A stretch of 64,000 bases of DNA from Actinomadura luteofluorescens (GTDB lineage Bacteria > Actinomycetota > Actinomycetes > Streptosporangiales > Streptosporangiaceae), in contig NZ_JACCBA010000001.1 of assembly GCF_013409365.1 (NCBI RefSeq), positions 3,162,001 through 3,226,000 of the forward strand, given 5' to 3'. The translations under genes and the position numbers were made by a program. Positions within the stretch are counted from its first letter, which is position 1; every line of letters starts with the position of its first letter. This document shows, piece after piece, positions 1 through 64,000 of the stretch. The notes under the pieces are model-generated. The model searched no databases and was not told where the DNA came from. It was given only the letters and a program-made list of their open reading frames with translations.

Positions 1-1
1 G

Positions 2-874
2 GCGGGCCTGCTCGCCGCGCTCGCGGGGGCCGACCTGGTGATCGGCGACTTCACCGGCCGGCTGGCGCTGGACGCCGAGGCGGTGGCGGCGGCGCCGCGG
101 GTGTCGTTCGTCCAGATGCCCGCGGTCGGGATCGACAGCATCGACGTCGCCGCGTGGGCGGCGGCGGGCGTGCCCGTGGCCAACGCGGCGGGCTTCAACG
201 CGCGCGGGGTCGCGGAGTGGGCGGTCGGCGCGGCGTTCGCGCTGTGCCGCAGCCTCGCGCGGGGCGACCGGGCCGTCCGCGCGGGCGGATGGCCGCAGAT
301 GGAGATGGCGGCGCTCGGCCCGCGCGAGATCCACACGCAGCGGGTCGGCGTCGTCGGGTTCGGCGCGATCGGCGCGGAGGCCGCGCGGCTGTTCGCGGCC
401 CTGGGCTGCGCGGTCTCGTACTGGACGAGGCGGCGGCGTCCAGAGGCGGCGGCGACGTACCGGGAACTGGACGACCTCATGGCGACGTCCGACATCCTCG
501 TCCTCGCCTTGCCGCTGACCGAGGAGACAAGGGGGCTGATAGGTCCGGAGCGTCTCGCCCTGCTGCCGGACAGAGCGCTGCTGGTGAACGTGGCGCGCGG
601 GGGCATCGCGCCTGACGGCGCCGTCCTCGCCGCGCTGGAGTCGGGACGCCTGGCCGGGGCGGCCCTGGACGTGTTCGAGCAGGAGCCCCTTCCGGAGGGG
701 CATCCGCTGCGTTCCCGCGAGGACGTCCTGCTGTCGCCGCACACGGCGGGGGCGTCCGTCCAGTCGCAGCTGAACCTGCTCGGGACGGTGCGCGACAACG
801 TCACCGCGGCCGTACAGGGACGAGACGTACAGAACGTAGTGAACGGGATCAATCCGCAGGTCATCCGCCGATAG
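2..874 (+). CDS. D-2-hydroxyacid dehydrogenase (5' end outside window)
   Basis: NAD(P)-dependent oxidoreductase of the D-isomer-specific 2-hydroxyacid dehydrogenase family, cytoplasmic, interconverting 2-keto acids and D-2-hydroxy acids. The reading frame is open to the left edge of the window, so the true start is missing; about 290 codons are visible against a usual 310-330. Counting from the in-frame GTG at 38, the nucleotide-binding motif GFGAIG lies at 107-112, the catalytic arginine in VNVARGG at R187, the acidic residue in FEQEP at E216 and the catalytic histidine in SPHTAG at H235. The substrate cannot be told from the sequence. The next gene begins after a roughly 100-base AT-richer gap, so it is probably a separate unit. 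Confidence 0.88.
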   Translation, partial: AGLLAALAGADLVIGDFTGRLALDAEAVAAAPRVSFVQMPAVGIDSIDVAAWAAAGVPVANAAGFNARGVAEWAVGAAFALCRSLARGDRAVRAGGWPQMEMAALGPREIHTQRVGVVGFGAIGAEAARLFAALGCAVSYWTRRRRPEAAATYRELDDLMATSDILVLALPLTEETRGLIGPERLALLPDRALLVNVARGGIAPDGAVLAALESGRLAGAALDVFEQEPLPEGHPLRSREDVLLSPHTAGASVQSQLNLLGTVRDNVTAAVQGRDVQNVVNGINPQVIRR

Positions 875-900
875 CGGCCATCCCGGACACGCCATCCCTC

Positions 901-940
901 AATCGTAAATATGCGATTCGCCCGTGAATCTGTAGGATTC
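901..940. promoter_or_regulatory. clustered short inverted repeats upstream of antiporter gene
   Basis: An AT-rich leader carries alternating gattc/gaatc elements: aatcg (901-905) against cgatt (914-918), gattc (915-919), gaatc (926-930) and gattc (936-940). They can pair with each other in more than one way and lie 40-75 bases before the antiporter start. This could be a binding site or a switchable leader hairpin; no known family is recognised. Confidence 0.3.
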
Positions 941-977
941 CTAAACGATCAACTTTGACGACCCCGAAGGGTGGGAT

Positions 978-2462
978 GTGCACCTCGACATCTGGCTACT
1001 CCTCGGGGCCACGCTCGTACTCAGCGCCATCGTCGCGGTCCGGCTGTCGCATCAGGCGGGCCTCCCCACGCTGCTGGCGTACATGGGTCTCGGCCTTCTC
1101 GTCGGCGAGTCCGGCCCCCTCCACATCCGTTTCGACAACGCGGAACTGGCCGAGACGCTCGGCCTCGCGGCCCTCGTGCTCATCCTCGCCGAGGGCGGCG
1201 TCACCACCAGCTGGCGGCGCGTGCGGCCCTCGGTGCCGGCCGCGCTCAGCGTCTCCACCCTCGGCACGCTGATCAGCATCCTCGTCGTGGCCCTGTCCGC
1301 CATGTGGCTCATCGGCATGGAGTGGCGCCCGGCGTTCCTGCTCGCCGCCGTGCTCGCCCCCACCGACGCGGCCGCGGTGTTCTCGGTGCTGCGCCGGCTG
1401 CCCCTGCCGTCCCGGCTGACGGGCCTGCTGGAGGCCGAGTCCGGCTTCAACGACGCCCCCGTCGTGATCATCGTGGTGACGCTCAGCGCCCACACCACCG
1501 CCCCCAACCTCGCCGAACTGCTCGGCGTCATGGTCTACGAGCTCGTCGCGGGCGGGATCGTCGGCGTCGCCATCGGCTGGCTCGGCGCGCAGGCGCTGCG
1601 CCGGGTCGCGCTCCCCGCGTCCGGCCTCTACCCGATCGCCGTCCTGTCGCTGTCCATCGGCTCCTACGGGGCCGCCTCCCTGATGCACGCCAGCGGGTTC
1701 CTCGCCGTCTACGTCAGCGCCCTCGTCCTCGGGAACGCGCGACTGCCGCACCGGCCCGCCACCCGGGGCTTCGCAGAGGGCGTCGGATGGCTCGCGCAGA
1801 TCGGGCTGTTCGTGATGCTGGGCCTGCTGGCCGACCCCGGCGACCTCCCCGGCCAGATCCTGCCGGCGCTCATCGTCGGCTTCGTCCTGCTGCTGGTGGC
1901 CCGCCCCCTGTCGGTCGTGCTGTCCACGATCGGGTTCCGGCTGTCGTGGGGCGAGAAGCTCTTCGCGTCCTGGGCGGGCCTGCGGGGCGCCGTCCCGATC
2001 GTCCTGGCCACCATCCCGATGGTCGCGGAGGTGGAGCACGCCGACCGGCTCTTCGCGATCGTCTTCAACATCGTCGTCGTGTTCACCCTGCTCCAGGGGC
2101 CGACGCTGCCGCTGGCCTCGCGGCTGTTCGGGCTGAGGAGCGACGAGCAGACCCGCGAGCTGGACGTCGAGGCGGCGCCGCTGGAGGAGCTGCACGCCGA
2201 CCTGCTGGAGGTGCGGATCCCCTCCGACTCGCTGATGAACGGCGTGGAGATCTTCGAGCTGCGGCTGCCGCCCGGCGCGTCGATCACCCTCGTCGTGCGG
2301 GACGGGGCGAGCTTCGTGCCCGAGCCCACCACGCCCCTGCAGGCGGGCGACACCCTGCTGGTCGTGACCACCGCCGAGGTGCGCGAGGCCACCGAGCGCA
2401 GGCTGCGCGCGGTCAGCCGCAAGGGCAGGCTGGCGGGCTGGTTCGGCGAGAAGGGCCAGTGA
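978..2462 (+). CDS. potassium/proton antiporter, CPA1 NhaP2/CvrA type
   Basis: Predicted integral membrane cation/proton antiporter of 494 residues, likely exchanging K+ (or Na+) for H+ across the plasma membrane. About the first 390 residues form repeated hydrophobic segments, including a conserved acidic stretch (ESGFNDAP) typical of the Na+/H+ exchanger domain. After a charged linker, residues about 410-475 form a soluble TrkA-C-like domain (LRLPPGASITLVVRDG followed by AGDTLLVV), which in this family senses nucleotides or ions. The GTG start at 978 follows a purine-rich stretch (gaagggtggg). It is transcribed alone. Ion specificity is inferred from the TrkA-C fusion and is not proven. Confidence 0.87.
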   Translation: MHLDIWLLLGATLVLSAIVAVRLSHQAGLPTLLAYMGLGLLVGESGPLHIRFDNAELAETLGLAALVLILAEGGVTTSWRRVRPSVPAALSVSTLGTLISILVVALSAMWLIGMEWRPAFLLAAVLAPTDAAAVFSVLRRLPLPSRLTGLLEAESGFNDAPVVIIVVTLSAHTTAPNLAELLGVMVYELVAGGIVGVAIGWLGAQALRRVALPASGLYPIAVLSLSIGSYGAASLMHASGFLAVYVSALVLGNARLPHRPATRGFAEGVGWLAQIGLFVMLGLLADPGDLPGQILPALIVGFVLLLVARPLSVVLSTIGFRLSWGEKLFASWAGLRGAVPIVLATIPMVAEVEHADRLFAIVFNIVVVFTLLQGPTLPLASRLFGLRSDEQTRELDVEAAPLEELHADLLEVRIPSDSLMNGVEIFELRLPPGASITLVVRDGASFVPEPTTPLQAGDTLLVVTTAEVREATERRLRAVSRKGRLAGWFGEKGQ

Positions 2463-2559
2463 CCCCTGCGGTGTGCCGGGGCCTTTGCCATGCCCTGGTC
2501 TCACGGCGCGCCGCCTGGGAACATCCCGGGGGCGAATCCTGTTCCACGCATGGGTACCA

Positions 2560-2586
2560 TTAGCAGTCGTCTAGAGTGAGTGCCAG
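2560..2586 (+). promoter_or_regulatory. CIRCE-like HrcA operator
   Basis: Left arm TTAGCAGTC (2560-2568), a 9-base spacer and right arm GAGTGCCAG (2578-2586). This matches the CIRCE consensus TTAGCACTC-N9-GAGTGCTAA at 15 of 18 arm positions with exactly the canonical spacer. It ends 37 bases before the start of the FmdB/Ruc-like gene. In Mycobacterium tuberculosis the homologue Rv0991c is reported in the HrcA regulon, which makes HrcA control plausible. Confidence 0.6.
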
Positions 2587-2623
2587 TCCGGCTCGCGCCG
2601 GGCTGAGTCAGCGAGGAGGAACC

Positions 2624-2989
2624 GTGCCGACGTATCAGTACGTTTGCACCGAGTGCGGCGAGCCTCTAGAGGTCGTGCAGAAGTTCAGCGACGACGCGCT
2701 GACCGAGTGCCCGGCGTGCACCGGCAGGCTCCGCAAGGTCTTCTCCGCCGCGGGGATCATCTTCAAGGGCTCGGGCTTCTACCGCACCGACAGCCGCGGC
2801 TCCGGCAAGTCGTCCACCACCGCGGGGGCGTCGTCGAACGGCTCCTCCAACGGGTCGTCCAGCGGCTCTTCCGGCGACTCGGGCGGCTCCTCGGGCGACT
2901 CCGCCAAGTCCGACTCGTCCTCGAAGTCCTCCGACTCGTCGTCGTCCTCTTCGACCGGCAAGTCGTCGTCCTCCGAAAAGGTCGCCTGA
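2624..2989 (+). CDS. FmdB-family zinc-ribbon protein, Ruc-like (redox-regulated chaperone)
   Basis: Protein of 121 residues. The N-terminus is a zinc ribbon with two CxxC knuckles (C8/C11 and C29/C32), then the conserved block FKGSGFYRTDSR near residues 47-58, then a low-complexity Ser/Gly/Lys tail (about 59-121) expected to be disordered. This architecture matches M. tuberculosis Rv0991c (Ruc), an oxidation-activated holding chaperone; the assignment rests on remembered family features. The start is GTG at 2624, after a strong site (gaggagga); an in-frame GTG at 2576 would lie inside the CIRCE-like element and is rejected. A perfect 11-bp terminator follows, so it is monocistronic. Heat or oxidative control through HrcA is inferred. 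Confidence 0.8.
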   Translation: MPTYQYVCTECGEPLEVVQKFSDDALTECPACTGRLRKVFSAAGIIFKGSGFYRTDSRGSGKSSTTAGASSNGSSNGSSSGSSGDSGGSSGDSAKSDSSSKSSDSSSSSSTGKSSSSEKVA

Positions 2990-3012
2990 CCTTCTAGGCA
3001 TCTCCGCTCGCA

Positions 3013-3038
3013 CCGGGGGATCCGCTCGGATCCCCCGG
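3013..3038 (+). terminator. rho-independent terminator after Ruc-like gene
   Basis: Perfect 11-bp stem (3013-3023 with 3028-3038) and a 4-base loop, followed by cttt, located 24 bases after the stop codon. Confidence 0.85.
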
Positions 3039-3054
3039 CTTTCGTCGTATCCGG

Positions 3055-3092
3055 AAGCCGTCGCCTACATCTCCAGGGGTAGGCGGCGGCTT
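3055..3092. terminator. second terminator-like hairpin
   Basis: A 14-bp stem (3055-3068 with 3079-3092) with one G-T pair, a 10-base loop and a following ttt. It probably backs up the preceding terminator. From here to 3243 I see no gene; the short open frames there lack coding bias. Confidence 0.6.
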
Positions 3093-3243
3093 TCGCTTGC
3101 CTCATGGGACGTAGCGCAGGTCCGTCCTGACGCCGGAGGCGCGGGGTAATGCGGTTCGCGACGATAGAGGAGACAGGGAGGAACCCCCTCATATCGGAAG
3201 GGCCCTCCCGTGAAGCCCGCCACCCGCGGCGCTTCCGTGATTC

Positions 3244-3312
3244 GCGATATTACTTGACATCTCTCGGACAACGAGAGACTCTTACGGCGAACACGACATA
3301 TCTCAATATCGC
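3244..3312 (+). promoter_or_regulatory. promoter with nested palindromic operators before MMPL gene
   Basis: A TTGACA -35 box lies at 3254-3259. Immediately after it is a palindrome, tctctcg-N5-cgagaga (3260-3278), occupying the -35/-10 spacer. A second perfect 8-bp inverted repeat, gcgatatt (3244-3251) with aatatcgc (3305-3312), brackets the whole promoter. The -10 is weak (about 3278-3283). This layout suits repression by a TetR- or MarR-type regulator, but none is encoded next door. Confidence 0.55.
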
Positions 3313-3336
3313 CCGGTGCACACCAGGAGAGGAACC

Positions 3337-5463
3337 ATGAGCGCACCTAGCCCGGCTCCCCCGAGGCCGCGGACACACCGCCTGGCCGGACTGATCGCCG
3401 GACGGCGCACGAAATGGGCCGTCCTGGCCCTGTGGGTCGTCCTGCTGGCCGCTCTCGGCCCCCTCGCCGGCAAGCTCGGCGACGTCGAGAAGAACGACGC
3501 CGCGTCCTGGCTGCCCGCCGGGGCCGAGTCCACCCGGGTCGTGGAGTTGCAGGAGCGGTTCCGCAAGGACGAGACGATGCTCGCCGTCATCGTCTACGAG
3601 CGGTCCGGCGGGATCACCGCGGCGGACAAGGCCAAGGCCGAGTCCGACGTGGCCGCCTTCCAGAAGCTGCCCGGAGCGCAGAAGGCCCAGGGGCCGTTCC
3701 CGTCCAAGGACGGCAAGGCTCTGCAGACCCTCGTGCCCCTGACGGACGAGGACCTCACGGCCGCCGTCGACCAGGCGCGCGACCTCGCCGAGCGCGGGCC
3801 CCCCGGACTGGCCTCGCACGTCACCGGCCCCGCAGGCGGCGGCGCCGACCAGTTCGAGGTCTTCCAGAGCCTGGACGGCTTCCTGCTCATGGCCGCCGGC
3901 CTCGTCGTCATCGTCCTGCTGCTGTTCATCTACCGCAGCCCCGTGCTGTGGTTCGTCCCCGTCCTGAGCGCCGTCTTCGCCCTGGGGCTCGCCCAGTCGA
4001 CCGTGTACCTGCTCGCCAAGTACGCGGACCTCACCGTCAACGGCCAGAGCGCCGGCATCCTGACCGTCCTCGTCTTCGGTGTCGCCACCGACTACGCGCT
4101 GCTGCTCGTCGCCCGCTACAGGGAAGAACTGCACCGGCACGAGGACCGGCACGAAGCCATGGCCTACGCGCTGCACCGCGCCGCGCCCGCCGTCATCGCC
4201 TCCGCCGCCACCGTGGCCGTCGGCCTGCTGTGCCTGCTGCTCGCCGACATGAACTCCACCGCAGGGATGGGCCCCGTGGCCGCCGCAGGCGTCCTCACCG
4301 CGCTCGCCGCCATGACGACCCTCCTGCCCGCCCTCCTGGTCATCTGCGGCCGCTGGCTGTTCTGGCCGCTCATCCCCCGCTACGACGCCAAGTACCTGGA
4401 GCCCGAGGCCTACGAGGCCGAGCACGGCGTCTGGAGCCGTGTGGCGGGGATGGTGGGCAAGCGCCCGCGCGCGCTCTGGGCCGTGACCATGCTCGGCCTC
4501 ATCGTCCTCACGCTCGGGCTGGGCTCGCTCAAGGCGGACGGCCTGTCGGACGCCGGCCAGTTCACCGGCAAGCCCGACTCGGTGAAGGGCTCGGAGGTCA
4601 TCGCACGGCACTACGCCGCCGGTTCCGGCTCCCCGGCCCTCGTCATCGGCAAGGCCCCCGCGTCCGACCAGCTCGCCCGGGCCGTGCGGGGGACGCCGGG
4701 CGTCGCCGAAGTCAGCGACCCCGTCACCGCCGGCGGCCTGGTCAAGTACGAGGCGACGCTGAAGGACGCCGCCGACAGCCAGGCCGCGCGCGCGACCATC
4801 GACCGGCTGCGGGACGCGGTGCACGCCGTCCCGTCCGCGGACGCCAAGGTCGGCGGCACGACCGCGACATACCTGGACATCAAGCGCGCCTCCACCCGCG
4901 ACAACAAGGTCATCATCCCGATCGTGCTGGCCGTGGTGCTGCTCATCCTCATCGCGCTGCTGCGCGCCGTCGTCGCGCCGCTGCTGATGATGGGCACCGT
5001 GGTGCTGTCGTTCCTCGCCTCGCTCGGCGCCTGCGCGGTCATCTTCGAGCACGTCTTCGGGTTCGAGGGCACCGACTCCGGATTCCCCCTGCTGGCCTTC
5101 ATCTTCCTGGTCGCGCTGGGGGTCGACTACAACATCTTCCTGATGCACCGCGTCCGGGAGGAGTCGCAGACCCTCGGCACCCGGCGCGGCATCCAGCGGG
5201 GCCTCACCGTCACCGGCGGTGTGATCACCTCGGCCGGGCTCGTGCTCGCGGCCACCTTCGCGTCCATGGTCACGCTGCCGCTGGTGTTCATGGTCGAGAT
5301 GGGCTTCGCGGTCGCGTTCGGCGTCCTGCTCGACACCCTCGTCGTCCGGTCGCTGCTGCTGCCCGCCCTGTCCTACGACATCGGGCGGCGGATCTGGACG
5401 CCGGGACGGCTCGCCAAGGAGGCGCCCGCCGCGCCGGCCAAGGTGCTGGACCCGGTCGGCTGA
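3337..5463 (+). CDS. MMPL-family RND transporter
   Basis: A 708-residue polytopic membrane protein of the MMPL branch of the RND superfamily, normally proton-driven exporters of lipids or small hydrophobic compounds. A first membrane segment lies near residues 27-46, followed by an extracytoplasmic loop, five clustered helices, a second loop and five more helices. The GVATDYALLLVARYREE block and its counterpart LGVDYNIFLMHRVREE are the duplicated signature around the proton-relay aspartates. ATG at 3337 is preferred over an upstream GTG at 3316 because it follows ggagagg. It is monocistronic, bounded by an operator-rich promoter and a 12-bp terminator. The substrate is unknown. Confidence 0.9.
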   Translation: MSAPSPAPPRPRTHRLAGLIAGRRTKWAVLALWVVLLAALGPLAGKLGDVEKNDAASWLPAGAESTRVVELQERFRKDETMLAVIVYERSGGITAADKAKAESDVAAFQKLPGAQKAQGPFPSKDGKALQTLVPLTDEDLTAAVDQARDLAERGPPGLASHVTGPAGGGADQFEVFQSLDGFLLMAAGLVVIVLLLFIYRSPVLWFVPVLSAVFALGLAQSTVYLLAKYADLTVNGQSAGILTVLVFGVATDYALLLVARYREELHRHEDRHEAMAYALHRAAPAVIASAATVAVGLLCLLLADMNSTAGMGPVAAAGVLTALAAMTTLLPALLVICGRWLFWPLIPRYDAKYLEPEAYEAEHGVWSRVAGMVGKRPRALWAVTMLGLIVLTLGLGSLKADGLSDAGQFTGKPDSVKGSEVIARHYAAGSGSPALVIGKAPASDQLARAVRGTPGVAEVSDPVTAGGLVKYEATLKDAADSQAARATIDRLRDAVHAVPSADAKVGGTTATYLDIKRASTRDNKVIIPIVLAVVLLILIALLRAVVAPLLMMGTVVLSFLASLGACAVIFEHVFGFEGTDSGFPLLAFIFLVALGVDYNIFLMHRVREESQTLGTRRGIQRGLTVTGGVITSAGLVLAATFASMVTLPLVFMVEMGFAVAFGVLLDTLVVRSLLLPALSYDIGRRIWTPGRLAKEAPAAPAKVLDPVG

Positions 5464-5477
5464 CGCCCGAGAACGCG

Positions 5478-5505
5478 GAAGGGCCCGGCTCCCGCCGGGC
5501 CCTTC
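5478..5505 (+). terminator. terminator after MMPL gene
   Basis: Perfect 12-bp stem (5478-5489 with 5494-5505) and a 4-base loop, 15 bases after the stop; the descending arm ends in cttc. Confidence 0.85.
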
Positions 5506-5519
5506 GTCATGCGGCGGCG

Positions 5520-5531
5520 GAGTTATCCACA
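5520..5531 (+). promoter_or_regulatory. DnaA-box-like motif upstream of mtnP
   Basis: GAGTTATCCACA contains a perfect TTATCCACA DnaA box (5523-5531), 52 bases before the phosphorylase start. The identical 12-mer recurs at 56431-56442 upstream of the M16 peptidase operon. No cluster of boxes or AT-rich unwinding element is present. Confidence 0.4.
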
Positions 5532-5582
5532 ATCGGTGGACGGTCTGCCGGGCACGGCGCCCGGGTGGCTAGGGTCGGCGGC

Positions 5583-6410
5583 ATGTCCACTTCGGCTTCC
5601 CCGTCGCAACCCACCGCCGAGATCGGGGTCATCGGCGGCTCCGGGTTCTACTCGTTCCTCGACGACATCGAGGAGGTGCGGGTCGACACCCCCTACGGCC
5701 CGCCCAGCGACCCCATCGCGGTCGGCGAGCTCGCGGGCCGCCGCGTCGCCTTCGTCCCCCGGCACGGCCGCGACCACCGCTTCCCCCCGCACAAGATCCC
5801 CTACCGGGCCAACCTGTGGGCGCTGCGGTCCCTCGGCGTCCGCCAGGTGCTGGCGCCGTGCGCGGTCGGCTCCCTCACCCCCGACCTCGGGCCCGGCACG
5901 CTGGCCGTCCCCGACCAGCTCGCCGACCGGACGTCGGGGCGCGACCAGACCTACTACGACCAGGGCGCCGCCGTCCACGTCTCGTTCTCCGACCCGTACT
6001 GCCCGGCGGGCCGCCGCGCCGCCGTCGAGTCCGCGCAGGCCTCCGGGTGGGACCCGGTCGACCGCGGCACGCTCGTCGTCATCGAGGGCCCCCGCTTCTC
6101 GACCCGCGCCGAGTCCCGGTGGTTCGCCGCGCAGGGGTGGACGCTGATCGGGATGACCGGCCACCCGGAGGCCGTCCTCGCCCGCGAGCTGGCGCTCTGC
6201 TACACCTCGCTCTGCCTCGTCACCGACCTCGACGCGGGCATCGAGGAAGGCGAGGGCGTCACGATGGAGGAGGTCCTGCGCGTCTTCGGCGAGAACATCG
6301 ACCGGCTCCGCGGCGTCGTCGGCGACGTCGTCAAGGCGCTGCCCGCCGAGCGCACCTGCGGCTGCGCCACCGTCCTTGACGGCATCGAACTCCCCCTGGA
6401 ACTGCCGTGA
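5583..6410 (+). CDS. mtnP: S-methyl-5'-thioadenosine phosphorylase
   Basis: Cytoplasmic purine salvage enzyme of 275 residues that splits methylthioadenosine with phosphate into adenine and methylthioribose-1-phosphate. The phosphate-binding GGSGFY is at residues 18-23, followed by PRHGRDHRFPPHKI, then GPRFSTRAES and MTGHPEA, the methylthio/ribose region of the PNP/MTAP family. VTDLDAG supplies the aspartate pair that selects 6-amino purines. An MTAP rather than an inosine/guanosine PNP is therefore likely, though MTIP-type phosphorylases are close relatives. ATG at 5583 begins just after gtcggcgg. The stop overlaps the GTG of the next gene by 4 bases (translational coupling). Confidence 0.85.
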   Translation: MSTSASPSQPTAEIGVIGGSGFYSFLDDIEEVRVDTPYGPPSDPIAVGELAGRRVAFVPRHGRDHRFPPHKIPYRANLWALRSLGVRQVLAPCAVGSLTPDLGPGTLAVPDQLADRTSGRDQTYYDQGAAVHVSFSDPYCPAGRRAAVESAQASGWDPVDRGTLVVIEGPRFSTRAESRWFAAQGWTLIGMTGHPEAVLARELALCYTSLCLVTDLDAGIEEGEGVTMEEVLRVFGENIDRLRGVVGDVVKALPAERTCGCATVLDGIELPLELP

Positions 6411-7021
6411 GCGCCCGCTTATCCCGCCTGCGGCGGCCGCTGGCGGCGCTGTTCGCCGCGGCCGCCGCGGGCCTGGCGCTCCTGGCTCTGCGGCCCGGCC
6501 CGCCGCCGTCCGTCCGCGTCCTCGCCGCCGCCCGCGACCTGCCCGCCGGAACGCCCCTCGCCCCGTCCGACCTTCGCGGCCTCGACCTGCCGCCGTCCGC
6601 CGTCCCGTCGGGCGCGCTCCGCACGGGCGGCGCCGGCCGCGTCCTCGCCGGCCCCATGCGCCGCGGCGAACCCCTCACCGACGCCCGCGTCGTCGGCGCC
6701 GCGCTCCTTCGCGGCTACGGCCCCGGCACGGTCGCCACGCCGGTCCGTCTGGCCGACGCCGGCGCCGCCCGCCTCGTCCACCCCGGCGACCGTGTGGACG
6801 TCCTGACCGTCCCCGAGGCCGACCCCGCGAACGGCCCGCCCGGCGCCCGCCCCCGCTGGGACGCGGCCCGCGTGGTGGTCTCCGAAGTCCCGGTCATAGC
6901 GATCCCGGCCCCGGACGAGAACGACCCCCGCGACGGCGCCCTCGTCGTCCTGGCGACCGACCGTCCCCAGGCGATGGCCCTGGCCGGCGCCGCCGCGCCC
7001 CTGGCCCTGACCATCACCTGA
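6407..7021 (+). CDS. CpaB/RcpC-like SAF-domain protein, orphan
   Basis: A 204-residue protein with a basic N-terminus and one membrane anchor (about residues 9-26), followed by a SAF-like domain (VLAAARDLPAGTPLAPSDL, about 36-95) and an RcpC-like region with the HPGDRVDVL motif. CpaB/RcpC proteins normally belong to Flp/Tad pilus assembly, but no other pilus gene is in the window. Its GTG overlaps the mtnP stop as GTGA, so expression is probably coupled to the salvage enzyme. The pairing gives no obvious functional explanation. The domain call is fairly safe; the role is open. Confidence 0.72.
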   Translation: MSARLSRLRRPLAALFAAAAAGLALLALRPGPPPSVRVLAAARDLPAGTPLAPSDLRGLDLPPSAVPSGALRTGGAGRVLAGPMRRGEPLTDARVVGAALLRGYGPGTVATPVRLADAGAARLVHPGDRVDVLTVPEADPANGPPGARPRWDAARVVVSEVPVIAIPAPDENDPRDGALVVLATDRPQAMALAGAAAPLALTIT

Positions 7022-7133
7022 CCTCCGCGAGGTGCGCCGACTTGGCTAATCACGGATGACTTCATTACGATCCGTAGCCGTTTGATGCGCCCCACAGCCA
7101 GGGGCGCGACCCCCGACACTCCCTGGAGCCGGC

Positions 7134-7553
7134 ATGAGCGGATTCAAGAAGTTCCTCCTCCGCGGGAACCTCGTCGAACTGGCGGTGGCGTTCGTCGTCG
7201 GAGCGGCGTTCGCCGGGCTCGTGAAGGACTTCGCGAACTCCTTCATCACCCCGTTGATCGCGCTTCTCGGCGGCAAGCCCGACTACACGCGCCTGGCCGT
7301 CGACATCAACGGCACCACGTTCCCGTACGGCGTCTTCGTGACCTCGGCGGTCGCATTCTTCATCACCGCCCTGATCGTCTACTTCCTGGTCGTGCTCCCG
7401 ACGACCAAGCTGATCGAGCGGATGGACCGCGGCAAGGAGGCCACCGAGCGCGAGTGCCCGCAGTGCCTCAGCGACATCCCGGTGAAGGCCCGCCGCTGCC
7501 GCTACTGCACCGCGGAGGTCGTCCCCGCCCACGAGGTGCCGTCCGCCCGATGA
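7134..7553 (+). CDS. mscL: large-conductance mechanosensitive channel MscL with C-terminal zinc ribbon
   Basis: A 139-residue channel that opens under membrane tension and releases solutes during osmotic downshock. TM1 (about 12-42) has the family GNLVELAVAFVVGAAF pattern and TM2 lies at about 66-91. The usual cytoplasmic helix is followed by two CxxC knuckles (C108/C111 and C122/C125, CPQC and CRYC) forming a predicted rubredoxin-like zinc ribbon not present in the classical E. coli protein. The ATG at 7134 follows ggagccgg. It is transcribed alone toward the converging M15 peptidase gene. Confidence 0.93.
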   Translation: MSGFKKFLLRGNLVELAVAFVVGAAFAGLVKDFANSFITPLIALLGGKPDYTRLAVDINGTTFPYGVFVTSAVAFFITALIVYFLVVLPTTKLIERMDRGKEATERECPQCLSDIPVKARRCRYCTAEVVPAHEVPSAR

Positions 7554-7569
7554 CGCCGAGCGGCCCGGC

Positions 7570-8607
7570 TCACCCGTTCTCCGTCCCGAACTCCCAGTGC
7601 CAGGGCTCGAAGGGGTTGCTGTAGGCCCAGGCCGGGTGGATCCATCCGTACTTCCCGGCGTGGGCCTCCATCCAGTTGAACTGGGCGGAACCCGAACTCT
7701 GCACACCACCGCACAGGTCGAGCGCCTGGCCCTTGCCGTGGTTGCTCGTCCCGGGGACGGCGGCGAAGCCGGGCCGCTGCGCGTAGACACGATGCTGGTC
7801 GGACAGGCTCCGATAGGCGTCCGTCACGCACATGTCGCGGCCGAAACTGCGCTTGTACGCCTCGTTCAGCTTGTAGAACGCGAGCGCCGCGTCCGCCCGC
7901 AGCCTGTGGCCGTTCTTCTGCGGCAGGGGGCACAGGTACTTCGACGGGATGAGCCCGTTGGGGAACTTCTTCGACTCCTTCGCCAGTGACTTGTCGCAGC
8001 CGAGTTCGAGCCGCTTCTGCCGCGTCACCGCCAGCTTGTCGAGCATCGCGTTGAGCTGCTTGGTCAGCTGCGCCGACCGGCTCTTCAACCCGTCCACCTC
8101 CTGCTGGAGGCGGGTCTGCTCGACCGCGTTGCGCGACTGCAGCTCCTGCGCCGTGGAGGCGAGCCGCTGCCGCCGGTCCTGGAGCTCGTCGGCACGCTCC
8201 ACGAGCGCCTGCTGCGACCTCGCCATGAGCGTCACGTCCGCCGTCGACCGCAGCGCCGTGCTCGGATCCCCGCCCCCGAAGATCGCCATGGAGCCGGCCG
8301 CGCCGCTCTGCTGGTAGGAGGTGTTCGCGAGCCTGGCCAGCGGCTCGCGGATCCGGTTCAGCTCCGCCTCGGCCCCGGCGAGATCCTTCAGCGTGGCGCG
8401 CAGCTTCACCTGCGACCCGGCCAGGTCCTTCTTCCGGGTCTCCATCTTCTCGGTGGCCTTCTCGAGCTCGGTGCGCGCCTTCGTCGCCTCGCGGCGCAGC
8501 GACTCCAGCGGGTCGGCCCCCGCGGCCGCGTTCGCGGCGCCGTGCGGTGAGAGCGTCGTCATCACCAGGAAGACCGCGGTCAGCGCCGCCGACCGGGGGT
8601 TCGGCAC
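7570..8607 (-). CDS. secreted M15 D,D-carboxypeptidase with coiled-coil domain
   Basis: Predicted exported peptidoglycan carboxypeptidase of 345 residues. A signal peptide (about 1-27, ending ANA) leads to a long heptad-rich coiled coil (about 33-205) like those of NlpC/PcsB-type hydrolases, then a VanY/M15 domain. Zinc ligands are H290 and D297 in SNHGKGQALD and H337 in HWEF, with DAYRS upstream. GTG at 8607 follows ggagg at 9 bases; the longer frame starts at a TTG and puts charged residues before the signal peptide. The coiled coil may gate activity through membrane partners, as with FtsEX-controlled hydrolases; this is inference. It converges with mscL. Confidence 0.86.
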   Translation of the reverse strand: MPNPRSAALTAVFLVMTTLSPHGAANAAAGADPLESLRREATKARTELEKATEKMETRKKDLAGSQVKLRATLKDLAGAEAELNRIREPLARLANTSYQQSGAAGSMAIFGGGDPSTALRSTADVTLMARSQQALVERADELQDRRQRLASTAQELQSRNAVEQTRLQQEVDGLKSRSAQLTKQLNAMLDKLAVTRQKRLELGCDKSLAKESKKFPNGLIPSKYLCPLPQKNGHRLRADAALAFYKLNEAYKRSFGRDMCVTDAYRSLSDQHRVYAQRPGFAAVPGTSNHGKGQALDLCGGVQSSGSAQFNWMEAHAGKYGWIHPAWAYSNPFEPWHWEFGTENG

Positions 8608-8689
8608 GGTGGTTTTCCTCCAGATGCCCAAAAGCGGAACAGCGGCAGAACGCTACTACAGGTTCTACGATGACCTGTCCGTAACCGGT

Positions 8690-9196
8690 TCAGCGACTTC
8701 GGTGATGTTCGCACCACCGGCGCATCCACCAGACGTCCTCCCAGCCCGCGGGGCACGGCCGCCGTCCGCGCACGGACGGCGAAGGCGCCGGAGTGGGCGT
8801 CCCCCTCCGTGGCGTCACCACCGGCCTGGGCGCCCGCTTCGGCGGCCTGGTCACCACCTGCGGCTCCGCCGCCGGCGGCACGTACGTCCCGATCGTCGGC
8901 TCACCCTCCGGCTCCGCCGGCGCCTCGCTCCGCGCGGGCGGTCCCGCCGACTCCGGCCGCTCCCGGACGGGCTCCTCCCGCAGCCCGAACGCGAGCACCG
9001 AAGCCACCAGCACGGGCACCGCGAACGCCGCCGCGACGACCGCGATCCGCCTGCCGCGCGGCGATTCCTCGACCACCGCGTCCCCGGCGTCCCCGTCCTT
9101 AGGCTGCCCACGATGCCGTCCCGTCACGGAACGGAAGCGTACCCACACCGCCCCTTCCCGGCCTAGGGCCCGGCGCACATAACAGGGAGCGTTCAC
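8690..9196 (-). CDS. single-pass membrane protein, Pro/Arg-rich, unrecognised
   Basis: A 168-residue protein of unknown function. A cytoplasmic N-terminal segment precedes one transmembrane helix (about 51-72), then an outer Pro/Glu/Arg-rich low-complexity stretch. It ends in a compact Cys/Trp-containing tail (PCPAGWEDVWWMRRWCEHH) with two cysteines that could pair. GTG at 9196 has a strong site (gggaagggga); coding bias becomes strong only after about codon 30, so an internal GTG start is possible. It lies just upstream of, and on the same strand as, the M15 peptidase, with an 82-base gap, so a cell-envelope role is possible. Confidence 0.6.
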   Translation of the reverse strand: MNAPCYVRRALGREGAVWVRFRSVTGRHRGQPKDGDAGDAVVEESPRGRRIAVVAAAFAVPVLVASVLAFGLREEPVRERPESAGPPARSEAPAEPEGEPTIGTYVPPAAEPQVVTRPPKRAPRPVVTPRRGTPTPAPSPSVRGRRPCPAGWEDVWWMRRWCEHHRSR

Positions 9197-9257
9197 GGCT
9201 CCCCTTCCCCTACCCTGTAGGTGCCGTCCGCTACGCTCTACCCGCGAGCGACGACAC

Positions 9258-9330
9258 GCCTCCGTAGCTCAGGGGATAGAGCACCGCTCTCCTAAAGCGG
9301 GTGCCGCAGGTTCGAATCCTGCCGGAGGCG
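9258..9330 (+). tRNA. tRNA-Arg (CCT)
   Basis: A complete 73-nt cloverleaf. The acceptor stem pairs GCCTCCG (9258-9264) with CGGAGGC (9323-9329), with discriminator G at 9330. The anticodon stem CCGCT/AGCGG encloses loop CTCCTAA, giving anticodon CCT, which reads AGG. The T arm is GCAGG-TTCGAAT-CCTGC. CCA is not encoded. A second copy of its 3' end, which would mark an integrated element, was not seen nearby. Confidence 0.97.
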
Positions 9331-9714
9331 CTTTTCCGACCACCGCGAGTGGCCTGCGGCCAGCGCGTGGACGCCTGGCGGGTTACCGCGGTCTGAGGTG
9401 GGCGCGGCTCCGTGTCGGTCTCCGCCTCCGCGCCGGTGCTGCTCCTGTGTCCTCCCGAAATCTGCGATCGAACGTCGCGCACTCGTACCGCAACGAAAGC
9501 GGCCCTTCTCCCGGAGGAGAAGGGCCGCTTTGTTGAAAGCGCACAATGCAGGACGGCGCGCTTCGGGTGAGAGTTCGGCCCCTTCGACGGAGCCGAGGTT
9601 CACGGTCGACCGCCGGCTTCACGCCGGGGCCGTGAAAGGGTCGCCGTGTCGGCGTCCCCTCCTTCTTGGTGCTCCTGGCGACGGAGTCGCGCAGGCCAGG
9701 GGCCTACGGCTCTG
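9331..9714. other. non-coding stretch after tRNA-Arg
   Basis: No convincing coding frame. It holds the strong hairpin at 9496-9531 and further imperfect inverted repeats around 9600-9630. It separates the tRNA from the minus-strand unknown gene ending at 9715. A short non-coding RNA ending at the hairpin cannot be excluded. Confidence 0.5.
9496..9531. terminator. very strong hairpin terminator
   Basis: Perfect 16-bp stem (9496-9511 with 9516-9531) and a 4-base cgga loop. The arm ends in ttt on the plus strand and also in ttt on the minus strand, so it can serve the tRNA transcript and the convergent minus-strand gene. Confidence 0.85.
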
Positions 9715-10131
9715 TCACCACGCTCGCCAGGTCATCGCGGAGAGCCGCGCGGTGTACTCCACCCAGTCGTACCCGGCCCGGGTGTACTCCTCCCGGAGGT
9801 ACTTCAGCGTGACGCACTCCCGCACGTAGCAGCCCACCGGCGTGTACTCCACGACGGTGGTCCGCAGGATGGCGATCCGCCGCACGGTGACCCTCGCCAC
9901 CAGGTACTTCACCACGGTGACGCGCATCGTGGTGAGGTCCAGCACGGGGATCCACACCGCGTCGTACTCCACCACGATCAGCTTCACCAGGGTGAGGTCG
10001 ATCTCGGTGAAGCCGCTCCCGGCGAAGCCGACCCCGGTGAAGGCGGGCCCGGTGTAGCGGATGGGGGGGAAACCGGCCCCGGGACGGGAGAGCTCGAGGG
10101 GGCGGTCGTTGGTCGGGATCATGATGATCAC
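9715..10131 (-). CDS. unrecognised protein with aromatic VVEY-type repeats
   Basis: A 138-residue protein with no recognised family. The middle is built from alternating beta-strand-like segments in which a V-V-(E/K)-Y pattern recurs (KLIVVEY, VTVVKY, TTVVEY), suggesting a repetitive beta structure. The C-terminus is rich in Tyr and Trp (EEYTRAGYDWVEY). It has two cysteines (GCYVREC). GC at third positions is very high, which supports this strand over the overlapping plus-strand frame. GTG at 10131 follows gaaaggg; ATG at 10122 is an alternative. No transmembrane segment or signal peptide is clear. Confidence 0.6.
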   Translation of the reverse strand: MIIMIPTNDRPLELSRPGAGFPPIRYTGPAFTGVGFAGSGFTEIDLTLVKLIVVEYDAVWIPVLDLTTMRVTVVKYLVARVTVRRIAILRTTVVEYTPVGCYVRECVTLKYLREEYTRAGYDWVEYTARLSAMTWRAW

Positions 10132-10477
10132 CAGCCCTTTCGGGATTTGGTCACGAACTGCACGAGGCAGGGGCCCTGCTGAGCAGGACTTGATCAAGAC
10201 CGTACGGTGCCGGGGCCGTAAGGCAACCTGAGCGGCCCGTCGGACTCACCGGCATCACGCCCATCGAGTGGTGGCTCCGTATCCGGGGGTGCCGCCGAGT
10301 CGAGGCAAGGCGCATAGCCGGTCCAGCCTCGGTCACCGAATTGCCGGCCTCGGACCACAAGAAAAGGCCGGTCGGCGTACGAGCACGCCGACCGGCCTTC
10401 CGATGGATGGGTCGAGTGCCCGGCAGGCCTAAGCCTGGCCGGGCCGGGTCAGTCCTGGCCGTGAGACTGCCGCACGA
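10132..10477. other. intergenic spacer with one terminator
   Basis: No supported gene. It contains the hairpin at 10364-10399 that ends the upstream minus-strand gene, and presumably the promoter of the VVEY-repeat gene at about 10135-10220; no clear -35/-10 pair is visible. Confidence 0.5.
10364..10399 (-). terminator. terminator of the 432-aa unknown gene
   Basis: Perfect 15-bp stem (10364-10378 with 10385-10399) and a 6-base loop. On the minus strand it is followed by a T-rich run (ttcttg), about 80 bases beyond the stop codon. Confidence 0.85.
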
Positions 10478-11776
10478 TCAGCTTTCTCGCGGCGATTCGG
10501 CGAGCCTTTCGACGAACGCCTTCCTGGCCGCGTCATCTCGCAGCGCGTCGAACTCCGTCCAGACGGTCAGCGCGCTTTCGGCCGGAAGGCCGGCGGCGTC
10601 GATGGCGTCGGCGAGCTTGACGCTCACGTCCCACAGAGCGGTCCGCCAGCAGTACGTGACGGCGAGTTCACGGAGCCCCGGATGCATGGCGTCCAGGTCT
10701 CCGACGATCCAGTCACGAGTGTTCCGCACCATTCGCTCGTGGCCGGGGCGCAGCAGTTCCTGGACGTCTGCGCCCCGCCGTTCGCAAAGGGCCGCGAACC
10801 GCGCGTGATTCCCGATGGCCTCGCGGACGACGCGCAGCACGCCTTCGCGGACCCGAGGATCCGTGTAGCGGGCGGACCGGTGCACCGGGTTGATCCCCCT
10901 GGCCGGTGGACGATCACGCATCAGCCCCTGCACGGGGTGACCGTGGGCGTCGATCCGGTCCGGGGTCTGCTTCGGCCCGCCCGTCAGGACCTCGATCAGC
11001 ACGAGCGCGTCGTTCGCCCGGAAGGTCAGGCCTTCCAGACACGGGTCGTCCGGCAGCACGAGCATGTTCTTGCCGCCGTCGGTGCCGGCCGCGTCGAGGT
11101 CGAACACGTACCCCCGGTCGGCGTCCGGGTGCGGGTCGAAGTACGCCGCCGCCCGGAACACGTACAGCCCGCGCACCAAGGTCCCGCTGGCGCGCGCCCA
11201 GTAGATCTGTTTCAGGGCCGCACGGGTCGTACCGCGCATTCCGTTGTCGAGCAGGATGATGTCCCGCGGGGGGTCGGGCTCGTCCACGGGCAGGCCGAGC
11301 CGTCGCAGGAGGGCCGTCAGGTTCCCGGCCGCGTCGGCGATCTCTTCGGGGGACAGGGCCTTCCACTTGATCCCTCCGAGCATGGCGTCCAGCTCGGGGA
11401 AGGTCCTGCCGTGGTTCTGCTTCAGATCCGCCAGCGCGCTCCTGACGATGCCGCGGTTGACGGGGATCTCGATGACGTCCAGGCCCGGTTCGAAGGCGAG
11501 GACGATCATGCGGCAGTTCTCGCCGTCGCGGCCGACCGAGGCGATCATCGCTCCGGCCGCGGCCGCTGCCCGAATGTCTTCGAGCATGCGGTGCACGGCC
11601 CTCACGTAGAACGGCGCGATCGTCTCCCACGCGGCGTCGTACGCGTCGCGGAGGGCGGACGCCACGGCGTCCCGTTCGGCCCGGGATGCGAACTGGAAAA
11701 GCCCCTTGGTGTTCAGGACCGATTCCAGAGAGGCTTCCCGCTCCCTTATGCCTTGTTTGCTCAAGTTAGTCGCCAT
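10478..11776 (-). CDS. unrecognised 432-residue cytoplasmic protein
   Basis: A soluble protein without signal peptide or membrane segment; I do not recognise the family. Two blocks stand out: ASVGRDGENCRMIVLAF (about 81-97) and DIILLDNGMRGTTRAALKQIY (about 169-189). Their Asp/Gly-rich loops after hydrophobic strands look like a Rossmann or HAD-like phosphotransferase fold, but the match is too weak to name an activity. The C-terminal half is helical and rich in Arg and Trp. GC is visibly lower than in neighbouring genes, and so is its promoter region, hinting at acquisition. ATG at 11776 follows ggaagtgag; a tiny upstream frame overlaps the start. Confidence 0.65.
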   Translation of the reverse strand: MATNLSKQGIREREASLESVLNTKGLFQFASRAERDAVASALRDAYDAAWETIAPFYVRAVHRMLEDIRAAAAAGAMIASVGRDGENCRMIVLAFEPGLDVIEIPVNRGIVRSALADLKQNHGRTFPELDAMLGGIKWKALSPEEIADAAGNLTALLRRLGLPVDEPDPPRDIILLDNGMRGTTRAALKQIYWARASGTLVRGLYVFRAAAYFDPHPDADRGYVFDLDAAGTDGGKNMLVLPDDPCLEGLTFRANDALVLIEVLTGGPKQTPDRIDAHGHPVQGLMRDRPPARGINPVHRSARYTDPRVREGVLRVVREAIGNHARFAALCERRGADVQELLRPGHERMVRNTRDWIVGDLDAMHPGLRELAVTYCWRTALWDVSVKLADAIDAAGLPAESALTVWTEFDALRDDAARKAFVERLAESPRES

Positions 11777-11796
11777 AGCGACTCACTTCCATTCAT
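11761..11796 (-). CDS. possible 11-residue leader peptide overlapping the 432-aa gene start
   Basis: An ATG at 11796 with an upstream gaagga reads 11 codons (MNGSESLWRLT) and stops at 11761, inside the first codons of the main gene in another frame. It could couple or attenuate translation. Chance cannot be excluded at this size. Confidence 0.22.
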   Translation of the reverse strand: MNGSESLWRLT

Positions 11797-12017
11797 GGTT
11801 TGATTTCCTTCACGGCCTTTTGCCGCAAGGATCATGCTAGCGCATGCATGTTAGACGTCAAGGAGACGTCACAAATTCGCCCTCAGAATTCAAATCAGTG
11901 GATTGGCGTTCGCTCCACACTTCGTCGCCCGTAATCGGACCACTGCGGCCGCGGCGCGTCCGCTCTGACGCCCCATCCGCTGGCCGCGACCGGACCCCGA
12001 GGGCCGGATCTGACGGG

Positions 12018-12716
12018 TCAGGGGCGGTCGAGACGGGGCTCTCTCGGCTCCAGCATGGGGACGAGGAAGCGGTTCGCCAGGGCGGCCAGCTGGGTTTCGT
12101 CGTCCAGGTCGATGATTTGGCTGGGGACCGCTAGGAGGGAGCCGGAGATGCGGACCATCATCTCGGCGACGAAGTCGGTGTCCAGGTCGCTCGACACGTT
12201 GCCGGCGCGCTGCTCGCGGCGGAGCTGGTCGGCGACGAAGCGGCGGACGGTGGCGAGGGTCCGGCCCCCGTCGCCGGTCAGGGACGGCAGGAGGAGGTCC
12301 GGTTCCGTGGCGATCAGGCCGCCGATCAGCGGGTTGCCCCGGATGGCGCGCAGCGAGCTCACGAAGCCGAGGACCACCCGGTCGGCGGCCGTCTCGGCCT
12401 GCTGGATGTCGACGAGGAACCGGTCGAAGTAGCGGCGGAACTCGCGCCGCACCACCTGCTCCACCAGGGCGTCCTTCGTGGCGAAGCGCCGGTAGACGGT
12501 GATCCGCGAGACGCCGGCCCGGCGGGCCACGTCGTCCATCGTGGAGCGCTGGATGCCCATCCGGCAGAACTGCGCGTAGGCGGCGTCGAGGACGCGCGAA
12601 CGGGTCTCGTCGGCCTCGTCCACCTCGTCGGCCTGTTCGACGGCCTCGACGTACACGCTCTCCAGCAACGATCCCGAGTCCGACGACGCCATGAGGAACG
12701 ACAGCACAGGTTCCAC
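12018..12716 (-). CDS. TetR-family regulator, likely controls lcp
   Basis: A 232-residue repressor-like protein. The helix-turn-helix lies near residues 37-85, with MDDVARRAGVSRITVYRRF as recognition region, followed by an all-helical ligand-binding domain. GTG at 12716 is chosen because gggagg lies 6 bases before it; a GTG at 12734 has no ribosome site. It is divergent from the latex-clearing protein gene across a 164-base gap holding three inverted repeats. TetR regulators adjacent to lcp are known in rubber-degrading actinobacteria such as Gordonia (LcpR), so local control of lcp and of itself is likely. The ligand may be an isoprenoid cleavage product; this is inference. Confidence 0.85.
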   Translation of the reverse strand: MEPVLSFLMASSDSGSLLESVYVEAVEQADEVDEADETRSRVLDAAYAQFCRMGIQRSTMDDVARRAGVSRITVYRRFATKDALVEQVVRREFRRYFDRFLVDIQQAETAADRVVLGFVSSLRAIRGNPLIGGLIATEPDLLLPSLTGDGGRTLATVRRFVADQLRREQRAGNVSSDLDTDFVAEMMVRISGSLLAVPSQIIDLDDETQLAALANRFLVPMLEPREPRLDRP

Positions 12717-12880
12717 GATGCCCTCCCGAGACACAGATTCTGCCCGAATCGTCCATGTACGTCACGAAGGGTCTTGTGACGGACGCCACGGTGTGCTCTC
12801 ATGATGCCAGATCCTGATACGCAGAAGCACGATGCGTTTCATCGTACCAGGAGTCGCCGTCGGCCCGAGGAGGGAAAGGC
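12717..12880. promoter_or_regulatory. divergent tetR/lcp promoter region with three inverted repeats
   Basis: Candidate operators: gattc-N5-gaatc (12736-12750); cgtcac...gtgacg (12760-12781), whose arms extend inward with one bulged base; and acgatg-N5-catcgt (12829-12845). The last lies 35 bases before the lcp start and the second is nearly central, so both genes could be repressed together. No unambiguous -10/-35 pair is visible. Confidence 0.55.
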
Positions 12881-14122
12881 ATGGAACAACCCAGCAGGCG
12901 CAACGTGCTGATGACGGGCGGGGTGCTCGGGGCGCTCGGGGCGCTGAGCGTCGCGACGCCCGCGCAGGCCCGGCCGCTGTGGACGTGGTCGCCCAAGGGA
13001 TCGGTCGTGGGCGCGGGCAAGGGCGTCGACCCGCGGTGGGTCTGGGACGAGGAGGCCGACCCGCTGGTCGCCTCGCTGATCGACCGGGGCGACGTCCCCA
13101 AGGTCAACATGCTGCTGAAGACCTGGACCAAGAACGGCCAGGCGCTGCCGGCGGGGCTGCCGGCGGATCTGAAGGCGTTCATCGAGAAGGCCCGGCAACT
13201 CCCGTCGTGGGCCGACCAGACGAAGCTCGCCACCGCGTACAAGTTCAACCAGAAGCGGGGCACCTACCTCGGCGTCAGCTACGGCTTCGCCAGCGGGATG
13301 ATGAGCACGGTCATCCCCCACGAGGCGCGCGCGGTCTACTACTCCAAGGGCGGCGCGGACATGAGGGACCGCATCACCAAGACCGCCAAGCTCGGCTACG
13401 ACATCGGCACCCGCAACGCCTTCCTTCCCGACGGCGAGATGATCGTCACCTGCGTCAAGACGCGGCTGGCGCACGCGGGCGTGCGCCACCTGCTGCCCCA
13501 GTCCCCGTACTGGACCAAGGTCGCCGACGAGCAGATCCCGATCAGCCAGGCGGACATGATGGTCACCTGGCACAGCCTGCCCACCACGGTCATGAAGCAG
13601 CTCACCAGGTGGAAGGTCCCGATCCCCGCCGACGAGTCCGCCGCGTTCCTGCACTCCTGGCAGTTGACCGCGCACATGCTGGGCATCCTGGACGAGTACA
13701 TCCCGGGCTCGTGGGACGAGGCGAACTCCCAGGCCGCGCAGGTCCTCGACCCGGTCCTCGCCCCCACCACCGAGGGCGTCAAGCTGGCCGACATCCTGCT
13801 CCACCTCGGCGTCACCATCGACGGCGGCATCCTCACCACGCACATCCTCGGCGCGCTCACCCGCTACATGCTGGGCGACGAGATCTGCGGCTGGCTGCAG
13901 ATCCCGCGCGAGCCGGTGTGGGACCCGGTCTTCGAGGCCTTCTGGCCGACGTTCGTCGCCATCAAGGAGGGCCTGCTCAAGATCACGGACGCTCCCCCCG
14001 GCCTGCTGCAGGTCTACTGGGCCTTCGACGAGATCATCCGCCTGGGGACGCTGCTCTTCCTGTCGGGGGGCAACCTCCCGATCAGCATCCAGATCCCCAC
14101 GGCCAACAACCCGAACTACTGA
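12881..14122 (+). CDS. lcp: latex-clearing protein, rubber (polyisoprene) oxygenase
   Basis: A 413-residue secreted b-type haem dioxygenase that cleaves cis-1,4-polyisoprene endolytically into oligo-isoprenoid keto-aldehydes. A twin-arginine signal (SRRNVL, then a hydrophobic run ending AQA at 30) fits export of a folded haem protein. The DUF2236/MpaB-like core keeps every residue shown to matter in Streptomyces sp. K30 Lcp at the same numbering: E148, R164, K167, T168 and the axial haem ligand H198. The conserved blocks SRAVYYSKGGADM-like, VRHLLPQ and HMLGI/DEYIP are also present. ATG at 12881 follows ggaggga. A divergent TetR gene and a 14-bp terminator flank it. No oxiAB genes are nearby. 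Confidence 0.92.
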   Translation: MEQPSRRNVLMTGGVLGALGALSVATPAQARPLWTWSPKGSVVGAGKGVDPRWVWDEEADPLVASLIDRGDVPKVNMLLKTWTKNGQALPAGLPADLKAFIEKARQLPSWADQTKLATAYKFNQKRGTYLGVSYGFASGMMSTVIPHEARAVYYSKGGADMRDRITKTAKLGYDIGTRNAFLPDGEMIVTCVKTRLAHAGVRHLLPQSPYWTKVADEQIPISQADMMVTWHSLPTTVMKQLTRWKVPIPADESAAFLHSWQLTAHMLGILDEYIPGSWDEANSQAAQVLDPVLAPTTEGVKLADILLHLGVTIDGGILTTHILGALTRYMLGDEICGWLQIPREPVWDPVFEAFWPTFVAIKEGLLKITDAPPGLLQVYWAFDEIIRLGTLLFLSGGNLPISIQIPTANNPNY

Positions 14123-14187
14123 TCGCGTCGGTCCCACCCCACGGACTCCCGAAAGGACGCGCGCGCTCCCGCGCCGGAGGCCGGAAC

Positions 14188-14218
14188 CGGGCCCGGAATC
14201 CACCGGATTCCGGGCCCG
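14188..14218 (+). terminator. hairpin terminator after lcp
   Basis: Perfect 14-bp stem (14188-14201 with 14205-14218) and a 3-base loop, 66 bases after the lcp stop; no T-run follows. The remaining bases to 14375 show no gene. Confidence 0.7.
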
Positions 14219-14375
14219 CGGCGTTGGACGAGCCCCCGTCCGCGGACGGTCCGCGAAAGGTAATGGCCGGGAGGTGATGTCGTTACCGGTCCAGGGCTCG
14301 TTTCTTGCCGATCTGGGGAGTGGTTGTGGTGTTTAGTTGGAAATGGCAGGCATTTACATCTGACACACTGGGGGT

Positions 14376-14894
14376 GTGACGGATACCGATCCGCTGATCC
14401 GGCTCGCGCGTCCAGGCGATGCGTCCACTCTGGTGGAATTGCAGCACATACTGGACAGCGAGACGGAGTTCATGCTCCTGGAGCCCGGCGAGCGGGAACC
14501 GGACCTCGAACCGCTGAAGCTGCGGCTGGCCGCCCGCGCCGAGGGCCGCGACCTGTCGTACCTGGTCGTGGCGCTGGAGGGACCCGCGGCGGTGGGGTAC
14601 GTCGACGTGTCGGTGCTCCCCTTCGCCAGGGCCCGCCGCACCGGCTACGTGGTGGCCGGGGTGCGTTCTGGCCACGGCGGACGGGGGCTGGGCGGGGCCC
14701 TGATGCGGGAGGCGCTGCGGGAGGCGCAGACGCGCGGGATGCGCCGTCTGGAACTCACCGTCATGGAGCACAATCGCCGCGCCCTGGCGCTCTACCTGAA
14801 CTGCGGTTTCCAGGTGGAGGGGCTCCGGCGGGCCGCGCTGGACGTCCAGGGGCATCGGATCAACGAGTACTACATGGGCCTGCTGCTGGACTGA
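14376..14894 (+). CDS. GNAT-family N-acetyltransferase
   Basis: A 172-residue acetyl-CoA-dependent acyltransferase. After a beta-strand-rich N-terminal half, GVRSGHGGRGLGGALMREAL (about 91-110) carries the R/Q-x-x-G-x-G/A pyrophosphate-binding motif, and MEHNRRALALYLNCGF (about 130-145) is the conserved AxxLYxxxGF element. This resembles RimI/RimJ-type or antibiotic-modifying acetyltransferases; the substrate is unknown. GTG at 14376 starts the frame. It converges with the sigma-factor operon to its right and stands alone. Confidence 0.85.
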   Translation: MTDTDPLIRLARPGDASTLVELQHILDSETEFMLLEPGEREPDLEPLKLRLAARAEGRDLSYLVVALEGPAAVGYVDVSVLPFARARRTGYVVAGVRSGHGGRGLGGALMREALREAQTRGMRRLELTVMEHNRRALALYLNCGFQVEGLRRAALDVQGHRINEYYMGLLLD

Positions 14895-14931
14895 GGCCCG
14901 GGGTGGCGAGCGCATCGCGGACCCGCGGGCC

Positions 14932-16128
14932 TCACGTCCAGGCGAGGCGCTCGGCCAGGAGGGCCCGCTGGGCCGGGTTGCCGGCCAGGGCGAGGGCGCG
15001 GCGGTCGGCGGTGCGGGCCTCGACGCGGCGGCCGAGGTCGCGCAGCAGTTCGGCGCGGGCGGCGTGAAACAGGTGGTGGCCGTCGAGGGGTTCGGCGAGC
15101 GGCGCGAGGGCGTCCAGCGCGGCGGCCGGGCCCAGGACATAGCGGACGGCGACGGCGCGGTGCAGCCGGACGATCGGCGTGTCCGCCATGCGCAACAGCA
15201 TGTCGTACAGGACGAGGATCTGCGTCCAGTCGGTGTCGTCCCAGGTGGGGGCCTCGGCATGGCACGCGACGATGGCGGCCTGGAGCTGGTACGGGCCGGG
15301 CCGTCCCATCGCGGCGGCGCGGGCGATCAGGGCGGCGGCCTCCGCGACGGACTCGCGGTCCCAGGCGCCGCGGTCCTGGTCGCGCAGCGGGACGAGGTGG
15401 CCGCCGCCGTCGAAGCGGGCGCCGGCGCGGGCCTGGTGGAGGCGGATGAGGGCGAGCAGGCCGAGCGCCTCGGGCTCGCGCGGCATCAGCCAGGCGAGGC
15501 TCGCGGCCAGCCATTCGGCGTCGCCGGCGAGGTCGCGGGCGTGCGGACGGTCGCCGCCGCTGGTCAGGTACCCCTCGTTGAACAGCAGGTACACGACGGC
15601 GAGGACCTGCCTCATCCGCGCGTCGAGTTCGGCGTCCGCCGGGATCCGGTACGGGATCCGCGCGTCGGTGATCTTGCGCTTGGCGCGGGTGACGCGCCGC
15701 GTGACCGTCGCCTCGGGGACGAGGAAGGCGGCGGCGATCTGTGCCGTGGTCAGCCCGCACACGGTGCGCAGGGTGAGCGCGACCTGCGCCGGCACGGGCA
15801 GCGCGGGATGGCAGCAGGTGAAGATCAGTCTGAGCCGGTCGCCCGGGTCGGCGGGCACCGGCCACTGGAGCAGGGCGAGCTTGTCGCGGTAGTTGGCCTG
15901 CCTGCGCAGCAGATCGATGCCCCGGCGCCGTGCGGTGGTGAGGAGCCAGGCGTCCGGATGATCGGGAACGCCCTCTTCGGGCCAGCGTCTCAGCGCCGTC
16001 TCGACGGCGTCCTGCATGACGTCCTCGGCGGCGGCGAAGTCGCCGAGCGTCCGGACGAGGGACGCCGTGAGCCGGCCCGCGTGCTCCCTCACCACGCGGG
16101 CCAGCTCGGCGTGGGCCTCCTCCGTCAC
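14932..16128 (-). CDS. ECF42-type RNA polymerase sigma factor
   Basis: A 398-residue extracytoplasmic-function sigma factor. Sigma2 (DFAAAEDVMQDAVETALRRWP) and sigma4 (TLRTVCGLTTAQIAAAFLVPEATVTRRV) regions occupy roughly the first 180 residues. A DUF6596/TPR-like C-terminal extension (YLLFNEGY through GHHLFHAARAELLRDLG) replaces an anti-sigma factor, as known for ECF42. GTG at 16128 overlaps the stop of the upstream DGPF gene as GTGA. In Streptomyces such sigma factors drive their own operon and DGPF genes. The inducing signal is unknown. Confidence 0.9.
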   Translation of the reverse strand: MTEEAHAELARVVREHAGRLTASLVRTLGDFAAAEDVMQDAVETALRRWPEEGVPDHPDAWLLTTARRRGIDLLRRQANYRDKLALLQWPVPADPGDRLRLIFTCCHPALPVPAQVALTLRTVCGLTTAQIAAAFLVPEATVTRRVTRAKRKITDARIPYRIPADAELDARMRQVLAVVYLLFNEGYLTSGGDRPHARDLAGDAEWLAASLAWLMPREPEALGLLALIRLHQARAGARFDGGGHLVPLRDQDRGAWDRESVAEAAALIARAAAMGRPGPYQLQAAIVACHAEAPTWDDTDWTQILVLYDMLLRMADTPIVRLHRAVAVRYVLGPAAALDALAPLAEPLDGHHLFHAARAELLRDLGRRVEARTADRRALALAGNPAQRALLAERLAWT

Positions 16129-16463
16129 GTGAGCGGGCGGATCTCGACGACCGGGCAGGCGGGCCAGGCGCGGGCGAGGGCGAGGGCCTCGTCGAGGTCG
16201 GCGACCTCGACCTCGGCGTAGCCGCTCACGACCTCCTTGCCCTCGACGAACGGGCCGTCGGTGATCAGCGGGTCCGGGGCGTCCAGGCGCAGGGTGGTCG
16301 CCGTGTGCGCGGGCTTCAGATGCGCGTGGTGGCTGATCTGAGCGGAATACCGGGCGAACCACTCGGAAACCCGCTCGTACGCCGCCTGCCGCTCACCGTC
16401 GGCCATGGCGGCCAGTTCCCTGGCGTACTCCTCGGTCTCGACGAACATGAGAACGTATTTCAC
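16125..16463 (-). CDS. DGPF/YCII-domain protein, partner of ECF42 sigma
   Basis: A 112-residue small ferredoxin-like-fold protein beginning with the characteristic KYVLMF strand and carrying the DGPF motif (residues 69-72: D-G-P-F, then VEGKEVVSGY). DGPF proteins are co-encoded with ECF42 sigma factors; their chemistry is unresolved. GTG at 16463 sits 8 bases after gaggagg; the earlier GTG at 16472 overlaps that site. It follows the 37-aa ORF by 32 bases and overlaps the sigma gene by 4. Confidence 0.85.
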   Translation of the reverse strand: MKYVLMFVETEEYARELAAMADGERQAAYERVSEWFARYSAQISHHAHLKPAHTATTLRLDAPDPLITDGPFVEGKEVVSGYAEVEVADLDEALALARAWPACPVVEIRPLT

Positions 16464-16495
16464 GTGCGCCACCTCCTCGGTTTCCGGCCGGCCGC

Positions 16496-16609
16496 TCAGT
16501 TCGCGGGCAGGGTCGCGTACAGGTCGGGCATCAGGTGCGGCCCGCCGGGCAGGTCGCAGCTCGCGTGGCCGGGGTGGGCGGCCTCGATGCCGGGCACCAC
16601 GATGTCCAT
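16496..16609 (-). CDS. 37-residue small protein in ECF42 operon, unrecognised
   Basis: ATG at 16609 is preceded by a strong ggaggag at 6 bases and reads 37 codons, nearly all ending in G or C, which supports real translation. The product (starting MDIVVPGIEA and ending LYATLPAN) is rich in Pro, Gly, His and Ala with one Cys and no membrane segment. A stop codon lies two codons before an in-frame GTG at 16642, so 48 residues is the maximum length. It sits between the methyltransferase gene (79 bases upstream) and the DGPF gene (32 bases downstream), all on the minus strand. It could be a regulatory peptide, a modified-peptide precursor or a small partner protein; nothing decides between these. 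Confidence 0.55.
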   Translation of the reverse strand: MDIVVPGIEAAHPGHASCDLPGGPHLMPDLYATLPAN

Positions 16610-16687
16610 GGCGTACTCCTCCGTGATCGCTGGGGGCTTCACCTCCTAGACGATCGGCGGGCCGCCGGATGCGACACGTCCGCCGGG

Positions 16688-17497
16688 TCAGGGTTTGCGG
16701 GCCAGACCGCAGGCGGCGTCAACCGTGTCCGGCATGCCGAACGGCACGGCCTCGGGGCGCCAGCGGGACGTGGAGACGACTCCCGGCTCCAGCAGTTCGA
16801 GGCCGGCGAAGAATTCGGCGATCTGTTCGGGAGTACGGACGACGTAGGGCGTCGAGCCCTGCTCGACGGCGATCCGGATGGCCTCTTCGCGGCCCTTCTG
16901 GTCGACGACCCCCGTGCCGTCGTTGAACGCCATGAAGCTCCCCGGGACGAGGGCGTCCAGGAGCCGCCGGACGATGGCATGCGCCTCGCCGTCGTCGACG
17001 ACGTTGCCCATGATGCCGAACAGGATGAGGCCGATCGGCCGGTCGAAGTCGAGGGTGCGGGCGGCCTCGGCCAGGATCCGGCCGGGGTCGCGGACGTCGC
17101 ACTCGATGTAGTCCGTCCTGCCTTCGGGGCGCCCGGTCAGCAGCGCCCGCGCGTGGACGAGGACCAGCGGATCATTGTCCACGTAGACGACGCGCGACTC
17201 GGGGGCGGCGCGCTGGGCGACCTCATGGGTGTTGTCGTGCGTGGGCAGCCCCGTCCCGATGTCGAGGAACTGCCGGACGCCCTCCCGCTCGGCGAGGTGG
17301 CGGACCATGCGGCCCAGCGTCACGCGGGAGTGGCGGGCGACGTCGCCGACGCTGGGGAACGCCGCGGCGACCTGCTCGCCGACCTGCCGGTCGATCTCGT
17401 AGTAGTCCTTGCCGCCGATCCAGTAGTTCCACATGCGGGCCGGATGCGGGCGGGAGGTGTCGATCTCGGGGGGTCGCTGTGCGGACATGGCGCTCAT
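16688..17497 (-). CDS. SAM-dependent methyltransferase, Methyltransf_19 (DUF574) family
   Basis: A 269-residue protein of an actinobacteria-specific Rossmann methyltransferase family expanded in Streptomyces and relatives. The N-terminus has PHPARMWNYWIGGKDYYEID, the family hallmark; FLDIGTGLPT is the SAM-binding motif I, and VVYVDNDPLVL the acidic motif. Substrates are not known for the family. ATG at 17497 (or 17488) is chosen since upstream codons overlap the divergent neighbour's leader; no good ribosome site is seen. It may head the operon with the 37-aa ORF, DGPF and sigma genes. Confidence 0.87.
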   Translation of the reverse strand: MSAMSAQRPPEIDTSRPHPARMWNYWIGGKDYYEIDRQVGEQVAAAFPSVGDVARHSRVTLGRMVRHLAEREGVRQFLDIGTGLPTHDNTHEVAQRAAPESRVVYVDNDPLVLVHARALLTGRPEGRTDYIECDVRDPGRILAEAARTLDFDRPIGLILFGIMGNVVDDGEAHAIVRRLLDALVPGSFMAFNDGTGVVDQKGREEAIRIAVEQGSTPYVVRTPEQIAEFFAGLELLEPGVVSTSRWRPEAVPFGMPDTVDAACGLARKP

Positions 17498-17538
17498 CGT
17501 CGCCGCGCGGATGCCGCCCCGCAAGGCAGAATCGGAGG

Positions 17539-17919
17539 GTGGCGAAACGATGTCCCTGCGGGGTCGGCTCCCGGTACCGGGACTGTTGCGGGCCGTTGCA
17601 CCGGGGTGAGGAGGCGGCCGGGACGGCCGTCCGGCTGATGCGGTCGAGGTTCAGCGCGTTCGCGGTGGAGGACGAGGCGTACCTGCTCGCGACCTGGCAT
17701 CCGGCGACCCGGCCGGAGCGGATCGGGTTCGGGGACGGGACGCGCTGGACGCGGCTGGAGATCGTCCGCACCGAGGGCGGCGGGCCGGACGACGACCGGG
17801 GCCTCGTGGAGTTCCGCGCCCATTACCTGACGGGGACGGAGCCCGGGGAAATGCACGAGGTCAGCCGGTTCGTGCGGCATGACGGTGCCTGGGTCTACGT
17901 CCGCGGCAAAGTGAGCTGA
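17539..17919 (+). CDS. YchJ-like protein with N-terminal SEC-C-type metal motif
   Basis: A 126-residue UPF0225/YchJ-family protein. The N-terminal CPCGVGSRYRDCCGPLH puts C5, C7, C16 and C17 in the zinc-binding SEC-C-like arrangement. MRSRFSAFAVEDEAYLLATWHP is the conserved NTF2-like entry of YchJ. GTG at 17539 follows cggaggg; the longer frame from 17479 runs into the divergent methyltransferase gene. Function is not established for the family. It ends in a 12-bp terminator. Confidence 0.85.
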   Translation: MAKRCPCGVGSRYRDCCGPLHRGEEAAGTAVRLMRSRFSAFAVEDEAYLLATWHPATRPERIGFGDGTRWTRLEIVRTEGGGPDDDRGLVEFRAHYLTGTEPGEMHEVSRFVRHDGAWVYVRGKVS

Positions 17920-17926
17920 CTCTCCG

Positions 17927-17956
17927 CCGTACGGGCGAGCGGCATCGCCCGTACGG
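17927..17956 (+). terminator. terminator after YchJ-like gene
   Basis: Perfect 12-bp stem (17927-17938 with 17945-17956) and a 6-base loop, 7 bases after the stop. Confidence 0.8.
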
Positions 17957-18031
17957 GGGAAGAACGGCCGGGCGGGCGCTGAGAACGTGTGGAGAGCGGG
18001 CAAGGGATACCCGCGGAAAAGAGGAATCCAC

Positions 18032-18685
18032 ATGTCACGGAAAAGGCGTTCCGCGGTCGCCGGAATGGCCGTTCTCTGCGCGGCCGGAGCGGTCGGCACC
18101 GGCAGCGCGATGGCGCAGGACAAGGCGCCGCTCCCGAAGGAGTCCCACGTCACCGGGGACGCATGGGTGAAGTACCCGGGCGACCCCGAGTACCCGTACC
18201 GGCGGTTCATCGTGGACGCCCACGGGGGCCCGTGGAAGTTCGTCGACGGCAAGATGGTCATGGGCGCCGCGCGCGGAACGGTGAAGTTCGACCACTACTC
18301 GCCGGACGAGCCCGGCGGGCCGTCCAGGCACCACTGGGGCTCGATCAAGGTCGACTACGTGATGGCGTCCGGGCCGGTCGCCGTCGTGTCGGGAATCCGG
18401 CAGGACGACGAGCACGGGATCCCGGCGAACCAGAAGCGCGCGAACCTGACGTTCTACCAGTCGCCGCGCGGCCACAAGTTCGACCGGATGGGCTTCTCCT
18501 GGGGCGTCGTCTTCTCGCAGTGCCAGCAGATGGGTTCAGGGCCCGCGCCGTTCAGCACCAACAGTTCCGGTCCTTTCGGGAAATGGCTCAAGGGGTACAC
18601 GGTGAAGGACGCGCCTCTGCAGATTCCGACCGGTGACTTCCAGCCGCCGGACAACCCCGCCGACTGCTCGTTCGCCGACGAGTAG
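18032..18685 (+). CDS. secreted protein of unknown function
   Basis: A 217-residue exported protein. The N-terminus RKRR followed by a hydrophobic core and AMA-QD gives a clear Sec signal peptide cleaved near residue 29. The mature part is hydrophilic, rich in Pro, Gly and Tyr, with two widely spaced cysteines (near FSQCQQM and PADCSF) that could form a disulfide. I do not recognise the fold. ATG at 18032 follows agaggaa. The ECF41 sigma gene starts only 11 bases downstream, so the two are probably co-transcribed. Confidence 0.75.
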   Translation: MSRKRRSAVAGMAVLCAAGAVGTGSAMAQDKAPLPKESHVTGDAWVKYPGDPEYPYRRFIVDAHGGPWKFVDGKMVMGAARGTVKFDHYSPDEPGGPSRHHWGSIKVDYVMASGPVAVVSGIRQDDEHGIPANQKRANLTFYQSPRGHKFDRMGFSWGVVFSQCQQMGSGPAPFSTNSSGPFGKWLKGYTVKDAPLQIPTGDFQPPDNPADCSFADE

Positions 18686-18696
18686 GCTCCCCGTAC

Positions 18697-19545
18697 GTGG
18701 ACGACCTGGACTGGGAGACCAACCGCCCGGCGGTGTTCGGCGCCGCGTACCGGCTGCTCGGCAGCGTGGCCGAGGCGGAGGACGTCGTCCAGGACGTCTG
18801 GCTCCGCGCCTGCGGCGCCGACCGGTCGGGCGTCCGCGACCCGCGCGCGTGGCTCGTGACGATCGCGGCCCGGCTCGCCTACAACGTGCTGAAGTCGGCG
18901 CGGGTGCGCCGCGAGGAGTACCCCGGGCCGTGGCTGCCCGAACCCCTTCTGACCGGCCCGGACGTCGCCGACCGGGTGATCGTGGACGACTCGGTCAGCA
19001 CCGCGATGCTGCTGGTGATGGAGGAGCTGACGCCGGCAGAGCGGGTGGCGTTCGTCCTGCACGACGTGTTCGACGTCCCGTTCGCCCAGGTCGCGGGGGT
19101 GCTCGGGGGTTCGGCGGCGGCGGCGCGCAAGCTCGCGTCCCGGGCCCGCGGGCGGGTGGCGGACGCACGCGAGGCCCGGCCGAAGGCGAGCCGCGCGGAA
19201 CGGGAGCGGGTCCTCACCGCGTTCCGCGCGGCCGCCGAGGGCGGCGACATCGACCGCCTCGTCCGGCTCCTCCACCCCGACGCCGTCTACGTCGCCGACG
19301 GCGGAGGCAGGGCCGTCGCGTCCCGCCGTCCGATCACCGGCGCGGACCGGATCGCCCGCCTGCTGGTGGGCGTCGCCGCCCGGTCCCGGACCGACCGCGT
19401 CGCCCTCGTCGAGGTGGGCGGCGAACTCGCCCTGGAGACCCGCCGGGACGGCCGCGTCGTCCGGGTCGACACGCTGGAGATCGCCGACGGTCGCGTGACG
19501 GCCTTCCACCGGATCGCGAACCCGGACAAGCTGCGCCATCTGTAG
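18697..19545 (+). CDS. ECF41-type sigma factor (SigJ-like) with SnoaL-like C-terminal domain
   Basis: A 282-residue ECF sigma factor. Sigma2 begins AAYRLLGSVAEAEDVVQDVWLRA, and sigma4 has FDVPFAQVAGVLGGSAAAARKLASRARGRV. A fused NTF2/SnoaL-like domain (about 175-280, ending GRVTAFHRIANPDKLRHL) is the regulatory extension that defines ECF41 and stands in for an anti-sigma factor. The next gene is an FAD oxidoreductase, one of the expected partner types (COE proteins) for ECF41. An ECF41-like promoter lies between them. The GTG start at 18697 has only a weak ribosome site, consistent with coupling to the secreted-protein gene. Confidence 0.9.
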   Translation: MDDLDWETNRPAVFGAAYRLLGSVAEAEDVVQDVWLRACGADRSGVRDPRAWLVTIAARLAYNVLKSARVRREEYPGPWLPEPLLTGPDVADRVIVDDSVSTAMLLVMEELTPAERVAFVLHDVFDVPFAQVAGVLGGSAAAARKLASRARGRVADAREARPKASRAERERVLTAFRAAAEGGDIDRLVRLLHPDAVYVADGGGRAVASRRPITGADRIARLLVGVAARSRTDRVALVEVGGELALETRRDGRVVRVDTLEIADGRVTAFHRIANPDKLRHL

Positions 19546-19552
19546 CCCGCGC

Positions 19553-19580
19553 GGTCACATGTGCGGGCGCTGCCTTGTCT
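19553..19580 (+). promoter_or_regulatory. candidate ECF41-dependent promoter
   Basis: GGTCACA (19553-19559), then 16 bases, then TGTC (19576-19579). This resembles the ECF41 promoter signature (TGTCACA about 16 bases before CGTC) and sits between the sigma gene and its oxidoreductase neighbour, where ECF41 targets are expected. Confidence 0.5.
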
Positions 19581-19611
19581 CCCTGGCGCGTATCGAGACG
19601 AGGAGACGGAC

Positions 19612-20724
19612 ATGGCGCACGTAGTGATCGTCGGTGGGGGTTTCGCCGGGGTGTGGAGCGCGGCGGCGGCCGCACGGGTCCGGGGGACGCGGGACCTGCG
19701 GATCACGCTGATCGCACCCGGTGACGATCTCGTCCTGCGGCCCCGGCTGTACGAGCCGGAGCCCGAGCGGGCGACGGTCGCGCTGAAGCGGATCCTGGAG
19801 CCGGTCGGCGTCGAGCACATGCGCGCGGCCGTCCAGGACATCGACGTGGACGAGCGGACCGTCACCGCGGACGGGCGGAAGGTCGGGTACGACCGGCTCG
19901 TCCTTGCCGCGGGGAGCCGTCTCGTCCGGCCGGGGATTCCGGGTGCGGAGCGGATGTTCGACGTGGACACCCTCCCGGGCGCCCTGCGGCTGCGCGGCCA
20001 CCTGCGCGGCCGCGACGGCACGACGGTCGTGGTCGGCGCGGGCTTCGCCGGGCTGGAGATCGCCGCGGAGCTGGCCGGGCGCGGGCGGGTCGTGCTGGTC
20101 GAGAGGGCCGGGGAGATCGCCCCCGACCTCGGTCCCGGCCCGCGGCCGGTGATCGAGGTGGCGCTGGAGAGGCTGGGCGTCGAGTGCCGCCTCGGCACGA
20201 CGGTCACGGAGGTCACCGAGGGCGGCGCGATGCTGGCCGACGGCACCGCGATCCCGGCGGACGCCGTCGTGTGGACGGCGGGCCTGGAAGCGAACCCGCT
20301 CACGTCCCAGATCCCCGGGGAGCGCGACCACCTGGGCCGCCTGAAGGTCGGCGCGCACCTGCGCGCCCACGACGCCGTCTTCGCGGCCGGGGACGTCGCC
20401 GCCGCCCGCGCCGAGGAGGGGCGCCTGACGATGCAGAGCTGCCAGCACGCGACCCCGATGGGCAAGACGGCCGGGCACAACGCCGCGGCCGACCTCCTCG
20501 GCGTCCCGCTGATCGACTTCGCCCCGGCCCCCTACGTCACCGACGTCGACCTCGGCGCGGCCGGCGCCGTCTACACGCGCGGCTGGGACCGGCTCGTCGC
20601 GCTGCACGGCGCGGAGGGCAAGTGGGTCAAGCGCTGGATCATGGACAAGATCCACCCGCCGGTGGACGACGCCGGGACGATCCTCACCCACGCGGGCATG
20701 GTCACGACGCCGATCCCGTTCTGA
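19612..20724 (+). CDS. NADH dehydrogenase-like FAD/NAD(P)-dependent oxidoreductase
   Basis: A 370-residue two-dinucleotide-binding flavoprotein of the NDH-2/pyridine nucleotide-disulfide oxidoreductase superfamily. The FAD site GGGFAG is at residues 8-13, the NAD(P) site GAGFAGLEIA at 142-151 and the C-terminal FAD contact FAAGDVA near 260. It lacks the CxxxxC redox disulfide of classical reductases and has no membrane anchor, so it is closer to NDH-2/ferredoxin reductase-like enzymes. It is the probable target of the adjacent ECF41 sigma factor. ATG at 19612 follows gaggagacgg. Its 3' end overlaps the convergent MFS gene by 23 bases. Confidence 0.87.
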   Translation: MAHVVIVGGGFAGVWSAAAAARVRGTRDLRITLIAPGDDLVLRPRLYEPEPERATVALKRILEPVGVEHMRAAVQDIDVDERTVTADGRKVGYDRLVLAAGSRLVRPGIPGAERMFDVDTLPGALRLRGHLRGRDGTTVVVGAGFAGLEIAAELAGRGRVVLVERAGEIAPDLGPGPRPVIEVALERLGVECRLGTTVTEVTEGGAMLADGTAIPADAVVWTAGLEANPLTSQIPGERDHLGRLKVGAHLRAHDAVFAAGDVAAARAEEGRLTMQSCQHATPMGKTAGHNAAADLLGVPLIDFAPAPYVTDVDLGAAGAVYTRGWDRLVALHGAEGKWVKRWIMDKIHPPVDDAGTILTHAGMVTTPIPF

Positions 20725-22219
20725 GCCGCCGCCCGCAGCGGGCCAGCAGCACCAGCAGCAGGGCGGGCGCTACGAGCACGGCGGCGCGCAGGGTGGTCAG
20801 GTCGGCGAGCGCCCCGAGCACGAGCGGGGCGACGCCGATCGCCACCCCGGACGCGAGCGCGCACCGCGCCGCGGCCCACGCCGGCTCGGACGGCCGCGCG
20901 GCGAGCGCCTGCCCCAGGATCACCGGATACAGCAGCGCCACCCCGAGCCCGGTCACCACGAGCCCGGCGACCGCGACCGGCGCGGGCGACGCCCACAGCA
21001 CCACGAACCCCCCGATCCCGACGGCCGCCGCGAGGGCGAGCAGCCGGTCCGGCCGCCCCCCGCGCCGCACGACCGGCCCCGCCGCCGCCCGCCCGACGGC
21101 CATCCCGAGCACGAACCCCGCCGACAGCGTCGCCGCACCCCCCGCCCCCAGCCCCTTGACACTCCCAAGGAAGTCCGCCGCCCAGAAGACCAGACAGAAC
21201 TCCACCCCCACCGCCAACACGAGATCCCCCCACCGCCCCCAGAACCCCACCCCACCACCGACCTCCACACCCACCGACCCGGGAGCAGCACCGGCGGGAG
21301 CGGCGGCGCTGGAAGAGGCAGCGGTGGGAGCAGCACCACCGGGAACGGCACCACCGGAAGGGGTAGCGCCGGGAGCGGGACCACCGGGAACGGCACCACC
21401 GGGAGCGGTAGCGCCGGGAGCGGCACCGGCGGGAGCGGCAGCGCTGGCAGGGGCAGCGCTGGCAGGGGCAGCGCTGGCAGGGGCAGCGCTGGCAGGGGCA
21501 GCGCTGGCAGGGGCAGCGCTGGCAGGGGCAGCGCTGGCAGGGGCAGCGCTGGGAGAACCGGCGCTGGGAGAACCGGCGCTGGGAGAACCGGCGCTGGGAG
21601 AACTGGGGGTGGGAGGAGCGGGGGTTTGGGTGGGTTGGGCGGGGCGGTGGCGGGGTGGGCGGGTGAGGAAGATGAGGAGGATGGCGGCTGCCAGGAGGGG
21701 TGGGGTGGTGAAGGCGGGGCGCCAGCCGAGGCCGTGGGCCAGTGCGGCGCCGATGAGGATCGGGGAGAGGACGGACGCGGCGCTGGAGACCGCGTTGGCC
21801 TCGCCGATTTGGATCGTTCCATCTCCCCGGTGCGCGGCGCGCAGGGCCGCCGGGACGAGTTGGACGAGGCCCGCTCCGCCGAGGCCGAGGACCAGGGCGC
21901 CGGCGGCCGTTCCGAGGCGTCCGCCCGCGGAGGCCAGGAGGGCGGCGCCGCCGACGAGGGCGGTCAGGGCCGCCGGGATCGCGTAGCGCCCGAGCCGGGC
22001 CGCCAGGCGGTGCCCGACCAGACCAACGATCACCAGCCCGAGGGCGAAGGCGGACGGATAGAGGGCGGCCTCGGCGCGGGGCAGGCCGCGCTCCTCCCGC
22101 AGTTGGGGCAGGATCGCGCCGAGCGCGGTGAGCAGGTAGCCGAGGCATCCGAAGGCGGCGTAGAGCCCGAGTGTCTCCCCTGTCCGCCCGGTGTCCGGAC
22201 CCGTGTCGGCGGGCTTCAT
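20702..22219 (-). CDS. MFS transporter with repeat-encoded central loop
   Basis: A 505-residue major-facilitator transporter of the cyanate/CynX-like type: six hydrophobic segments in the first 195 residues (LRAAHRGDG loop and GWRPAF motif), six more in the last 190. Between the halves lies an unusual cytoplasmic loop of roughly 120 residues rich in Ala, Pro, Gly and Ser (GSPSA four times, APASA seven times). It is encoded by tandem 15-bp repeats whose length is likely to vary. ATG at 22219 follows ggggagg. It is divergent from a ROK regulator that may control it; the substrate is unknown. Confidence 0.85.
   Translation of the reverse strand: MKPADTGPDTGRTGETLGLYAAFGCLGYLLTALGAILPQLREERGLPRAEAALYPSAFALGLVIVGLVGHRLAARLGRYAIPAALTALVGGAALLASAGGRLGTAAGALVLGLGGAGLVQLVPAALRAAHRGDGTIQIGEANAVSSAASVLSPILIGAALAHGLGWRPAFTTPPLLAAAILLIFLTRPPRHRPAQPTQTPAPPTPSSPSAGSPSAGSPSAGSPSAAPASAAPASAAPASAAPASAAPASAAPASAAPASAAAPAGAAPGATAPGGAVPGGPAPGATPSGGAVPGGAAPTAASSSAAAPAGAAPGSVGVEVGGGVGFWGRWGDLVLAVGVEFCLVFWAADFLGSVKGLGAGGAATLSAGFVLGMAVGRAAAGPVVRRGGRPDRLLALAAAVGIGGFVVLWASPAPVAVAGLVVTGLGVALLYPVILGQALAARPSEPAWAAARCALASGVAIGVAPLVLGALADLTTLRAAVLVAPALLLVLLARCGRRLRTGSAS
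21441..21605. repeat. 15-bp tandem repeat array inside the MFS gene
   Basis: Eleven contiguous 15-bp units: seven copies beginning gcgctggcag (21441 to 21531) and four beginning gcgctgggag (21546 to 21591). Being a multiple of three they extend the protein loop in frame; looser versions continue on the lower-coordinate side to about 21290. Confidence 0.92.
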
Positions 22220-22270
22220 CGCGCCTCCCCTATTAAACTCGTAGGGCGAGGATAAGTCGGGCACGCCAGG

Positions 22271-23449
22271 ATGTCACCCATGGAGCCGATGACCGCGCAC
22301 TCCGCGCGCGCCCTGCGCAGCCAGGGGGCGCTGGCCGTGCTCCGCCACGTCCACGCGCACCCGTCCGCGAAACGCGCGGACGCGGCCCGGGCGCTGGGGA
22401 TGAGCAGCGGGTCCGCCACCGAGATCACGAGCCGGTTGAAGGCGTCCCGGCTGATCGACGAGGAGGCCGCCGCCCTGACCGGCGGGCGCGGCCGCCCCTC
22501 ACCGGCGCTCGTGCCCCACAGGGACGGCCCGCTGGTGTGCGTCGTGGACATCAGCCACGAGCGGTGGCGTGTGGCCTGCGTCGAGCTGGGCGGTCGCGTC
22601 GTCACGCAGGAGACCGGCGGCCACTCCGGCACCCCGGACGTCCTCGGGACGCTCGGCCACCGCGTGTCGGTCCTGCACGCCCGCTACGGCCACCGGCTCC
22701 GCGCCGTGTCCGCCTGCGTCGCGGGAACGGTCAGCGCGACCACGGTCGTCCAGGCGTCGGGCATGGGCTGGCGCGACGTGGACCTCGACCCGCTCCGGCC
22801 GCCCGGGATCCCGCTGCTCGTCGGCAACGACGCCTCGCTCGCCGGGCTGGCGGAGGCGAGACGCGGGGCGGGCGCGGGAACTCGGGTCGTGCTGCACCTG
22901 ACGGTCGAGGTGGGGGTGGGCGGCATCCTCGTCGTGGACGGACGGCCGGTGGACGGCGCCACCGGCGCGGGCGGCGAGTTCGGCCACATGCCGTTCGGCG
23001 ACCCCTCGCTGCACTGCCCCTGCGGCGCCCGCGGCTGCTGGGACCTGGAGGTCGACGGCCGCGCCATGGCCCGCGCGCTCGGCCGTCCCGCACCCCGCGA
23101 CCCGCGCACGGCGGCCGGGCACGTGATCGCCGCCGCGGCCTCCGACCCGGCGGCCCGCTCGGCCGCCGGCGCCGCCGCGCACGCGCTGGGACGGGGCATC
23201 GGCGCCCTCGCCAACGCCCTCGACCCCGGGGTCGTCACGCTCTCCGGCCTGGCCACCGACCTGGCCGCGACGGCGCCCGCGGCCCTCGAAACCGGCTACA
23301 CGGCCGCCCTGATGCGCTACCGCCGCGCGGCACCGCCGCCCATCCTGCCCTCGACGCTCGGCCCGCAGGGCCCCCTGACCGGCGCCGCGGACGCCGCCTT
23401 CGACCTCCTCCTGACCGAAGAAGGCCTAGCCGCCTGGACCCGCACCTGA
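22271..23449 (+). CDS. ROK-family transcriptional regulator
   Basis: A 392-residue protein with an N-terminal winged helix (about 14-63, RADAARALGMSSGSATEITSRL) joined to a sugar-kinase-like ROK domain. The zinc site is GEFGHM (H239) plus C249, C251 and C256 in CPCGARGC; the glutamate that usually follows is Asp here. The ATP-site motif near DGATGAGGEFG is kept. Typically a sugar-responsive repressor. ATG at 22271 or 22280 are both possible (ccagga upstream). It is divergent from the MFS gene, whose transport substrate may be its ligand. Confidence 0.85.
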   Translation: MSPMEPMTAHSARALRSQGALAVLRHVHAHPSAKRADAARALGMSSGSATEITSRLKASRLIDEEAAALTGGRGRPSPALVPHRDGPLVCVVDISHERWRVACVELGGRVVTQETGGHSGTPDVLGTLGHRVSVLHARYGHRLRAVSACVAGTVSATTVVQASGMGWRDVDLDPLRPPGIPLLVGNDASLAGLAEARRGAGAGTRVVLHLTVEVGVGGILVVDGRPVDGATGAGGEFGHMPFGDPSLHCPCGARGCWDLEVDGRAMARALGRPAPRDPRTAAGHVIAAAASDPAARSAAGAAAHALGRGIGALANALDPGVVTLSGLATDLAATAPAALETGYTAALMRYRRAAPPPILPSTLGPQGPLTGAADAAFDLLLTEEGLAAWTRT

Positions 23450-23484
23450 CCCGTGCGTGCCGTTTGGGGGTGGGGTGTCGTTGG

Positions 23485-23892
23485 TCAGGCGGGGCGCCAT
23501 TCGGGGATGGCGCCTGGTTCGTGCAGGCAGTGGTCGGGGGCGGCTTCCAGGGCCTTTTCCTCGCCGCCGGGGGTGTAGGTGACGATCAGGCGGAGAGGGC
23601 GCCAGGTCATGTTGTAGGTGGAGTGCCAGACGCCCTTGGGGATGTGGACGGCGTCGCCCTCGCGGATCAGGAAGGGCTCGCCATCGTCGACCATCTGCGC
23701 GGCCTCGCCGGAGATCACGTAGATGACCTCCTCGGCGTTCGGGTGGTGGTGGCGGGCGTGGCCCTTGCCGGGGTTGACGATCACCTCGCCGAGCGTGCTG
23801 CCCGCCCCGGGCACCGCGGACGGGGTGACGAACCATTTGATCGACCCCCAGTCGAAGGTCGCGGTCGCCACGTCACCGGGGTTCCTCAGCAT
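23485..23892 (-). CDS. single-domain cupin protein
   Basis: A 135-residue beta-barrel protein. Cupin motif 1 (H48-x-H50, then E55, then G62) and motif 2 (G79 to H90 to N94, with PKG) match the consensus exactly and predict a bound metal. Its ATG shares one base with the stop of the upstream TIM-barrel gene (TGATG), so it is translationally coupled as the third gene of the operon. It could be a sugar-type isomerase, a dioxygenase or a sensor; the sequence does not decide. Confidence 0.85.
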   Translation of the reverse strand: MLRNPGDVATATFDWGSIKWFVTPSAVPGAGSTLGEVIVNPGKGHARHHHPNAEEVIYVISGEAAQMVDDGEPFLIREGDAVHIPKGVWHSTYNMTWRPLRLIVTYTPGGEEKALEAAPDHCLHEPGAIPEWRPA

Positions 23893-24713
23893 CAGATCTC
23901 CAGGTTCTTGAAGGCCGCGACCTGCGCGGTGACGGCCTTCTCGGTCGGGAGCCGCTCGACGGAGGAGGCGCCGAAGAAGCCGACGACGCCCTCCGTCCGG
24001 GACAGGACGTGGGCGGCGTCGTCGGGTTCGGCGATGGGACCGCCGTGGCACAGGACGAGGACGTCGGGACGGACGGCGGCCGCGGCGTCCCGCATGGCCT
24101 GGACGCGTTCGACCGCCTCGTCCAGGGTGAGGGACGTCCCGGCGCCGATGCTGCCCTTGGTGGTGAGGCCGACGTGCGGGACGAGGACGTCGGCGCCGGC
24201 CTCGGTCATGGCCCGCGCCTGGTCCTCGTCGAAGACGTAGGGGGCGGTGACGAGGCCGCGCTCGTGGGCGAGGCGCACCATCTCGACCTCCAGGTCGTAC
24301 CCCATGCCGGTCTCTTCGAGGTTCTGCCGGAAGACGCCGTCGTAGAGCCCGACCGTCGGGAAGTTCTGCACGCCCGCGAAGCCCATGGCCTTGAGCTGGT
24401 CGAGGAAGACCGGCATGACCCGGAACGGGTCGGTGCCGCACACCCCGGCGAGGACGGGGGTGTCGCGGACGACGGGCAGCACCTCCGACGCCATCTCCAC
24501 CACGATCTGGTTGGCGTCCCCGTAGGGCAGGAGGCCGGCCAGCGATCCGCGTCCGGCCATCCGGTAGCGGCCCGAGTTGTAGATGATGATCAGGTCGACG
24601 CCGCCCGCCTCGGCGCACTTGGCGGACAGCCCGGTGCCCGCGCCGGCGCCGATGACGGGCCTGCCCTCCTCGACGGTGCTCCTCAGCCGGAACAGGACGG
24701 TCTCGCGGTTCAC
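23892..24713 (-). CDS. PEP-hydrolase-like TIM-barrel protein
   Basis: A 273-residue protein of the phosphoenolpyruvate hydrolase-like/IGPS TIM-barrel family. Recurrent strand-end motifs are [28 protein letters not shown] near the N-terminus, [33 protein letters not shown] and CHGGPIAEP. In many bacteria and fungi this domain is encoded next to, or fused with, the Tm-1-like domain, as here. The natural substrate is not established. GTG at 24713 overlaps the preceding stop by 4 bases. Confidence 0.85.
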
Positions 24714-25909
24714 TGCGCGCCCTCCGAGATCAGCCGGTGCAGCCGGTCGGCCATCGCCCGGCCGAACTCCGGGTCGTTGATGTGCATGTCGAGCATCTCC
24801 GCCTCCGCCACTTCCTCCAGCGCCATGAAGCAGGCCACGTCCGCCACCGGATCGTGGAACGGCATGCCGGGGGCGTCCAGCGCCGACACGCCCTTGAGCG
24901 GGACGAACAGTGCGGTCGGCCCGGTGGCGGCGGCCAGCTTGGACGCCATCCTGCGTCCCAGCTCGCCCATTTCCTCCGGTGTCGTCCGCATGAGCGTCAC
25001 GGTCGGGTTGTGGACGTACAGCAGGCGCTCGGCGAACCGTTCGGGGACGGTGGCGCGCGGCCCGAAGTTGACCATGTCGAGGGCGCCGGGCGCCACGACC
25101 TGCGGGACGCCGTGCCGTCCGGCCGCCGTGAGCCGGTCGGGTCCCGCGGACAGGACGCCGCCGACGAGGTCGTCCGCCATCTCGGTCGTTGTCAGGTCGA
25201 GGACCCCGGCCAGCAGGCCGCTCTCCACGAGCCCTTCGAGCGCCCGCCCTCCGGCGCCCGTCGCGTGGAAGACGAGCACCTCGTAGCCCAGTTCCTCCAG
25301 CCGTTCCCGGGCGGCGTCCACCGCCGGGGTCGTGACCCCGAACATGGACGCCCCGATGAGGGGCCGCCCGTCCGCCGCGGGTTCCGGGACGGCGTGCGTC
25401 TTGGCCATCCCGGCCGCCGCCGCGGCGGCGTTCCCGAGGATCAGGCGCGACAGCCGGTTCACGCCCGCGATGTCGACGACGCTGTAGGTGAGCGTGACGT
25501 CCTTGGCGCCCACGTAGGGCTCGACGTCACCCGCCGCCATCGTCGACACGATCAGTTTGGGCAGCCCGATGGGCAGGTCCCGGACGGCCCGCGCCGCGAT
25601 GGACGATCCGCCGCTCCCGCCGACGGCGAGCACGGCGTCCACCCGGTCGAGGGCGGCGAGGACGACCGCCGCGCCCTCCCCCATCGCGGTGACGGCCGCG
25701 CCCCGGTCGCCCGCGTCCCGCAGGGCCTGGAGCGAGGTGCCCCCGGCCTCCGCGACCTCTTCGGCGGAGACGTCGGCCTCCACGTCGGACGGTCCGACCC
25801 CCGCGTCCACGAGGACGGTGTCGCAGCCCAGCTCGCGCACCCGGTCGCGGAGCCACGCGTACTCCGCGCCCTTGGTGTCGAGCGTCCCCACCAGCACAAC
25901 GGTCGCCAT
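24710..25909 (-). CDS. Tm-1-like ATP-binding protein (UPF0261)
   Basis: A 399-residue protein homologous to the N-terminal part of tomato Tm-1, the inhibitor of tobamovirus replication, a family with an ATP-binding Rossmann-like core. Features: [19 protein letters not shown] at the N-terminus, [22 protein letters not shown] (Gly-rich loop), [13 protein letters not shown], and [18 protein letters not shown] at 25909 follows aggagggg. It leads a three-gene coupled operon with the TIM-barrel and cupin genes. Bacterial function is unknown; the group behaves like a small metabolic pathway. Confidence 0.88.
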
Positions 25910-26018
25910 CGAGCCCTCCTGTTCCCCGATACCGATTCCCCCGACGATCACCTCGCAAGCCTGTCTCGCGGGTTACCGCCGCACTCGTTGGAACGGGACA
26001 AACAGGACATGCCCGGCT

Positions 26019-26039
26019 CCGCCCCCGGCAAGGGGGCGG
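26019..26039 (-). terminator. terminator-like hairpin after ABC operon
   Basis: 8-bp all-GC stem (26019-26026 with 26032-26039) and a 5-base loop, 36 bases past the last ABC gene stop on the minus strand; the T-run is poor. Confidence 0.55.
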
Positions 26040-26074
26040 GAACCGCCGGCGTGGAAGGCCTCGGCGGGCGAGGG

Positions 26075-26767
26075 TCAGGCGGGGACGGAGGCCTCGGTGA
26101 CGGCGCCGTCCTCCAGGGTCAGGACGCGGTCGGCCTCGGCGAGGAGGGACTCGTCGTGGGTCGCCACCAGGACGGTCACGCCCTCGCTGGAGACGACGGC
26201 GCGGAGCAGCGGCATGATCGCGGCGGCGGTCTCGGAGTCGAGCTGGCCCGTGGGCTCGTCGGCGAGGAGCAGGCGGGGGCGGTTGGCGAGGGCGCGGGCG
26301 ATCGCCACGCGCTGGCGCTGGCCGCCGGACAGCTCGTAGGGGCGCTGCAGGGCGTGGTCGGCCAGGCCGACGAGGCCCAGCAGGACGCGGACGCGCTCGT
26401 CCCGTTCGGCGGGCGGCGTGCGGACGAGCCGCAGCGGAACCTCGACGTTCTCGGCCGCCGACAGGACGGGGATGAGGCCGTGCGACTGGAACACGAAGCC
26501 GATGTCGTCGCGGCGCAGGGCGAGCAGGTCGTCCTCGGAGAGCGCGCCGACGTCGCGCCCGTCGACGTGGACGGTGCCGCCGTCGGGGCTGTCCAGGCCG
26601 CCGATGAGGTTGAGGAGCGTCGTCTTGCCGGAGCCCGAGCGGCCCCGGACGGCGACGAGCTCGCCCGGCGCGATGGTGAAGGACGCCCCGCGCAGGGCCG
26701 GAACCTCGATCCTGCCCGTCCGGAACGTCCGGACCAGTCCTTCCACGGCCACCATCGGGGCGGTCAT
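26075..26767 (-). CDS. ABC transporter ATPase, MacB/LolD type (second ATPase)
   Basis: A 230-residue nucleotide-binding subunit. Walker A GRSGSGKT (42-49), the Q-loop in FVFQSHGLIP, signature LSGGQRQR, Walker B LLLADEPTGQLD and the H-loop in ATHDE are all intact, so it is catalytically competent. The sequence around Walker B (ADEPTGQLD) is typical of the MacB/LolD/FtsE group that works with FtsX-like permeases. It overlaps the first ATPase gene by 4 bases (ATGA). Two distinct ATPases serve two permeases here, suggesting a heteromeric export or mechanotransmission complex. Confidence 0.92.
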   Translation of the reverse strand: MTAPMVAVEGLVRTFRTGRIEVPALRGASFTIAPGELVAVRGRSGSGKTTLLNLIGGLDSPDGGTVHVDGRDVGALSEDDLLALRRDDIGFVFQSHGLIPVLSAAENVEVPLRLVRTPPAERDERVRVLLGLVGLADHALQRPYELSGGQRQRVAIARALANRPRLLLADEPTGQLDSETAAAIMPLLRAVVSSEGVTVLVATHDESLLAEADRVLTLEDGAVTEASVPA

Positions 26768-27693
26768 CGGGTCTCCTCCCGGTCGGGCCAGACGCCGACG
26801 TGGTCGCTTTCCAGGGCGAGGCGGACGCGGTCGCGCATGTCCAGGGACTGGGTGAACCCCTTGGGCAGCTGGACGCGGCCGACGCGGTCGAGGAGGGCGT
26901 ACTCCTCCACGACGCGGGTCCCGTCCTCCTCGGAGCGGCGGCGGACCTCGACGCTGGTGCGGCCGTCGCGGATGCCGACGGTCCGGTCGACGCGCTCGGA
27001 CACCTGCGCGTCGTGGGTGACGACGACGGTGGTGGTGCCGAGCTCCTGGTTGACGCGGCGGAGGGCGGCGAACACCCCGGCGGCGGTGGCGGTGTCGAGT
27101 TCGCCGGTCGGCTCGTCGGCCAGCACGACCTGGGGTTCGTTGGCGACGGCCACGGCGATCGCGATCCGCTGCTGCTGGCCGCCGGACAGCTCGGCCGGGC
27201 GGCGGTCCGCGCAGTCGCCGACGTCCAGCATGCCGAGCAGCTCGGCGGCACGGGTGGCGCGCGCGCGGCGCGACCGCCCGGCGAACCTCATCGGCAGCTC
27301 GACGTTCTGCGCGGCGGTCAGGTACGGCAGGAGGTTGCGGGACGTCTGCTGCCAGATGAACCCGACCTTCTCGCGCCGGAACTCCAGCCGCTCCTTGGAC
27401 GCCATGGTGAGCAGGTCGGAGCCGGCGACGCGGGCGACGCCGGCGGTCGGCACGTCCAGGCCGGACAGGATGTTCAGCAGCGTCGACTTCCCCGAGCCGG
27501 ACGCGCCGACGATGGCGACGAGCTCGCCGGGGTCGATCAGCAGGTCGAGGCCCTGGAGCGCGACGACCTCGACGCCGTCGGTCTTGTAGATGCGCACCAG
27601 GTTGTCGCAGACGATGTGGGCGCCCTCGCCGTAGACGGGGCCGCGTTCGGCGGCGCGGCGCTCCAGTTCGGCGAGGTCGGTCGTTTCGGTCAT
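26764..27693 (-). CDS. ABC transporter ATPase with N- and C-terminal extensions
   Basis: A 309-residue nucleotide-binding subunit. Walker A GASGSGKS, signature LSGGQQQR, Walker B VVLADEPTGELD and VVTHDAQ are intact. Unlike its partner it has about 22 extra N-terminal residues (ETTDLAELERRA) and a C-terminal tail of about 60 residues (EEYALLDRVGRVQLPKGF), possibly a regulatory domain resembling an AbrB-like strand-turn. ATG at 27693 overlaps the permease stop by one base; an ATG one codon earlier (27696) is equally possible. It belongs to the same four-gene operon. Confidence 0.9.
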   Translation of the reverse strand: MTETTDLAELERRAAERGPVYGEGAHIVCDNLVRIYKTDGVEVVALQGLDLLIDPGELVAIVGASGSGKSTLLNILSGLDVPTAGVARVAGSDLLTMASKERLEFRREKVGFIWQQTSRNLLPYLTAAQNVELPMRFAGRSRRARATRAAELLGMLDVGDCADRRPAELSGGQQQRIAIAVAVANEPQVVLADEPTGELDTATAAGVFAALRRVNQELGTTTVVVTHDAQVSERVDRTVGIRDGRTSVEVRRRSEEDGTRVVEEYALLDRVGRVQLPKGFTQSLDMRDRVRLALESDHVGVWPDREETR

Positions 27694-30269
27694 CATTCCC
27701 CCGTTCTCAGGGCGTTGCCGGGGTCGGTGTCGAAGGCGCGGTCGACCGCGACGGCGGCGGCGGCCGCCAGCAGGAGCGCGGCGAGCAGGCCGAGCAGCGC
27801 CGGGAGCCCTGGGACGTGCGCGGTGACGGCGAAGCCGCCGGTGTAGGGGCGCAGGTCGACGACCGGCCCGGTGATCTCCGGCAGCAGGAGGCCGAGCACC
27901 CACCCGGCGCCGACCGCGCACAGCAGGACGGGCGCGAGCTCGACGAGGGCGAGGCGGCGGCTCTGCCGGCGGCTCAGCCCGAGGGCGCGCAGGTGGGCGA
28001 TCATCCGGCCGCGGGCGCGGGCCCCCACGACGAGGACGAGCAGGACGGCGAGGAGCCCGTACACGCCGCCGGCGACGGCCGAGTCCCGGAAGGTGTCGTG
28101 GACGACCGACACCAGGGGCAGCCCCGTCATGTTCCGCAGCACCTGCCGCCGCATGACGACGTCGTCGCCCGGGACGGCGGCGCGCAGCGCCTTGGCGTCG
28201 ATGTCGTGGCCGGTGAGGAAGACCTGGGACGGGAAGCCCGTCGCGCCGGCGACCGTCCGGTAGGGGACGATCACGAAGGCGCTGTTCCTCTCCTGCCCGG
28301 GGAAGCGTTCGATCTGGGCGGACGCCTTGACCGTCACCGGGTCCATGCCGGCGCGGCTGAGCGTGACGGCGCCCCGGCCCAGGGTGCGGGCGGCCAGCGG
28401 GGACACCAGCGCGCCCGCGCCGGTGTCCGTGTCCGGGATGCCGGGCACTTCGGGCGCGAGTCTCCGGTAGGCGTCGAGGTCCACGCCGACCACGGTCAGC
28501 GGCGCGGGGTCGGTGGCGGACGAGGCGCGGGCGATGACCCGGGCCCGGACGGCGCCGGTGACGCCGGGGACCGCGCGGACGCGGCGCAGGCCCGCGTCGT
28601 CCAGCGACTCGGCGTCGACGCGCGCGTCACCGCCGGTCTCGGCCCACGAGGCGCGCTCCTGCCCGGTCCGCAGCGCGGTGTCCACGGTGGAGGTGAAGCC
28701 GGCGATGGTCGCGGCCAGCAGCAGGACGGCCAGCGGCAGCGCGCCGACGAGGCTCTGCCGGGACGCGCGGGCGACGCCGATGAACGCGACGGCGCCGGTC
28801 CGCCGCCGCAGGATCGGCCCGGCCGCGCGCAGCAGGTACGGGTAGGCGCGCAGGACGAGCACGCCGAGCGCCGCGCCGAGCAGGGCGGGGACGGAGGCGA
28901 CCAGCGGGTCGGTGCCGGAGGAGGCGCCCCGCTCGCGCAGCAGCACGACCCCGACCACGGCGAGCACCACCAGCAGTCCGTCCAGGACGAGCCGCCGCCG
29001 GGAGGGGCGCGCCGCGACGAGGTCGTCGCGGCGTTCGGTGACCGAGCCGAGGCCGCCGCCGCGCTCCCGCAGGACCATGGCCGCCGGGAGGCCCAGCACG
29101 GCCGCCACGAGCAGCCCGATCGCGTACAGCGAGGCGGCCTGCGGCGGTCCGGCGTCCAGCAGCCGTCCGGCCGCGTAGCCGAGCAGGGCGGACGGGACGG
29201 CGGCGAGCGCGGTCAGCCCGCAGGCGGGCGCGGCGAGCTGGCGCAGCGACGCGCCGCGCGCCCGCATCACGCCGAGGATCGGCCGGAGCCGCTCGCCGAG
29301 CAGCCCGGCGGCGAGCAGCAGCAGCCCGGCGGCGACGGCGACGAGCCCGCCGAAGGCCAGGCCGACGACCGACTGGGCGGTGCGGAGGCGTCCGGCGAAC
29401 TCCTTCAGCCGGTTGTCCAGGGCGGTGGAGACCTCGCAGGGGAAGAGGTCGGCGCGCCCTTCCACGGCGGAGCGGAAGGCGTCGAGGTCGCGGGTCATGG
29501 CGCGGACCTGCTCCGCGCTGACCACGCCGGTGCGGAGCGGGAACCGCCAGTCGTAGTTCAGTTTCAGGCGCGGGTCGCGCGTGAGGCGCGAGTACGCGGC
29601 CGGGTCGATCAGCGCCGTGCCCGCGTCGGCCTCGATGGTCGTCTGGGGCATGTACTCGATGGTGGGGTGCAGGATCCGGGCGCGGGGGCCCCAGAACTGG
29701 TCGGCGGCGTTCACGGGTTCGTACAGGCCGCTGACGCGGACGGTGAGGCCGCCGAGTCCGATCCGGTCGCCGACCTTGTAGCCGAGCTGGTCGGCGTACC
29801 GCTTGGCGACCATCGCGTTCATGTCGCCGCTCGTCTGGCCCGTCCTGTTGAAGGGGAAGCCGCCGGAGACGACGCGGATGCGCCGCCATGCGCCCGGTTC
29901 CCAGCCCAGGTACAGGAGCCTCGGCCTGCGGAACTCGCCGTCGACGGCCTGGGAGGGCGAGGTGACCGACGACTCGGGCTCGCCCGTCACCTCGGCCAGG
30001 GAGGGGGGCAGCCGGTCCCGCCACGCGAGGGCGTTGGCGTTCAGGGCCGCGTCGCTGGGGACGGCGGCGAAGGCGGCGGAGCCGCCCGCCTCCCCCTTCA
30101 CGTGGATGTCGGCCCCCGGACCGGCCGCCGCGGCCGCGGCGGCGTCGTACCCGGCGGTCGTCCGGGACGGGACGGCGACGGCGAGCAGCGCCGACACCAG
30201 CGTCAGCACGGCCAGCGCGGTGAGCGGCGCCCACTGCGCGCGGACGAGCCGCATCCCGGCACTTCTCAT
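27693..30269 (-). CDS. FtsX-like ABC permease (858 residues)
   Basis: A large membrane permease: one N-terminal helix (about 16-36), a periplasmic-type domain of about 270 residues (FWGPRARILHP, VGDRIGLGGLTVRVSG), a block of helices near the middle, a second extracytoplasmic domain, and a C-terminal helix cluster. The two FtsX-like domains (LVGALPLAVLLLAATIAGF and VYGLLAVLLVLVVGARARGRM) follow MacB/LolCE logic. It overlaps the upstream permease by 4 bases. It probably pairs with the larger permease; the cargo is unknown. Confidence 0.88.
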   Translation of the reverse strand: MRSAGMRLVRAQWAPLTALAVLTLVSALLAVAVPSRTTAGYDAAAAAAAGPGADIHVKGEAGGSAAFAAVPSDAALNANALAWRDRLPPSLAEVTGEPESSVTSPSQAVDGEFRRPRLLYLGWEPGAWRRIRVVSGGFPFNRTGQTSGDMNAMVAKRYADQLGYKVGDRIGLGGLTVRVSGLYEPVNAADQFWGPRARILHPTIEYMPQTTIEADAGTALIDPAAYSRLTRDPRLKLNYDWRFPLRTGVVSAEQVRAMTRDLDAFRSAVEGRADLFPCEVSTALDNRLKEFAGRLRTAQSVVGLAFGGLVAVAAGLLLLAAGLLGERLRPILGVMRARGASLRQLAAPACGLTALAAVPSALLGYAAGRLLDAGPPQAASLYAIGLLVAAVLGLPAAMVLRERGGGLGSVTERRDDLVAARPSRRRLVLDGLLVVLAVVGVVLLRERGASSGTDPLVASVPALLGAALGVLVLRAYPYLLRAAGPILRRRTGAVAFIGVARASRQSLVGALPLAVLLLAATIAGFTSTVDTALRTGQERASWAETGGDARVDAESLDDAGLRRVRAVPGVTGAVRARVIARASSATDPAPLTVVGVDLDAYRRLAPEVPGIPDTDTGAGALVSPLAARTLGRGAVTLSRAGMDPVTVKASAQIERFPGQERNSAFVIVPYRTVAGATGFPSQVFLTGHDIDAKALRAAVPGDDVVMRRQVLRNMTGLPLVSVVHDTFRDSAVAGGVYGLLAVLLVLVVGARARGRMIAHLRALGLSRRQSRRLALVELAPVLLCAVGAGWVLGLLLPEITGPVVDLRPYTGGFAVTAHVPGLPALLGLLAALLLAAAAAVAVDRAFDTDPGNALRTGE

Positions 30270-33200
30270 CGGTCCTCCCCCACGCGCAGGCCGGCGCCGA
30301 GGTTCCGGCGCCGCAGCGTCCGGACGACGGGCGCGAGCACGAGCCCGAGCACCGCCGCCACCCCGCCGGCGACGGCCAGCACCACGGGCCACTGGACGAC
30401 CAGGTCGGCGGGCGGGTACGGCTCGGCGGCCTGCACGCTCAGCACGATGTGCGGGACGACGAGCCGCGCCACGACCAGGCCGAGGACCGTCCCGCCGAGC
30501 AGGCCGAGCCCGACGAGGTAGGCCTGCTCGATCGCGAGCATCCCGGCGACCTGGCGGGGCGGCACGCCGAGCGCCCGCAGCACCGCGAACTCCCGGTACC
30601 GCTCGCCCGCGGTGACCGCGGCGTTCACCACGAACGCGATGACGGCGAACGCCAGCGCCGCGGCGAACCCGAGCACGAGGGCGCCCTGGAGCGCCGCGCC
30701 GAGCGGGGCGTCGCGGAGCCGGGAGCGCGTCTCGACGCGGTCGGCCGCGACCTCGCCCCACGCGGGGTGCCGGGCGAGGTCCCGGACGGCCGGGGCGGTG
30801 CGGCCGCCGCGCGCCGACGCCCACCACTCGCGGGGCGTGATGGGGTCGCCCGCCGTGCCGTCCACGGCGAGCCGCGACTGGGTGAGGGTGGGCAGGTCGA
30901 CCAGGACGCCGGGCCTGCCCGGCGGCACGCTCGGCAGGGCGGGCGCGATCCCCGCGACCTTGACGGGCTGGTCGCCGTCGATGGTGTTCACGGTGACGGT
31001 GCCGCCGACGCCGACCTTGGCGCGGCTCGCCATCTCCTCGGTGATGACGCCCGGCACGGCGGGCAGCAGGTCGGTGTTCTTGACGTCGTGCGAGGGCGGG
31101 GTGGACGTGCCGAGCATCGCGTGGACGGCCGTGCCGGTCGCGTAGCCGTAGAAGCCCTGGCGGTCGAGGGTGGGCGAGGAGGGGATCGTCAGGGTCGCGA
31201 GGGCGTCCCCGGAGTCGGTGACGCGGGTCCTGAGCGGGTGCTCCAGGTCCTGCGGCCCGGCGAAGGCGTCCCAGCGGGCCCCGGCGGGACGCGCGGCCGG
31301 GCCGGTGCCCTCGCCGGTGACGCTCCGCAGTTCCAGGACGAGCCTGCCCGAGATCTTGTTGTCGTCGTAGTCGAAGTGGACGCCGCGGACCGACAGGGGG
31401 TAGGACGGCACGCCGTCCCGCCCGGCCAGCTGGGCGGTGTCGAGGGCGAGGGTGTGCGCCTTGCCGTCCGCCTCGACTCCGGGCAGGGTCACCTGCCGGG
31501 TCAGCCCGCGCGCGTCCACGACGGTCACCACGAACTTGTAGCCCTCGCCGAGGGGCGGCACGTAGTCGGGGGGCACTTCGGGGTCCGGGCCGGAGCGGCT
31601 GAGGCGCACGTCGAACAGCAGCCGTTTCGGTTCGCCCGGGACGGTCATGGCCGGGACGGCCGGGCGGGCACGCGCCAGCTCGCCGAGCCGCAGGTCTTTC
31701 CGCAGGCCGGGGCCGACGCGCAGGAGCGGGCCGATCGCCCTGGCGTCCACGCCGAGCAGCGTCGCGGGTTCGGTGCCGAGGTCGGCGTCCATGCGCAGGA
31801 CCCCGGTCGCGGCCGAGACGCCGGGCAGCGCCGCGAACCGTCCGGCCTGCCCGAGCGGTTCCGGGCCGCCCTCCCTGGACGAGGCGGACAGCCGCAGGTC
31901 GGCGCCGCTCTGGAAGTCGGCCTGGTCGGTCTGGGACCGCCGCCAGGTCGCCATCGTCGTGACCGACAGCACCCCGACGGCCATCGCCATCACCAGCAGC
32001 AGGACCGGGCCGGTGTAGCGGAGCTGGCGCCGTCCGACCTGCCGGGTGCCGAGGACGGCCACGAGCCCGCGGCGGCGGGTCGCGACCCGCTCGGCCACGC
32101 GGGAGACGGCCGGCACGAAGCGGAGCAGGAGCACCCCGCCGGCGAGCAGGGCCAGGGCCGGGCCGGACACGATGAACGGGTCGATGCCGCCCGTGCCGCC
32201 GCCCGTGCCGCCGCCCGTGCCGCCTCGGGGGGCGCCGTCGCCGCCCGCGCCGTCCGCCCCGTACCGGGTGAGCTGCCAGATCGCGAGCCCGGCGACGAGC
32301 AGCAGGGCCAGGTCGGTGCCCGAACCGCGCAGGCCGCCGCGGCCCTGCCGCCCGATGCCGGCCTGGGCCTCCACGAACGTCCGGTTGGCGCCGCGCAGCG
32401 TCGGGACCGTCAGGACGACGGCGCAGGCCAGCGCCGTCAGCACCGAGACCGTCCACAGCGGCGCGAGCGGCCCGGCGTCCAGCCGCAGCCCCGAGTCCCG
32501 CACGGCGGGCGCGTGCCCGGCCAGGCGCAGCAGCGGCCCGGCCAGCAGCGGGCCGAACACCGCGGCGGGCAGCACGATCAGCAGGCCCTCGACGAGGCCG
32601 AGCCGGGCGAGCTGGCGCATGCCGAGGCCGCGGGTGCGCAGCAGCGCGACCTCGCCGCGCCGGTGGTCGGCGAGCAGCCGCGCGACCAGCAGCCACGCGC
32701 AGCCCGCCAGCAGGACGAGCTGGATCACCGGGATGAGCATCGTGGAGCGCGCCACCTGGAGCGCGGTGCGCAGCTGCGCGGTCAGGTCGGGCAGGTCCGT
32801 CGCGACGCTGAACTGCGCCCCGTCGCCGGCCTTCCTGAAGGTGTCGCCGCCGGCGGCCACGCGGTCGCCGAGGGGGCCGAGCTCGCCGGGCTCGACGCCG
32901 CGCAGGTCCGGCAGGACGGTGAAGCGGGCCTCGGAGCCGGTGCCGGTGAACCGGGCGGCGAACACCTGGGGCGGCACCACGAACGGCCCGTAGCTCGTAT
33001 AGGTGAGCCGTTCGACGCCGGTCGTGACGAGCTTGTCGTCCTGCCAGAAGTAGTCCTGCGGGTCGGGGACGTCGAAGAGCCCGACGACGCGGACCTTGAC
33101 GACCGACTTCTTGTCGACGCGGCCGTGCAGCGTGAGGACGTCGTCCACGCCGGCGTGCATCGCGCGGGCGGCGGCGCCGGGCAGGGCCGCCTCGACCTCA

Positions 33201-33637
33201 CCGGAGCCGGAGCCGGAGGCCGCGCCGGGCCAGCGTCCCTCGGTGAGCCGCGCGTGCTTCTCGATCCCGGTGTAGGTCTCGAACGCCGTCAGGTCGGGGT
33301 GGTCGCTCTTCTCCTGGCCGGGGAGCGTGTAGGAGTCGCTGCGGACGCTCATCGAGACCGCCAGCGGGACGTCCCGGTAGATCTGGCGGAGTGCCCGGTC
33401 GACCTGGCTCTGCACCTTGGGGAGGCCGTTCGCGGGGACGTGCGTGCCGAGCGTCGTCCCGACCGACTCGAACGTCGCGTCGGCGAGCGTGCGGCGCAGG
33501 CCCTCGCGGGTCACCGAACCGGTGTAGCCGACCAGGGCGGCGAGGACGGTCGTGGCGAACAGCGCGGTCGCGCAGGCGGCCAGCACCAGCGTCCGGTCGC
33601 CGATGATCCGGCTGAGCACCAACCCCCGTCGCCCCAC
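30266..33637 (-). CDS. FtsX-like ABC permease (1123 residues)
   Basis: First gene of the ABC operon: an N-terminal helix (LVLAACATALFATTVLAALVGY), two large extracytoplasmic domains and two FtsX domains. The linker carries a short glycine/threonine repeat (GGGTGGGTGG) near the middle. The last FtsX unit ends with ALGVPPRQVAGMLAIEQAYLVGLGLLGG, typical of the coupling helix region. GTG at 33637 gives the full frame but lacks a ribosome site; GTG at 33619 follows acgggggtt and may be the real start. It lies 146 bases downstream of the SARP regulator on the same strand, so control by it is plausible. Confidence 0.87.
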   Translation of the reverse strand: MGRRGLVLSRIIGDRTLVLAACATALFATTVLAALVGYTGSVTREGLRRTLADATFESVGTTLGTHVPANGLPKVQSQVDRALRQIYRDVPLAVSMSVRSDSYTLPGQEKSDHPDLTAFETYTGIEKHARLTEGRWPGAASGSGSGEVEAALPGAAARAMHAGVDDVLTLHGRVDKKSVVKVRVVGLFDVPDPQDYFWQDDKLVTTGVERLTYTSYGPFVVPPQVFAARFTGTGSEARFTVLPDLRGVEPGELGPLGDRVAAGGDTFRKAGDGAQFSVATDLPDLTAQLRTALQVARSTMLIPVIQLVLLAGCAWLLVARLLADHRRGEVALLRTRGLGMRQLARLGLVEGLLIVLPAAVFGPLLAGPLLRLAGHAPAVRDSGLRLDAGPLAPLWTVSVLTALACAVVLTVPTLRGANRTFVEAQAGIGRQGRGGLRGSGTDLALLLVAGLAIWQLTRYGADGAGGDGAPRGGTGGGTGGGTGGIDPFIVSGPALALLAGGVLLLRFVPAVSRVAERVATRRRGLVAVLGTRQVGRRQLRYTGPVLLLVMAMAVGVLSVTTMATWRRSQTDQADFQSGADLRLSASSREGGPEPLGQAGRFAALPGVSAATGVLRMDADLGTEPATLLGVDARAIGPLLRVGPGLRKDLRLGELARARPAVPAMTVPGEPKRLLFDVRLSRSGPDPEVPPDYVPPLGEGYKFVVTVVDARGLTRQVTLPGVEADGKAHTLALDTAQLAGRDGVPSYPLSVRGVHFDYDDNKISGRLVLELRSVTGEGTGPAARPAGARWDAFAGPQDLEHPLRTRVTDSGDALATLTIPSSPTLDRQGFYGYATGTAVHAMLGTSTPPSHDVKNTDLLPAVPGVITEEMASRAKVGVGGTVTVNTIDGDQPVKVAGIAPALPSVPPGRPGVLVDLPTLTQSRLAVDGTAGDPITPREWWASARGGRTAPAVRDLARHPAWGEVAADRVETRSRLRDAPLGAALQGALVLGFAAALAFAVIAFVVNAAVTAGERYREFAVLRALGVPPRQVAGMLAIEQAYLVGLGLLGGTVLGLVVARLVVPHIVLSVQAAEPYPPADLVVQWPVVLAVAGGVAAVLGLVLAPVVRTLRRRNLGAGLRVGEDR

Positions 33638-33783
33638 GATGGGCCATGATCATCCTGTGTGAGGGGGGCCACAAGGGGTCGTGATGATTCCGCGACCATT
33701 CGCAACCTTCTTGCAATAAGGACGAATCGCCCACACCTCCCCCGTCCCGGGAGGCACTGCCGCGCCACCCGACCGTCCGCGCC

Positions 33784-36700
33784 CTACCGGTCCGCCCATA
33801 CGGACGCACCTTCCGGAGGGACGTTCTCCGCGCGGCGCAGGATCTCCACCGGATCGAGGGCCGCGCCCGCGGCGAACGCGTCCGGGCCGGCCCCGTCCCC
33901 GATCAGCGCGGCGGCCCGGTCGATGTCGTCCTGCTCGACGGGGCCGGGCGGCACGCCGGCCGCCTCCCGGACCGCCGCCGCCTTCCCGAGGGCCCGGGCC
34001 GCGTCCCCGTGCCGTCCGGTGAGGGCCAGCGCGCAGGCCAGGCACTCCAGGGCGCCCGCCAGGTCGCGCGGCGCGGCCAGCCTGATCGCGACGGCCAGCG
34101 CGTCCCGCTGGTACCGCACGGCGGACGCCGCGTCGCCCCGCGCCTCCGCCACCCGCCCCAGCCCGGTCTGGATCATCGGCAGGTACAGGGGCGGGAACTC
34201 CTCCGGCGAGGCCGCCGCAAGCAGGGGCCGCAGCCGGTCCTCGGCGTCCTCCGGCCGCCCCTCGCGCTGCGCCGCCAGCCCGAGGCCGATGTCGGCGAAC
34301 ATGACCGCGGGCGCGAACCCCTGCTCCACGGCGACCCGGCGCGCGCGCCCGAACAGCCGCCGCGCGGACACGTGGTCGCGGCGCAGGTAGGCGATCCAGC
34401 CGCGCCACGCCATCCGCATCGCGACGTCCGGCCACATCCGCAGCTCCTCGGCCATCCGCTGCGCGTCGTGGTGGAGCCGCTCGGCCCTGTCGTAGTCGCC
34501 GGTCAGCTCCGCCAGCCCGCCGAGCCACTCCACCGCCTGGAGCCGTCCCCAGCGGTCGCCGACCTCGCCGAACAGCACGGCGGCCCGTCCGGCGTCGCGC
34601 TCCAAAGCGGCGGGCTCGCCGCGCGCGTGGGCGTGCATGGCGCGCTGGACGAGCGCCGCCGCCTCGCCCCACCGGTCGCCGGACGAGCGGAACCCCGCGA
34701 GAGCCTCCTCCAGCCGCGCGGCGCCCTCGCCGGTGTCGTCCAGTTCGGCGCGGGCGAACGTCAGGAACCAGCGCGCCCACGCCTTCAGGCGGTCGTCGCC
34801 GGTGGCGTCCACGAGCGCGAGGGCCTCGTCGCGGCGGGCCTTCCAGTCGCCGGGGGCGCCCTTGAGCACGGCCAGCCCCGCCCGCCAGGTCAGCGCGCGG
34901 GCCCGCAGGTCCGGCGAGCCGCCGTCCCGCGCGAGGGCCGCCTCCAGCGACCGCAGCGCCTCGGTCAGCCGCCCGCGCAGGAACCAGTACCAGGCGAGCG
35001 CGTTGACCAGCCGCAACGCGGCGTCGGCCGACCCGGCGGTGTCGAGCGCGGCCCGCAGGTTCGCCGCCTCGGCGTCCAGCCTCGCCATCCAGCGCGCCTG
35101 CTCGGGCCCGGTGAGCAGGTCCGCCGCGCGCTCGGCCAGAGCCAGGTAGTGGCGGCCGTGCGCGGCCTCGGCGCGCCGCGTCTCCCCCGCCTCCGCCAGC
35201 CGCGCGGCCGCGTAGGCGGCGACGGACTCCAGCAGCCGGTACCGGGGGCCCTCGCCGGGACGCTCCGTCATCACGACCAGCGAGCGGTCGACCAGCCGGA
35301 CCAGGACGTCGAGGACCTCCGCGTCAGGGACGTCCCCGCCCGCGCACACCGCCTCGGCCGAGTCGGCCGTGCAGCCGTCGGCGTGCACCGACAGCCGGCG
35401 CAGCACCGCGCGCTCCGGCCCGGTCAGCAGGTCCCAGCTCCAGTCGATCACCGCGGTGAGCGTGCGCTGCCGGGCCGGGGCGCCGCGGTGCCCGGACGAC
35501 AGCAGCCGGAACCGGTCGTCGATCCGTTCGACGAGGCCCTCGACTCCGAGGGTCCGCACCCGGGTCGCGGCGAGTTCGAGGGCGAGCGGGATGCCGTCCA
35601 GCCTGCGGCACAGCTCCCCGACCGGCCCTGCGGTGTCCCCGTCCAGCCGGAAGCTCCGCGACGCCGCCCGCGCCCGCTCGGCGAACAGCCGGACCGCGCT
35701 CGACGCGGCCGGGTCGTCGCCGCGGCCCGGCACGTCCAGCGGCGGGACGGCCCACACGACCTCGCCCGGCAGGCCGAGCGGCTCCCGGCTCGTCGCCAGC
35801 ACGCGCACGCCGGGCACCCCGCGCAGCAGCCGGCCGGCCAGCTCGGCGGCCTGCTCGACCACGTGCTCGCAGTTGTCCAGGACGAGCAGCAGCCGCCGGG
35901 CGCCGAGCGCCGCCGCCAGCCGGTCGAGCGCCGCGGCGGGCGCGCCGGGCGCGTCCCGGATGTCGAGGATCGCCGTCACGACCTCCGCGAGGTCGGGCAC
36001 GGTCGAGCGCTCCAGCCCCGCCAGCTCCGCCATCCACACGCCGTCGCCGAACGCGTCCGCGAGCCCGGCCGCCGTCTCGATCGCCAGGCGCGTCTTGCCC
36101 ACCCCGCCCGGGCCGGTCAGCGTGACCAGCCGGTCGGTGCCGATCCTGGCCCGGATCTCCCGGACGGCGCCGTCCCGCCCGATCAGCTCGGTCGGCGGGA
36201 CGGGCAGGTTCGACCGCGGGCGCGGCGGCGGCGCGGCGGCGGGCCCGCCCAGGCCGGGGTCCTGCCGCAGGACGGCCCGCTGGAGCTCGGCCAGTTCCGA
36301 TCCGGGGTCCAGGCCGAGCTCGTCGGCGAGCAGCACCCGGTACCTCTCGAAGCTCTCCAGCGCCTCGTTCTGCCGTCCGGCCCGGTAGAGGGCCCGCATG
36401 TGCGCGGCCCTGAGCCGCTCGCGCAGCGGGTGCTCCTCGACGGCGCCGCCGAGCTCGCCCGCCAGGACGCCGTGCTCGCCGAGTTCCAGCCGCACCTCGG
36501 CGTGTTCCTCCAGCGCGGTCAGCCGCAGTTCCTCCAGCCTCGCCACCGCCGCGCGGGTGAACTCCTCGTCCCGGAAGTCGGCGAGCGCGGGCCCGCGCCA
36601 CCGCCCGAGCGCCTCGGCCAGCAGCGCCGCCCTCTCCTTCGGCTCCACCGCCCCGCGCGCCCGCTCGACCAGCGACCGGAAGCGGCGGGCGTCCACCTGC

Positions 36701-36996
36701 TCGGTGGCCGCGGCGAGCAGGTATCCGGCCGGGCGCGACTCCACCAGCGCCCGCGCGCCCGGCTCCGCGTCCTCCAGGACGCGGCGCAGCTGCGACACCT
36801 TCGCCGACAGCGCGCCCATCGGGTTCCCGGGCGGCGCGTCGCCCCACAGGTCGTCGACCAGCCGGTCGGCGGGCACCGGACGGCCCTCGTGCACGAGCAG
36901 GTCCGCCAGCAGCGCCCGCACCTTCAGCCCCGGCACGGGGACGAGCCCGCCGTCGTCGGTCCAGACCGCGAGCGGCCCGAGCAGCCCGAATCGCAT
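33784..36996 (-). CDS. AfsR/SARP-type regulator: wHTH, BTAD, NB-ARC, TPR
   Basis: A 1070-residue regulator. An OmpR-like winged helix (1-93, GLKVRALLADLLVHEGRPVPADRLVDDLW) is followed by a BTAD helical domain (about 97-244), an NB-ARC-type ATPase with Walker A GPGGVGKT (295-302), Walker B LLLVLDN and RxxP-like ATSREPLGL, then about 450 residues of helical TPR-like repeats. Such large SARPs act as ATP-dependent activators of secondary metabolism or transport genes. ATG at 36996. No biosynthetic cluster surrounds it; the ABC operon downstream and the reductase divergent from it are the likely targets. Confidence 0.92.
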   Translation of the reverse strand: MRFGLLGPLAVWTDDGGLVPVPGLKVRALLADLLVHEGRPVPADRLVDDLWGDAPPGNPMGALSAKVSQLRRVLEDAEPGARALVESRPAGYLLAAATEQVDARRFRSLVERARGAVEPKERAALLAEALGRWRGPALADFRDEEFTRAAVARLEELRLTALEEHAEVRLELGEHGVLAGELGGAVEEHPLRERLRAAHMRALYRAGRQNEALESFERYRVLLADELGLDPGSELAELQRAVLRQDPGLGGPAAAPPPRPRSNLPVPPTELIGRDGAVREIRARIGTDRLVTLTGPGGVGKTRLAIETAAGLADAFGDGVWMAELAGLERSTVPDLAEVVTAILDIRDAPGAPAAALDRLAAALGARRLLLVLDNCEHVVEQAAELAGRLLRGVPGVRVLATSREPLGLPGEVVWAVPPLDVPGRGDDPAASSAVRLFAERARAASRSFRLDGDTAGPVGELCRRLDGIPLALELAATRVRTLGVEGLVERIDDRFRLLSSGHRGAPARQRTLTAVIDWSWDLLTGPERAVLRRLSVHADGCTADSAEAVCAGGDVPDAEVLDVLVRLVDRSLVVMTERPGEGPRYRLLESVAAYAAARLAEAGETRRAEAAHGRHYLALAERAADLLTGPEQARWMARLDAEAANLRAALDTAGSADAALRLVNALAWYWFLRGRLTEALRSLEAALARDGGSPDLRARALTWRAGLAVLKGAPGDWKARRDEALALVDATGDDRLKAWARWFLTFARAELDDTGEGAARLEEALAGFRSSGDRWGEAAALVQRAMHAHARGEPAALERDAGRAAVLFGEVGDRWGRLQAVEWLGGLAELTGDYDRAERLHHDAQRMAEELRMWPDVAMRMAWRGWIAYLRRDHVSARRLFGRARRVAVEQGFAPAVMFADIGLGLAAQREGRPEDAEDRLRPLLAAASPEEFPPLYLPMIQTGLGRVAEARGDAASAVRYQRDALAVAIRLAAPRDLAGALECLACALALTGRHGDAARALGKAAAVREAAGVPPGPVEQDDIDRAAALIGDGAGPDAFAAGAALDPVEILRRAENVPPEGASVWADR

Positions 36997-37135
36997 CTTC
37001 CGACCCTAATGCGAACCCGTCCGCCGGCGCCTCGGGGCGGCCGCCGGAAAGGAAGCGTAAGGATGCGGTAAACGCTCTCGCGCACAGTGGTCCCACCGCG
37101 CCGGAAGGCGAACGATCACCCTGACGGAGGAGACC

Positions 37136-37696
37136 ATGCGCAAGATCATCAACTCGACGTACGTGTCGCTCGACGGCGTCATCGAGAACCCGCAGAACTG
37201 GACCTCGGCCTACTTCCAGGACGAGGCCGCCGCCTACGCCAGGGAACTGCTGTTCTCCTGCGGCGCCGTGCTGATGGGACGCAAGACGTTCGACGGCTTC
37301 TCCCAGGCCTGGCCGGCCATGGAGGAGGCCACCGGCGACTTCGGCGTCCGGATGAACAGCCTGCCCCACTACGTCGTGTCCGACTCCCTCCGCAAGCCCG
37401 GCTGGGGCGACACGACTGCGATCCCGCGGGCGGAGGCGGTCGCCGAGATCACCAAGCTGAAGGAGCAGGACGGCCAGGACATCCTGCAGTACGGATTCGG
37501 ACCGGTGACGCGGACGCTCGTCGAGCACGGCCTGCTGGACGAGCTGCGCCTGTGGATCCACCCGGTGCTCGTCGGCCCCCGCGGCACCGACGAGCTGCTC
37601 AACGCCGACGAGTTCTCCGCCACGTTCGAGCTGTCCGACACCAAGGTCTTCACGACCGGCGTCATCATCGCCACCTACGTCCCCACCGCGCGGTAG
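37136..37696 (+). CDS. DHFR/RibD C-terminal-domain reductase
   Basis: A 186-residue member of the dihydrofolate reductase-like RibD-C family, an NADPH-dependent reductase fold with mostly uncharacterised members. MRKIINSTYVSLDGVIENP starts the first strand, GAVLMGRKTF is the nucleotide-binding region and LWIHPVLVGPRGTDE the C-terminal signature. ATG at 37136 follows cggaggag. It is divergent from the SARP gene with a 139-base shared promoter region, so it may be regulated by it. It is not a dedicated folate enzyme by context. Confidence 0.87.
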   Translation: MRKIINSTYVSLDGVIENPQNWTSAYFQDEAAAYARELLFSCGAVLMGRKTFDGFSQAWPAMEEATGDFGVRMNSLPHYVVSDSLRKPGWGDTTAIPRAEAVAEITKLKEQDGQDILQYGFGPVTRTLVEHGLLDELRLWIHPVLVGPRGTDELLNADEFSATFELSDTKVFTTGVIIATYVPTAR

Positions 37697-37715
37697 GGAC
37701 GGTCCAGCGCGGCGG

Positions 37716-38615
37716 TTAGACGAGCCGGGCCAAGGCGGTCTGGAGGATCGCCCGGGTGCGGTCCGGGTGCTCGGCCTGGACGCCGATGCGGTTCAGGGCG
37801 TCGCGGTAGCGGGCGATGTCGGAGGCCCGGTCCGGGTAGAGCGCGCTGGTGAGGTGCTCCAGGTAGACCACGTCGGGCAGCTCGGGCTCGGCGAACCGCA
37901 GCAGCGTCATCGGGCCGCCCTCCACCGCGGGCCCGCCCGAGGCGAGGGGGACGATCTGCACCGTGACGTGCGGCAGCTCCGTCATCTCGATCAGATGCCC
38001 GATCTGGGCGCGCATCGTGGCGGGGCCGCCGACCGTCCGGCGGAGCGTCGCCTCGTCCAGCACCGCCCACAGCCGCAGCGGGTCGGGGCGCTCGAACACG
38101 CGGCGGCGGCGCATCCGCAGCTCCACCCGCCGCTCGATCTCCTCGGACCCCGCCTCCGGGTGGCGGGCCGCGATCAGGGCGCGGGCGTAGTCCCTGGTCT
38201 GCAGCAGGTCGGGGACGTCCTGGGCCTCGTAGACGCGGACGAGCACCGCGCCCTGCTCCAGCCCCAGGTAGGGCTCGAACCAGGACGGGATCACGTCGCC
38301 GAACGGCTGCCACCAGCCCGGCGCGCCGGCGTGCTCGGCCAGCTCCAGCAGCGGCTCGCGCAGCGACGGGTCGGTCACGCCGTAGAGGGTCAGCAGGTCG
38401 GCGACGTCGCGCTCCTTGTAGCCGACGCGACCGAGCTCCATCCGGCTGATCTTGGAGTGCGAGCCGCGGATCTCGTACCCGGCGGCCTCGGTGGAGATGC
38501 CGGCGGCCTCCCGGTAGCGGCGCAGCTGCGCGCCGACCAGCATCCGCAGCACCGTCGGGCCCGCCGTCCGGTGGTCCTGGGCGACCCGGGCGCGGTCGTC
38601 CGCCGGTACTCCCAT
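37716..38615 (-). CDS. XRE-family regulator with DUF5753, no DUF397 partner
   Basis: A 299-residue regulator. The helix-turn-helix (about residues 22-75: LRRYREAAGISTEAAGYEI, SKISRMELGRVG) is followed by a DUF5753 domain (PSWFEPYLGLEQGA, VPDLLQT, YLEHLT). Such proteins are usually paired with a small DUF397 protein in actinomycetes, but none follows this copy: the minus-strand space downstream is occupied by the convergent reductase gene. ATG at 38615 follows gaggagg; the earlier frame start at 38651 has no ribosome site. Compare the complete pair at 53.9-55.1 kb. Confidence 0.86.
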   Translation of the reverse strand: MGVPADDRARVAQDHRTAGPTVLRMLVGAQLRRYREAAGISTEAAGYEIRGSHSKISRMELGRVGYKERDVADLLTLYGVTDPSLREPLLELAEHAGAPGWWQPFGDVIPSWFEPYLGLEQGAVLVRVYEAQDVPDLLQTRDYARALIAARHPEAGSEEIERRVELRMRRRRVFERPDPLRLWAVLDEATLRRTVGGPATMRAQIGHLIEMTELPHVTVQIVPLASGGPAVEGGPMTLLRFAEPELPDVVYLEHLTSALYPDRASDIARYRDALNRIGVQAEHPDRTRAILQTALARLV

Positions 38616-38882
38616 GGGACGCCCTCCTCGACGCGCGAAAAAACTTTCCACCGGATGAAGTTACTCGTTGGAGAGTCACTTGCCCACTAGTCCGGAATGT
38701 CCTCTTTGCTGGGCATCTCGGCGTATCTACGGTGGTGTCCGGTCCGGCAGCGCCGTGACCTGGCACGATACGGGCAGGAAAAAAATCCGGAAGATTTCGG
38801 CTGGGATGTCGATCCGGTCACACCTTCTTCGACGCGTTCGTGACAGGCCGGGAGGGACCGGCCGCTGAACAGAGGAGACGAC

Positions 38883-39236
38883 ATGCGGTTCCTGATGATG
38901 ACGACCGACGACGGTTCCGCCCCCGCCGGGCCGCCGGACGAGAAGCTGCAGACGGAGATGGGCAGGTTCATCGAGGAGATGTCCCGGAGCGGGGTGCTTC
39001 TCGCCACCGGCGGGCTGGAGCCCGGCGGCACCCGGATCAAGTCGTCCGGCGGCAAGGTCACCGTCCTCGACGGCCCGTTCGCCGAGGCCAAGGAGACGGT
39101 CGTCGGGTTCGCGCTCATCGAGGTGGGCACCCGCGAGGAGGCGATCGAACTGTCCAAGCGGTTCTGGGCGATCGTCGGCGACGGCGAGGGCGTCATCCAG
39201 CAGGTGTTCGGGCCGGACGACATCCCCGGCGCCTGA
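38883..39236 (+). CDS. DGPF/YCII-domain protein, second copy
   Basis: A 117-residue protein. It starts with the strand MRFLMMTT, carries DGPF in VTVLDGPFAEAKETVVGF (D63 onward) and ends in a helix. It lies 69 bases before the second ECF42 sigma gene, the same order as the pair at 16 kb but on the plus strand. ATG at 38883 follows aggagacgac. The two DGPF proteins differ strongly outside the motif, so this is not a recent duplication. Confidence 0.85.
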   Translation: MRFLMMTTDDGSAPAGPPDEKLQTEMGRFIEEMSRSGVLLATGGLEPGGTRIKSSGGKVTVLDGPFAEAKETVVGFALIEVGTREEAIELSKRFWAIVGDGEGVIQQVFGPDDIPGA

Positions 39237-39305
39237 CCCCGAAACGGGCCGGCGGGCGTCCGCCGAGCTTGCGCGGCGGCCGGTGCGGGTGCTCTCATCG
39301 GCGGC

Positions 39306-40610
39306 GTGACGGCATCGGACGAGCCCGGGGCGCGAGAGGCGCCCGCGCGGAGCACGGGCGTGCACGCGACCATCGACGCGGTGTGGCGGCTGGAGGCCGC
39401 GCGCATCATCGCCGGTCTCGCCCGCATGGTGCACGACATCGGGCTCGCCGAGGAACTCGCGCAGGACGCGCTGGTCGCCGCGCTCGAACAGTGGCCGGAG
39501 TCGGGCGTCCCGGATAACCCGGGCGCCTGGCTCATGGCCGTCGGCAAGCGCCGCGCCGTCGACCGGATCCGGCGGCTGCGGCGGCTCGACGACAAGATCG
39601 AGCAGATCGGCCGCGACCTGGAGACCCAGGCGCCGCCCGAGGAGATCGACGTTCCGGACGACGACCGCATCGAGGACGACGTCCTCCGGCTGATCTTCAC
39701 CGCCTGCCACCCCGTGCTGTCCGCGCGGGCGCGGGTCGCGCTGACGCTGCGCATGCTCGGCGGCCTCACCACCGAGGAGATCGCGCACGCCTTCCTCGTC
39801 CCCGAGGCGACCGTGGCGCAGCGGATCGTCCGGGCGAAACGGACGCTGTCGGAGTCGAACGTCCCGTTCGAGGTGCCCGAGGGACCGGACCGCGCGGCCC
39901 GGCTCGCGTCCGTGCTGGAGGTCGTCTACCTCGTCTTCAACGAGGGGTACGCCGCCAGCGCCGGCGACGCGTGGGTGCGGACGGACCTGTGCCGCGAGGC
40001 GCTGCGCCTCGGCCGGGTCCTCGCGGAGCTGGCCCCAGGCGAGCCCGAGGTGCACGGGCTCGTCGCGCTGATGGAGATCCAGGCGTCCCGCACCAGAGCC
40101 CGCACCGGGCCGTCCGGGGAGCCCGTCCCGCTGCCGGAGCAGGACCGCGCCCGCTGGGACCGGCTCCTGATCCACCGCGGGTTCGAGGCGCTGCTGCGCG
40201 CGAAGAGGATCGGGGAGCCGCCCGGCCCGTACGTCCTGCAGGCCGCGATCGCCGCCTGCCACGCGCAGGCGCTCACCGCCGAGGACACCGACTGGGCGCA
40301 GATCGCCGCCCTCTACGCGGTCCTCGCCCGCGTCGCGCCGTCCCCCGTCGTGGAGCTGAACCGGGCCGTGGCGGTCGGCATGGCGGAGGGCCCCGAGAAG
40401 GGCCTGGAGATCGCCGACGCGCTGGTGGACGAGCCCGCCCTGCGCGGCTACCACCTGCTGCCGAGCGTCCGCGGCGACCTGCTCGCCCGCCTCGGCCGCC
40501 CGGAGGAGGCCCGCGCGCAGTTCGAGCGCGCCGCGGAGCTCACCCGCAACGCGCCCGAACGCCGGGTCCTGCTGGACCGCGCCGCCTCGCTCAGTAGTCC
40601 CGCACCGTGA
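39306..40610 (+). CDS. ECF42-type sigma factor, second copy
   Basis: A 434-residue ECF sigma factor with sigma2 (DIGLAEELAQDALVAALEQWP), sigma4 (RMLGGLTTEEIAHAFLVPEATVAQRI) and the DUF6596/TPR-like extension (YLVFNEGY through YHLLPSVRGDLLARLG). It is about 36 residues longer than the first copy at the N-terminus. GTG at 39306 has a weak ribosome site, so it probably depends on read-through from the DGPF gene. Its last 20 bases overlap the convergent monooxygenase gene. Confidence 0.9.
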   Translation: MTASDEPGAREAPARSTGVHATIDAVWRLEAARIIAGLARMVHDIGLAEELAQDALVAALEQWPESGVPDNPGAWLMAVGKRRAVDRIRRLRRLDDKIEQIGRDLETQAPPEEIDVPDDDRIEDDVLRLIFTACHPVLSARARVALTLRMLGGLTTEEIAHAFLVPEATVAQRIVRAKRTLSESNVPFEVPEGPDRAARLASVLEVVYLVFNEGYAASAGDAWVRTDLCREALRLGRVLAELAPGEPEVHGLVALMEIQASRTRARTGPSGEPVPLPEQDRARWDRLLIHRGFEALLRAKRIGEPPGPYVLQAAIAACHAQALTAEDTDWAQIAALYAVLARVAPSPVVELNRAVAVGMAEGPEKGLEIADALVDEPALRGYHLLPSVRGDLLARLGRPEEARAQFERAAELTRNAPERRVLLDRAASLSSPAP

Positions 40611-41754
40611 ACGAGCCGACGATCTCCCCGAAGTCCTGGAAGTCGACGACCTCGGTCTCGGCGCCCATCTCGGCGTCGCGCTGGGCCTCGACCCGCGCCT
40701 TGTTGGTCAGCGCCAGCTCCTGGTTGGCGGCGACGTACCCGCGCAGCTCCTTCTCGTAGTTCGCGAACGCTGCGCGGTGGTCGCCGCCCGCCGCCTTCAG
40801 CTCCCCGGCCAGCACGTACGCGCCGACCATGGCCATGCTCGTGCCCTGCCCGGACAGCGGCGACCCGCAGTAGCCCGCGTCGCCGAGCAGGACGACCCGC
40901 CCCTTCGACCAGGAGTCCATGCGGATCTGCGCCATCGAGTCGAAGTGGAAGTCGGGCGCGTCCCACATCGTCTCCACCAGCTCGGGCAGCACCCAGCCGC
41001 CGCCGGCCAGCGCGTCCGCCATGATCTTCTTCTGCGCGGCGGTGTCGCGGTGGTCGTACTCGATCGGCCGCTCGGACTCGAACCCCAGGTAGACGCGGAC
41101 CTCCTCGTTGCCCCGGACGCTCATCACGCCGCCGCCCCAGCTGCTGCCCGGCACCTGGTGGAACACCTGCCAGCGGTCCAGGCCGAGGAAGTTCGGGGCC
41201 GTCCACACCGCCAGGTAGGTGCCGAGGTGGGTGAGGTAGTCCTTCTCCGGCCCGAACACCAGCCGCCGCGTGGCCGAGTGCGCGCCGTCCGCGCCGACGA
41301 CCAGGTCGAACGTGCGGATCAGCCCGCTGTGGAAGATGACCCGGACGCCGTCGCCGTCCTGCTCAAGCCCGGCGATCGAGTCGCCGTACAGGTACTCGAC
41401 GCCGTCGCCGGCCGCCTCCGTCAGGATCCGGGACAGGTCGTCGCGCAGGATCTCCACGTCGGGGCTGTCCAGATCGCCGCCGGTGACCGTGTACTCCTCG
41501 CTGCGGTACAGCTCGTTGCCGTCCCCGTCCACCATGGACATGCCGCGCATCTCGACGCGGTGCTCGCGGATCCTGTCGAGGACGCCCATCCGCTCGGCGA
41601 CCTCCAGCGCCGGACCCCGCACGTCGATCGCCTGCCCGCCGGCCCGCGGCCCTGGCGCCACCTCCACGACCGTCACGCCGAACCCGTACCGCCGCAGCCA
41701 GTACGCCAGCGCGGGGCCGCCGATGCTCGCACCCGAGATGAGGACGTTCTTCAT
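40591..41754 (-). CDS. FAD-dependent monooxygenase (PHBH/TetX-like)
   Basis: A 387-residue flavoprotein hydroxylase. The FAD-binding SGASIGGPALAYWLRRYGFGVTVVE is at the N-terminus, the DG motif in GADGAHSATRR near residue 160 and the ribityl-binding GDAGYCGSPLSGQGTSMAM near 285-303. Related enzymes hydroxylate aromatic rings or inactivate drugs such as tetracyclines and rifamycins; the substrate cannot be assigned. ATG at 41754 follows agggaggt, making the 56 extra upstream codons unlikely. It overlaps the sigma gene 3' end by 20 bases, convergently. Confidence 0.88.
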   Translation of the reverse strand: MKNVLISGASIGGPALAYWLRRYGFGVTVVEVAPGPRAGGQAIDVRGPALEVAERMGVLDRIREHRVEMRGMSMVDGDGNELYRSEEYTVTGGDLDSPDVEILRDDLSRILTEAAGDGVEYLYGDSIAGLEQDGDGVRVIFHSGLIRTFDLVVGADGAHSATRRLVFGPEKDYLTHLGTYLAVWTAPNFLGLDRWQVFHQVPGSSWGGGVMSVRGNEEVRVYLGFESERPIEYDHRDTAAQKKIMADALAGGGWVLPELVETMWDAPDFHFDSMAQIRMDSWSKGRVVLLGDAGYCGSPLSGQGTSMAMVGAYVLAGELKAAGGDHRAAFANYEKELRGYVAANQELALTNKARVEAQRDAEMGAETEVVDFQDFGEIVGSFTVRDY

Positions 41755-41934
41755 GGGGACCTCCCTAGTCGGGCGGGACGTGTCTCCCGCGCCGATGAGA
41801 AGACTCGCCGCGCCCGCTGACCAACCCCGCACGAGCCGCTGACGGAGGCGTGCTCGACCGGTCAGGGCCGGGTGGCCCGATCGGTGGTCATGTCCCAAAC
41901 TGGTGTTGGGTACTGATGCCACGGAGGGAGACCG

Positions 41935-42876
41935 GTGATCGATCGCTCAGACGTCCAGGCCGCCGCGGAACGGGTCGCGGGCCATGTCCGCCGCACGCCG
42001 ATCATCGAGGTCGAGCCGGAGCCGCTCGCGCCCGCCGGGCGGATGTGGCTGAAGCTCGAACTGACCCAGCACACGGGGTCGTTCAAGGCGCGCGGTGCGT
42101 TCAACCACATCCTCGCCGCGCGGGAGGAGGGGCGGCTTCCGGAGGCGGGCGTCGTCGCGGCGTCCGGCGGGAACGCGGGGCTGGCCTTCGCGTACGCGGC
42201 GGCGCGGGCGGGCGTCCCGTCCGAGGTGTACGTGCCGGAGACGGCGCCCGCGGTGAAGGTCGCGCGGCTGCGGGCCCTCGGCGCCGCGGTCGTGCAGGTC
42301 GGCACCCGGTACGCCGAGGCGCAGGACGCCGCCACCAAGCGCGCCGCCGACACCGGCGCGCTGTTCTGCCACGCCTACGACCTGCCGGAGGTGTGCGCGG
42401 GCCAGGGCACGCTCGGCCTGGAGGTGCTGGAGCAGACCGGCGGCGGGGCCGACACGGTCCTGCTGGCGGTCGGCGGCGGAGGGCTGATGGCGGGCGTCGC
42501 CGCCGCGCTCGAAGGGCGGGCGCGCGTCGTGGGCGCCGAGCCCGTGACGGCCCCGACCCTCGAACGCGCCCTGGACGCCGGACGTCCCGTGGACGTGGAG
42601 GTGTCGGGTGTCGCCGCCGACTCCCTCGGCGCGTCCCGGGCCGGTGAGATCGCGTTCGCGGTCGCCTCCCGCACCGGGGCGCGGTCCGTCCTGGTCACCG
42701 ACGAGGCGATCATCGAGGCCCGCCGGTTCGTGTGGGAGGAGTACCGGCTCGTCGTCGAGCACGGCACGGCCGCCGCCGTGGCCGCGCTGCGCTGCGGCGC
42801 CTACCGCCCGTCCGCCGGGGAGCGCGTCGTGGTCGTCCTGTGCGGCGCCAACACCGACCCGTCCGACCTGGCCTGA
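41935..42876 (+). CDS. PLP-dependent threonine/serine dehydratase-like enzyme
   Basis: A 313-residue fold-type II PLP enzyme. The Schiff-base lysine is K51 in GSFKARG, the phosphate/carboxylate loop SGGNAG at 77-82 and the glycine loop VGGGGLMAG near 182-190. It is shorter than IlvA and lacks the ACT regulatory domain, so it resembles catabolic threonine or serine dehydratases that yield 2-oxoacids and ammonia; serine racemase is an alternative. GTG at 41935 follows ggagggagacc. It stands alone between two minus-strand genes. Confidence 0.87.
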   Translation: MIDRSDVQAAAERVAGHVRRTPIIEVEPEPLAPAGRMWLKLELTQHTGSFKARGAFNHILAAREEGRLPEAGVVAASGGNAGLAFAYAAARAGVPSEVYVPETAPAVKVARLRALGAAVVQVGTRYAEAQDAATKRAADTGALFCHAYDLPEVCAGQGTLGLEVLEQTGGGADTVLLAVGGGGLMAGVAAALEGRARVVGAEPVTAPTLERALDAGRPVDVEVSGVAADSLGASRAGEIAFAVASRTGARSVLVTDEAIIEARRFVWEEYRLVVEHGTAAAVAALRCGAYRPSAGERVVVVLCGANTDPSDLA

Positions 42877-42892
42877 CGCCCTCCGGCGCGCC

Positions 42893-44221
42893 TCATCCGT
42901 CGGCGCGGAGGGCCTGGAGCGGCAGCAACCGCACCTGCGCGGCGGGACGGGCCGTGCCGGTCGCGGGCCGGCTGCCGCACAGCGCCTCCACCACGTGCGC
43001 GGCCAGCGCGTTGTCGATCGGGTGCGGGACGGGCGTGCCGCTGGCGCTGAGCTGCTGGTACTTCATCAGGTTGAAGGCCAGCGAGATCTGCCGCTCGCCC
43101 CCGGCGGACGTCAGGGACTGGGTCCCGGCGCCGAAGACCGCGCCGTCGTGGCCCCAGAACGTCCCGCACGGGAGGTCGAGGGAGTAGAGCCCGAGGCCGT
43201 AGTTCATCAGGACGTTGCCGTCCGCGTCCTTCACCGGAACGGTCCGCCGCATCTGCGCCAGGGCGTCGGGCCCGATGAGGTCGCCGGCGAGGAGCCTGCG
43301 GTAGAAGCGGTTGAGGTCGTCCATGGTGGAGACCAGAGCGCCCGCCGTCCACGCCCAGCTCATGTCGAAGGCGCTGTAGTCGCGGGGCGGCGTCACGTGC
43401 TGGTACAGCGACTCGTACATCCGCGGGTGCGGGCCCGCTATCCAGGACGAGGACGGGAAGTAGGTGTGCTTCAGCCCGGCCTTGCGGATGACGTTGCGGG
43501 TGATGTACTTCTCCGCCTTGGTCCCGGTCACCTTCTCCAGGAGTTCCCCGGCGATGATGTAGTTGGTGTTGGAGTACGACCAGCGCTCCCCCGGCTCTCC
43601 CGTGCGCGGCGCCTGCAACCCCCACGCGATGAGCTGCGCGGGCCGGACGCTGCGGAACCGGTACTCGTCCAGGCTGTCGGCCGAGAGTTCCCGCAGCGAG
43701 GGGAACGCCGCGGAGACGTAGTCACCGATGCCGCTCGTGTGGTCGAGCACCATCCGCACGGTCGTCTGCTCGCCGTAGCGTCCCGGAACGAGGCCGGGCA
43801 GGTAGCGGCCGACCGGGGCGTCAAGGTCGACATGGCCCCGCTCGACCTGCTGGAGGATCGCGGTGGCGACGAACGACTTGGTGATGCTGCCGACGCGCTG
43901 ACGCATGCCCGGAGTGACCGGGCGGCCCGTTCGCACGTCCGCGACACCGGCCGCGCCGTCCCACGCCGTGCGTCCGTCCCGGACCCCGGAGAACAGCCCG
44001 TACATGCCGGCGTCGTGCGTGGCATCCAGGGTGGCCCGCAGCTTGGCGGGATCGAACGGGACCGTGGGCGGCAGCGCCGTGGCGATCGCGGACGGACCCA
44101 CGTCCGGCCCGGCCGCCGTCGCCGCGACCTGGGCGGTCGCCAACGTCAGAACGAGCGCCGCACCCGCGGCGGCGCCCCTGACGGCGCCGCGCGCCGTCAG
44201 CCGTCCCAGCCCTCTGGCCAT
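42893..44221 (-). CDS. secreted class C serine hydrolase (D-alanyl-D-alanine carboxypeptidase/beta-lactamase family)
   Basis: A 442-residue exported hydrolase. A signal peptide (about 1-37) precedes the domain. The nucleophile S112 and K115 lie in SITK, the second motif Y216-S217-N218 in YSN, and the third is HDG at 358-360 in place of KTG, typical of R61-type carboxypeptidases and esterases. This predicts peptidoglycan or small-ester hydrolysis outside the cell rather than classical beta-lactam resistance. ATG at 44221. Monocistronic on the minus strand. Confidence 0.87.
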   Translation of the reverse strand: MARGLGRLTARGAVRGAAAGAALVLTLATAQVAATAAGPDVGPSAIATALPPTVPFDPAKLRATLDATHDAGMYGLFSGVRDGRTAWDGAAGVADVRTGRPVTPGMRQRVGSITKSFVATAILQQVERGHVDLDAPVGRYLPGLVPGRYGEQTTVRMVLDHTSGIGDYVSAAFPSLRELSADSLDEYRFRSVRPAQLIAWGLQAPRTGEPGERWSYSNTNYIIAGELLEKVTGTKAEKYITRNVIRKAGLKHTYFPSSSWIAGPHPRMYESLYQHVTPPRDYSAFDMSWAWTAGALVSTMDDLNRFYRRLLAGDLIGPDALAQMRRTVPVKDADGNVLMNYGLGLYSLDLPCGTFWGHDGAVFGAGTQSLTSAGGERQISLAFNLMKYQQLSASGTPVPHPIDNALAAHVVEALCGSRPATGTARPAAQVRLLPLQALRADG

Positions 44222-44367
44222 CGTTCCCGTCTCTCCGCGCCGACCGCGTTCCCGAAGGAGCCTCTTCTAGATCATCCACTCTCTCACCTCGGGGGTGGAA
44301 GCGGCCCCGGAGCCACCAAAACGGGTCGGAGACGACACGTGCCACCGGACGTCGCGGCGACAGGAGC

Positions 44368-44396
44368 TTGACATCGGCCCTCCGGTTTCTTATAAC
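44368..44396 (+). promoter_or_regulatory. consensus vegetative promoter of hsp20
   Basis: TTGACA (44368-44373), a 17-base spacer and TATAAC (44391-44396), the best housekeeping-type promoter in the window. Transcription would start near 44403, leaving a leader of about 75 bases that contains a near-palindrome (cctc...gagg, about 44411-44434) which could be an operator or a leader hairpin. Confidence 0.85.
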
Positions 44397-44477
44397 TGGA
44401 TTTGCAAGTTTCCTCTTGTACGAGGAACAGGTAATCGGCGCTCAGCCAGGCGCCGAGGTCTTCGGAGGTGATGGACC

Positions 44478-44915
44478 ATGTTGCTGACGTCGATCGACCC
44501 GTTCGTGCAGGAGTTCGAGCGGCAGTTCGACCGGGCGGTCCGGCAGGCCGCCGGCCAGGGCGGCGCCGGCATGCCGATGGACGGCATCCGCCGCGCCGAC
44601 GACGTCGTCCTGCGGTTCGACCTGCCGGGGGTCGACCCCGGCTCCATCGAGGTCACCGTCGACCGCGGCGTGCTCACGGTCACCGCGCGCCGCGAGGAGG
44701 AGTTCGGCGAGGACGAGCGCGTCTTCGTCCGCGAGCGCACGATGGGCGCCTTCACCCGCCGCGTCTACCTGTCGGAGCACCTGGACGCCGAGGCGATCGA
44801 GGCCGCCTACGACAACGGCGTCCTCGCCGTCCGCATCCCCGTGCTGGAGCGGGCGCGGCCCCGGAAGGTGGCCGTCCAGCAGTCCGACGGCGGCCGGAAG
44901 GCGATCAGGAACTGA
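44478..44915 (+). CDS. Hsp20/alpha-crystallin small heat-shock protein
   Basis: A 145-residue ATP-independent holding chaperone. The alpha-crystallin domain spans about 38-130: RADDVVLRFDLPGVDP, ITVDRGVLTVTA-type strands and the C-terminal AYDNGVLAVRIPV, whose I-P-V is the oligomerisation motif. ATG at 44478 follows ggaggtgatgg. It is driven by a consensus promoter and followed, after a 23-bp hairpin, by a MerR-type regulator gene, an arrangement suggesting local feedback control. No HAIR or CIRCE element is seen upstream. Confidence 0.92.
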   Translation: MLLTSIDPFVQEFERQFDRAVRQAAGQGGAGMPMDGIRRADDVVLRFDLPGVDPGSIEVTVDRGVLTVTARREEEFGEDERVFVRERTMGAFTRRVYLSEHLDAEAIEAAYDNGVLAVRIPVLERARPRKVAVQQSDGGRKAIRN

Positions 44916-44926
44916 CGCGCGACGTC

Positions 44927-44981
44927 CGGGCGGCCCCGGCCCGCGCGGCCCTCGGCGTGCCGCGCGGGCCGGGGCCGCCCG
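44927..44981 (+). terminator. 23-bp perfect GC hairpin between hsp20 and merR
   Basis: Perfect 23-bp stem (44927-44949 with 44959-44981) with a 9-base loop, starting 12 bases after the hsp20 stop. It has no T-run, so it may be a strong attenuator or an mRNA-stabilising hairpin that makes the regulator less abundant than Hsp20. Confidence 0.75.
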
Positions 44982-45030
44982 CATGGTCCGGCAGTCCGCC
45001 GGAACCGCACCGGCGCCGAGGAGGCCCCCC

Positions 45031-45351
45031 ATGAACCTGCCGTTCGACGACGAGCACGCCGCGCTGTTCACGGTGGGGCAGGTGGCGCAGATGCTGGACG
45101 TCCAGCAGGCGTTCCTGCGCCGCGTCGACGACCACCGGGTCGTGTCCCCCCAGCGCTCGACCGGCGGGCAGCGCCGCTACAGCCGCCACGAGATCGGCCG
45201 CATCCAGGAGGTCGTCTCGATGATGGGCGAGGGCATGACGCTGCCGGCGATCCGGCGCATCTTCGAGCTCCAGCACGAGGTGGCCGAGCTGACCCGGGAG
45301 CGCGACGAACTCGCCCGGCGGCTGGCCTCGGGCCCCGGCTCCGCGACCTGA
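45031..45351 (+). CDS. MerR-family (HspR-like) regulator
   Basis: A 106-residue single-domain regulator. The winged helix covers about 13-80: FTVGQVAQMLDVQQAFLRRVDDHRVV, RSTGGQRRYSRHEIGRI, as in MerR/HspR, followed by a short coiled-coil (HEVAELTRERDELARRL). It has no metal or ligand cysteines. ATG at 45031 follows gaggagg; an upstream ATG at 44983 would lie after the hairpin but has no ribosome site. It likely represses the upstream hsp20 operon. Confidence 0.85.
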   Translation: MNLPFDDEHAALFTVGQVAQMLDVQQAFLRRVDDHRVVSPQRSTGGQRRYSRHEIGRIQEVVSMMGEGMTLPAIRRIFELQHEVAELTRERDELARRLASGPGSAT

Positions 45352-45412
45352 CGTCCCGGGGGCGGGCACGCCGGAGGGGTCGTGCGGCCCCGACGGCGCG
45401 CCGGCCCGCGGG

Positions 45413-46327
45413 TCAGCCGAGCAGGTCCGCGAGGGTCTCGCGGCGGGACGGGTGGCGCAACTTGTGCATGCCCTTGGACTCGATCTGCCGGATGCGCTCA
45501 CGCGTCACCCCGTAGACCTTGCCGACCTCCTCCAGGGTCTTCGGCTCGCCGCCCGACAGCCCGAAGCGCAGCGAGATGACGCCGGCCTCGCGCTCGGTGA
45601 GCGTCTCCAGGACGGCGTCGAGCCGCCCGCGCAGCATCGAGGTCGCCACGACGTCGGCGGGGTCGCCGCCCTCGGGGTCCTCGATGACGTCGGCGAGCTC
45701 GCCGTCGCCGTCCTCGCCGAGCGGCGTGTGCAGGGACAGCGGCTCGCGGGCCTGCCGCCGCAGCCACTCGACCTTCTCCGGCGTGACGTCGAGCTCGACG
45801 GCCAGCTCCTGCGAGGTCGGCTCGCGGCCGAGGTCCTGCATCATCCGCCGCCGGACGCGCGTCATCCGGTTGAGCACCTCGACGACGTGCACCGGAATGC
45901 GGATGGTGCGGCTCTGGTCGGCCAGCGCGCGGCTGATCGCCTGCTTGATCCACCAGACGGCGTAGGTGGAGAACTTCAGGCCGCGGCGGTACTCGAACTT
46001 CTCCACGGCGCGGATCAGGCCCAGGTTGCCCTCCTGCACGAGGTCGTTCAGCTGTAGGCCGTGGCCCATGTAGCGCTTGGCGAGCGACACGACGAGGCGC
46101 AGGTTCGCCTCGACCATGTGCTCCTTGGCGCGGGCACCGTCGGCGGCGATCCACTCCAGGTCCTGCTTGTCCTGGAGGCTCAGTTCGTCGCCCAGGGTCA
46201 TGAGGCGCTCTCGGGCGAACAGGCCGGCCTCGATGCGCTTGGCCAGGTCGACCTCCTGCTCGGCGGTGAGCAGCGCGGTGCGCCCGATGCGGGACAGGTA
46301 GTCCTTCATCGGGTCGACGAGGTTCAC
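45413..46327 (-). CDS. sigma-70 family RNA polymerase sigma factor (group 1/2, SigA/HrdB-like)
   Basis: A 304-residue sigma factor with regions 1.2 ([21 protein letters not shown]), 2 ([34 protein letters not shown]; -10 recognition in [10 protein letters not shown]), 3 and 4 ([20 protein letters not shown]). It lacks the long N-terminal region of the primary HrdB, so it is best called a group 2 or SigB/HrdA-D type factor. GTG at 46327 has no ribosome site; an in-frame CTG at 46369 follows aaagga at 7 bases and would add 14 residues. Divergent from a TetR gene. Confidence 0.9.
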
Positions 46328-46455
46328 GGTGGAGCGGGGGGTTGCGCTCGGCGCGTGGCTGGCGTTCAGGGCTGTGTCCTTTGCTCGTCCGGCGGCCGGG
46401 AGGGAACGGTCACCCGGTCTCGGTACCCGTCAGGCTCGCGAGCCAAACTTGGAAC

Positions 46456-46490
46456 CGACCTAAGTATGTGTCAAGTACGAACTTAGGTCG
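46456..46490 (+). promoter_or_regulatory. long inverted-repeat operator before tetR
   Basis: Perfect 10-bp arms cgacctaagt (46456-46465) and acttaggtcg (46481-46490), separated by 15 bases, ending 20 bases before the tetR start codon. A strong candidate autoregulatory site that may also influence the divergent sigma gene. Confidence 0.8.
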
Positions 46491-46510
46491 AATTATGAGA
46501 GGATGGCGGC

Positions 46511-47158
46511 ATGGGACTGCGGGAGATGAAGAAGCAGCAGACGCGCGAGAGCATCTCGAACCAGGCGACCCGCCTGTTCCTGCGGCACGGCTTCGACCGC
46601 GTGACGATCGCCGACGTCGCCGCGGCGGCGCAGGTGGCGAAGATGACCGTCACCAACTACTTCCCGCGGAAGGAGGACCTGGCGCTCGACCTGCACGAGG
46701 TGTTCGTCGCCCTCCTCGCGCGCACGGTCGCCGAGCGGAAGCCGGGCGAGTCCGCGCTGGCCGCGCTGCGCCGGGCCTTCCTGGAGGCCGTCCGGCGGCA
46801 CGACGCCGTGATCGGCTTCTCCGGTCCCGACTTCGCCCGGATGATCACTGAGAGCCCGGCGCTGGTGGCGCGGCTCCGCGAGTTCCACGAGGAGCGGGAG
46901 GACGCCCTCGCCGCCGTCCTCGCCGAGGAGACCGGAGCGGGCCCGGGCGACGCCCTCCCCCGCCTCGCCGCCGCGCAGCTCGGCGGCGCCCACCGCGTCC
47001 TGTTCGGCGAGGCCCTGCGCCGCACCGTGCGGGGCGAGACCCACGAGGAGATCGAGGCGGCCCTCGCGGAGACCGCGAAGACCGCCTTCGACCTGCTCGA
47101 ACCGTCCCTGGGCACCTACGCGACCCGGCCGGCGCCCCAGGGCCGCAAGACGATCTAG
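46511..47158 (+). CDS. TetR-family regulator
   Basis: A 215-residue repressor. The DNA-binding domain (about 5-52, with RVTIADVAAAAQVAKMTVTNYFPRKEDL) is typical of TetR, with a variable helical C-terminal domain that sets ligand specificity. An exceptionally clear inverted repeat lies directly upstream, so autoregulation is likely. No obvious neighbour target on this side: it converges, with a 4-base overlap of stop codons, on the pyruvate carboxylase gene. ATG at 46511. Confidence 0.87.
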   Translation: MGLREMKKQQTRESISNQATRLFLRHGFDRVTIADVAAAAQVAKMTVTNYFPRKEDLALDLHEVFVALLARTVAERKPGESALAALRRAFLEAVRRHDAVIGFSGPDFARMITESPALVARLREFHEEREDALAAVLAEETGAGPGDALPRLAAAQLGGAHRVLFGEALRRTVRGETHEEIEAALAETAKTAFDLLEPSLGTYATRPAPQGRKTI

Positions 47159-50100
47159 GCGCCCTCCCGGATGACCAGGAGGAGGTCGCCGGCCTGGACG
47201 GGCGTCGCCTCCGGGACTGCCAGCCGGGCGACCGCGCCCGCGACCGGAGCGGTGATCGCCGCCTCCATCTTCATGGCCTCGATGGTGGCGACCACGTCCC
47301 CCGCGGCGACCTCGTCGCCCTTGGACACCCGCAGCGTCACCGAGCCGTCGAAGGGGGCGGCGACATGGCCGGGCTCGGCGGGATCGGCGCGCTCGACCGG
47401 CGGCGCATCGGACTTGACGGACTTGTCGCGGACGGAGAGTGTCCGGAGCTGGCCGTTCACCGAGCAGATGACCTGCCGGACGCCCGCCTCGTCGACGTCG
47501 CCGACGGCCTCCAGCCCGGCCAGGACGCGGACGCCGGGTTCGAGGTCGAACGCCACCTCGTGCCCGGCGCGCAGCCCGTACAGGAACGGGCCGGTCGGCA
47601 GGACGGAGAGGTCGCCGTAGGCGGCGCGGGCCTCGCGGTAGTCCTTCGCCGGGCCGGGGAAGAGGAGGCGGTCGAGCGTGTCGCGAACCTCTGGGCCGGC
47701 CAGAGCCTTCTCCTCGGCGCCGTCCAGTTCGGCCCGGGCGGGCGTGTACTGGCGCCCCGCGAGCGCCTTGGCGCGGAACGGCTCGGGCCAGCCGCCGGGC
47801 GGATCGCCCAGTTCGCCGTTCAGGAACCCGATGACGCTGTCGGGGATGTCGTAGCGGTCCGGGTTCTCGGCGAAGTCGTCCGGGTCGGCGCCCGCCGCGA
47901 CCAGGTGCAGCGCCAGGTCGCCGACGACCTTGCTGGACGGGGTGACCTTCACGAGCCGCCCGAGGATGGCGTCGGCGGCGGCGTAGAGGCGCTCGATCTC
48001 CTCGAAGCGGTCGCCGAGGCCGAGGGCGACGGCCTGCTGCCGCAGGTTGGACAGCTGCCCGCCCGGGATCTCGTGCCGGTAGACCCGTCCGGTAGGCGAT
48101 GGGAGCCCCATCTCGAACGGCGCGTAGAGCCTCCGGACGGCCTCCCAGTACGGCTCCATGACGGTGAGCGCGTCCAGGTCGATCCCGGTGGCCTGCTGGG
48201 TGAAGTCGGTCGCGGCCACGATCGCCTGGAGCGGCGGCTGGCTCGTGGTGCCCGAGAGCGGCGCGGCGGCCCCGTCGACGGCGTCGACACCCGCTTCGAT
48301 GGCGGCGATGTAGGTGCCGATCTGCCCGCCTGCCGTGTCGTGGGTGTGCAGGTGGACCGGCAGGTCGAACCGCTCGCGGAGGGCCCCGACGAGGGTGCGC
48401 GCGGCGGGCGCCCTGAGCAGGCCGGCCATGTCCTTGATGCAGAGGATGTGGACCCCCGCGTTGACCAGTTCCTCTGCCAGCCGCAGGTAGTAGTCGAGCG
48501 TGTAGAGCTGTTCGTCCGGGGAGGACAGGTCGCCCGTGTAGCAGAGCGTGCCCTCCACCAGCGCGTGTGTCTGGAGGGCCGCGTCGATGGCCGGACGCAT
48601 GCGGTCCACGTCGTTCAGGGCGTCGAACACACGGAAGATGTCGACTCCCGTACTGGCCGCCTCCTTCACGAAGGCCCGAGCCACCGAGTCGGGGTACGGC
48701 GTGTAGCCGACGGTGTTGCGGCCACGCAGAAGCATCTGGATGCACAGGTTGGGTGCTGCTTCGCGGATCGCGGCCAGCCTGTCCCAGGGCGACTCGCCCA
48801 GGAACCGGAGCGCGACGTCATAGGTTGCCCCACCCCACGCCTCGACGGAGAGAAGCTGCGGCGTCATCCGGGCGAGGTAGGGCGCGGCTGCCAGCAGGTC
48901 ATACGTACGTACTCGCGTAGCCAGGAGCGACTGATGCGCGTCGCGGAACGTCGTGTCAGTGACGGCCAAGGCGTCCTGGTTGCGGAGTTGCTCGGCGAAC
49001 GCGCGCGGGCCGAGCGCCAGCAGCCGGTCACGCGAGCCCTCGGGGAACGGCCCGTCGAGGTCGAGCGGCGGCAGCTTCGTCGCCGGGTCCAGGTCGGTGG
49101 GCGCCTCGCCGTGCGGCTTGTTGACCGTGACGTCCGCCAGGTACCGGACGAGCCGCGTCGCGCGGTCGCCGCTGGATCGGGCCGTGAGCAGGTCGGGATG
49201 GTCGGCGATGTAGGACGTGGTGACGCCCCCCGCGCGGAAGTCGGGCTCGTCCAGCAGCGCCCGCAGGAACGGGATGTTGGACGCGACTCCCCTGATGCGG
49301 AACTCGGCGACGGCCCGGCGCGCCCGCCGCACCGCGTCCTCGAACGTCCGGCCGCGGCACGTCAGCTTCACCAGCAGCGAGTCGAAGTGCGGCGAGATGA
49401 TCGCGCCTCCGTAGGCCGTGCCGGTGTCGAGCCGCACGCCGGCGCCGCCCGGGGACCGGTACGCGGAGATCTTCCCGGTGTCGGGACGGAAGCCGTTCGC
49501 CGGGTCCTCGGTCGTGATGCGGCACTGCACGGCGAACCCGCTCACGCTGACCCCGTCCTGCGCGATGCCGAGGTCGTCGAGCGTCTCGCCGCCGGCGATG
49601 CGCAGCTGGCTCTGCACCAGGTCGACGCCCGTGACCTCCTCGGTGACGGTGTGCTCGACCTGGATGCGGGGGTTCATCTCGATGAAGACGTGCTCACCAC
49701 GGTCGTTCACAAGGAACTCGACCGTTCCCGCGTTCTCGTAGCCGATCTCCTGGGCGAAGCTGACCGCGTCGTCGCACAGCCGCCGGACCGTCTCCGCGTC
49801 CAGCCCCGGCGCGGGCGCGATCTCGACGACCTTCTGGTGGCGGCGCTGCACCGAGCAGTCGCGCTCGCGCAGGTGGACGATGTGCCCGGCGCCGTCCGCG
49901 AGGACCTGCACCTCGATGTGACGCGGACGGTCCACCGCCTGCTCCAGGAACACCGTCGGGTCGCCGAACGCGCTCTCGGCCTCGCGGCGCGCCGTGTCCA
50001 CGGCGGCCTCCAGCTCCTCGCGGTGGTCGACGCGGCGCAGCCCGCGCCCGCCGCCGCCCGCCGCGGCCTTCACGAACAGCGGGAACCCGACCTCGTCGGC

Positions 50101-50535
50101 CGCCTCCAGCTCCCGTCCCGGCTCGGGCGTCGCCGAGCGCAGCACCGGAAGGCCCGCGCGCCGCGCCGCCGCGACCGCCTCGATCTTGTTGCCCGCCAGG
50201 CTCAGCACCCGCGACGGCGGGCCGACGAACTTGATCCCGTTGCGCTCGCACGCCGCCGCCAGCTCGGGGCTCTCCGACAGGAACCCGTACCCGGGGTAGA
50301 CGGCGTCGGCGCCGACCCGCAGCGCCGTCTCCACGATCCCGTCCACGTCGAGGTAGGCGCGGACGGGATGGCCGAGCTCCCCGATCTCGTACGCCTCGTC
50401 CGCCTTCTGCCTGTGCAGGGACAGGCGGTCCTCGTGCGCGTACACGGCGACGCTGGCGATGCCGAGTTCGTACGCCGCGCGGAAGGCGCGCACGGCGATC
50501 TCGCCACGGTTGGCGACGAGCAGCTTACTGATCAC
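47155..50535 (-). CDS. pyc: pyruvate carboxylase
   Basis: A 1126-residue biotin-dependent anaplerotic enzyme converting pyruvate, bicarbonate and ATP to oxaloacetate. The biotin carboxylase domain (1 to about 450: SKLLVANRGEIAVRAFR, AAAGGGGRG, ERDCSVQRRHQK) is followed by the carboxyltransferase TIM barrel (about 520-800: TDTTFRDAHQSLLATRVRT, CIKDMAGLL), the PC_OADA region and a C-terminal biotinyl domain with the lysine K1089 in EAMKMEA. Length and order match bacterial single-chain PYC. GTG at 50535 follows tgggaga. Monocistronic; the 362-base upstream gap is AT-richer than average. Confidence 0.96.
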   Translation of the reverse strand: MISKLLVANRGEIAVRAFRAAYELGIASVAVYAHEDRLSLHRQKADEAYEIGELGHPVRAYLDVDGIVETALRVGADAVYPGYGFLSESPELAAACERNGIKFVGPPSRVLSLAGNKIEAVAAARRAGLPVLRSATPEPGRELEAADEVGFPLFVKAAAGGGGRGLRRVDHREELEAAVDTARREAESAFGDPTVFLEQAVDRPRHIEVQVLADGAGHIVHLRERDCSVQRRHQKVVEIAPAPGLDAETVRRLCDDAVSFAQEIGYENAGTVEFLVNDRGEHVFIEMNPRIQVEHTVTEEVTGVDLVQSQLRIAGGETLDDLGIAQDGVSVSGFAVQCRITTEDPANGFRPDTGKISAYRSPGGAGVRLDTGTAYGGAIISPHFDSLLVKLTCRGRTFEDAVRRARRAVAEFRIRGVASNIPFLRALLDEPDFRAGGVTTSYIADHPDLLTARSSGDRATRLVRYLADVTVNKPHGEAPTDLDPATKLPPLDLDGPFPEGSRDRLLALGPRAFAEQLRNQDALAVTDTTFRDAHQSLLATRVRTYDLLAAAPYLARMTPQLLSVEAWGGATYDVALRFLGESPWDRLAAIREAAPNLCIQMLLRGRNTVGYTPYPDSVARAFVKEAASTGVDIFRVFDALNDVDRMRPAIDAALQTHALVEGTLCYTGDLSSPDEQLYTLDYYLRLAEELVNAGVHILCIKDMAGLLRAPAARTLVGALRERFDLPVHLHTHDTAGGQIGTYIAAIEAGVDAVDGAAAPLSGTTSQPPLQAIVAATDFTQQATGIDLDALTVMEPYWEAVRRLYAPFEMGLPSPTGRVYRHEIPGGQLSNLRQQAVALGLGDRFEEIERLYAAADAILGRLVKVTPSSKVVGDLALHLVAAGADPDDFAENPDRYDIPDSVIGFLNGELGDPPGGWPEPFRAKALAGRQYTPARAELDGAEEKALAGPEVRDTLDRLLFPGPAKDYREARAAYGDLSVLPTGPFLYGLRAGHEVAFDLEPGVRVLAGLEAVGDVDEAGVRQVICSVNGQLRTLSVRDKSVKSDAPPVERADPAEPGHVAAPFDGSVTLRVSKGDEVAAGDVVATIEAMKMEAAITAPVAGAVARLAVPEATPVQAGDLLLVIREGA

Positions 50536-50897
50536 GTGTGTCTCCCAGGAGAGGTGCGGGCGCGTCCGGCCGCGCCCGACGGCCTCCTGGGCTCCACGCT
50601 GAGCCGCTCCTGCCGGGACGAACCCGTGGGCGAACCGGATCCTCGGATACCTACCCAGTCGCGCGGTCCGGACGGCCCCGCCCGCCCACGAGAACAAAGG
50701 GACAGATGATACGTAAAGTGAAAAGAGGGGAAAGTTTCGCCCACCGTGGCGGCGTGCCGCGGGCGCGGGGCCGGATCCGGTCGCCCGCTAAACGGAACGA
50801 TCACTCGGAATAGCCGGAAGGATCTTGCGGTTGCAACTACCGTGCGAGATCCCGCCAGCCGGGTAGCACTCATGTCAGCGACCCATGGAGGTGAACC
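50536..50897. other. promoter region of pyruvate carboxylase and of the 60-aa ORF
   Basis: No coding frame supported. It contains the pyc leader and an AT-rich patch (about 50695-50735, rich in runs of a and g) likely to hold the promoters. No clear operator was recognised. Confidence 0.45.
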
Positions 50898-51080
50898 GTG
50901 CCGAGCAGCATTCCCCGCACCCGTTCGAACAGTGAGCGCAAACACGTGAGAACCACGTCGCTCCGCGCCCTCGCGGTCGCCGCACAGTTGGAACGCAACC
51001 ATGCCCCGGAGGGTCCACCGGGCAACGTGCAGGGCCGGGCGGAGAGCCGCCGCCGTCGGCGGACACCCGACCCGGCCTGA
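50898..51080 (+). CDS. 60-residue basic small protein, unrecognised
   Basis: GTG at 50898 follows a strong ggaggtgaa at 5 bases and the frame ends at a stop just before a dedicated terminator (51115-51141), which supports a real transcription unit. The product is very basic, with Arg/Ser/Pro-rich ends and a short helix-like centre (SLRALAVAAQLERNHA). It has no cysteine or membrane segment. Roughly 78% of codons end in G or C, less than neighbours. It could bind nucleic acid; no family is recognised. Confidence 0.5.
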   Translation: MPSSIPRTRSNSERKHVRTTSLRALAVAAQLERNHAPEGPPGNVQGRAESRRRRRTPDPA

Positions 51081-51114
51081 CACCCCGCCCGGCCGCACCT
51101 CCGGTCAGGCATGA

Positions 51115-51141
51115 GAAAGCCCCCGCGACGCGGGGGCTTTC
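51115..51141 (+). terminator. terminator after the 60-aa ORF
   Basis: Stem gaaagcccccg (51115-51125) with its perfect complement (51131-51141) and a 5-base loop; the arm ends in ctttc, so it works on both strands. Confidence 0.85.
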
Positions 51142-51189
51142 GTGCTTCCTGCGCCGGATCGAGCCCGGCCGGACGCGGAAGTCGCCGTG

Positions 51190-51825
51190 CTAGGCGCGGG
51201 CCATCTCGAAGAACTTGCGGACGGTGGCGCGCGTGCGTTCCGTGCCCACGCTCTCCACCATCGCGGTGAGGTGCTCCGCGCCGAGAACGGCCAGGAGCGC
51301 GTGCGCGGCGGCCTCTCCGTCCGGGACGGCGTCGCCGCGCTGGTCGAGCAGGATCGTCAGATGCCGGTGCCAGAAGCCGTAGGCGCCGATCCGGTACCGG
51401 GCGCCCGGCGAAGCGGTCTCCGACATGCGGACCAGCGAAAGATGGTCGAGCACGTAGTTCAGGTAGGCGTCCGCGAAGGCGTGCAGCCGCTCGGACGGGG
51501 CCACGACCGCGCCCTCCTCCCCCGGGCCCAGGGGAGACGGCCCGGACAGGATCGCATCCTGGAGTTCGCGTTCGCGTTCGTTCAGGAGCGCGACGGCGAG
51601 GCCCGCCTTGTCGCCGAACCGGCGGAAGAGCGTGCCCTTGCCGACGCCCGCCTCGGCGGCGACGGCGTCCATCGAGACCGCCTCCACCCCGTGCCGGGCA
51701 AAGAGGGCGGCAGCGGCATCCAGCACCTTCACGCGGTTGCGAGCGGCGTCGGCGCGCTCCTTGGGCGGCGGGGTCCGCATCAACTCCAGATCGACGCGCC
51801 TCGCACCGGCCGGGCGACGGTCCAT
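51190..51825 (-). CDS. TetR-family regulator
   Basis: A 211-residue repressor. The HTH (about 25-70) reads RVKVLDAAAALFARHG, then MDAVAAEAGVGKGTLFRRFGDKAGL. The C-terminal domain (YLNYVLDHLSLVRMSETAS) is of the TetR_C type seen in regulators of oxidative or drug responses. ATG at 51825 (or 51828) is chosen after ggggaggag. A perfect 12-bp palindrome lies 28 bases upstream. It is divergent from the kinase gene, the only adjacent candidate target besides itself. Confidence 0.85.
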   Translation of the reverse strand: MDRRPAGARRVDLELMRTPPPKERADAARNRVKVLDAAAALFARHGVEAVSMDAVAAEAGVGKGTLFRRFGDKAGLAVALLNERERELQDAILSGPSPLGPGEEGAVVAPSERLHAFADAYLNYVLDHLSLVRMSETASPGARYRIGAYGFWHRHLTILLDQRGDAVPDGEAAAHALLAVLGAEHLTAMVESVGTERTRATVRKFFEMARA

Positions 51826-51852
51826 CATCGCCTCCTCCCCTGACATTCAACC

Positions 51853-51864
51853 GGACTATAGTCC
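51853..51864. promoter_or_regulatory. 12-bp perfect palindrome, TetR operator candidate
   Basis: ggactatagtcc, fully self-complementary, located just upstream of the TetR start and about 120 bases before the divergent kinase gene. Confidence 0.6.
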
Positions 51865-51982
51865 CATTAGCTGCCCGCGGCCACCATCGCTTGATCACCC
51901 GCTTTGCCGACCGCATACCATCGTTGGCCATAGTCTTGCGGAACGGTCCTGGGACGATGCGGAACTACGGGGAGCGAGTGGT

Positions 51983-53791
51983 GTGACGGACAGGACGATG
52001 CCGGACGCCCATCCGCTGCTGTCGGGGGACCCGGATGAGCTCGGCGGTTACGAGATCCTGGGTCGCCTCGGCGAGGGCGGGCAAGGCGCGGTCTTCCTGG
52101 GGCGCCCGCGCGGCGAGGCCGGAAGCAGCCGCCCCGACGACCTCGTCGCGATCAAGCTGCTGCACGGCAGGCTCGCGGGGGACGAGTCCGCCCGCGCGCG
52201 CTTCGTCCGGGAACTGGAGGTCGCCAAGCGCGTCGCGCGCTTCTGCACCGCGCAGGTCCTGGACGCCGACGTCGCAGGCGACCAGCCCTACATCGTCAGC
52301 GAGTACGTGCCCGGCCTGTCGCTGTTCCACATCGTGCGGGCGGAAGGTCCGCGCCGGGGCGGCGCCCTGGAGCGGCTCGCGGTAGGCACTCTCACCGCGC
52401 TCACGGCGATCCACCAGGCCGGGATCGTGCACCGCGACTTCAAACCGCGCAACGTCATGATGGGCCCGGACGGCCCACGCGTCATCGACTTCGGCGTGGC
52501 GCGCGCGCTGGGCGCCGCAGGCGAGACGCAGAACGTCGGCACCCCCGCCTACATGGCCCCGGAGCACTTCACCGGCGACCAGGTCGGCCCTGCGGCCGAC
52601 ATGTTCGCCTGGGGCACGACCATGGCGTTCGCCGCCACGGGACGTCCCGCGTTCGGCAACGACGAGATGGCCACGGTCATGCAGCGGATCCTGACCGGCG
52701 AGCCGGATCTCGGCGACCTGCCGAGCCCGATGCGCGAACTCGTCCTCGCGTGCCTGGCCAAGGAGTCCTCGCTGCGCCCGACCGCCCGCGAGGCCCAGGA
52801 GCGGCTGGTCGGCGCGGCCAGCGGCGCGCCCGGCGGCGCGGTCGGTGGCGCGGTCGGTGGCGCGGTCGGTGGCGCGGTCGGTGGCGCGGTCGGCGGCGCA
52901 CCCGGTGGCGCACCCGGTGGCGCACCCGGTGGCGCGGTCGGCGGCGCGGCCGGGGCGGTGTTGCCGCGTGAGCAGACGGCCCCGCAGCCGCGTCCGTTCG
53001 CAGAGCAGACACCGCCTCCGAGCGGCCACGGCGGCCAGGAAAGCCACGGTCACGGTGCGCCGGCGATGCCGCCGCCGCTTCCTCCGGCACCGTCCAACGA
53101 CCACGGGTCGGACGGCCGGGGACGCGGACGGCTCGCCATTCCGATCGCGGCGGCCGTGGCGGTGGCGTTGGTCATCGCGGGCGGCGCCGCGTGGGCCGCG
53201 ACACGGCCGAGCGGCGACAAGGGCCGGTCCACCTCGGCGTCCGACGAGAACCATGGCGTAGGGGGCGACACCGGCTCCGCGAACGGCGCGGCCGGCGGCC
53301 CCCAGAACCCGGCGAAGACGAAACCAGGACAGCCGAAGCCCGGAAAGAGCGGGAGCCCCGCGAACCCCACCGCGTCCCCGAAACCGGGTTCGCCGAAGCA
53401 GCCCGGTGGGTCGACCCCCACCAGGGGCACCGGCGGCGGCACTTCGACGCCTCCCAAGGAACCGCCCAACAAGTACACGCCGCAGTCCGCGTGCAACAGC
53501 GGCGGCAAGGGGAGCGGGTACTACGTCCTGCGCTCCATGAACGTGTCCGGCGGCGTCGCCTACCTGCTCTACAGCAACTCCACCAAGTACAACTGCGCCG
53601 TCACCATCAAGTCGAAGCACGTCGGCACGAAGTCACCGGTCTCCGCCTGGGTCCAGAAGAAGGGCGGAGGCGCCGTCAGCGACAGCGGCTCGTTCGCCTG
53701 GTACGCGGGGCCGGTCTACGTGAGCGCGCCCGGGACGTGCGTCCGCTTCGGCGGCAACGGCGGTACGGCCCCCTACGGCAACTGCGGCTGA
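51983..53791 (+). CDS. membrane Ser/Thr protein kinase with SapA-like outer domain
   Basis: A 602-residue receptor-type kinase. The catalytic domain (about 20-275) has the Gly-loop GRLGEGGQGAVFLG, K58, HRDFKPRN (150-157), DFG (169-171) and GTPAYMAPE (186-194), so it should be active. A GGAV/GGAP repeat linker (281-325) leads through a proline-rich segment to one transmembrane helix (about 384-406). Outside follows a Ser/Pro/Gly-rich linker and a compact C-terminal domain (502-602) with four cysteines (504, 538, 586, 601) and a YAGPVYVSAPGTC motif like Streptomyces spore-associated protein A. GTG at 51983. It is followed by two hairpins. Confidence 0.87.
   Translation: MTDRTMPDAHPLLSGDPDELGGYEILGRLGEGGQGAVFLGRPRGEAGSSRPDDLVAIKLLHGRLAGDESARARFVRELEVAKRVARFCTAQVLDADVAGDQPYIVSEYVPGLSLFHIVRAEGPRRGGALERLAVGTLTALTAIHQAGIVHRDFKPRNVMMGPDGPRVIDFGVARALGAAGETQNVGTPAYMAPEHFTGDQVGPAADMFAWGTTMAFAATGRPAFGNDEMATVMQRILTGEPDLGDLPSPMRELVLACLAKESSLRPTAREAQERLVGAASGAPGGAVGGAVGGAVGGAVGGAVGGAPGGAPGGAPGGAVGGAAGAVLPREQTAPQPRPFAEQTPPPSGHGGQESHGHGAPAMPPPLPPAPSNDHGSDGRGRGRLAIPIAAAVAVALVIAGGAAWAATRPSGDKGRSTSASDENHGVGGDTGSANGAAGGPQNPAKTKPGQPKPGKSGSPANPTASPKPGSPKQPGGSTPTRGTGGGTSTPPKEPPNKYTPQSACNSGGKGSGYYVLRSMNVSGGVAYLLYSNSTKYNCAVTIKSKHVGTKSPVSAWVQKKGGGAVSDSGSFAWYAGPVYVSAPGTCVRFGGNGGTAPYGNCG
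52823..52957 (+). repeat. 12-bp tandem repeat in kinase linker
   Basis: About eleven in-frame 12-bp units encode Gly-Gly-Ala-Val or Gly-Gly-Ala-Pro, in blocks of Val-type, three Pro-type and again Val-type. Unit number may vary between strains without shifting the frame. Confidence 0.85.
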
Positions 53792-53820
53792 CGCTCAGCG
53801 CCGGGCCTGCGGGAAACCCG

Positions 53821-53878
53821 GGCCCGGCATGAGCCGGGCCTGACATGAACAAGGCCACCCTCGCGCCTGGGGTGGCCT
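53821..53878 (+). terminator. double hairpin after kinase gene
   Basis: Two perfect stems: 8 bp (53821-53828 with 53833-53840, 4-base loop) and 9 bp (53852-53860 with 53870-53878). The second ends in ctgtgtct. They can also terminate the convergent DUF397 operon. Confidence 0.65.
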
Positions 53879-53941
53879 GTGTCTCCTGCGGAGGTCGGGT
53901 CGACGTTCGGGTGCACCGGTGCCGACCCGGCCGCTGCTGGA

Positions 53942-54196
53942 TCAGTTACGGGAGGCGATGAGATGGTCGAAGTCGCCGTCCTTGGCTCCAAGGATGAGCG
54001 CTTCTATCTCGGGGCGGGTGTAGATGAGGGCCGGACCCTCGGGATGGCGGGAGTTGCGCATCGCCACCTGCCCACCGGGCAGTTCGGCGATTTCCACACA
54101 GTTCCCCTGGGAATTGCTGCGCCGGGACTTCAGCCATCGTGCTCCGAGGAGCTCGGCGGCCGACATCCCGTTGTCGTAATCGGTCTGGAGCATCAT
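53942..54196 (-). CDS. DUF397-domain protein
   Basis: An 84-residue protein with the DUF397 signature: W-L-K-S-R-R-S-N-S-Q-G-N-C-V-E-I-A near residues 21-37, VAMRNSRHPEGP and FDHLI at the C-terminus. It is coupled by a 4-base overlap to the XRE/DUF5753 gene. This pairing is characteristic of actinomycete development-linked loci (WhiJ type), in which the small protein is thought to modulate the DNA-binding partner. Confidence 0.9.
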   Translation of the reverse strand: MMLQTDYDNGMSAAELLGARWLKSRRSNSQGNCVEIAELPGGQVAMRNSRHPEGPALIYTRPEIEALILGAKDGDFDHLIASRN

Positions 54197-55059
54197 GTCT
54201 CTCTGAGAAGATCACCGAGAAGCTCGACGGTGCGCTCCGGGGTCGCACTGTCGACACACAGGCGTTCCATCGCCTGCAGGTAGGTGTCGACGTCGTCGCG
54301 CTTGTCCAGGTACATCGCGCCGGTGAGGTTCTCGACGTAAACCACGTCCGGCAGATCCTGCTCGGGAAAGCGCAGGATCGTGAAGGCGCCCCCCTCGGCC
54401 GCGTGGCCTCCGAACCTGAACGGCATGATCTGGATGGTGACGTTGGGCAGCTTCGACATCTCGATGAGGTGCTCGAACTGGCCCCGCATCACTTCCGGTC
54501 CGCCGATGGGGCGCCGCAGCGCCCCCTCGTCCACAACGGCCCACAGGCGCGGCGCTTCCGCGCCCGTGAGGCGTTCCTGACGCTGCAGGCGCAGCTCCAC
54601 GCGCTGGTCGATCTCGTGTTCGGCGGCCCCGGCGTTGCCCAGGCGGATCACCGCACGCGCATACCCCTCCGACTGCAGCAGTCCCGGGACGAACTGCAGT
54701 TCATATGTGCGGATCAACGCCGCCGACTCCTCCAGGCCCACATAGGTCTGGAACCAGCCGGGCAACACGTCGTTGTACCGGTGCCACCAACCGGGGGTGT
54801 TGGCCTCCCGCGCAAGCTGTAGCAGCGCCTCGCGTTCCGTCTTGTCGCCGACGCCGTACAACGTGAGCAGGTCGTCCACGTCTCGTTCTTTGAAGCTGAC
54901 CCTGCCGAGCTCAAGACGGCTGATCTTCGACTCCGACGCGCGGATGACGTAGCCGGCGTCCTGACGGGTCACGCCCTTCTGCTCGCGCAGACGGCGAAGC
55001 TGCGACCCGAGCAGGATCCGACGGACCGTCGACCCGCTTCCCGGCGTCTCTGGAGTCAC
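54193..55059 (-). CDS. XRE-family regulator with DUF5753 (WhiJ-like)
   Basis: A 288-residue regulator. The HTH (about 13-68: LGSQLRRLREQKGVTRQDAGYVI, SKISRLELGRVSFKERD) leads into DUF5753 (WFQTYVGLEESAALIRTYE, VPGLLQ, VENLTGAMYL). GTG at 55059 lies 6 bases after gggagg; the longer start is a TTG at 55065. It forms an operon with DUF397 and lies divergent from the RsbW-like ATPase gene, the full WhiJ-type set. It shares clear family resemblance with the lone copy at 37.7 kb. Confidence 0.9.
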   Translation of the reverse strand: MTPETPGSGSTVRRILLGSQLRRLREQKGVTRQDAGYVIRASESKISRLELGRVSFKERDVDDLLTLYGVGDKTEREALLQLAREANTPGWWHRYNDVLPGWFQTYVGLEESAALIRTYELQFVPGLLQSEGYARAVIRLGNAGAAEHEIDQRVELRLQRQERLTGAEAPRLWAVVDEGALRRPIGGPEVMRGQFEHLIEMSKLPNVTIQIMPFRFGGHAAEGGAFTILRFPEQDLPDVVYVENLTGAMYLDKRDDVDTYLQAMERLCVDSATPERTVELLGDLLRET

Positions 55060-55285
55060 GCCCAACCTCCCGGCTATTCGGCGGACAGCGAACCTAGTGT
55101 GCCACTGGCCTCAGCGTCCTGCGGTTACCTCCGATCTCCCGCGTGCGATCCGCGTCGGCCCACACCCTCACGACGCGGATGCACGTGCATTGGGCCTTGC
55201 ATTCGCACGCTACGATGCGCAGGATAACGCACGAGACTTCCGAGCCACGGCTGCACAACGAGATCACTCTGCGGGGTCCGGTGGA

Positions 55286-55903
55286 ATGACGTCACGCCAC
55301 GCGCACGACGACACGCGGTGGGAGCTCGGCCCTCTCGCGGGGCCGGACGACCCACGGGCCCAGGCTGGGCACTCGACGCCCGTCCCGGAGGCCTTCGACC
55401 TGCCGCCGCGCCTGGACACCGCCGTCACGGCGCTGACGGAGCTCCGGGGCTCCACCGTCTCGTTCCTCGTCGAGCCCGATCCGGAATCGGTCACCGAGGC
55501 CCGGCACTTCGCGATCTCCAGGCTGGCCGAGTGGAGCCTGTCCGAGCTCGCCGACGACGTCGGCCTCGTCGTCTCCGAGCTGGTCACCAACGCGCTGCGG
55601 CACAGCGGGAAGGCCGCCGGCGGGCGGCCGGGCGACGACGTGCACCGCGAGGGCGTGTACGACGACCCGGCCGACCCGCTCGGCTCCGCGCCGACGGCCA
55701 TCCGGCTGCGCCTCGGGCACGAGGGACCGTGGCTGCTCTGCGGGATCATGGACGCGAGCCGGACGGCGCCCCGCCGCAAGGAACCCGACTACATCGCCGA
55801 GACCGGACGCGGCCTGCACCTCGTCGAGTCGTTCAGCGTCCGGTGGGGGTGGCGCGCCCTCGCGCACGGAAAGGTCGTCTGGGCCCTCTTCCGGTCCCCC
55901 TGA
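55286..55903 (+). CDS. RsbW-like ATP-binding protein (anti-sigma kinase family)
   Basis: A 205-residue HATPase_c protein. Residues about 62-200 hold the GHKL fold: N-box DDVGLVVSELVTNALRHSG, G1-like CGIMDASRTAP (a degenerate DxGxG) and G2-like ETGRGLHLVESFSVRWGW. Such proteins phosphorylate STAS anti-anti-sigma factors or act as partners in XRE/DUF397 systems. ATG at 55286; upstream frames lack coding bias. Divergent from the XRE gene and 119 bases before a STAS gene, both plausible partners. Confidence 0.82.
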   Translation: MTSRHAHDDTRWELGPLAGPDDPRAQAGHSTPVPEAFDLPPRLDTAVTALTELRGSTVSFLVEPDPESVTEARHFAISRLAEWSLSELADDVGLVVSELVTNALRHSGKAAGGRPGDDVHREGVYDDPADPLGSAPTAIRLRLGHEGPWLLCGIMDASRTAPRRKEPDYIAETGRGLHLVESFSVRWGWRALAHGKVVWALFRSP

Positions 55904-55926
55904 CGGACACGATCGAATCCGCGGGC

Positions 55927-55949
55927 GTAACAGCGCGCGACCGGGGTAA
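55927..55949 (+). promoter_or_regulatory. possible SigB-type stress promoter before STAS gene
   Basis: GTAA (55927-55930), a 13-base spacer and GGGTAA (55944-55949) resemble the GTTT...GGGTAT pattern of actinobacterial SigB-like sigma factors, some 75 bases before the STAS start. The -35 match is partial. Confidence 0.4.
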
Positions 55950-56022
55950 CAAAATAGTTCCCCCGACGAGGCCCTAGAACTTCTCCAGGGTTGGACGAGG
56001 CGAGGGGCAGAGAGGAGCACCG

Positions 56023-56376
56023 GTGGACTTCGCCGTCGAGCATCGCGTCGAGAAGGGCCTCACGGTCGTCAAGATCAGCGGTGAGATCGACGTCTTCACC
56101 AGCCCCCGCCTGCGCGAGTCCCTGCTGGAGATCATCGACAGTGGCGGCTCGCACCTGGTCATCGACCTCGGCGAGGTGACCTTCCTGGACTCCACGGGCC
56201 TGGGCGTGCTCGTCGGGATCTACCACCGGCTGCGGGCACGTGACGGCTCGATGTCGTTCATGGGCGTCAACGACCGGGTGCGGCGCGTCTTCCACGTCAC
56301 CCAGCTCACCAAGATCTTCGTCCTGCACCGGTCGCTGGAGGACGCGATCGCGGCGCACGAGGCCGCCGCGCCCTGA
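56023..56376 (+). CDS. STAS-domain anti-anti-sigma factor
   Basis: A 117-residue RsbV/SpoIIAA-like protein. The strand VVKISGEIDVFTSP and the phosphorylatable serine in FLDSTGLGVLVG (about S57) are intact, so it can switch between states that bind or release an anti-sigma kinase. The adjacent RsbW-like ATPase is the natural partner. GTG at 56023 follows agaggag. Confidence 0.92.
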   Translation: MDFAVEHRVEKGLTVVKISGEIDVFTSPRLRESLLEIIDSGGSHLVIDLGEVTFLDSTGLGVLVGIYHRLRARDGSMSFMGVNDRVRRVFHVTQLTKIFVLHRSLEDAIAAHEAAAP

Positions 56377-56430
56377 GCCCCCGCGCTCGCTCATCCCTCT
56401 TCGCCCGCCCTCGCCCCCTTTCTCTGGTGC

Positions 56431-56442
56431 GAGTTATCCACA
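56431..56442 (+). promoter_or_regulatory. DnaA-box-like motif upstream of M16 operon
   Basis: GAGTTATCCACA, identical over 12 bases to 5520-5531, with a perfect TTATCCACA core (56434-56442). It lies 126 bases before the first peptidase start, on the same strand relative to the gene as the mtnP copy. Confidence 0.4.
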
Positions 56443-56567
56443 GTTTCCGTCGGCGCTCCCCGCGCCGGGCGCACCCGGTACGGTGAGACCGAGATCAAGC
56501 CCGCCGCCTGGGAGGCCTCCCGACGCGCGCGGTGCTGTCCGGCCCATCGAACGGACGGGAGCGCTCC

Positions 56568-57824
56568 GTGGCAGAACAGCCGCTGCATGAGCACACGCTC
56601 GGCAATGGCCTGCGCGTGGTGGTCTGCGAAGACCACGTCGTACCACTGGCCGCCGTGAACATCTGGTACGGGGTGGGCTCGCGGCACGAGCGGGCCGGCC
56701 GCACCGGCCTCGCGCACCTCTTCGAGCACCTGATGTTCCAGGGGTCGGCGAACGTCGCCGAGGGCGAGCACGCCGCCCTGCTGGAGAGCGCCGGCGCCGC
56801 GTTCAACGCCAGCACGTCCTTCGAGCGCACGAACTACTACGAGACGGTGCCGGTCAGCCACCTGGAGCTCGCGCTCTGGCTGGAGGCCGACCGGATGGGC
56901 ACCCTCCCCGCCTCGCTGACCCAGGCCAACCTCGACAACCAGCGCGACGTGGTGAAGAACGAGCGGCGCCAGCGCTACGACAACCAGCCCTACGGGACGG
57001 CCTTCGAGCGCCTATGCGCGCTGACGTTCCCAGAGGGGCACCCCTACGCGCACACCCCGATCGGCTCCATGGAAGATCTGGACGCCACCACCCTCGACGA
57101 CTGCACCGACTTCTTCGCCACCTGGTACGCGCCGGGCAACGCCGTCCTGTCCGTCGTCGGCGACGTCGACCCGGAGAAGACGCTGGAGGCGGTCGAGCGC
57201 TACTTCGGCGGCCTGCCGGCCGGGCCGGAGCAGCCCGCCGCGCGCCCCGGCGGGCTCGACCCGCTGACCGGCGTCCGCGGCGAGACGCTCGACGAGGAGG
57301 TCCCCTCCCCCGCCTACTTCGCGATGTTCCCGCTCCCCACCGACGGCGGCGACGACATCGAGGCGGCCGAACTCGCGGTCGAGATCCTCGGCGGCGGCTC
57401 CGGCTCCCGCCTCTACGACCGGATGGTGCGGCGCGACCAGATCGCCACCGAGGTGTGGGCCGGGGTCACCCGGCTCGCGTCCGGCCAGTCCCTGGCGATC
57501 GTGGACGCCGTCGGCCCGCAGCCCGAGAAGATCGCGGCCGTACTGGACGAGGAGCTCGAACGGTTCGCCGCGCACGGCCCCGACGCCGACGAGACCGCCC
57601 GCGCCACCGCCCAGGCCGAGCGCGGCTTCCTGGAGCAGACCGAGACGGTGACGGGCCTCGCCAACGCGCTGTCGCAGAACGCGACGCAGTTCGGCGACCC
57701 GTCCCGGACCTTCACCGCCCCCGGCCGCGCCGCCGCGGTCACCGGGGACGCGATCAAGGAGATGGCGGGCCGCTGGCTGGCCCCGGGCGCCCGCACCGCC
57801 CTGACCTACGGAGGCACCTCGTGA
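56568..57824 (+). CDS. M16 zinc metallopeptidase, catalytic subunit
   Basis: A 418-residue insulinase-family (M16B) peptidase. The inverted zinc motif HLFEH gives H50, E53 and H54, with the distal glutamate in the downstream NERRQRYDNQPYG region; both half-domains of the clamshell are present. GTG at 56568 after gacgggag. Its stop overlaps the next gene's GTG, so the two subunits are made together, as in heterodimeric M16 enzymes. It lacks a signal peptide, so it is cytoplasmic, probably degrading small peptides. Confidence 0.9.
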   Translation: MAEQPLHEHTLGNGLRVVVCEDHVVPLAAVNIWYGVGSRHERAGRTGLAHLFEHLMFQGSANVAEGEHAALLESAGAAFNASTSFERTNYYETVPVSHLELALWLEADRMGTLPASLTQANLDNQRDVVKNERRQRYDNQPYGTAFERLCALTFPEGHPYAHTPIGSMEDLDATTLDDCTDFFATWYAPGNAVLSVVGDVDPEKTLEAVERYFGGLPAGPEQPAARPGGLDPLTGVRGETLDEEVPSPAYFAMFPLPTDGGDDIEAAELAVEILGGGSGSRLYDRMVRRDQIATEVWAGVTRLASGQSLAIVDAVGPQPEKIAAVLDEELERFAAHGPDADETARATAQAERGFLEQTETVTGLANALSQNATQFGDPSRTFTAPGRAAAVTGDAIKEMAGRWLAPGARTALTYGGTS

Positions 57825-59185
57825 GCAGCGGCCTTGCACTGCAGCCCCGCCCCGTCCCCGGGCCCGTCCCGGCCTGGGCGTTCCCGGCCGGCACCGCGGG
57901 CCGCGTCCCGGCCGGCCCCGCGACGCTGCGCTGCGACCTGCCCGGCCGCCGGCTCGCCGCCGTCCGCCTCGTCCTGCACGCGGGGGCGGGCCGCGAGCCG
58001 TCCGGCCTCGACGGCGTCGCGACGCTGGCCTCCCGCGCGCTGCTGGAGGGCACCGAGCCCGGCGGCGGCACCGCGCTGACCGCCGCGTTCGAGCGGCTCG
58101 GCGCCAGCCTCTACGCGCACGCCGACCTGACCGCCCTGCGCATCGCGCTGGACGTCCCGACCACGCGGCTCGGCGCGGCCCTCGACCTGTTCTCCTCGGT
58201 GGTGCGCCGCCCGGCCCTCGACGACGCCGACGTCCGGCGCCTGGTCCGCGAGCGCCTGGAGGAGATCGCCCAGGAGGACGCCGACCCCGGCACCCGCGCC
58301 ATGCGCGAGCTGCGCGCCGTCCTCTTCCCCGCGGAGGCCCGCGCCTCCCGCCCGACGGGCGGCACCCCCGACTCGGTCGGCGCGCTGCAGGGCTCGCACG
58401 TCCGCGACTTCTACGGTTCCGTGGTCCCCGCCGAGGCGACCGCGGTCGTCGCCGGCGACCTCGCCGGCACGGACGCCGATGGCGCCCTGGCCGCCGCCCT
58501 GGAAGGCTGGGCGGGCTCCGCCGCGCCGCTCCCGACCGCCGACCGGGTCCTGCCCGAGTCCGCCGCCCGCATCGTCGTGGTCGACCGCCCCGGCTCCGTG
58601 CAGACCTACCTCAGCTTCGGCCACGGCGTCCCCGACCGCTCCCATCACGACTGGCCGTCCCTGATGGTCGCGTCGCACGTCCTGGGCGGCGGCCTCACGT
58701 CCCGCCTCAACGCCGTGCTGCGCGAGGAGAAGGGCTACACCTACGGCATGCGCGCCGGCCTGCTCCGCATGCGGCACTGCGGCGTGTTCATCGCCCAGGG
58801 CGCCGTCCACACCGAGGTCACCGCCGACGCGGTCGCCGACGCCCTCACCGAGCTGCGCGGCGTCGTGTCCCGCGGCATCGACGCCGAGGAGCACGGCTCG
58901 TCCGTCCGCGCCCTGGCCGACCGCGCCCCCGCCGAGTACGAGACGGCCCGCGCCGTCGCCGCCGAGCTGGCCGACGTGTCCGCCAACGGCCTGGGCGCCG
59001 ACTACCCGAGCGCCTACCTGGCCGCGGTCCGGGCCTCCACCCCCGACGGCGTGGCCCGCGCCTACCGCAAGCACATCGACCCCGAAGCCCTCACCATCAT
59101 CGCCGTAGGCGACGCCGCCCAAATCCGCGAGCCGCTGGAAAAACTCGCCTACGCCCCCGTCACAGTCACCTCCAAGGAGACCTGA
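57821..59185 (+). CDS. M16 family protein, non-catalytic partner subunit
   Basis: A 454-residue M16 homologue. The segment corresponding to the zinc site reads ASRALLEGT, so the HxxEH triad is absent. The C-terminal substrate-binding element R-x(n)-Y is kept (LNAVLREEKGYTYGMRAG). This division matches heterodimeric M16 proteases in which one chain binds zinc and the other supplies the R/Y pair. GTG at 57821 overlaps the upstream stop by 4 bases. Confidence 0.87.
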   Translation: MSSGLALQPRPVPGPVPAWAFPAGTAGRVPAGPATLRCDLPGRRLAAVRLVLHAGAGREPSGLDGVATLASRALLEGTEPGGGTALTAAFERLGASLYAHADLTALRIALDVPTTRLGAALDLFSSVVRRPALDDADVRRLVRERLEEIAQEDADPGTRAMRELRAVLFPAEARASRPTGGTPDSVGALQGSHVRDFYGSVVPAEATAVVAGDLAGTDADGALAAALEGWAGSAAPLPTADRVLPESAARIVVVDRPGSVQTYLSFGHGVPDRSHHDWPSLMVASHVLGGGLTSRLNAVLREEKGYTYGMRAGLLRMRHCGVFIAQGAVHTEVTADAVADALTELRGVVSRGIDAEEHGSSVRALADRAPAEYETARAVAAELADVSANGLGADYPSAYLAAVRASTPDGVARAYRKHIDPEALTIIAVGDAAQIREPLEKLAYAPVTVTSKET

Positions 59186-60315
59186 CCCCGCCCCCGCAGG
59201 GCGCAACGCGCGTGCAGTGAAAACCGCGAGCCCAAACAAGGCCCCACACGCGCCACCGCCCTGCGGCCTAGCACCCCAACACGCCCCAGGCCCACGCCAC
59301 CCACGGCCCAGACGCCGCCCCAGACCCCACCCAGCCCAGCAACCGGACACAACAAGGCGCCATCCGCAACCCCGAAGCGCGTCCCGTGCGCAAAGCGCCC
59401 CCACGACCGAGCGCCCCTGTGCCGCTACCCGACCAGGCCACAGCCCCGACGCCGTCACGAGCCCCGCCCGGCCCAGCAACCGGGCACCACGGGCGCGAGC
59501 TGCCACCCGCCATCTCTAGGCGCGGCTCTATGCGAAGCCCCCCTCCACCCTGGGCATCCCCTACCGCACCGCACGACAGGGGCGCGCCGTGCCGACTCCC
59601 CAGCCGCACACGCCGTCCCCCCAAGACGACCGGATAGGCCGCCCTGGCACACCCCTCGAGGCGACAGCGCACGCACGCGCTCCCAATCGCCCGCAGCACC
59701 CTGCGCCAAAGGCACCTGCCAGGCTGGAGAGGACCTCAAACGAACCCGCGCACGTCCACGAACTGACGCAGCACGCCCGCGCCGACGCCCACCTGCGCCG
59801 TCCCCTCGCCGAGACGACGGGCGTCGGCCCGGCGCACCCCTTGAAGCGACAGCGCACGCACGCGCCCTCAATCGCGCGCAGCACCCTGCGCCAAAACACT
59901 CCACCAGGTTGGGGAAACCCCCTGCGAACCAACCTGTGCGGCTCCGTGGACCGCGCTCTCGTGCTGACGGCCGTCTACGTCGTCTCGGGGCCGCGGCGAC
60001 CTGATGGGTCGGCTTGGTGTTTCTTCTTGGGGCGGCTGGGCGCGCGTTCAGGCGCGCGTGGCGATCCTGTGTCAAGACTTCTCGGCAGGTTGGGGAGGGC
60101 CTTGCGAACGCGCTTGCGCGGCTTCTTGGGGTGCGCTTGCGTGCTGGCGCCTGTCTAGCGCGTCGAGGCAATCGGTGGGAAATTGGGGGATTGGTCCCGG
60201 CGGGGTGAACCGGTGGCATGGTTGAGGGGGTCTAAGTTTCTGGTGCGCGCGGCCCGGGTCGCGCGGGTGGTGGGCGCGGGGTGTTTCGCCTCGCGGCGGG
60301 AGAGGGGAACGGCCG
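59186..60315. repeat. non-coding region of degenerate tandem repeats
   Basis: About 1.1 kb with no convincing gene. Similar blocks recur every 181-185 bases: aggctggaga at 59721, aggttgggga at 59906 and 60087; the 20-mer beginning gcgacagcgcacg occurs at 59661 and 59846. A different block, cccagcaaccgg, occurs at 59335 and 59472. Overall similarity between the first two 185-base units extends over about 105 bases, falling off later. It reads as a decayed tandem duplication or an intergenic repeat family. Open frames on both strands here are low-complexity shadows. The promoter of the next gene lies at its right end. Confidence 0.7.
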
Positions 60316-62028
60316 GTGTCCTACGGGCAGATGGCGGGCGGTGGACCGTCCGTCGACACGATCCTTGCTGAGCCGAACTGCAAACCCGGCGGGGTCGTGG
60401 CGGGCAAGGTGCACCTGCGCGGCGGCGCCGGGCCCGCGGAGATCCGGCAGGTCACGCTGGCGCTGATGCCGCGCATGCGGCACCACGGCGGCGAGACCGC
60501 GGGGCCCGAGGTGTACCGGGGCGCGCTGACCCGCGGATTCCGGTTGGACGCGGGAGGGCAGCGCGACCTGGCGTTCTCCATCCCGCTGCCCTACGAGCTG
60601 CCGTTCACGACCGTTCTCGGCCACGAGCTGCCCGGCTTCACCATCGGGATGTGCACCGAGATCGACGTGGCGGGGCAGCCCGACCCGGGCGACATCGACC
60701 CGATCTCGGTGGAGCCGCTGGAGTCGCAGCAGTGGGTCCTCGCCTCGATCGCCCGGCTCGGCTTCCAGATCACCAACGTGACGTTCGAGTCGTCCAAGCT
60801 GCGGGGCGTGTCCCAGCAGCTGCCGTTCCACCAGGAGATCCACCTCAACCCGCCGCCGTCGCACCAGGGGCGGATCGAGAAGGTCGGGCTGGCCTTCGTC
60901 GCCAGCCCGCGCGCCATGGCCTTCGTCCTGCGCGCCGAGGACCGAGACACCCCGCAGGACGAGTCGTTCGGCGTGTTCCAGGTGCCGCACGCCGAGGCCG
61001 CGGAGACCGACTGGAACGCCAAGATCGGCCAGTGGCTGGAGGCGGCGGTGGCGCTGCCCCGGTCGTCGCGGCCTGGCCCGGCGGCTCAGGGTTCCCCGCC
61101 GCCGCCCGGGCAGGCGCCGCTGCCGCCGCCCGGCGGGCACTCGGCCTTCCCGCCGCCTCCGCCGCAGGCCGCGGCGGCCTACGGCGGGCCCGCCGAGTAC
61201 GGGTCGCACGGCAACCACCATTTCCCGCCGCCCGCGCCTGCTCCTGGTCAGCGGCAGCCTGCGCCGGTGGCCGATCCGGGTTACGCGCCGAGCCCGCCCG
61301 GCATGCCCCCAGCGCCCGGGCACGGCTTCCCGCCCCCCGCGCATTCGCCGATGCCCGGTCATGGGATGCCGTCACAGGGGATGCCATCGCACGGGATGCC
61401 CTCGCATGGGACCCCGCCCCATGGCACGCCGCCTCCTGCGCCCCAGCATGGGATGCCATCGCACGGGATGCCGTCACACGGGACCCCGCCCCATGGCACG
61501 CCGCCTCCTGCGCCTCAGCATGGGATGCCCTCGCATGGGGCGCCGTCCCCTGCGCATGGGATGCCTTCTCATGGGGCGCCACCTCCCGCGCCGCCGGGGC
61601 CTGTGCCGTATGCGCCCGCCGCGCATGGGGGGCCGCCTCCGCCTGCGCCGCCGGGGCCCGCGCCGTATCCGCCGCCCGCGCACGTCCACCACGGTCCGCC
61701 CGGCTACCACGGGCACCGCCACCTCGGGCACGGCGTCGCCGCGGCCGGGCTCGTCGGCGGTGTCGCGGCGGCGGGGGTCGCCGGCGGCATGGCCATGGGG
61801 GCCCTGGACGCGGCCGGATACGCGCAGAACGTCGCGGGCTACGTCGCCGGCGCCCCCGTGGACGCCTTCGGCAACGCGCTCGCCGGCTACGCGGGCAACG
61901 TCGCCGGCAACGTGATCGCGGACGCGGCGGGCGGCATCGCCGGGGACATCGCGGGTGACGTGGCCGGCGAGCTCGCGGGCGGCGCCGCCGAGATCCTCGG
62001 CGGCCTCCTGGGCGGCCTCTTCGGCTGA
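60316..62028 (+). CDS. Spo0M/SpoOM-family protein with repeat-rich tail
   Basis: A 570-residue protein. The first 240 residues match the arrestin-like SpoOM fold (VDTILAEPNCKPGGVVAGKVHLRGG; IPLPYELPFTT; LLGFQITN-like RLGFQITNVTFE). In Bacillus this family influences sporulation. The remaining half is a Pro/Gly/His/Met-rich stretch with GMPSHG and GTPPHG tandem repeats (about 345-420), then an Ala/Gly-rich hydrophobic C-terminus (about 475-570) that may associate with membranes. GTG at 60316 after gagagggg. A role in development is inferred. Confidence 0.8.
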   Translation: MSYGQMAGGGPSVDTILAEPNCKPGGVVAGKVHLRGGAGPAEIRQVTLALMPRMRHHGGETAGPEVYRGALTRGFRLDAGGQRDLAFSIPLPYELPFTTVLGHELPGFTIGMCTEIDVAGQPDPGDIDPISVEPLESQQWVLASIARLGFQITNVTFESSKLRGVSQQLPFHQEIHLNPPPSHQGRIEKVGLAFVASPRAMAFVLRAEDRDTPQDESFGVFQVPHAEAAETDWNAKIGQWLEAAVALPRSSRPGPAAQGSPPPPGQAPLPPPGGHSAFPPPPPQAAAAYGGPAEYGSHGNHHFPPPAPAPGQRQPAPVADPGYAPSPPGMPPAPGHGFPPPAHSPMPGHGMPSQGMPSHGMPSHGTPPHGTPPPAPQHGMPSHGMPSHGTPPHGTPPPAPQHGMPSHGAPSPAHGMPSHGAPPPAPPGPVPYAPAAHGGPPPPAPPGPAPYPPPAHVHHGPPGYHGHRHLGHGVAAAGLVGGVAAAGVAGGMAMGALDAAGYAQNVAGYVAGAPVDAFGNALAGYAGNVAGNVIADAAGGIAGDIAGDVAGELAGGAAEILGGLLGGLFG

Positions 62029-62159
62029 TCTTCCGGGGGTAGCCGGGGAGACGATGGGTAAAGGAAAAAAGGGCGTTTCGGACGGGATCCGCTGCGCACT
62101 CGGCCAACCCGGCCGGGGGTGGTTATCGTCGTGAGCGCAGCCTGCCTCCGAGGAGTCAC

Positions 62160-63041
62160 ATGACCACCGTGGTCCTGGTTCTGCTCTGCCTCGCGATCGC
62201 CGGACGCGAGCTCTACCTGGCGTCCGACAAGCGGCTTCCGCAAGCCCAGGCGGAGCTGCGCAACCTGCGGAAACAGCTGAACGATCTCGCACGGGACCAC
62301 GACGTGCTCAAGCGGGTGGTGGACGAGGCGACCGAGCCGGTCGGCATCCCCATCCCGCCGCCGCAGCCCGAGGCGCCGGCGTCCGACGTCGCGGAGAGGC
62401 TGGAGACCGTCACCGGGCGGGTGGAGCGGCTGGAGAAGCAGTTCGGCGACCTGTCGGACGAGCTCTCGGGCATCGACCTCGACCGCGACTCCCAGCACGC
62501 GCTCGCGCGGACCCTCGACGCGGTGGAGCAGGACGTCCAGGAGCTGCACCGCGAGATGCTCGACCGGCTCGACCGCGAGGAGGGCGTGGTCACCGGGGCG
62601 CTGCTGAGCGAGGAGGGGGAGAGCGAGGCGCTGCTCGCGGAGGCCTACGAGCAGTGCGCCGCCGAGTGCGGGCTCCGCGTCCGGTTGCGCGACCAGCGGT
62701 CGGAGCAGGCCACCGGCACCTACTGGGGCACCGTCTACCAGATGTCCGGGCGGCGCCCCGACGTCCTCGCCGAAGACCTGTTCTCCTACGTGCGCGGCCT
62801 CTACGACCCGAAGGACGCGGCCGCGGTGACCGTGCTGCTCACCGAGCTGGCGTCGCTGCGGGGCGGCGGCGTCGCGCGGTTCGGGCCGTTCGTCGCGGTC
62901 AGCACGCAGAGCGCGGTGCTGTGCGGGGTGCTGCCGGACGAGGGCGCGCCGCCGACCGAGCCGTGGCGGCTCGTCGAGCACATCCGCGAGCTGCCCGCCG
63001 ACCGGCAGCGCGACCTCACCTGGCTGCGTTCGGACGACTGA
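62160..63041 (+). CDS. membrane-anchored coiled-coil protein, unrecognised
   Basis: A 293-residue protein. An N-terminal hydrophobic segment (about 4-20, VVLVLLCLAIAG) is followed by two charged coiled-coil stretches (about 27-55 and 80-145: AERLETVTGRVERLEKQF), then a globular region of about 120 residues with Trp and Tyr residues. The topology suggests a cytoplasmic or outer coiled coil tethered to the membrane. ATG at 62160 follows gaggag. It lies 131 bases after the Spo0M-like gene on the same strand and may be part of the same unit. Confidence 0.6.
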   Translation: MTTVVLVLLCLAIAGRELYLASDKRLPQAQAELRNLRKQLNDLARDHDVLKRVVDEATEPVGIPIPPPQPEAPASDVAERLETVTGRVERLEKQFGDLSDELSGIDLDRDSQHALARTLDAVEQDVQELHREMLDRLDREEGVVTGALLSEEGESEALLAEAYEQCAAECGLRVRLRDQRSEQATGTYWGTVYQMSGRRPDVLAEDLFSYVRGLYDPKDAAAVTVLLTELASLRGGGVARFGPFVAVSTQSAVLCGVLPDEGAPPTEPWRLVEHIRELPADRQRDLTWLRSDD

Positions 63042-63971
63042 TCAGGGGCGGACGAACCGGGGGGCTCCGTCCGTGCGGTCCACGCTGAACGCCAGCAGGC
63101 ACCGCGGGACGCGTGCCGCGTCGATCTGGAGGCACAGGCCGAGCCCGAGGTCCGGGTCGACGACCACCACGCGCCGCAGGGCCCGCAGCGCCCGGCGCGC
63201 CCGGACGCGGGTCTCCGGACGCCCCGCCTCGTGCACCGTGCCGGTGACCACCCGGCCCGCGTAGCGCCAGAGCGCCGCCGAGTCCAGCACGCGCACGCCC
63301 GCCGACGTCAGGTTCGCGACGATCACGACGCCGCTGTCGTCGTCCTCGGACGCGGACGGGGCCGGCAGCGTCCCCTCCCCCGGCAGGTCGCGCGGCGCCC
63401 GGGGCCCGCCGACCGCGCGGTGGTAGCGCAGCGGGTCGAGCGTGTCGATGACGAACGCCCCCGCGTACGGCCGGGAGGCGCGGGGCGGGCGCGCCAGCCC
63501 GTGCGACGGCGTCCGCACCGCACGGACGCCGAGGCGGGCGCTGAGGTCGAGCACGATGCCCGCGTCGTCCAGCCACACCGGCACGCCGAGCTTGGCCGCG
63601 GCCGTCCGGTCGAGGGCGTCCATGGTCCGCCACAGCTCGTCGGTCCTGCGCGACAGCGTCGAGGCCATGCCGAGTCCGGGGAACGCGCTCTCCAGGACGG
63701 CCAGCGTCGCCTGCCACGTGGTGCTGCCGACGAACTCCGCCACGAACGCGTCCGCCATCGCCTTGCGACGTTCGGGGTCGGTCATGGGGCCGGGCGGCTG
63801 CGGAGGCGCCCACTGCGGCGCCGGGATGTCCGGCACGGTCGCCGAGGGCGGCGCGGCGGCCAGACCCTTCCCCGGCAGGAACGGCTCGTCGTCACTTCGG
63901 GCGTGCCGCCCCGTGGGCGCGGGGCCGGTCTCCTGGGGCGTCCAGGGCTCGCCCGGCGAGGCTTCGCCCAC
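63042..63971 (-). CDS. unrecognised protein, 5' end uncertain
   Basis: Stops at 63042 directly against the end of the neighbouring gene. About 310 residues are readable from GTG at 63971, but the frame is open to the window edge, so it may be longer. A Pro/Gly-rich N-terminal segment precedes MTDPERRKAMADAFVAEFVG (internal ATG, another possible start). The C-terminal half has alternating strands and an Arg-rich region with GLGLCLQIDAARVP. No family, signal peptide or membrane helix is recognised. Confidence 0.55.
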   Translation of the reverse strand: MGEASPGEPWTPQETGPAPTGRHARSDDEPFLPGKGLAAAPPSATVPDIPAPQWAPPQPPGPMTDPERRKAMADAFVAEFVGSTTWQATLAVLESAFPGLGMASTLSRRTDELWRTMDALDRTAAAKLGVPVWLDDAGIVLDLSARLGVRAVRTPSHGLARPPRASRPYAGAFVIDTLDPLRYHRAVGGPRAPRDLPGEGTLPAPSASEDDDSGVVIVANLTSAGVRVLDSAALWRYAGRVVTGTVHEAGRPETRVRARRALRALRRVVVVDPDLGLGLCLQIDAARVPRCLLAFSVDRTDGAPRFVRP

Positions 63972-64000
63972 GCCGAATCCAGGGGGCGTCTCGCGTGTCA

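Follow-up and report, generated by a model that had tools for sequence, protein, structure and literature searches.

The window, a 64,000-nt stretch of the Actinomadura luteofluorescens genome (one 9.62-Mb contig), carries a gene for a latex-clearing protein (lcp) that is transcribed away from a gene for a TetR-family regulator (lcpR). The following features were assigned.

12881..14122, plus strand: lcp, latex-clearing protein (rubber oxygenase), 413 aa; from homology to LcpK30 and PF09995
12018..12716, minus strand: lcpR, TetR-family regulator, probably of LcpR-VH2 type; from a TetR_N match and homologues facing lcp
12815..12849, plus strand: predicted LcpR operator, 35 bp, TGATACGCAGAAGCACGATGCGTTTCATCGTACCA, an imperfect dyad; from a 56-site matrix
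12775..12790, plus strand: CRP-like site TGTGACGGACGCCACG, 8/10 match to TGTGAN6TCACA; from TGTGN8CAC conservation
12774..12779, plus strand: candidate lcp -35 element, TTGTGA, overlapping the CRP-like site; from column conservation and inference
12797..12802, plus strand: candidate lcp -10 element, TCTCAT, preceded by a 17-base spacer; from column conservation and inference
12881..12973, plus strand: candidate Tat-type signal sequence of Lcp (SRRNVLM ... TPAQA); read from the translation

Both reading frames are real and lie where the original prediction had placed them. The ATG of lcp is preceded by a good ribosome site (GAGGAGGGAAAGGC). The longest ORF for lcpR begins with a GTG at 12734, giving a gap of 146 bases to lcp, while an alternative GTG at 12716 leaves 164 bases. 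Because this second GTG has GGGAGG in front of it and at least 15 homologous TetR ORFs begin at the equivalent position, the divergent order with a gap of 164 bases, as predicted, holds for the start at 12716. A GNAT acetyltransferase gene comes after lcp. Elsewhere in the window (20702-22264, minus strand) a frame that looks transporter-like by eye is interrupted by a long run of SAGSP/ASAAP-like repeats.

Family placement of the Lcp protein

The lcp product aligns almost end to end with the LcpK30 structure 5o1l (phmmer, E 9e-150, residues 4-411), with 227 of 408 residues identical (55.6%), and it matches PF09995 (DUF2236) with 49.7 bits. The five functional residues that had been named as shared with Streptomyces sp. 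K30 Lcp, E148, R164, K167, T168 and H198, are all kept at identical numbers. According to the LcpK30 work, His198 and Lys167 ligate the haem, and changes of Arg164, Thr168 or Glu148 abolish or strongly reduce activity (PMC5522427). A stretch of 13 residues that a review names as conserved in Lcp proteins, KTRLVHAAVRHLL (PMC8235351), appears as KTRLAHAGVRHLL in the window protein, with 11 of 13 residues identical. The N-terminus (SRRNVLM...TPAQA) resembles a Tat signal, its Pfam TAT_signal score of 14.5 bits lying below the cut-off of 22.7, and secretion by this route is likely. The closest relative listed is the Lcp of Actinomadura mexicana (95% identical).

The host genome contains 12 PF09995 matches, the window Lcp included. 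When used as a query, the window Lcp finds four proteins in this genome: itself, another Lcp with 77% identity, and two remote family members at 28% and 26%. The other eight PF09995 proteins were not found in that search. In a tree of 93 rows a branch supported at 100/100 sets these eight MpaB-type paralogues apart, and the window protein falls among the Lcps. Several distant rows of this tree have long branches and odd composition, the bootstrap is not settled and the inner order of the eight MpaB-type rows is unsure; the split between Lcp and MpaB-type proteins is nevertheless secure because of the score gap. The case against an Lcp, that the protein might be closer to MpaB-type DUF2236 oxygenases, thus failed, as it groups with LcpK30 and other Lcps, apart from the eight MpaB-type paralogues encoded in the host genome. 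By sequence, the protein encoded at 12881-14122 is a true Lcp, and to call the host a candidate polyisoprene degrader is a fair description.

The intergenic region and the predicted LcpR operator

The lcpR product matches TetR_N (PF00440) with 48.8 bits, and its homologues include proteins from Actinomadura mexicana (92% identical) and Gordonia tangerina (62.9%). A search of genome contigs gave 192 lcp-like places, and in 61 of the best 80 a TetR homologue (62-92% identical to the window TetR) faces lcp within 1.2 kb. The divergent layout is thus ordinary and a known arrangement; published accounts already describe the pair of TetR gene and lcp, a palindrome and a CRP regulator (PMC7413915, PMC8235351, PMC9108482). 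Of 65 genomes of the genus, 43 contain lcp (E 1e-80 or better; one match, in G063, is partial) and 36 a match to the TetR (E 1e-50 or better). Actinomadura stands in a review table with the entry "2, 2, 1" (PMC8235351), by our reading two species that carry two lcp genes.

The intergenic gaps of 55 loci (those passing a stricter first filter among the 61) were analyzed together with that of the window, and one 35-bp motif was found across all 56 gaps (consensus TGATACGCAGAAGCACTCTGTGTTTCATCGTATCA). For the window site at 12815-12849, the full 56-site matrix gives 54.3 bits. A second matrix, built from 30 loci that are not from the Thermomonosporaceae, the family of the host, gives the same site 51.2 bits and its reverse reading 28.7; the next other place in the window has 1.5 and the maximum in 300 shuffled upstream regions is 2.9. 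This cross-family matrix reaches at least 15 bits no farther than 300 bp from lcp in 68 of the best 80 of 192 loci, a count that is not independent since it includes 28 of the 30 training loci, all 30 of which are inside the 80. The remaining 12 loci fall below 15 bits (L017-L021, L026, L032-L034, L065, L080 and L092), so control of lcp by LcpR is not universal. The only match without mismatch in the host genome is the window site itself. The predicted 35-bp operator is, on these scores, conserved across families.

An adjacent lcpR was undetected in 19 of the best 80 of 192 loci, and in seven of these the operator still scores at lcp (L041, L046, L059, L060, which is cut by its contig end, L084, L089 and L090), so that gene and operator are separable.

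Palindromes taken from PMC7413915 were scored against the full 56-site matrix. Those of LcpR-VH2 reach 19.2 and 23.1 bits (on 29 and 33 overlapping columns, respectively), values attained by none of 500 shuffles in either case, and that of Actinoplanes sp. OR16 reaches 12.5 bits (attained by 2 of 500). The LcpRB site of S. coelicolor, TATGTTAATGAAAAATCACA, does not fit this matrix (-4.9 bits, attained by 455 of 500). The OR16 regulator, ACTI_59620, is reported to have bound a fragment from upstream of lcp1 that holds its palindrome (EMSA, PMC7413915). As the matrix recognises the VH2 palindromes and this binding precedent exists, the window TetR is probably of the LcpR-VH2 kind, so the window promoter would be an LcpR-type lcp promoter, known in kind.

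Upstream of the operator, which begins at 12815, lies a conserved block TTGTGA-N17-TCTCAT (12774-12802). TTGTG stands 41 bases before the operator in the window; other loci mostly have 28-44 bases and L056 has 21, and in L091 the block was not found. Because of this variation the operator position cannot be regarded as fixed. Overlapping the block, TGTGN8CAC occurs in 45 of the 56 gaps versus a mean of 0.84 in single-base shuffles; it is absent from 11 gaps, and the window site itself is imperfect (8/10). A CRP regulator of rubber degradation with the motif TGTGAN6TCACT has been described for Gordonia VH2 (PMC8235351). The conserved CRP-like element suggests a wider control of lcp, or the block could simply be part of the promoter.

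Three inverted repeats had been proposed for this gap. A search with arms of at least 8 nt returned one pair (12757-12765/12776-12784), and shorter repeats seen by eye, GATTC/GAATC near 12737 and ACGATG/CATCGT near 12832, are of a size expected by chance, the first not being kept as a repeat in the other gaps when these were inspected by eye. The proposal does not stand as three equal repeats; what remains of it are two elements conserved over the 56 loci, the operator and the CRP-like/-35 element, the gap showing no other palindrome of strong conservation.

A second lcp gene and other DUF2236 loci

A second full lcp gene (77% identical) is located at 376899-378137, 2.8 Mb from the window copy, and adjoins a gene of acetyl-CoA hydrolase/transferase type. 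When its promoter was scanned (L009, gene at 3900-5138), no LcpR operator was found. It holds instead the palindrome TATTGGCACAACGCCAATA, of the type TATTGGCN5GCCAATA. Control of LcpRB type was considered for this gene and rejected, as the palindrome is, judged by eye, unlike the LcpRB site. In 9 of the best 80 of 192 loci a palindrome of the TATTGGC type is found no farther than 400 bp upstream of lcp; these nine come from Actinomadura records without exception, and each is one of the 12 loci that lack the LcpR operator. Among 65 genomes of the genus the palindrome precedes an lcp in 12, of which six carry two lcp genes (the host, G000, and G007, G008, G027, G050 and G051) and six have a full lcp and are without LcpR (G010, G029, G030, G034, G056 and G060). 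The palindrome is present anywhere in 32 of the 65 genomes, and in 20 of these it lies away from any lcp, which argues against a dedicated lcp switch. Exact copies at G005:C1:406619-406637 and G025:C6:156236-156254 are situated about 100-150 bases before stretches that match a DUF2236 protein. A further TATTGGC copy in the host genome (L157) lies between frames that appear TetR-like and transporter-like by eye.

On a tree of 83 Lcp rows, the ten lcp genes with a TATTGGC palindrome need three changes of operator type, two of which are forced by well-supported branches; the three could be one gain and two losses. A tree in which the palindrome-bearing genes form one clade was rejected (log-likelihood lower by 165, p-AU 6e-7), the tested clade having been named from promoters, though the 93-row tree was known before the test. 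Hence, either operator types were switched at least twice or the genes exchanged parts of their coding sequences. A repeated change of operator type along the Lcp tree would be a mildly new point. That the lcp genes of Actinomadura have come repeatedly under two unrelated switches, with the copies of a two-copy strain answering to different signals and the second regulator perhaps also acting on other DUF2236 genes, is a tentative reading to which we give a little less than an even chance.

The only other operator-like place in the host genome (3812341-3812375, three mismatches; L002 2266-2300) precedes a DUF2236 gene. The adjacent protein is matched in 54 of 60 genus genomes, and 30 of these loci were scanned (L124-L153). 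The operator matrix exceeds 18 in 23 of them: 7 of the 8 whose genomes have no LcpR, and 16 of the 22 whose genomes have one. Since most LcpR-less loci keep the element, it is independent of LcpR, and the idea that LcpR regulates this other DUF2236 gene was dropped. Perhaps the element is the site of a paralogous TetR protein. At a separate locus (L001 708-2331) the layout of lcpR and lcp recurs, with a TetR paralogue of about 40% identity to the window TetR divergent to another DUF2236 gene. At a further one (L010 3551-5681), a gene for an Lcp-like DUF2236 protein shares 8 bases with a gene for a polyprenyl synthetase; no signal peptide is visible by eye in the Lcp-like protein, and the two may form a make-and-cleave pair for a polyprenyl product.

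Interpretation and comparison with known systems

We consider it very probable that the window contains an lcp-lcpR pair of the kind known from Gordonia polyisoprenivorans VH2 and Actinoplanes sp. OR16. Homology to Lcp, the active-site residues, the divergent gene order, the conserved operator and the match to the VH2 palindromes are observed; haem binding, cleavage, export, repression, an inducer and CRP action are what we infer from them. The protein would carry haem b, be exported through the Tat pathway and, outside the cell, cut poly(cis-1,4-isoprene) into oligo-isoprenoid keto-aldehydes. When substrate is lacking, LcpR would occupy the 35-bp operator, which follows closely on the likely lcp promoter, and keep lcp silent, perhaps along with its own gene, until an isoprenoid breakdown product releases it. 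Carbon status may enter through a CRP-type regulator that binds where the -35 and the CRP-like site overlap.

The proposal of a compact, self-contained unit for sensing and cleavage is not supported, in view of the unlinked second lcp under another palindrome, the CRP-like element and the search for an OxiB-like protein. The query for this search was the molybdopterin-binding protein that follows lcp in Nonomuraea cavernae (L057), termed OxiB-like from gene order and the domains of a related cluster member (L074), and it found no close relative in the host genome (best E 8e-7, 34% identity over about 110 residues). Other oxidases could carry out the OxiB-like step, and the later steps of rubber degradation must be encoded away from the window unit. 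Among the best 80 of 192 loci, a tandem second lcp cluster was found in 17 and a downstream cluster, its representative having molybdopterin-binding domains, in 24; such neighbour clusters are connected components and can mix frames.

The missing close relative of the OxiB-like query also bears on an alternative in which the protein is an Lcp by descent whose substrate is another isoprenoid, such as a polyprenyl compound of plants or microbes, in a host that does not grow on rubber. The spread of lcp in the genus (43 of the 65 genomes) may also be wider than a specialist for a rare polymer would lead one to expect. We nevertheless regard this alternative as unlikely, given the closeness to characterised Lcp with all five functional residues and an operator related to those of lcp genes for rubber degradation.

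Some TetR-family proteins activate. It is thus conceivable that the window TetR is an activator, or that it acts through a site other than 12815-12849, and the separability of lcpR and operator (7 of 19 loci) would agree with this; an activating case is named in the reference list of the Actinoplanes paper (PMC7413915). The operator, however, lies just downstream of the likely -10 element, which is the position of a repressor, and only the CRP-like element is otherwise strongly conserved in the gap, so that this possibility, too, appears improbable. Finally, a non-rubber MpaB-type DUF2236 oxygenase, for which the shared PF09995 domain and its 12 matches in the genome might speak, has practically no probability left and is already refuted by the near full-length LcpK30 match and by 8 of the 11 other family members being missed by the window Lcp and lying on the far side of the tree.

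With this pair of VH2/OR16 kind, the likely rubber oxygenases gain a member from Actinomadura, and the accepted picture of rubber degradation stays unchanged. The predicted LcpR operator is now sharply defined across families, and the differing promoters of the two lcp copies offer a route to the regulator of the second. If the reading of two switches is true, a two-copy strain such as the host would make two rubber oxygenases under different signals.

Among known systems, the Lcp of Streptomyces sp. K30 (PDB 5o1l, 5o1m) shares with the window Lcp its length, the Tat-like N-terminus and the numbering of the five residues, and differs in sequence to the extent given above. LcpRB of S. coelicolor A3(2) is likewise a TetR-family regulator of an lcp gene, but it is reported to have two helix-turn-helix domains (PMC8235351) and its palindrome misfits the matrix. 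The lcp1-lcp2-oxiB-oxiA cluster of Actinoplanes sp. OR16 also has an adjacent TetR-family regulator (ACTI_59620) and a partly matching palindrome (PMC7413915), whereas the window has one lcp, no oxiBA beside it and the second lcp unlinked. In Gordonia polyisoprenivorans VH2 (lcp1/lcp2, LcpR-VH2, CRP-VH2), a TetR gene upstream of lcp, related palindromes and a CRP motif are described (PMC7413915, PMC8235351), with palindromes that differ in sequence (19.2 and 23.1 bits versus 54.3 for the window site); the window regulator is likened to that of VH2 by its operator and gene order. The nearest counterparts are in Actinomadura mexicana, Actinomadura sp. K4S16 and WMMA1423, where the orthologous pair occurs (Lcp proteins 91-95% identical) and each record set also contains another lcp.
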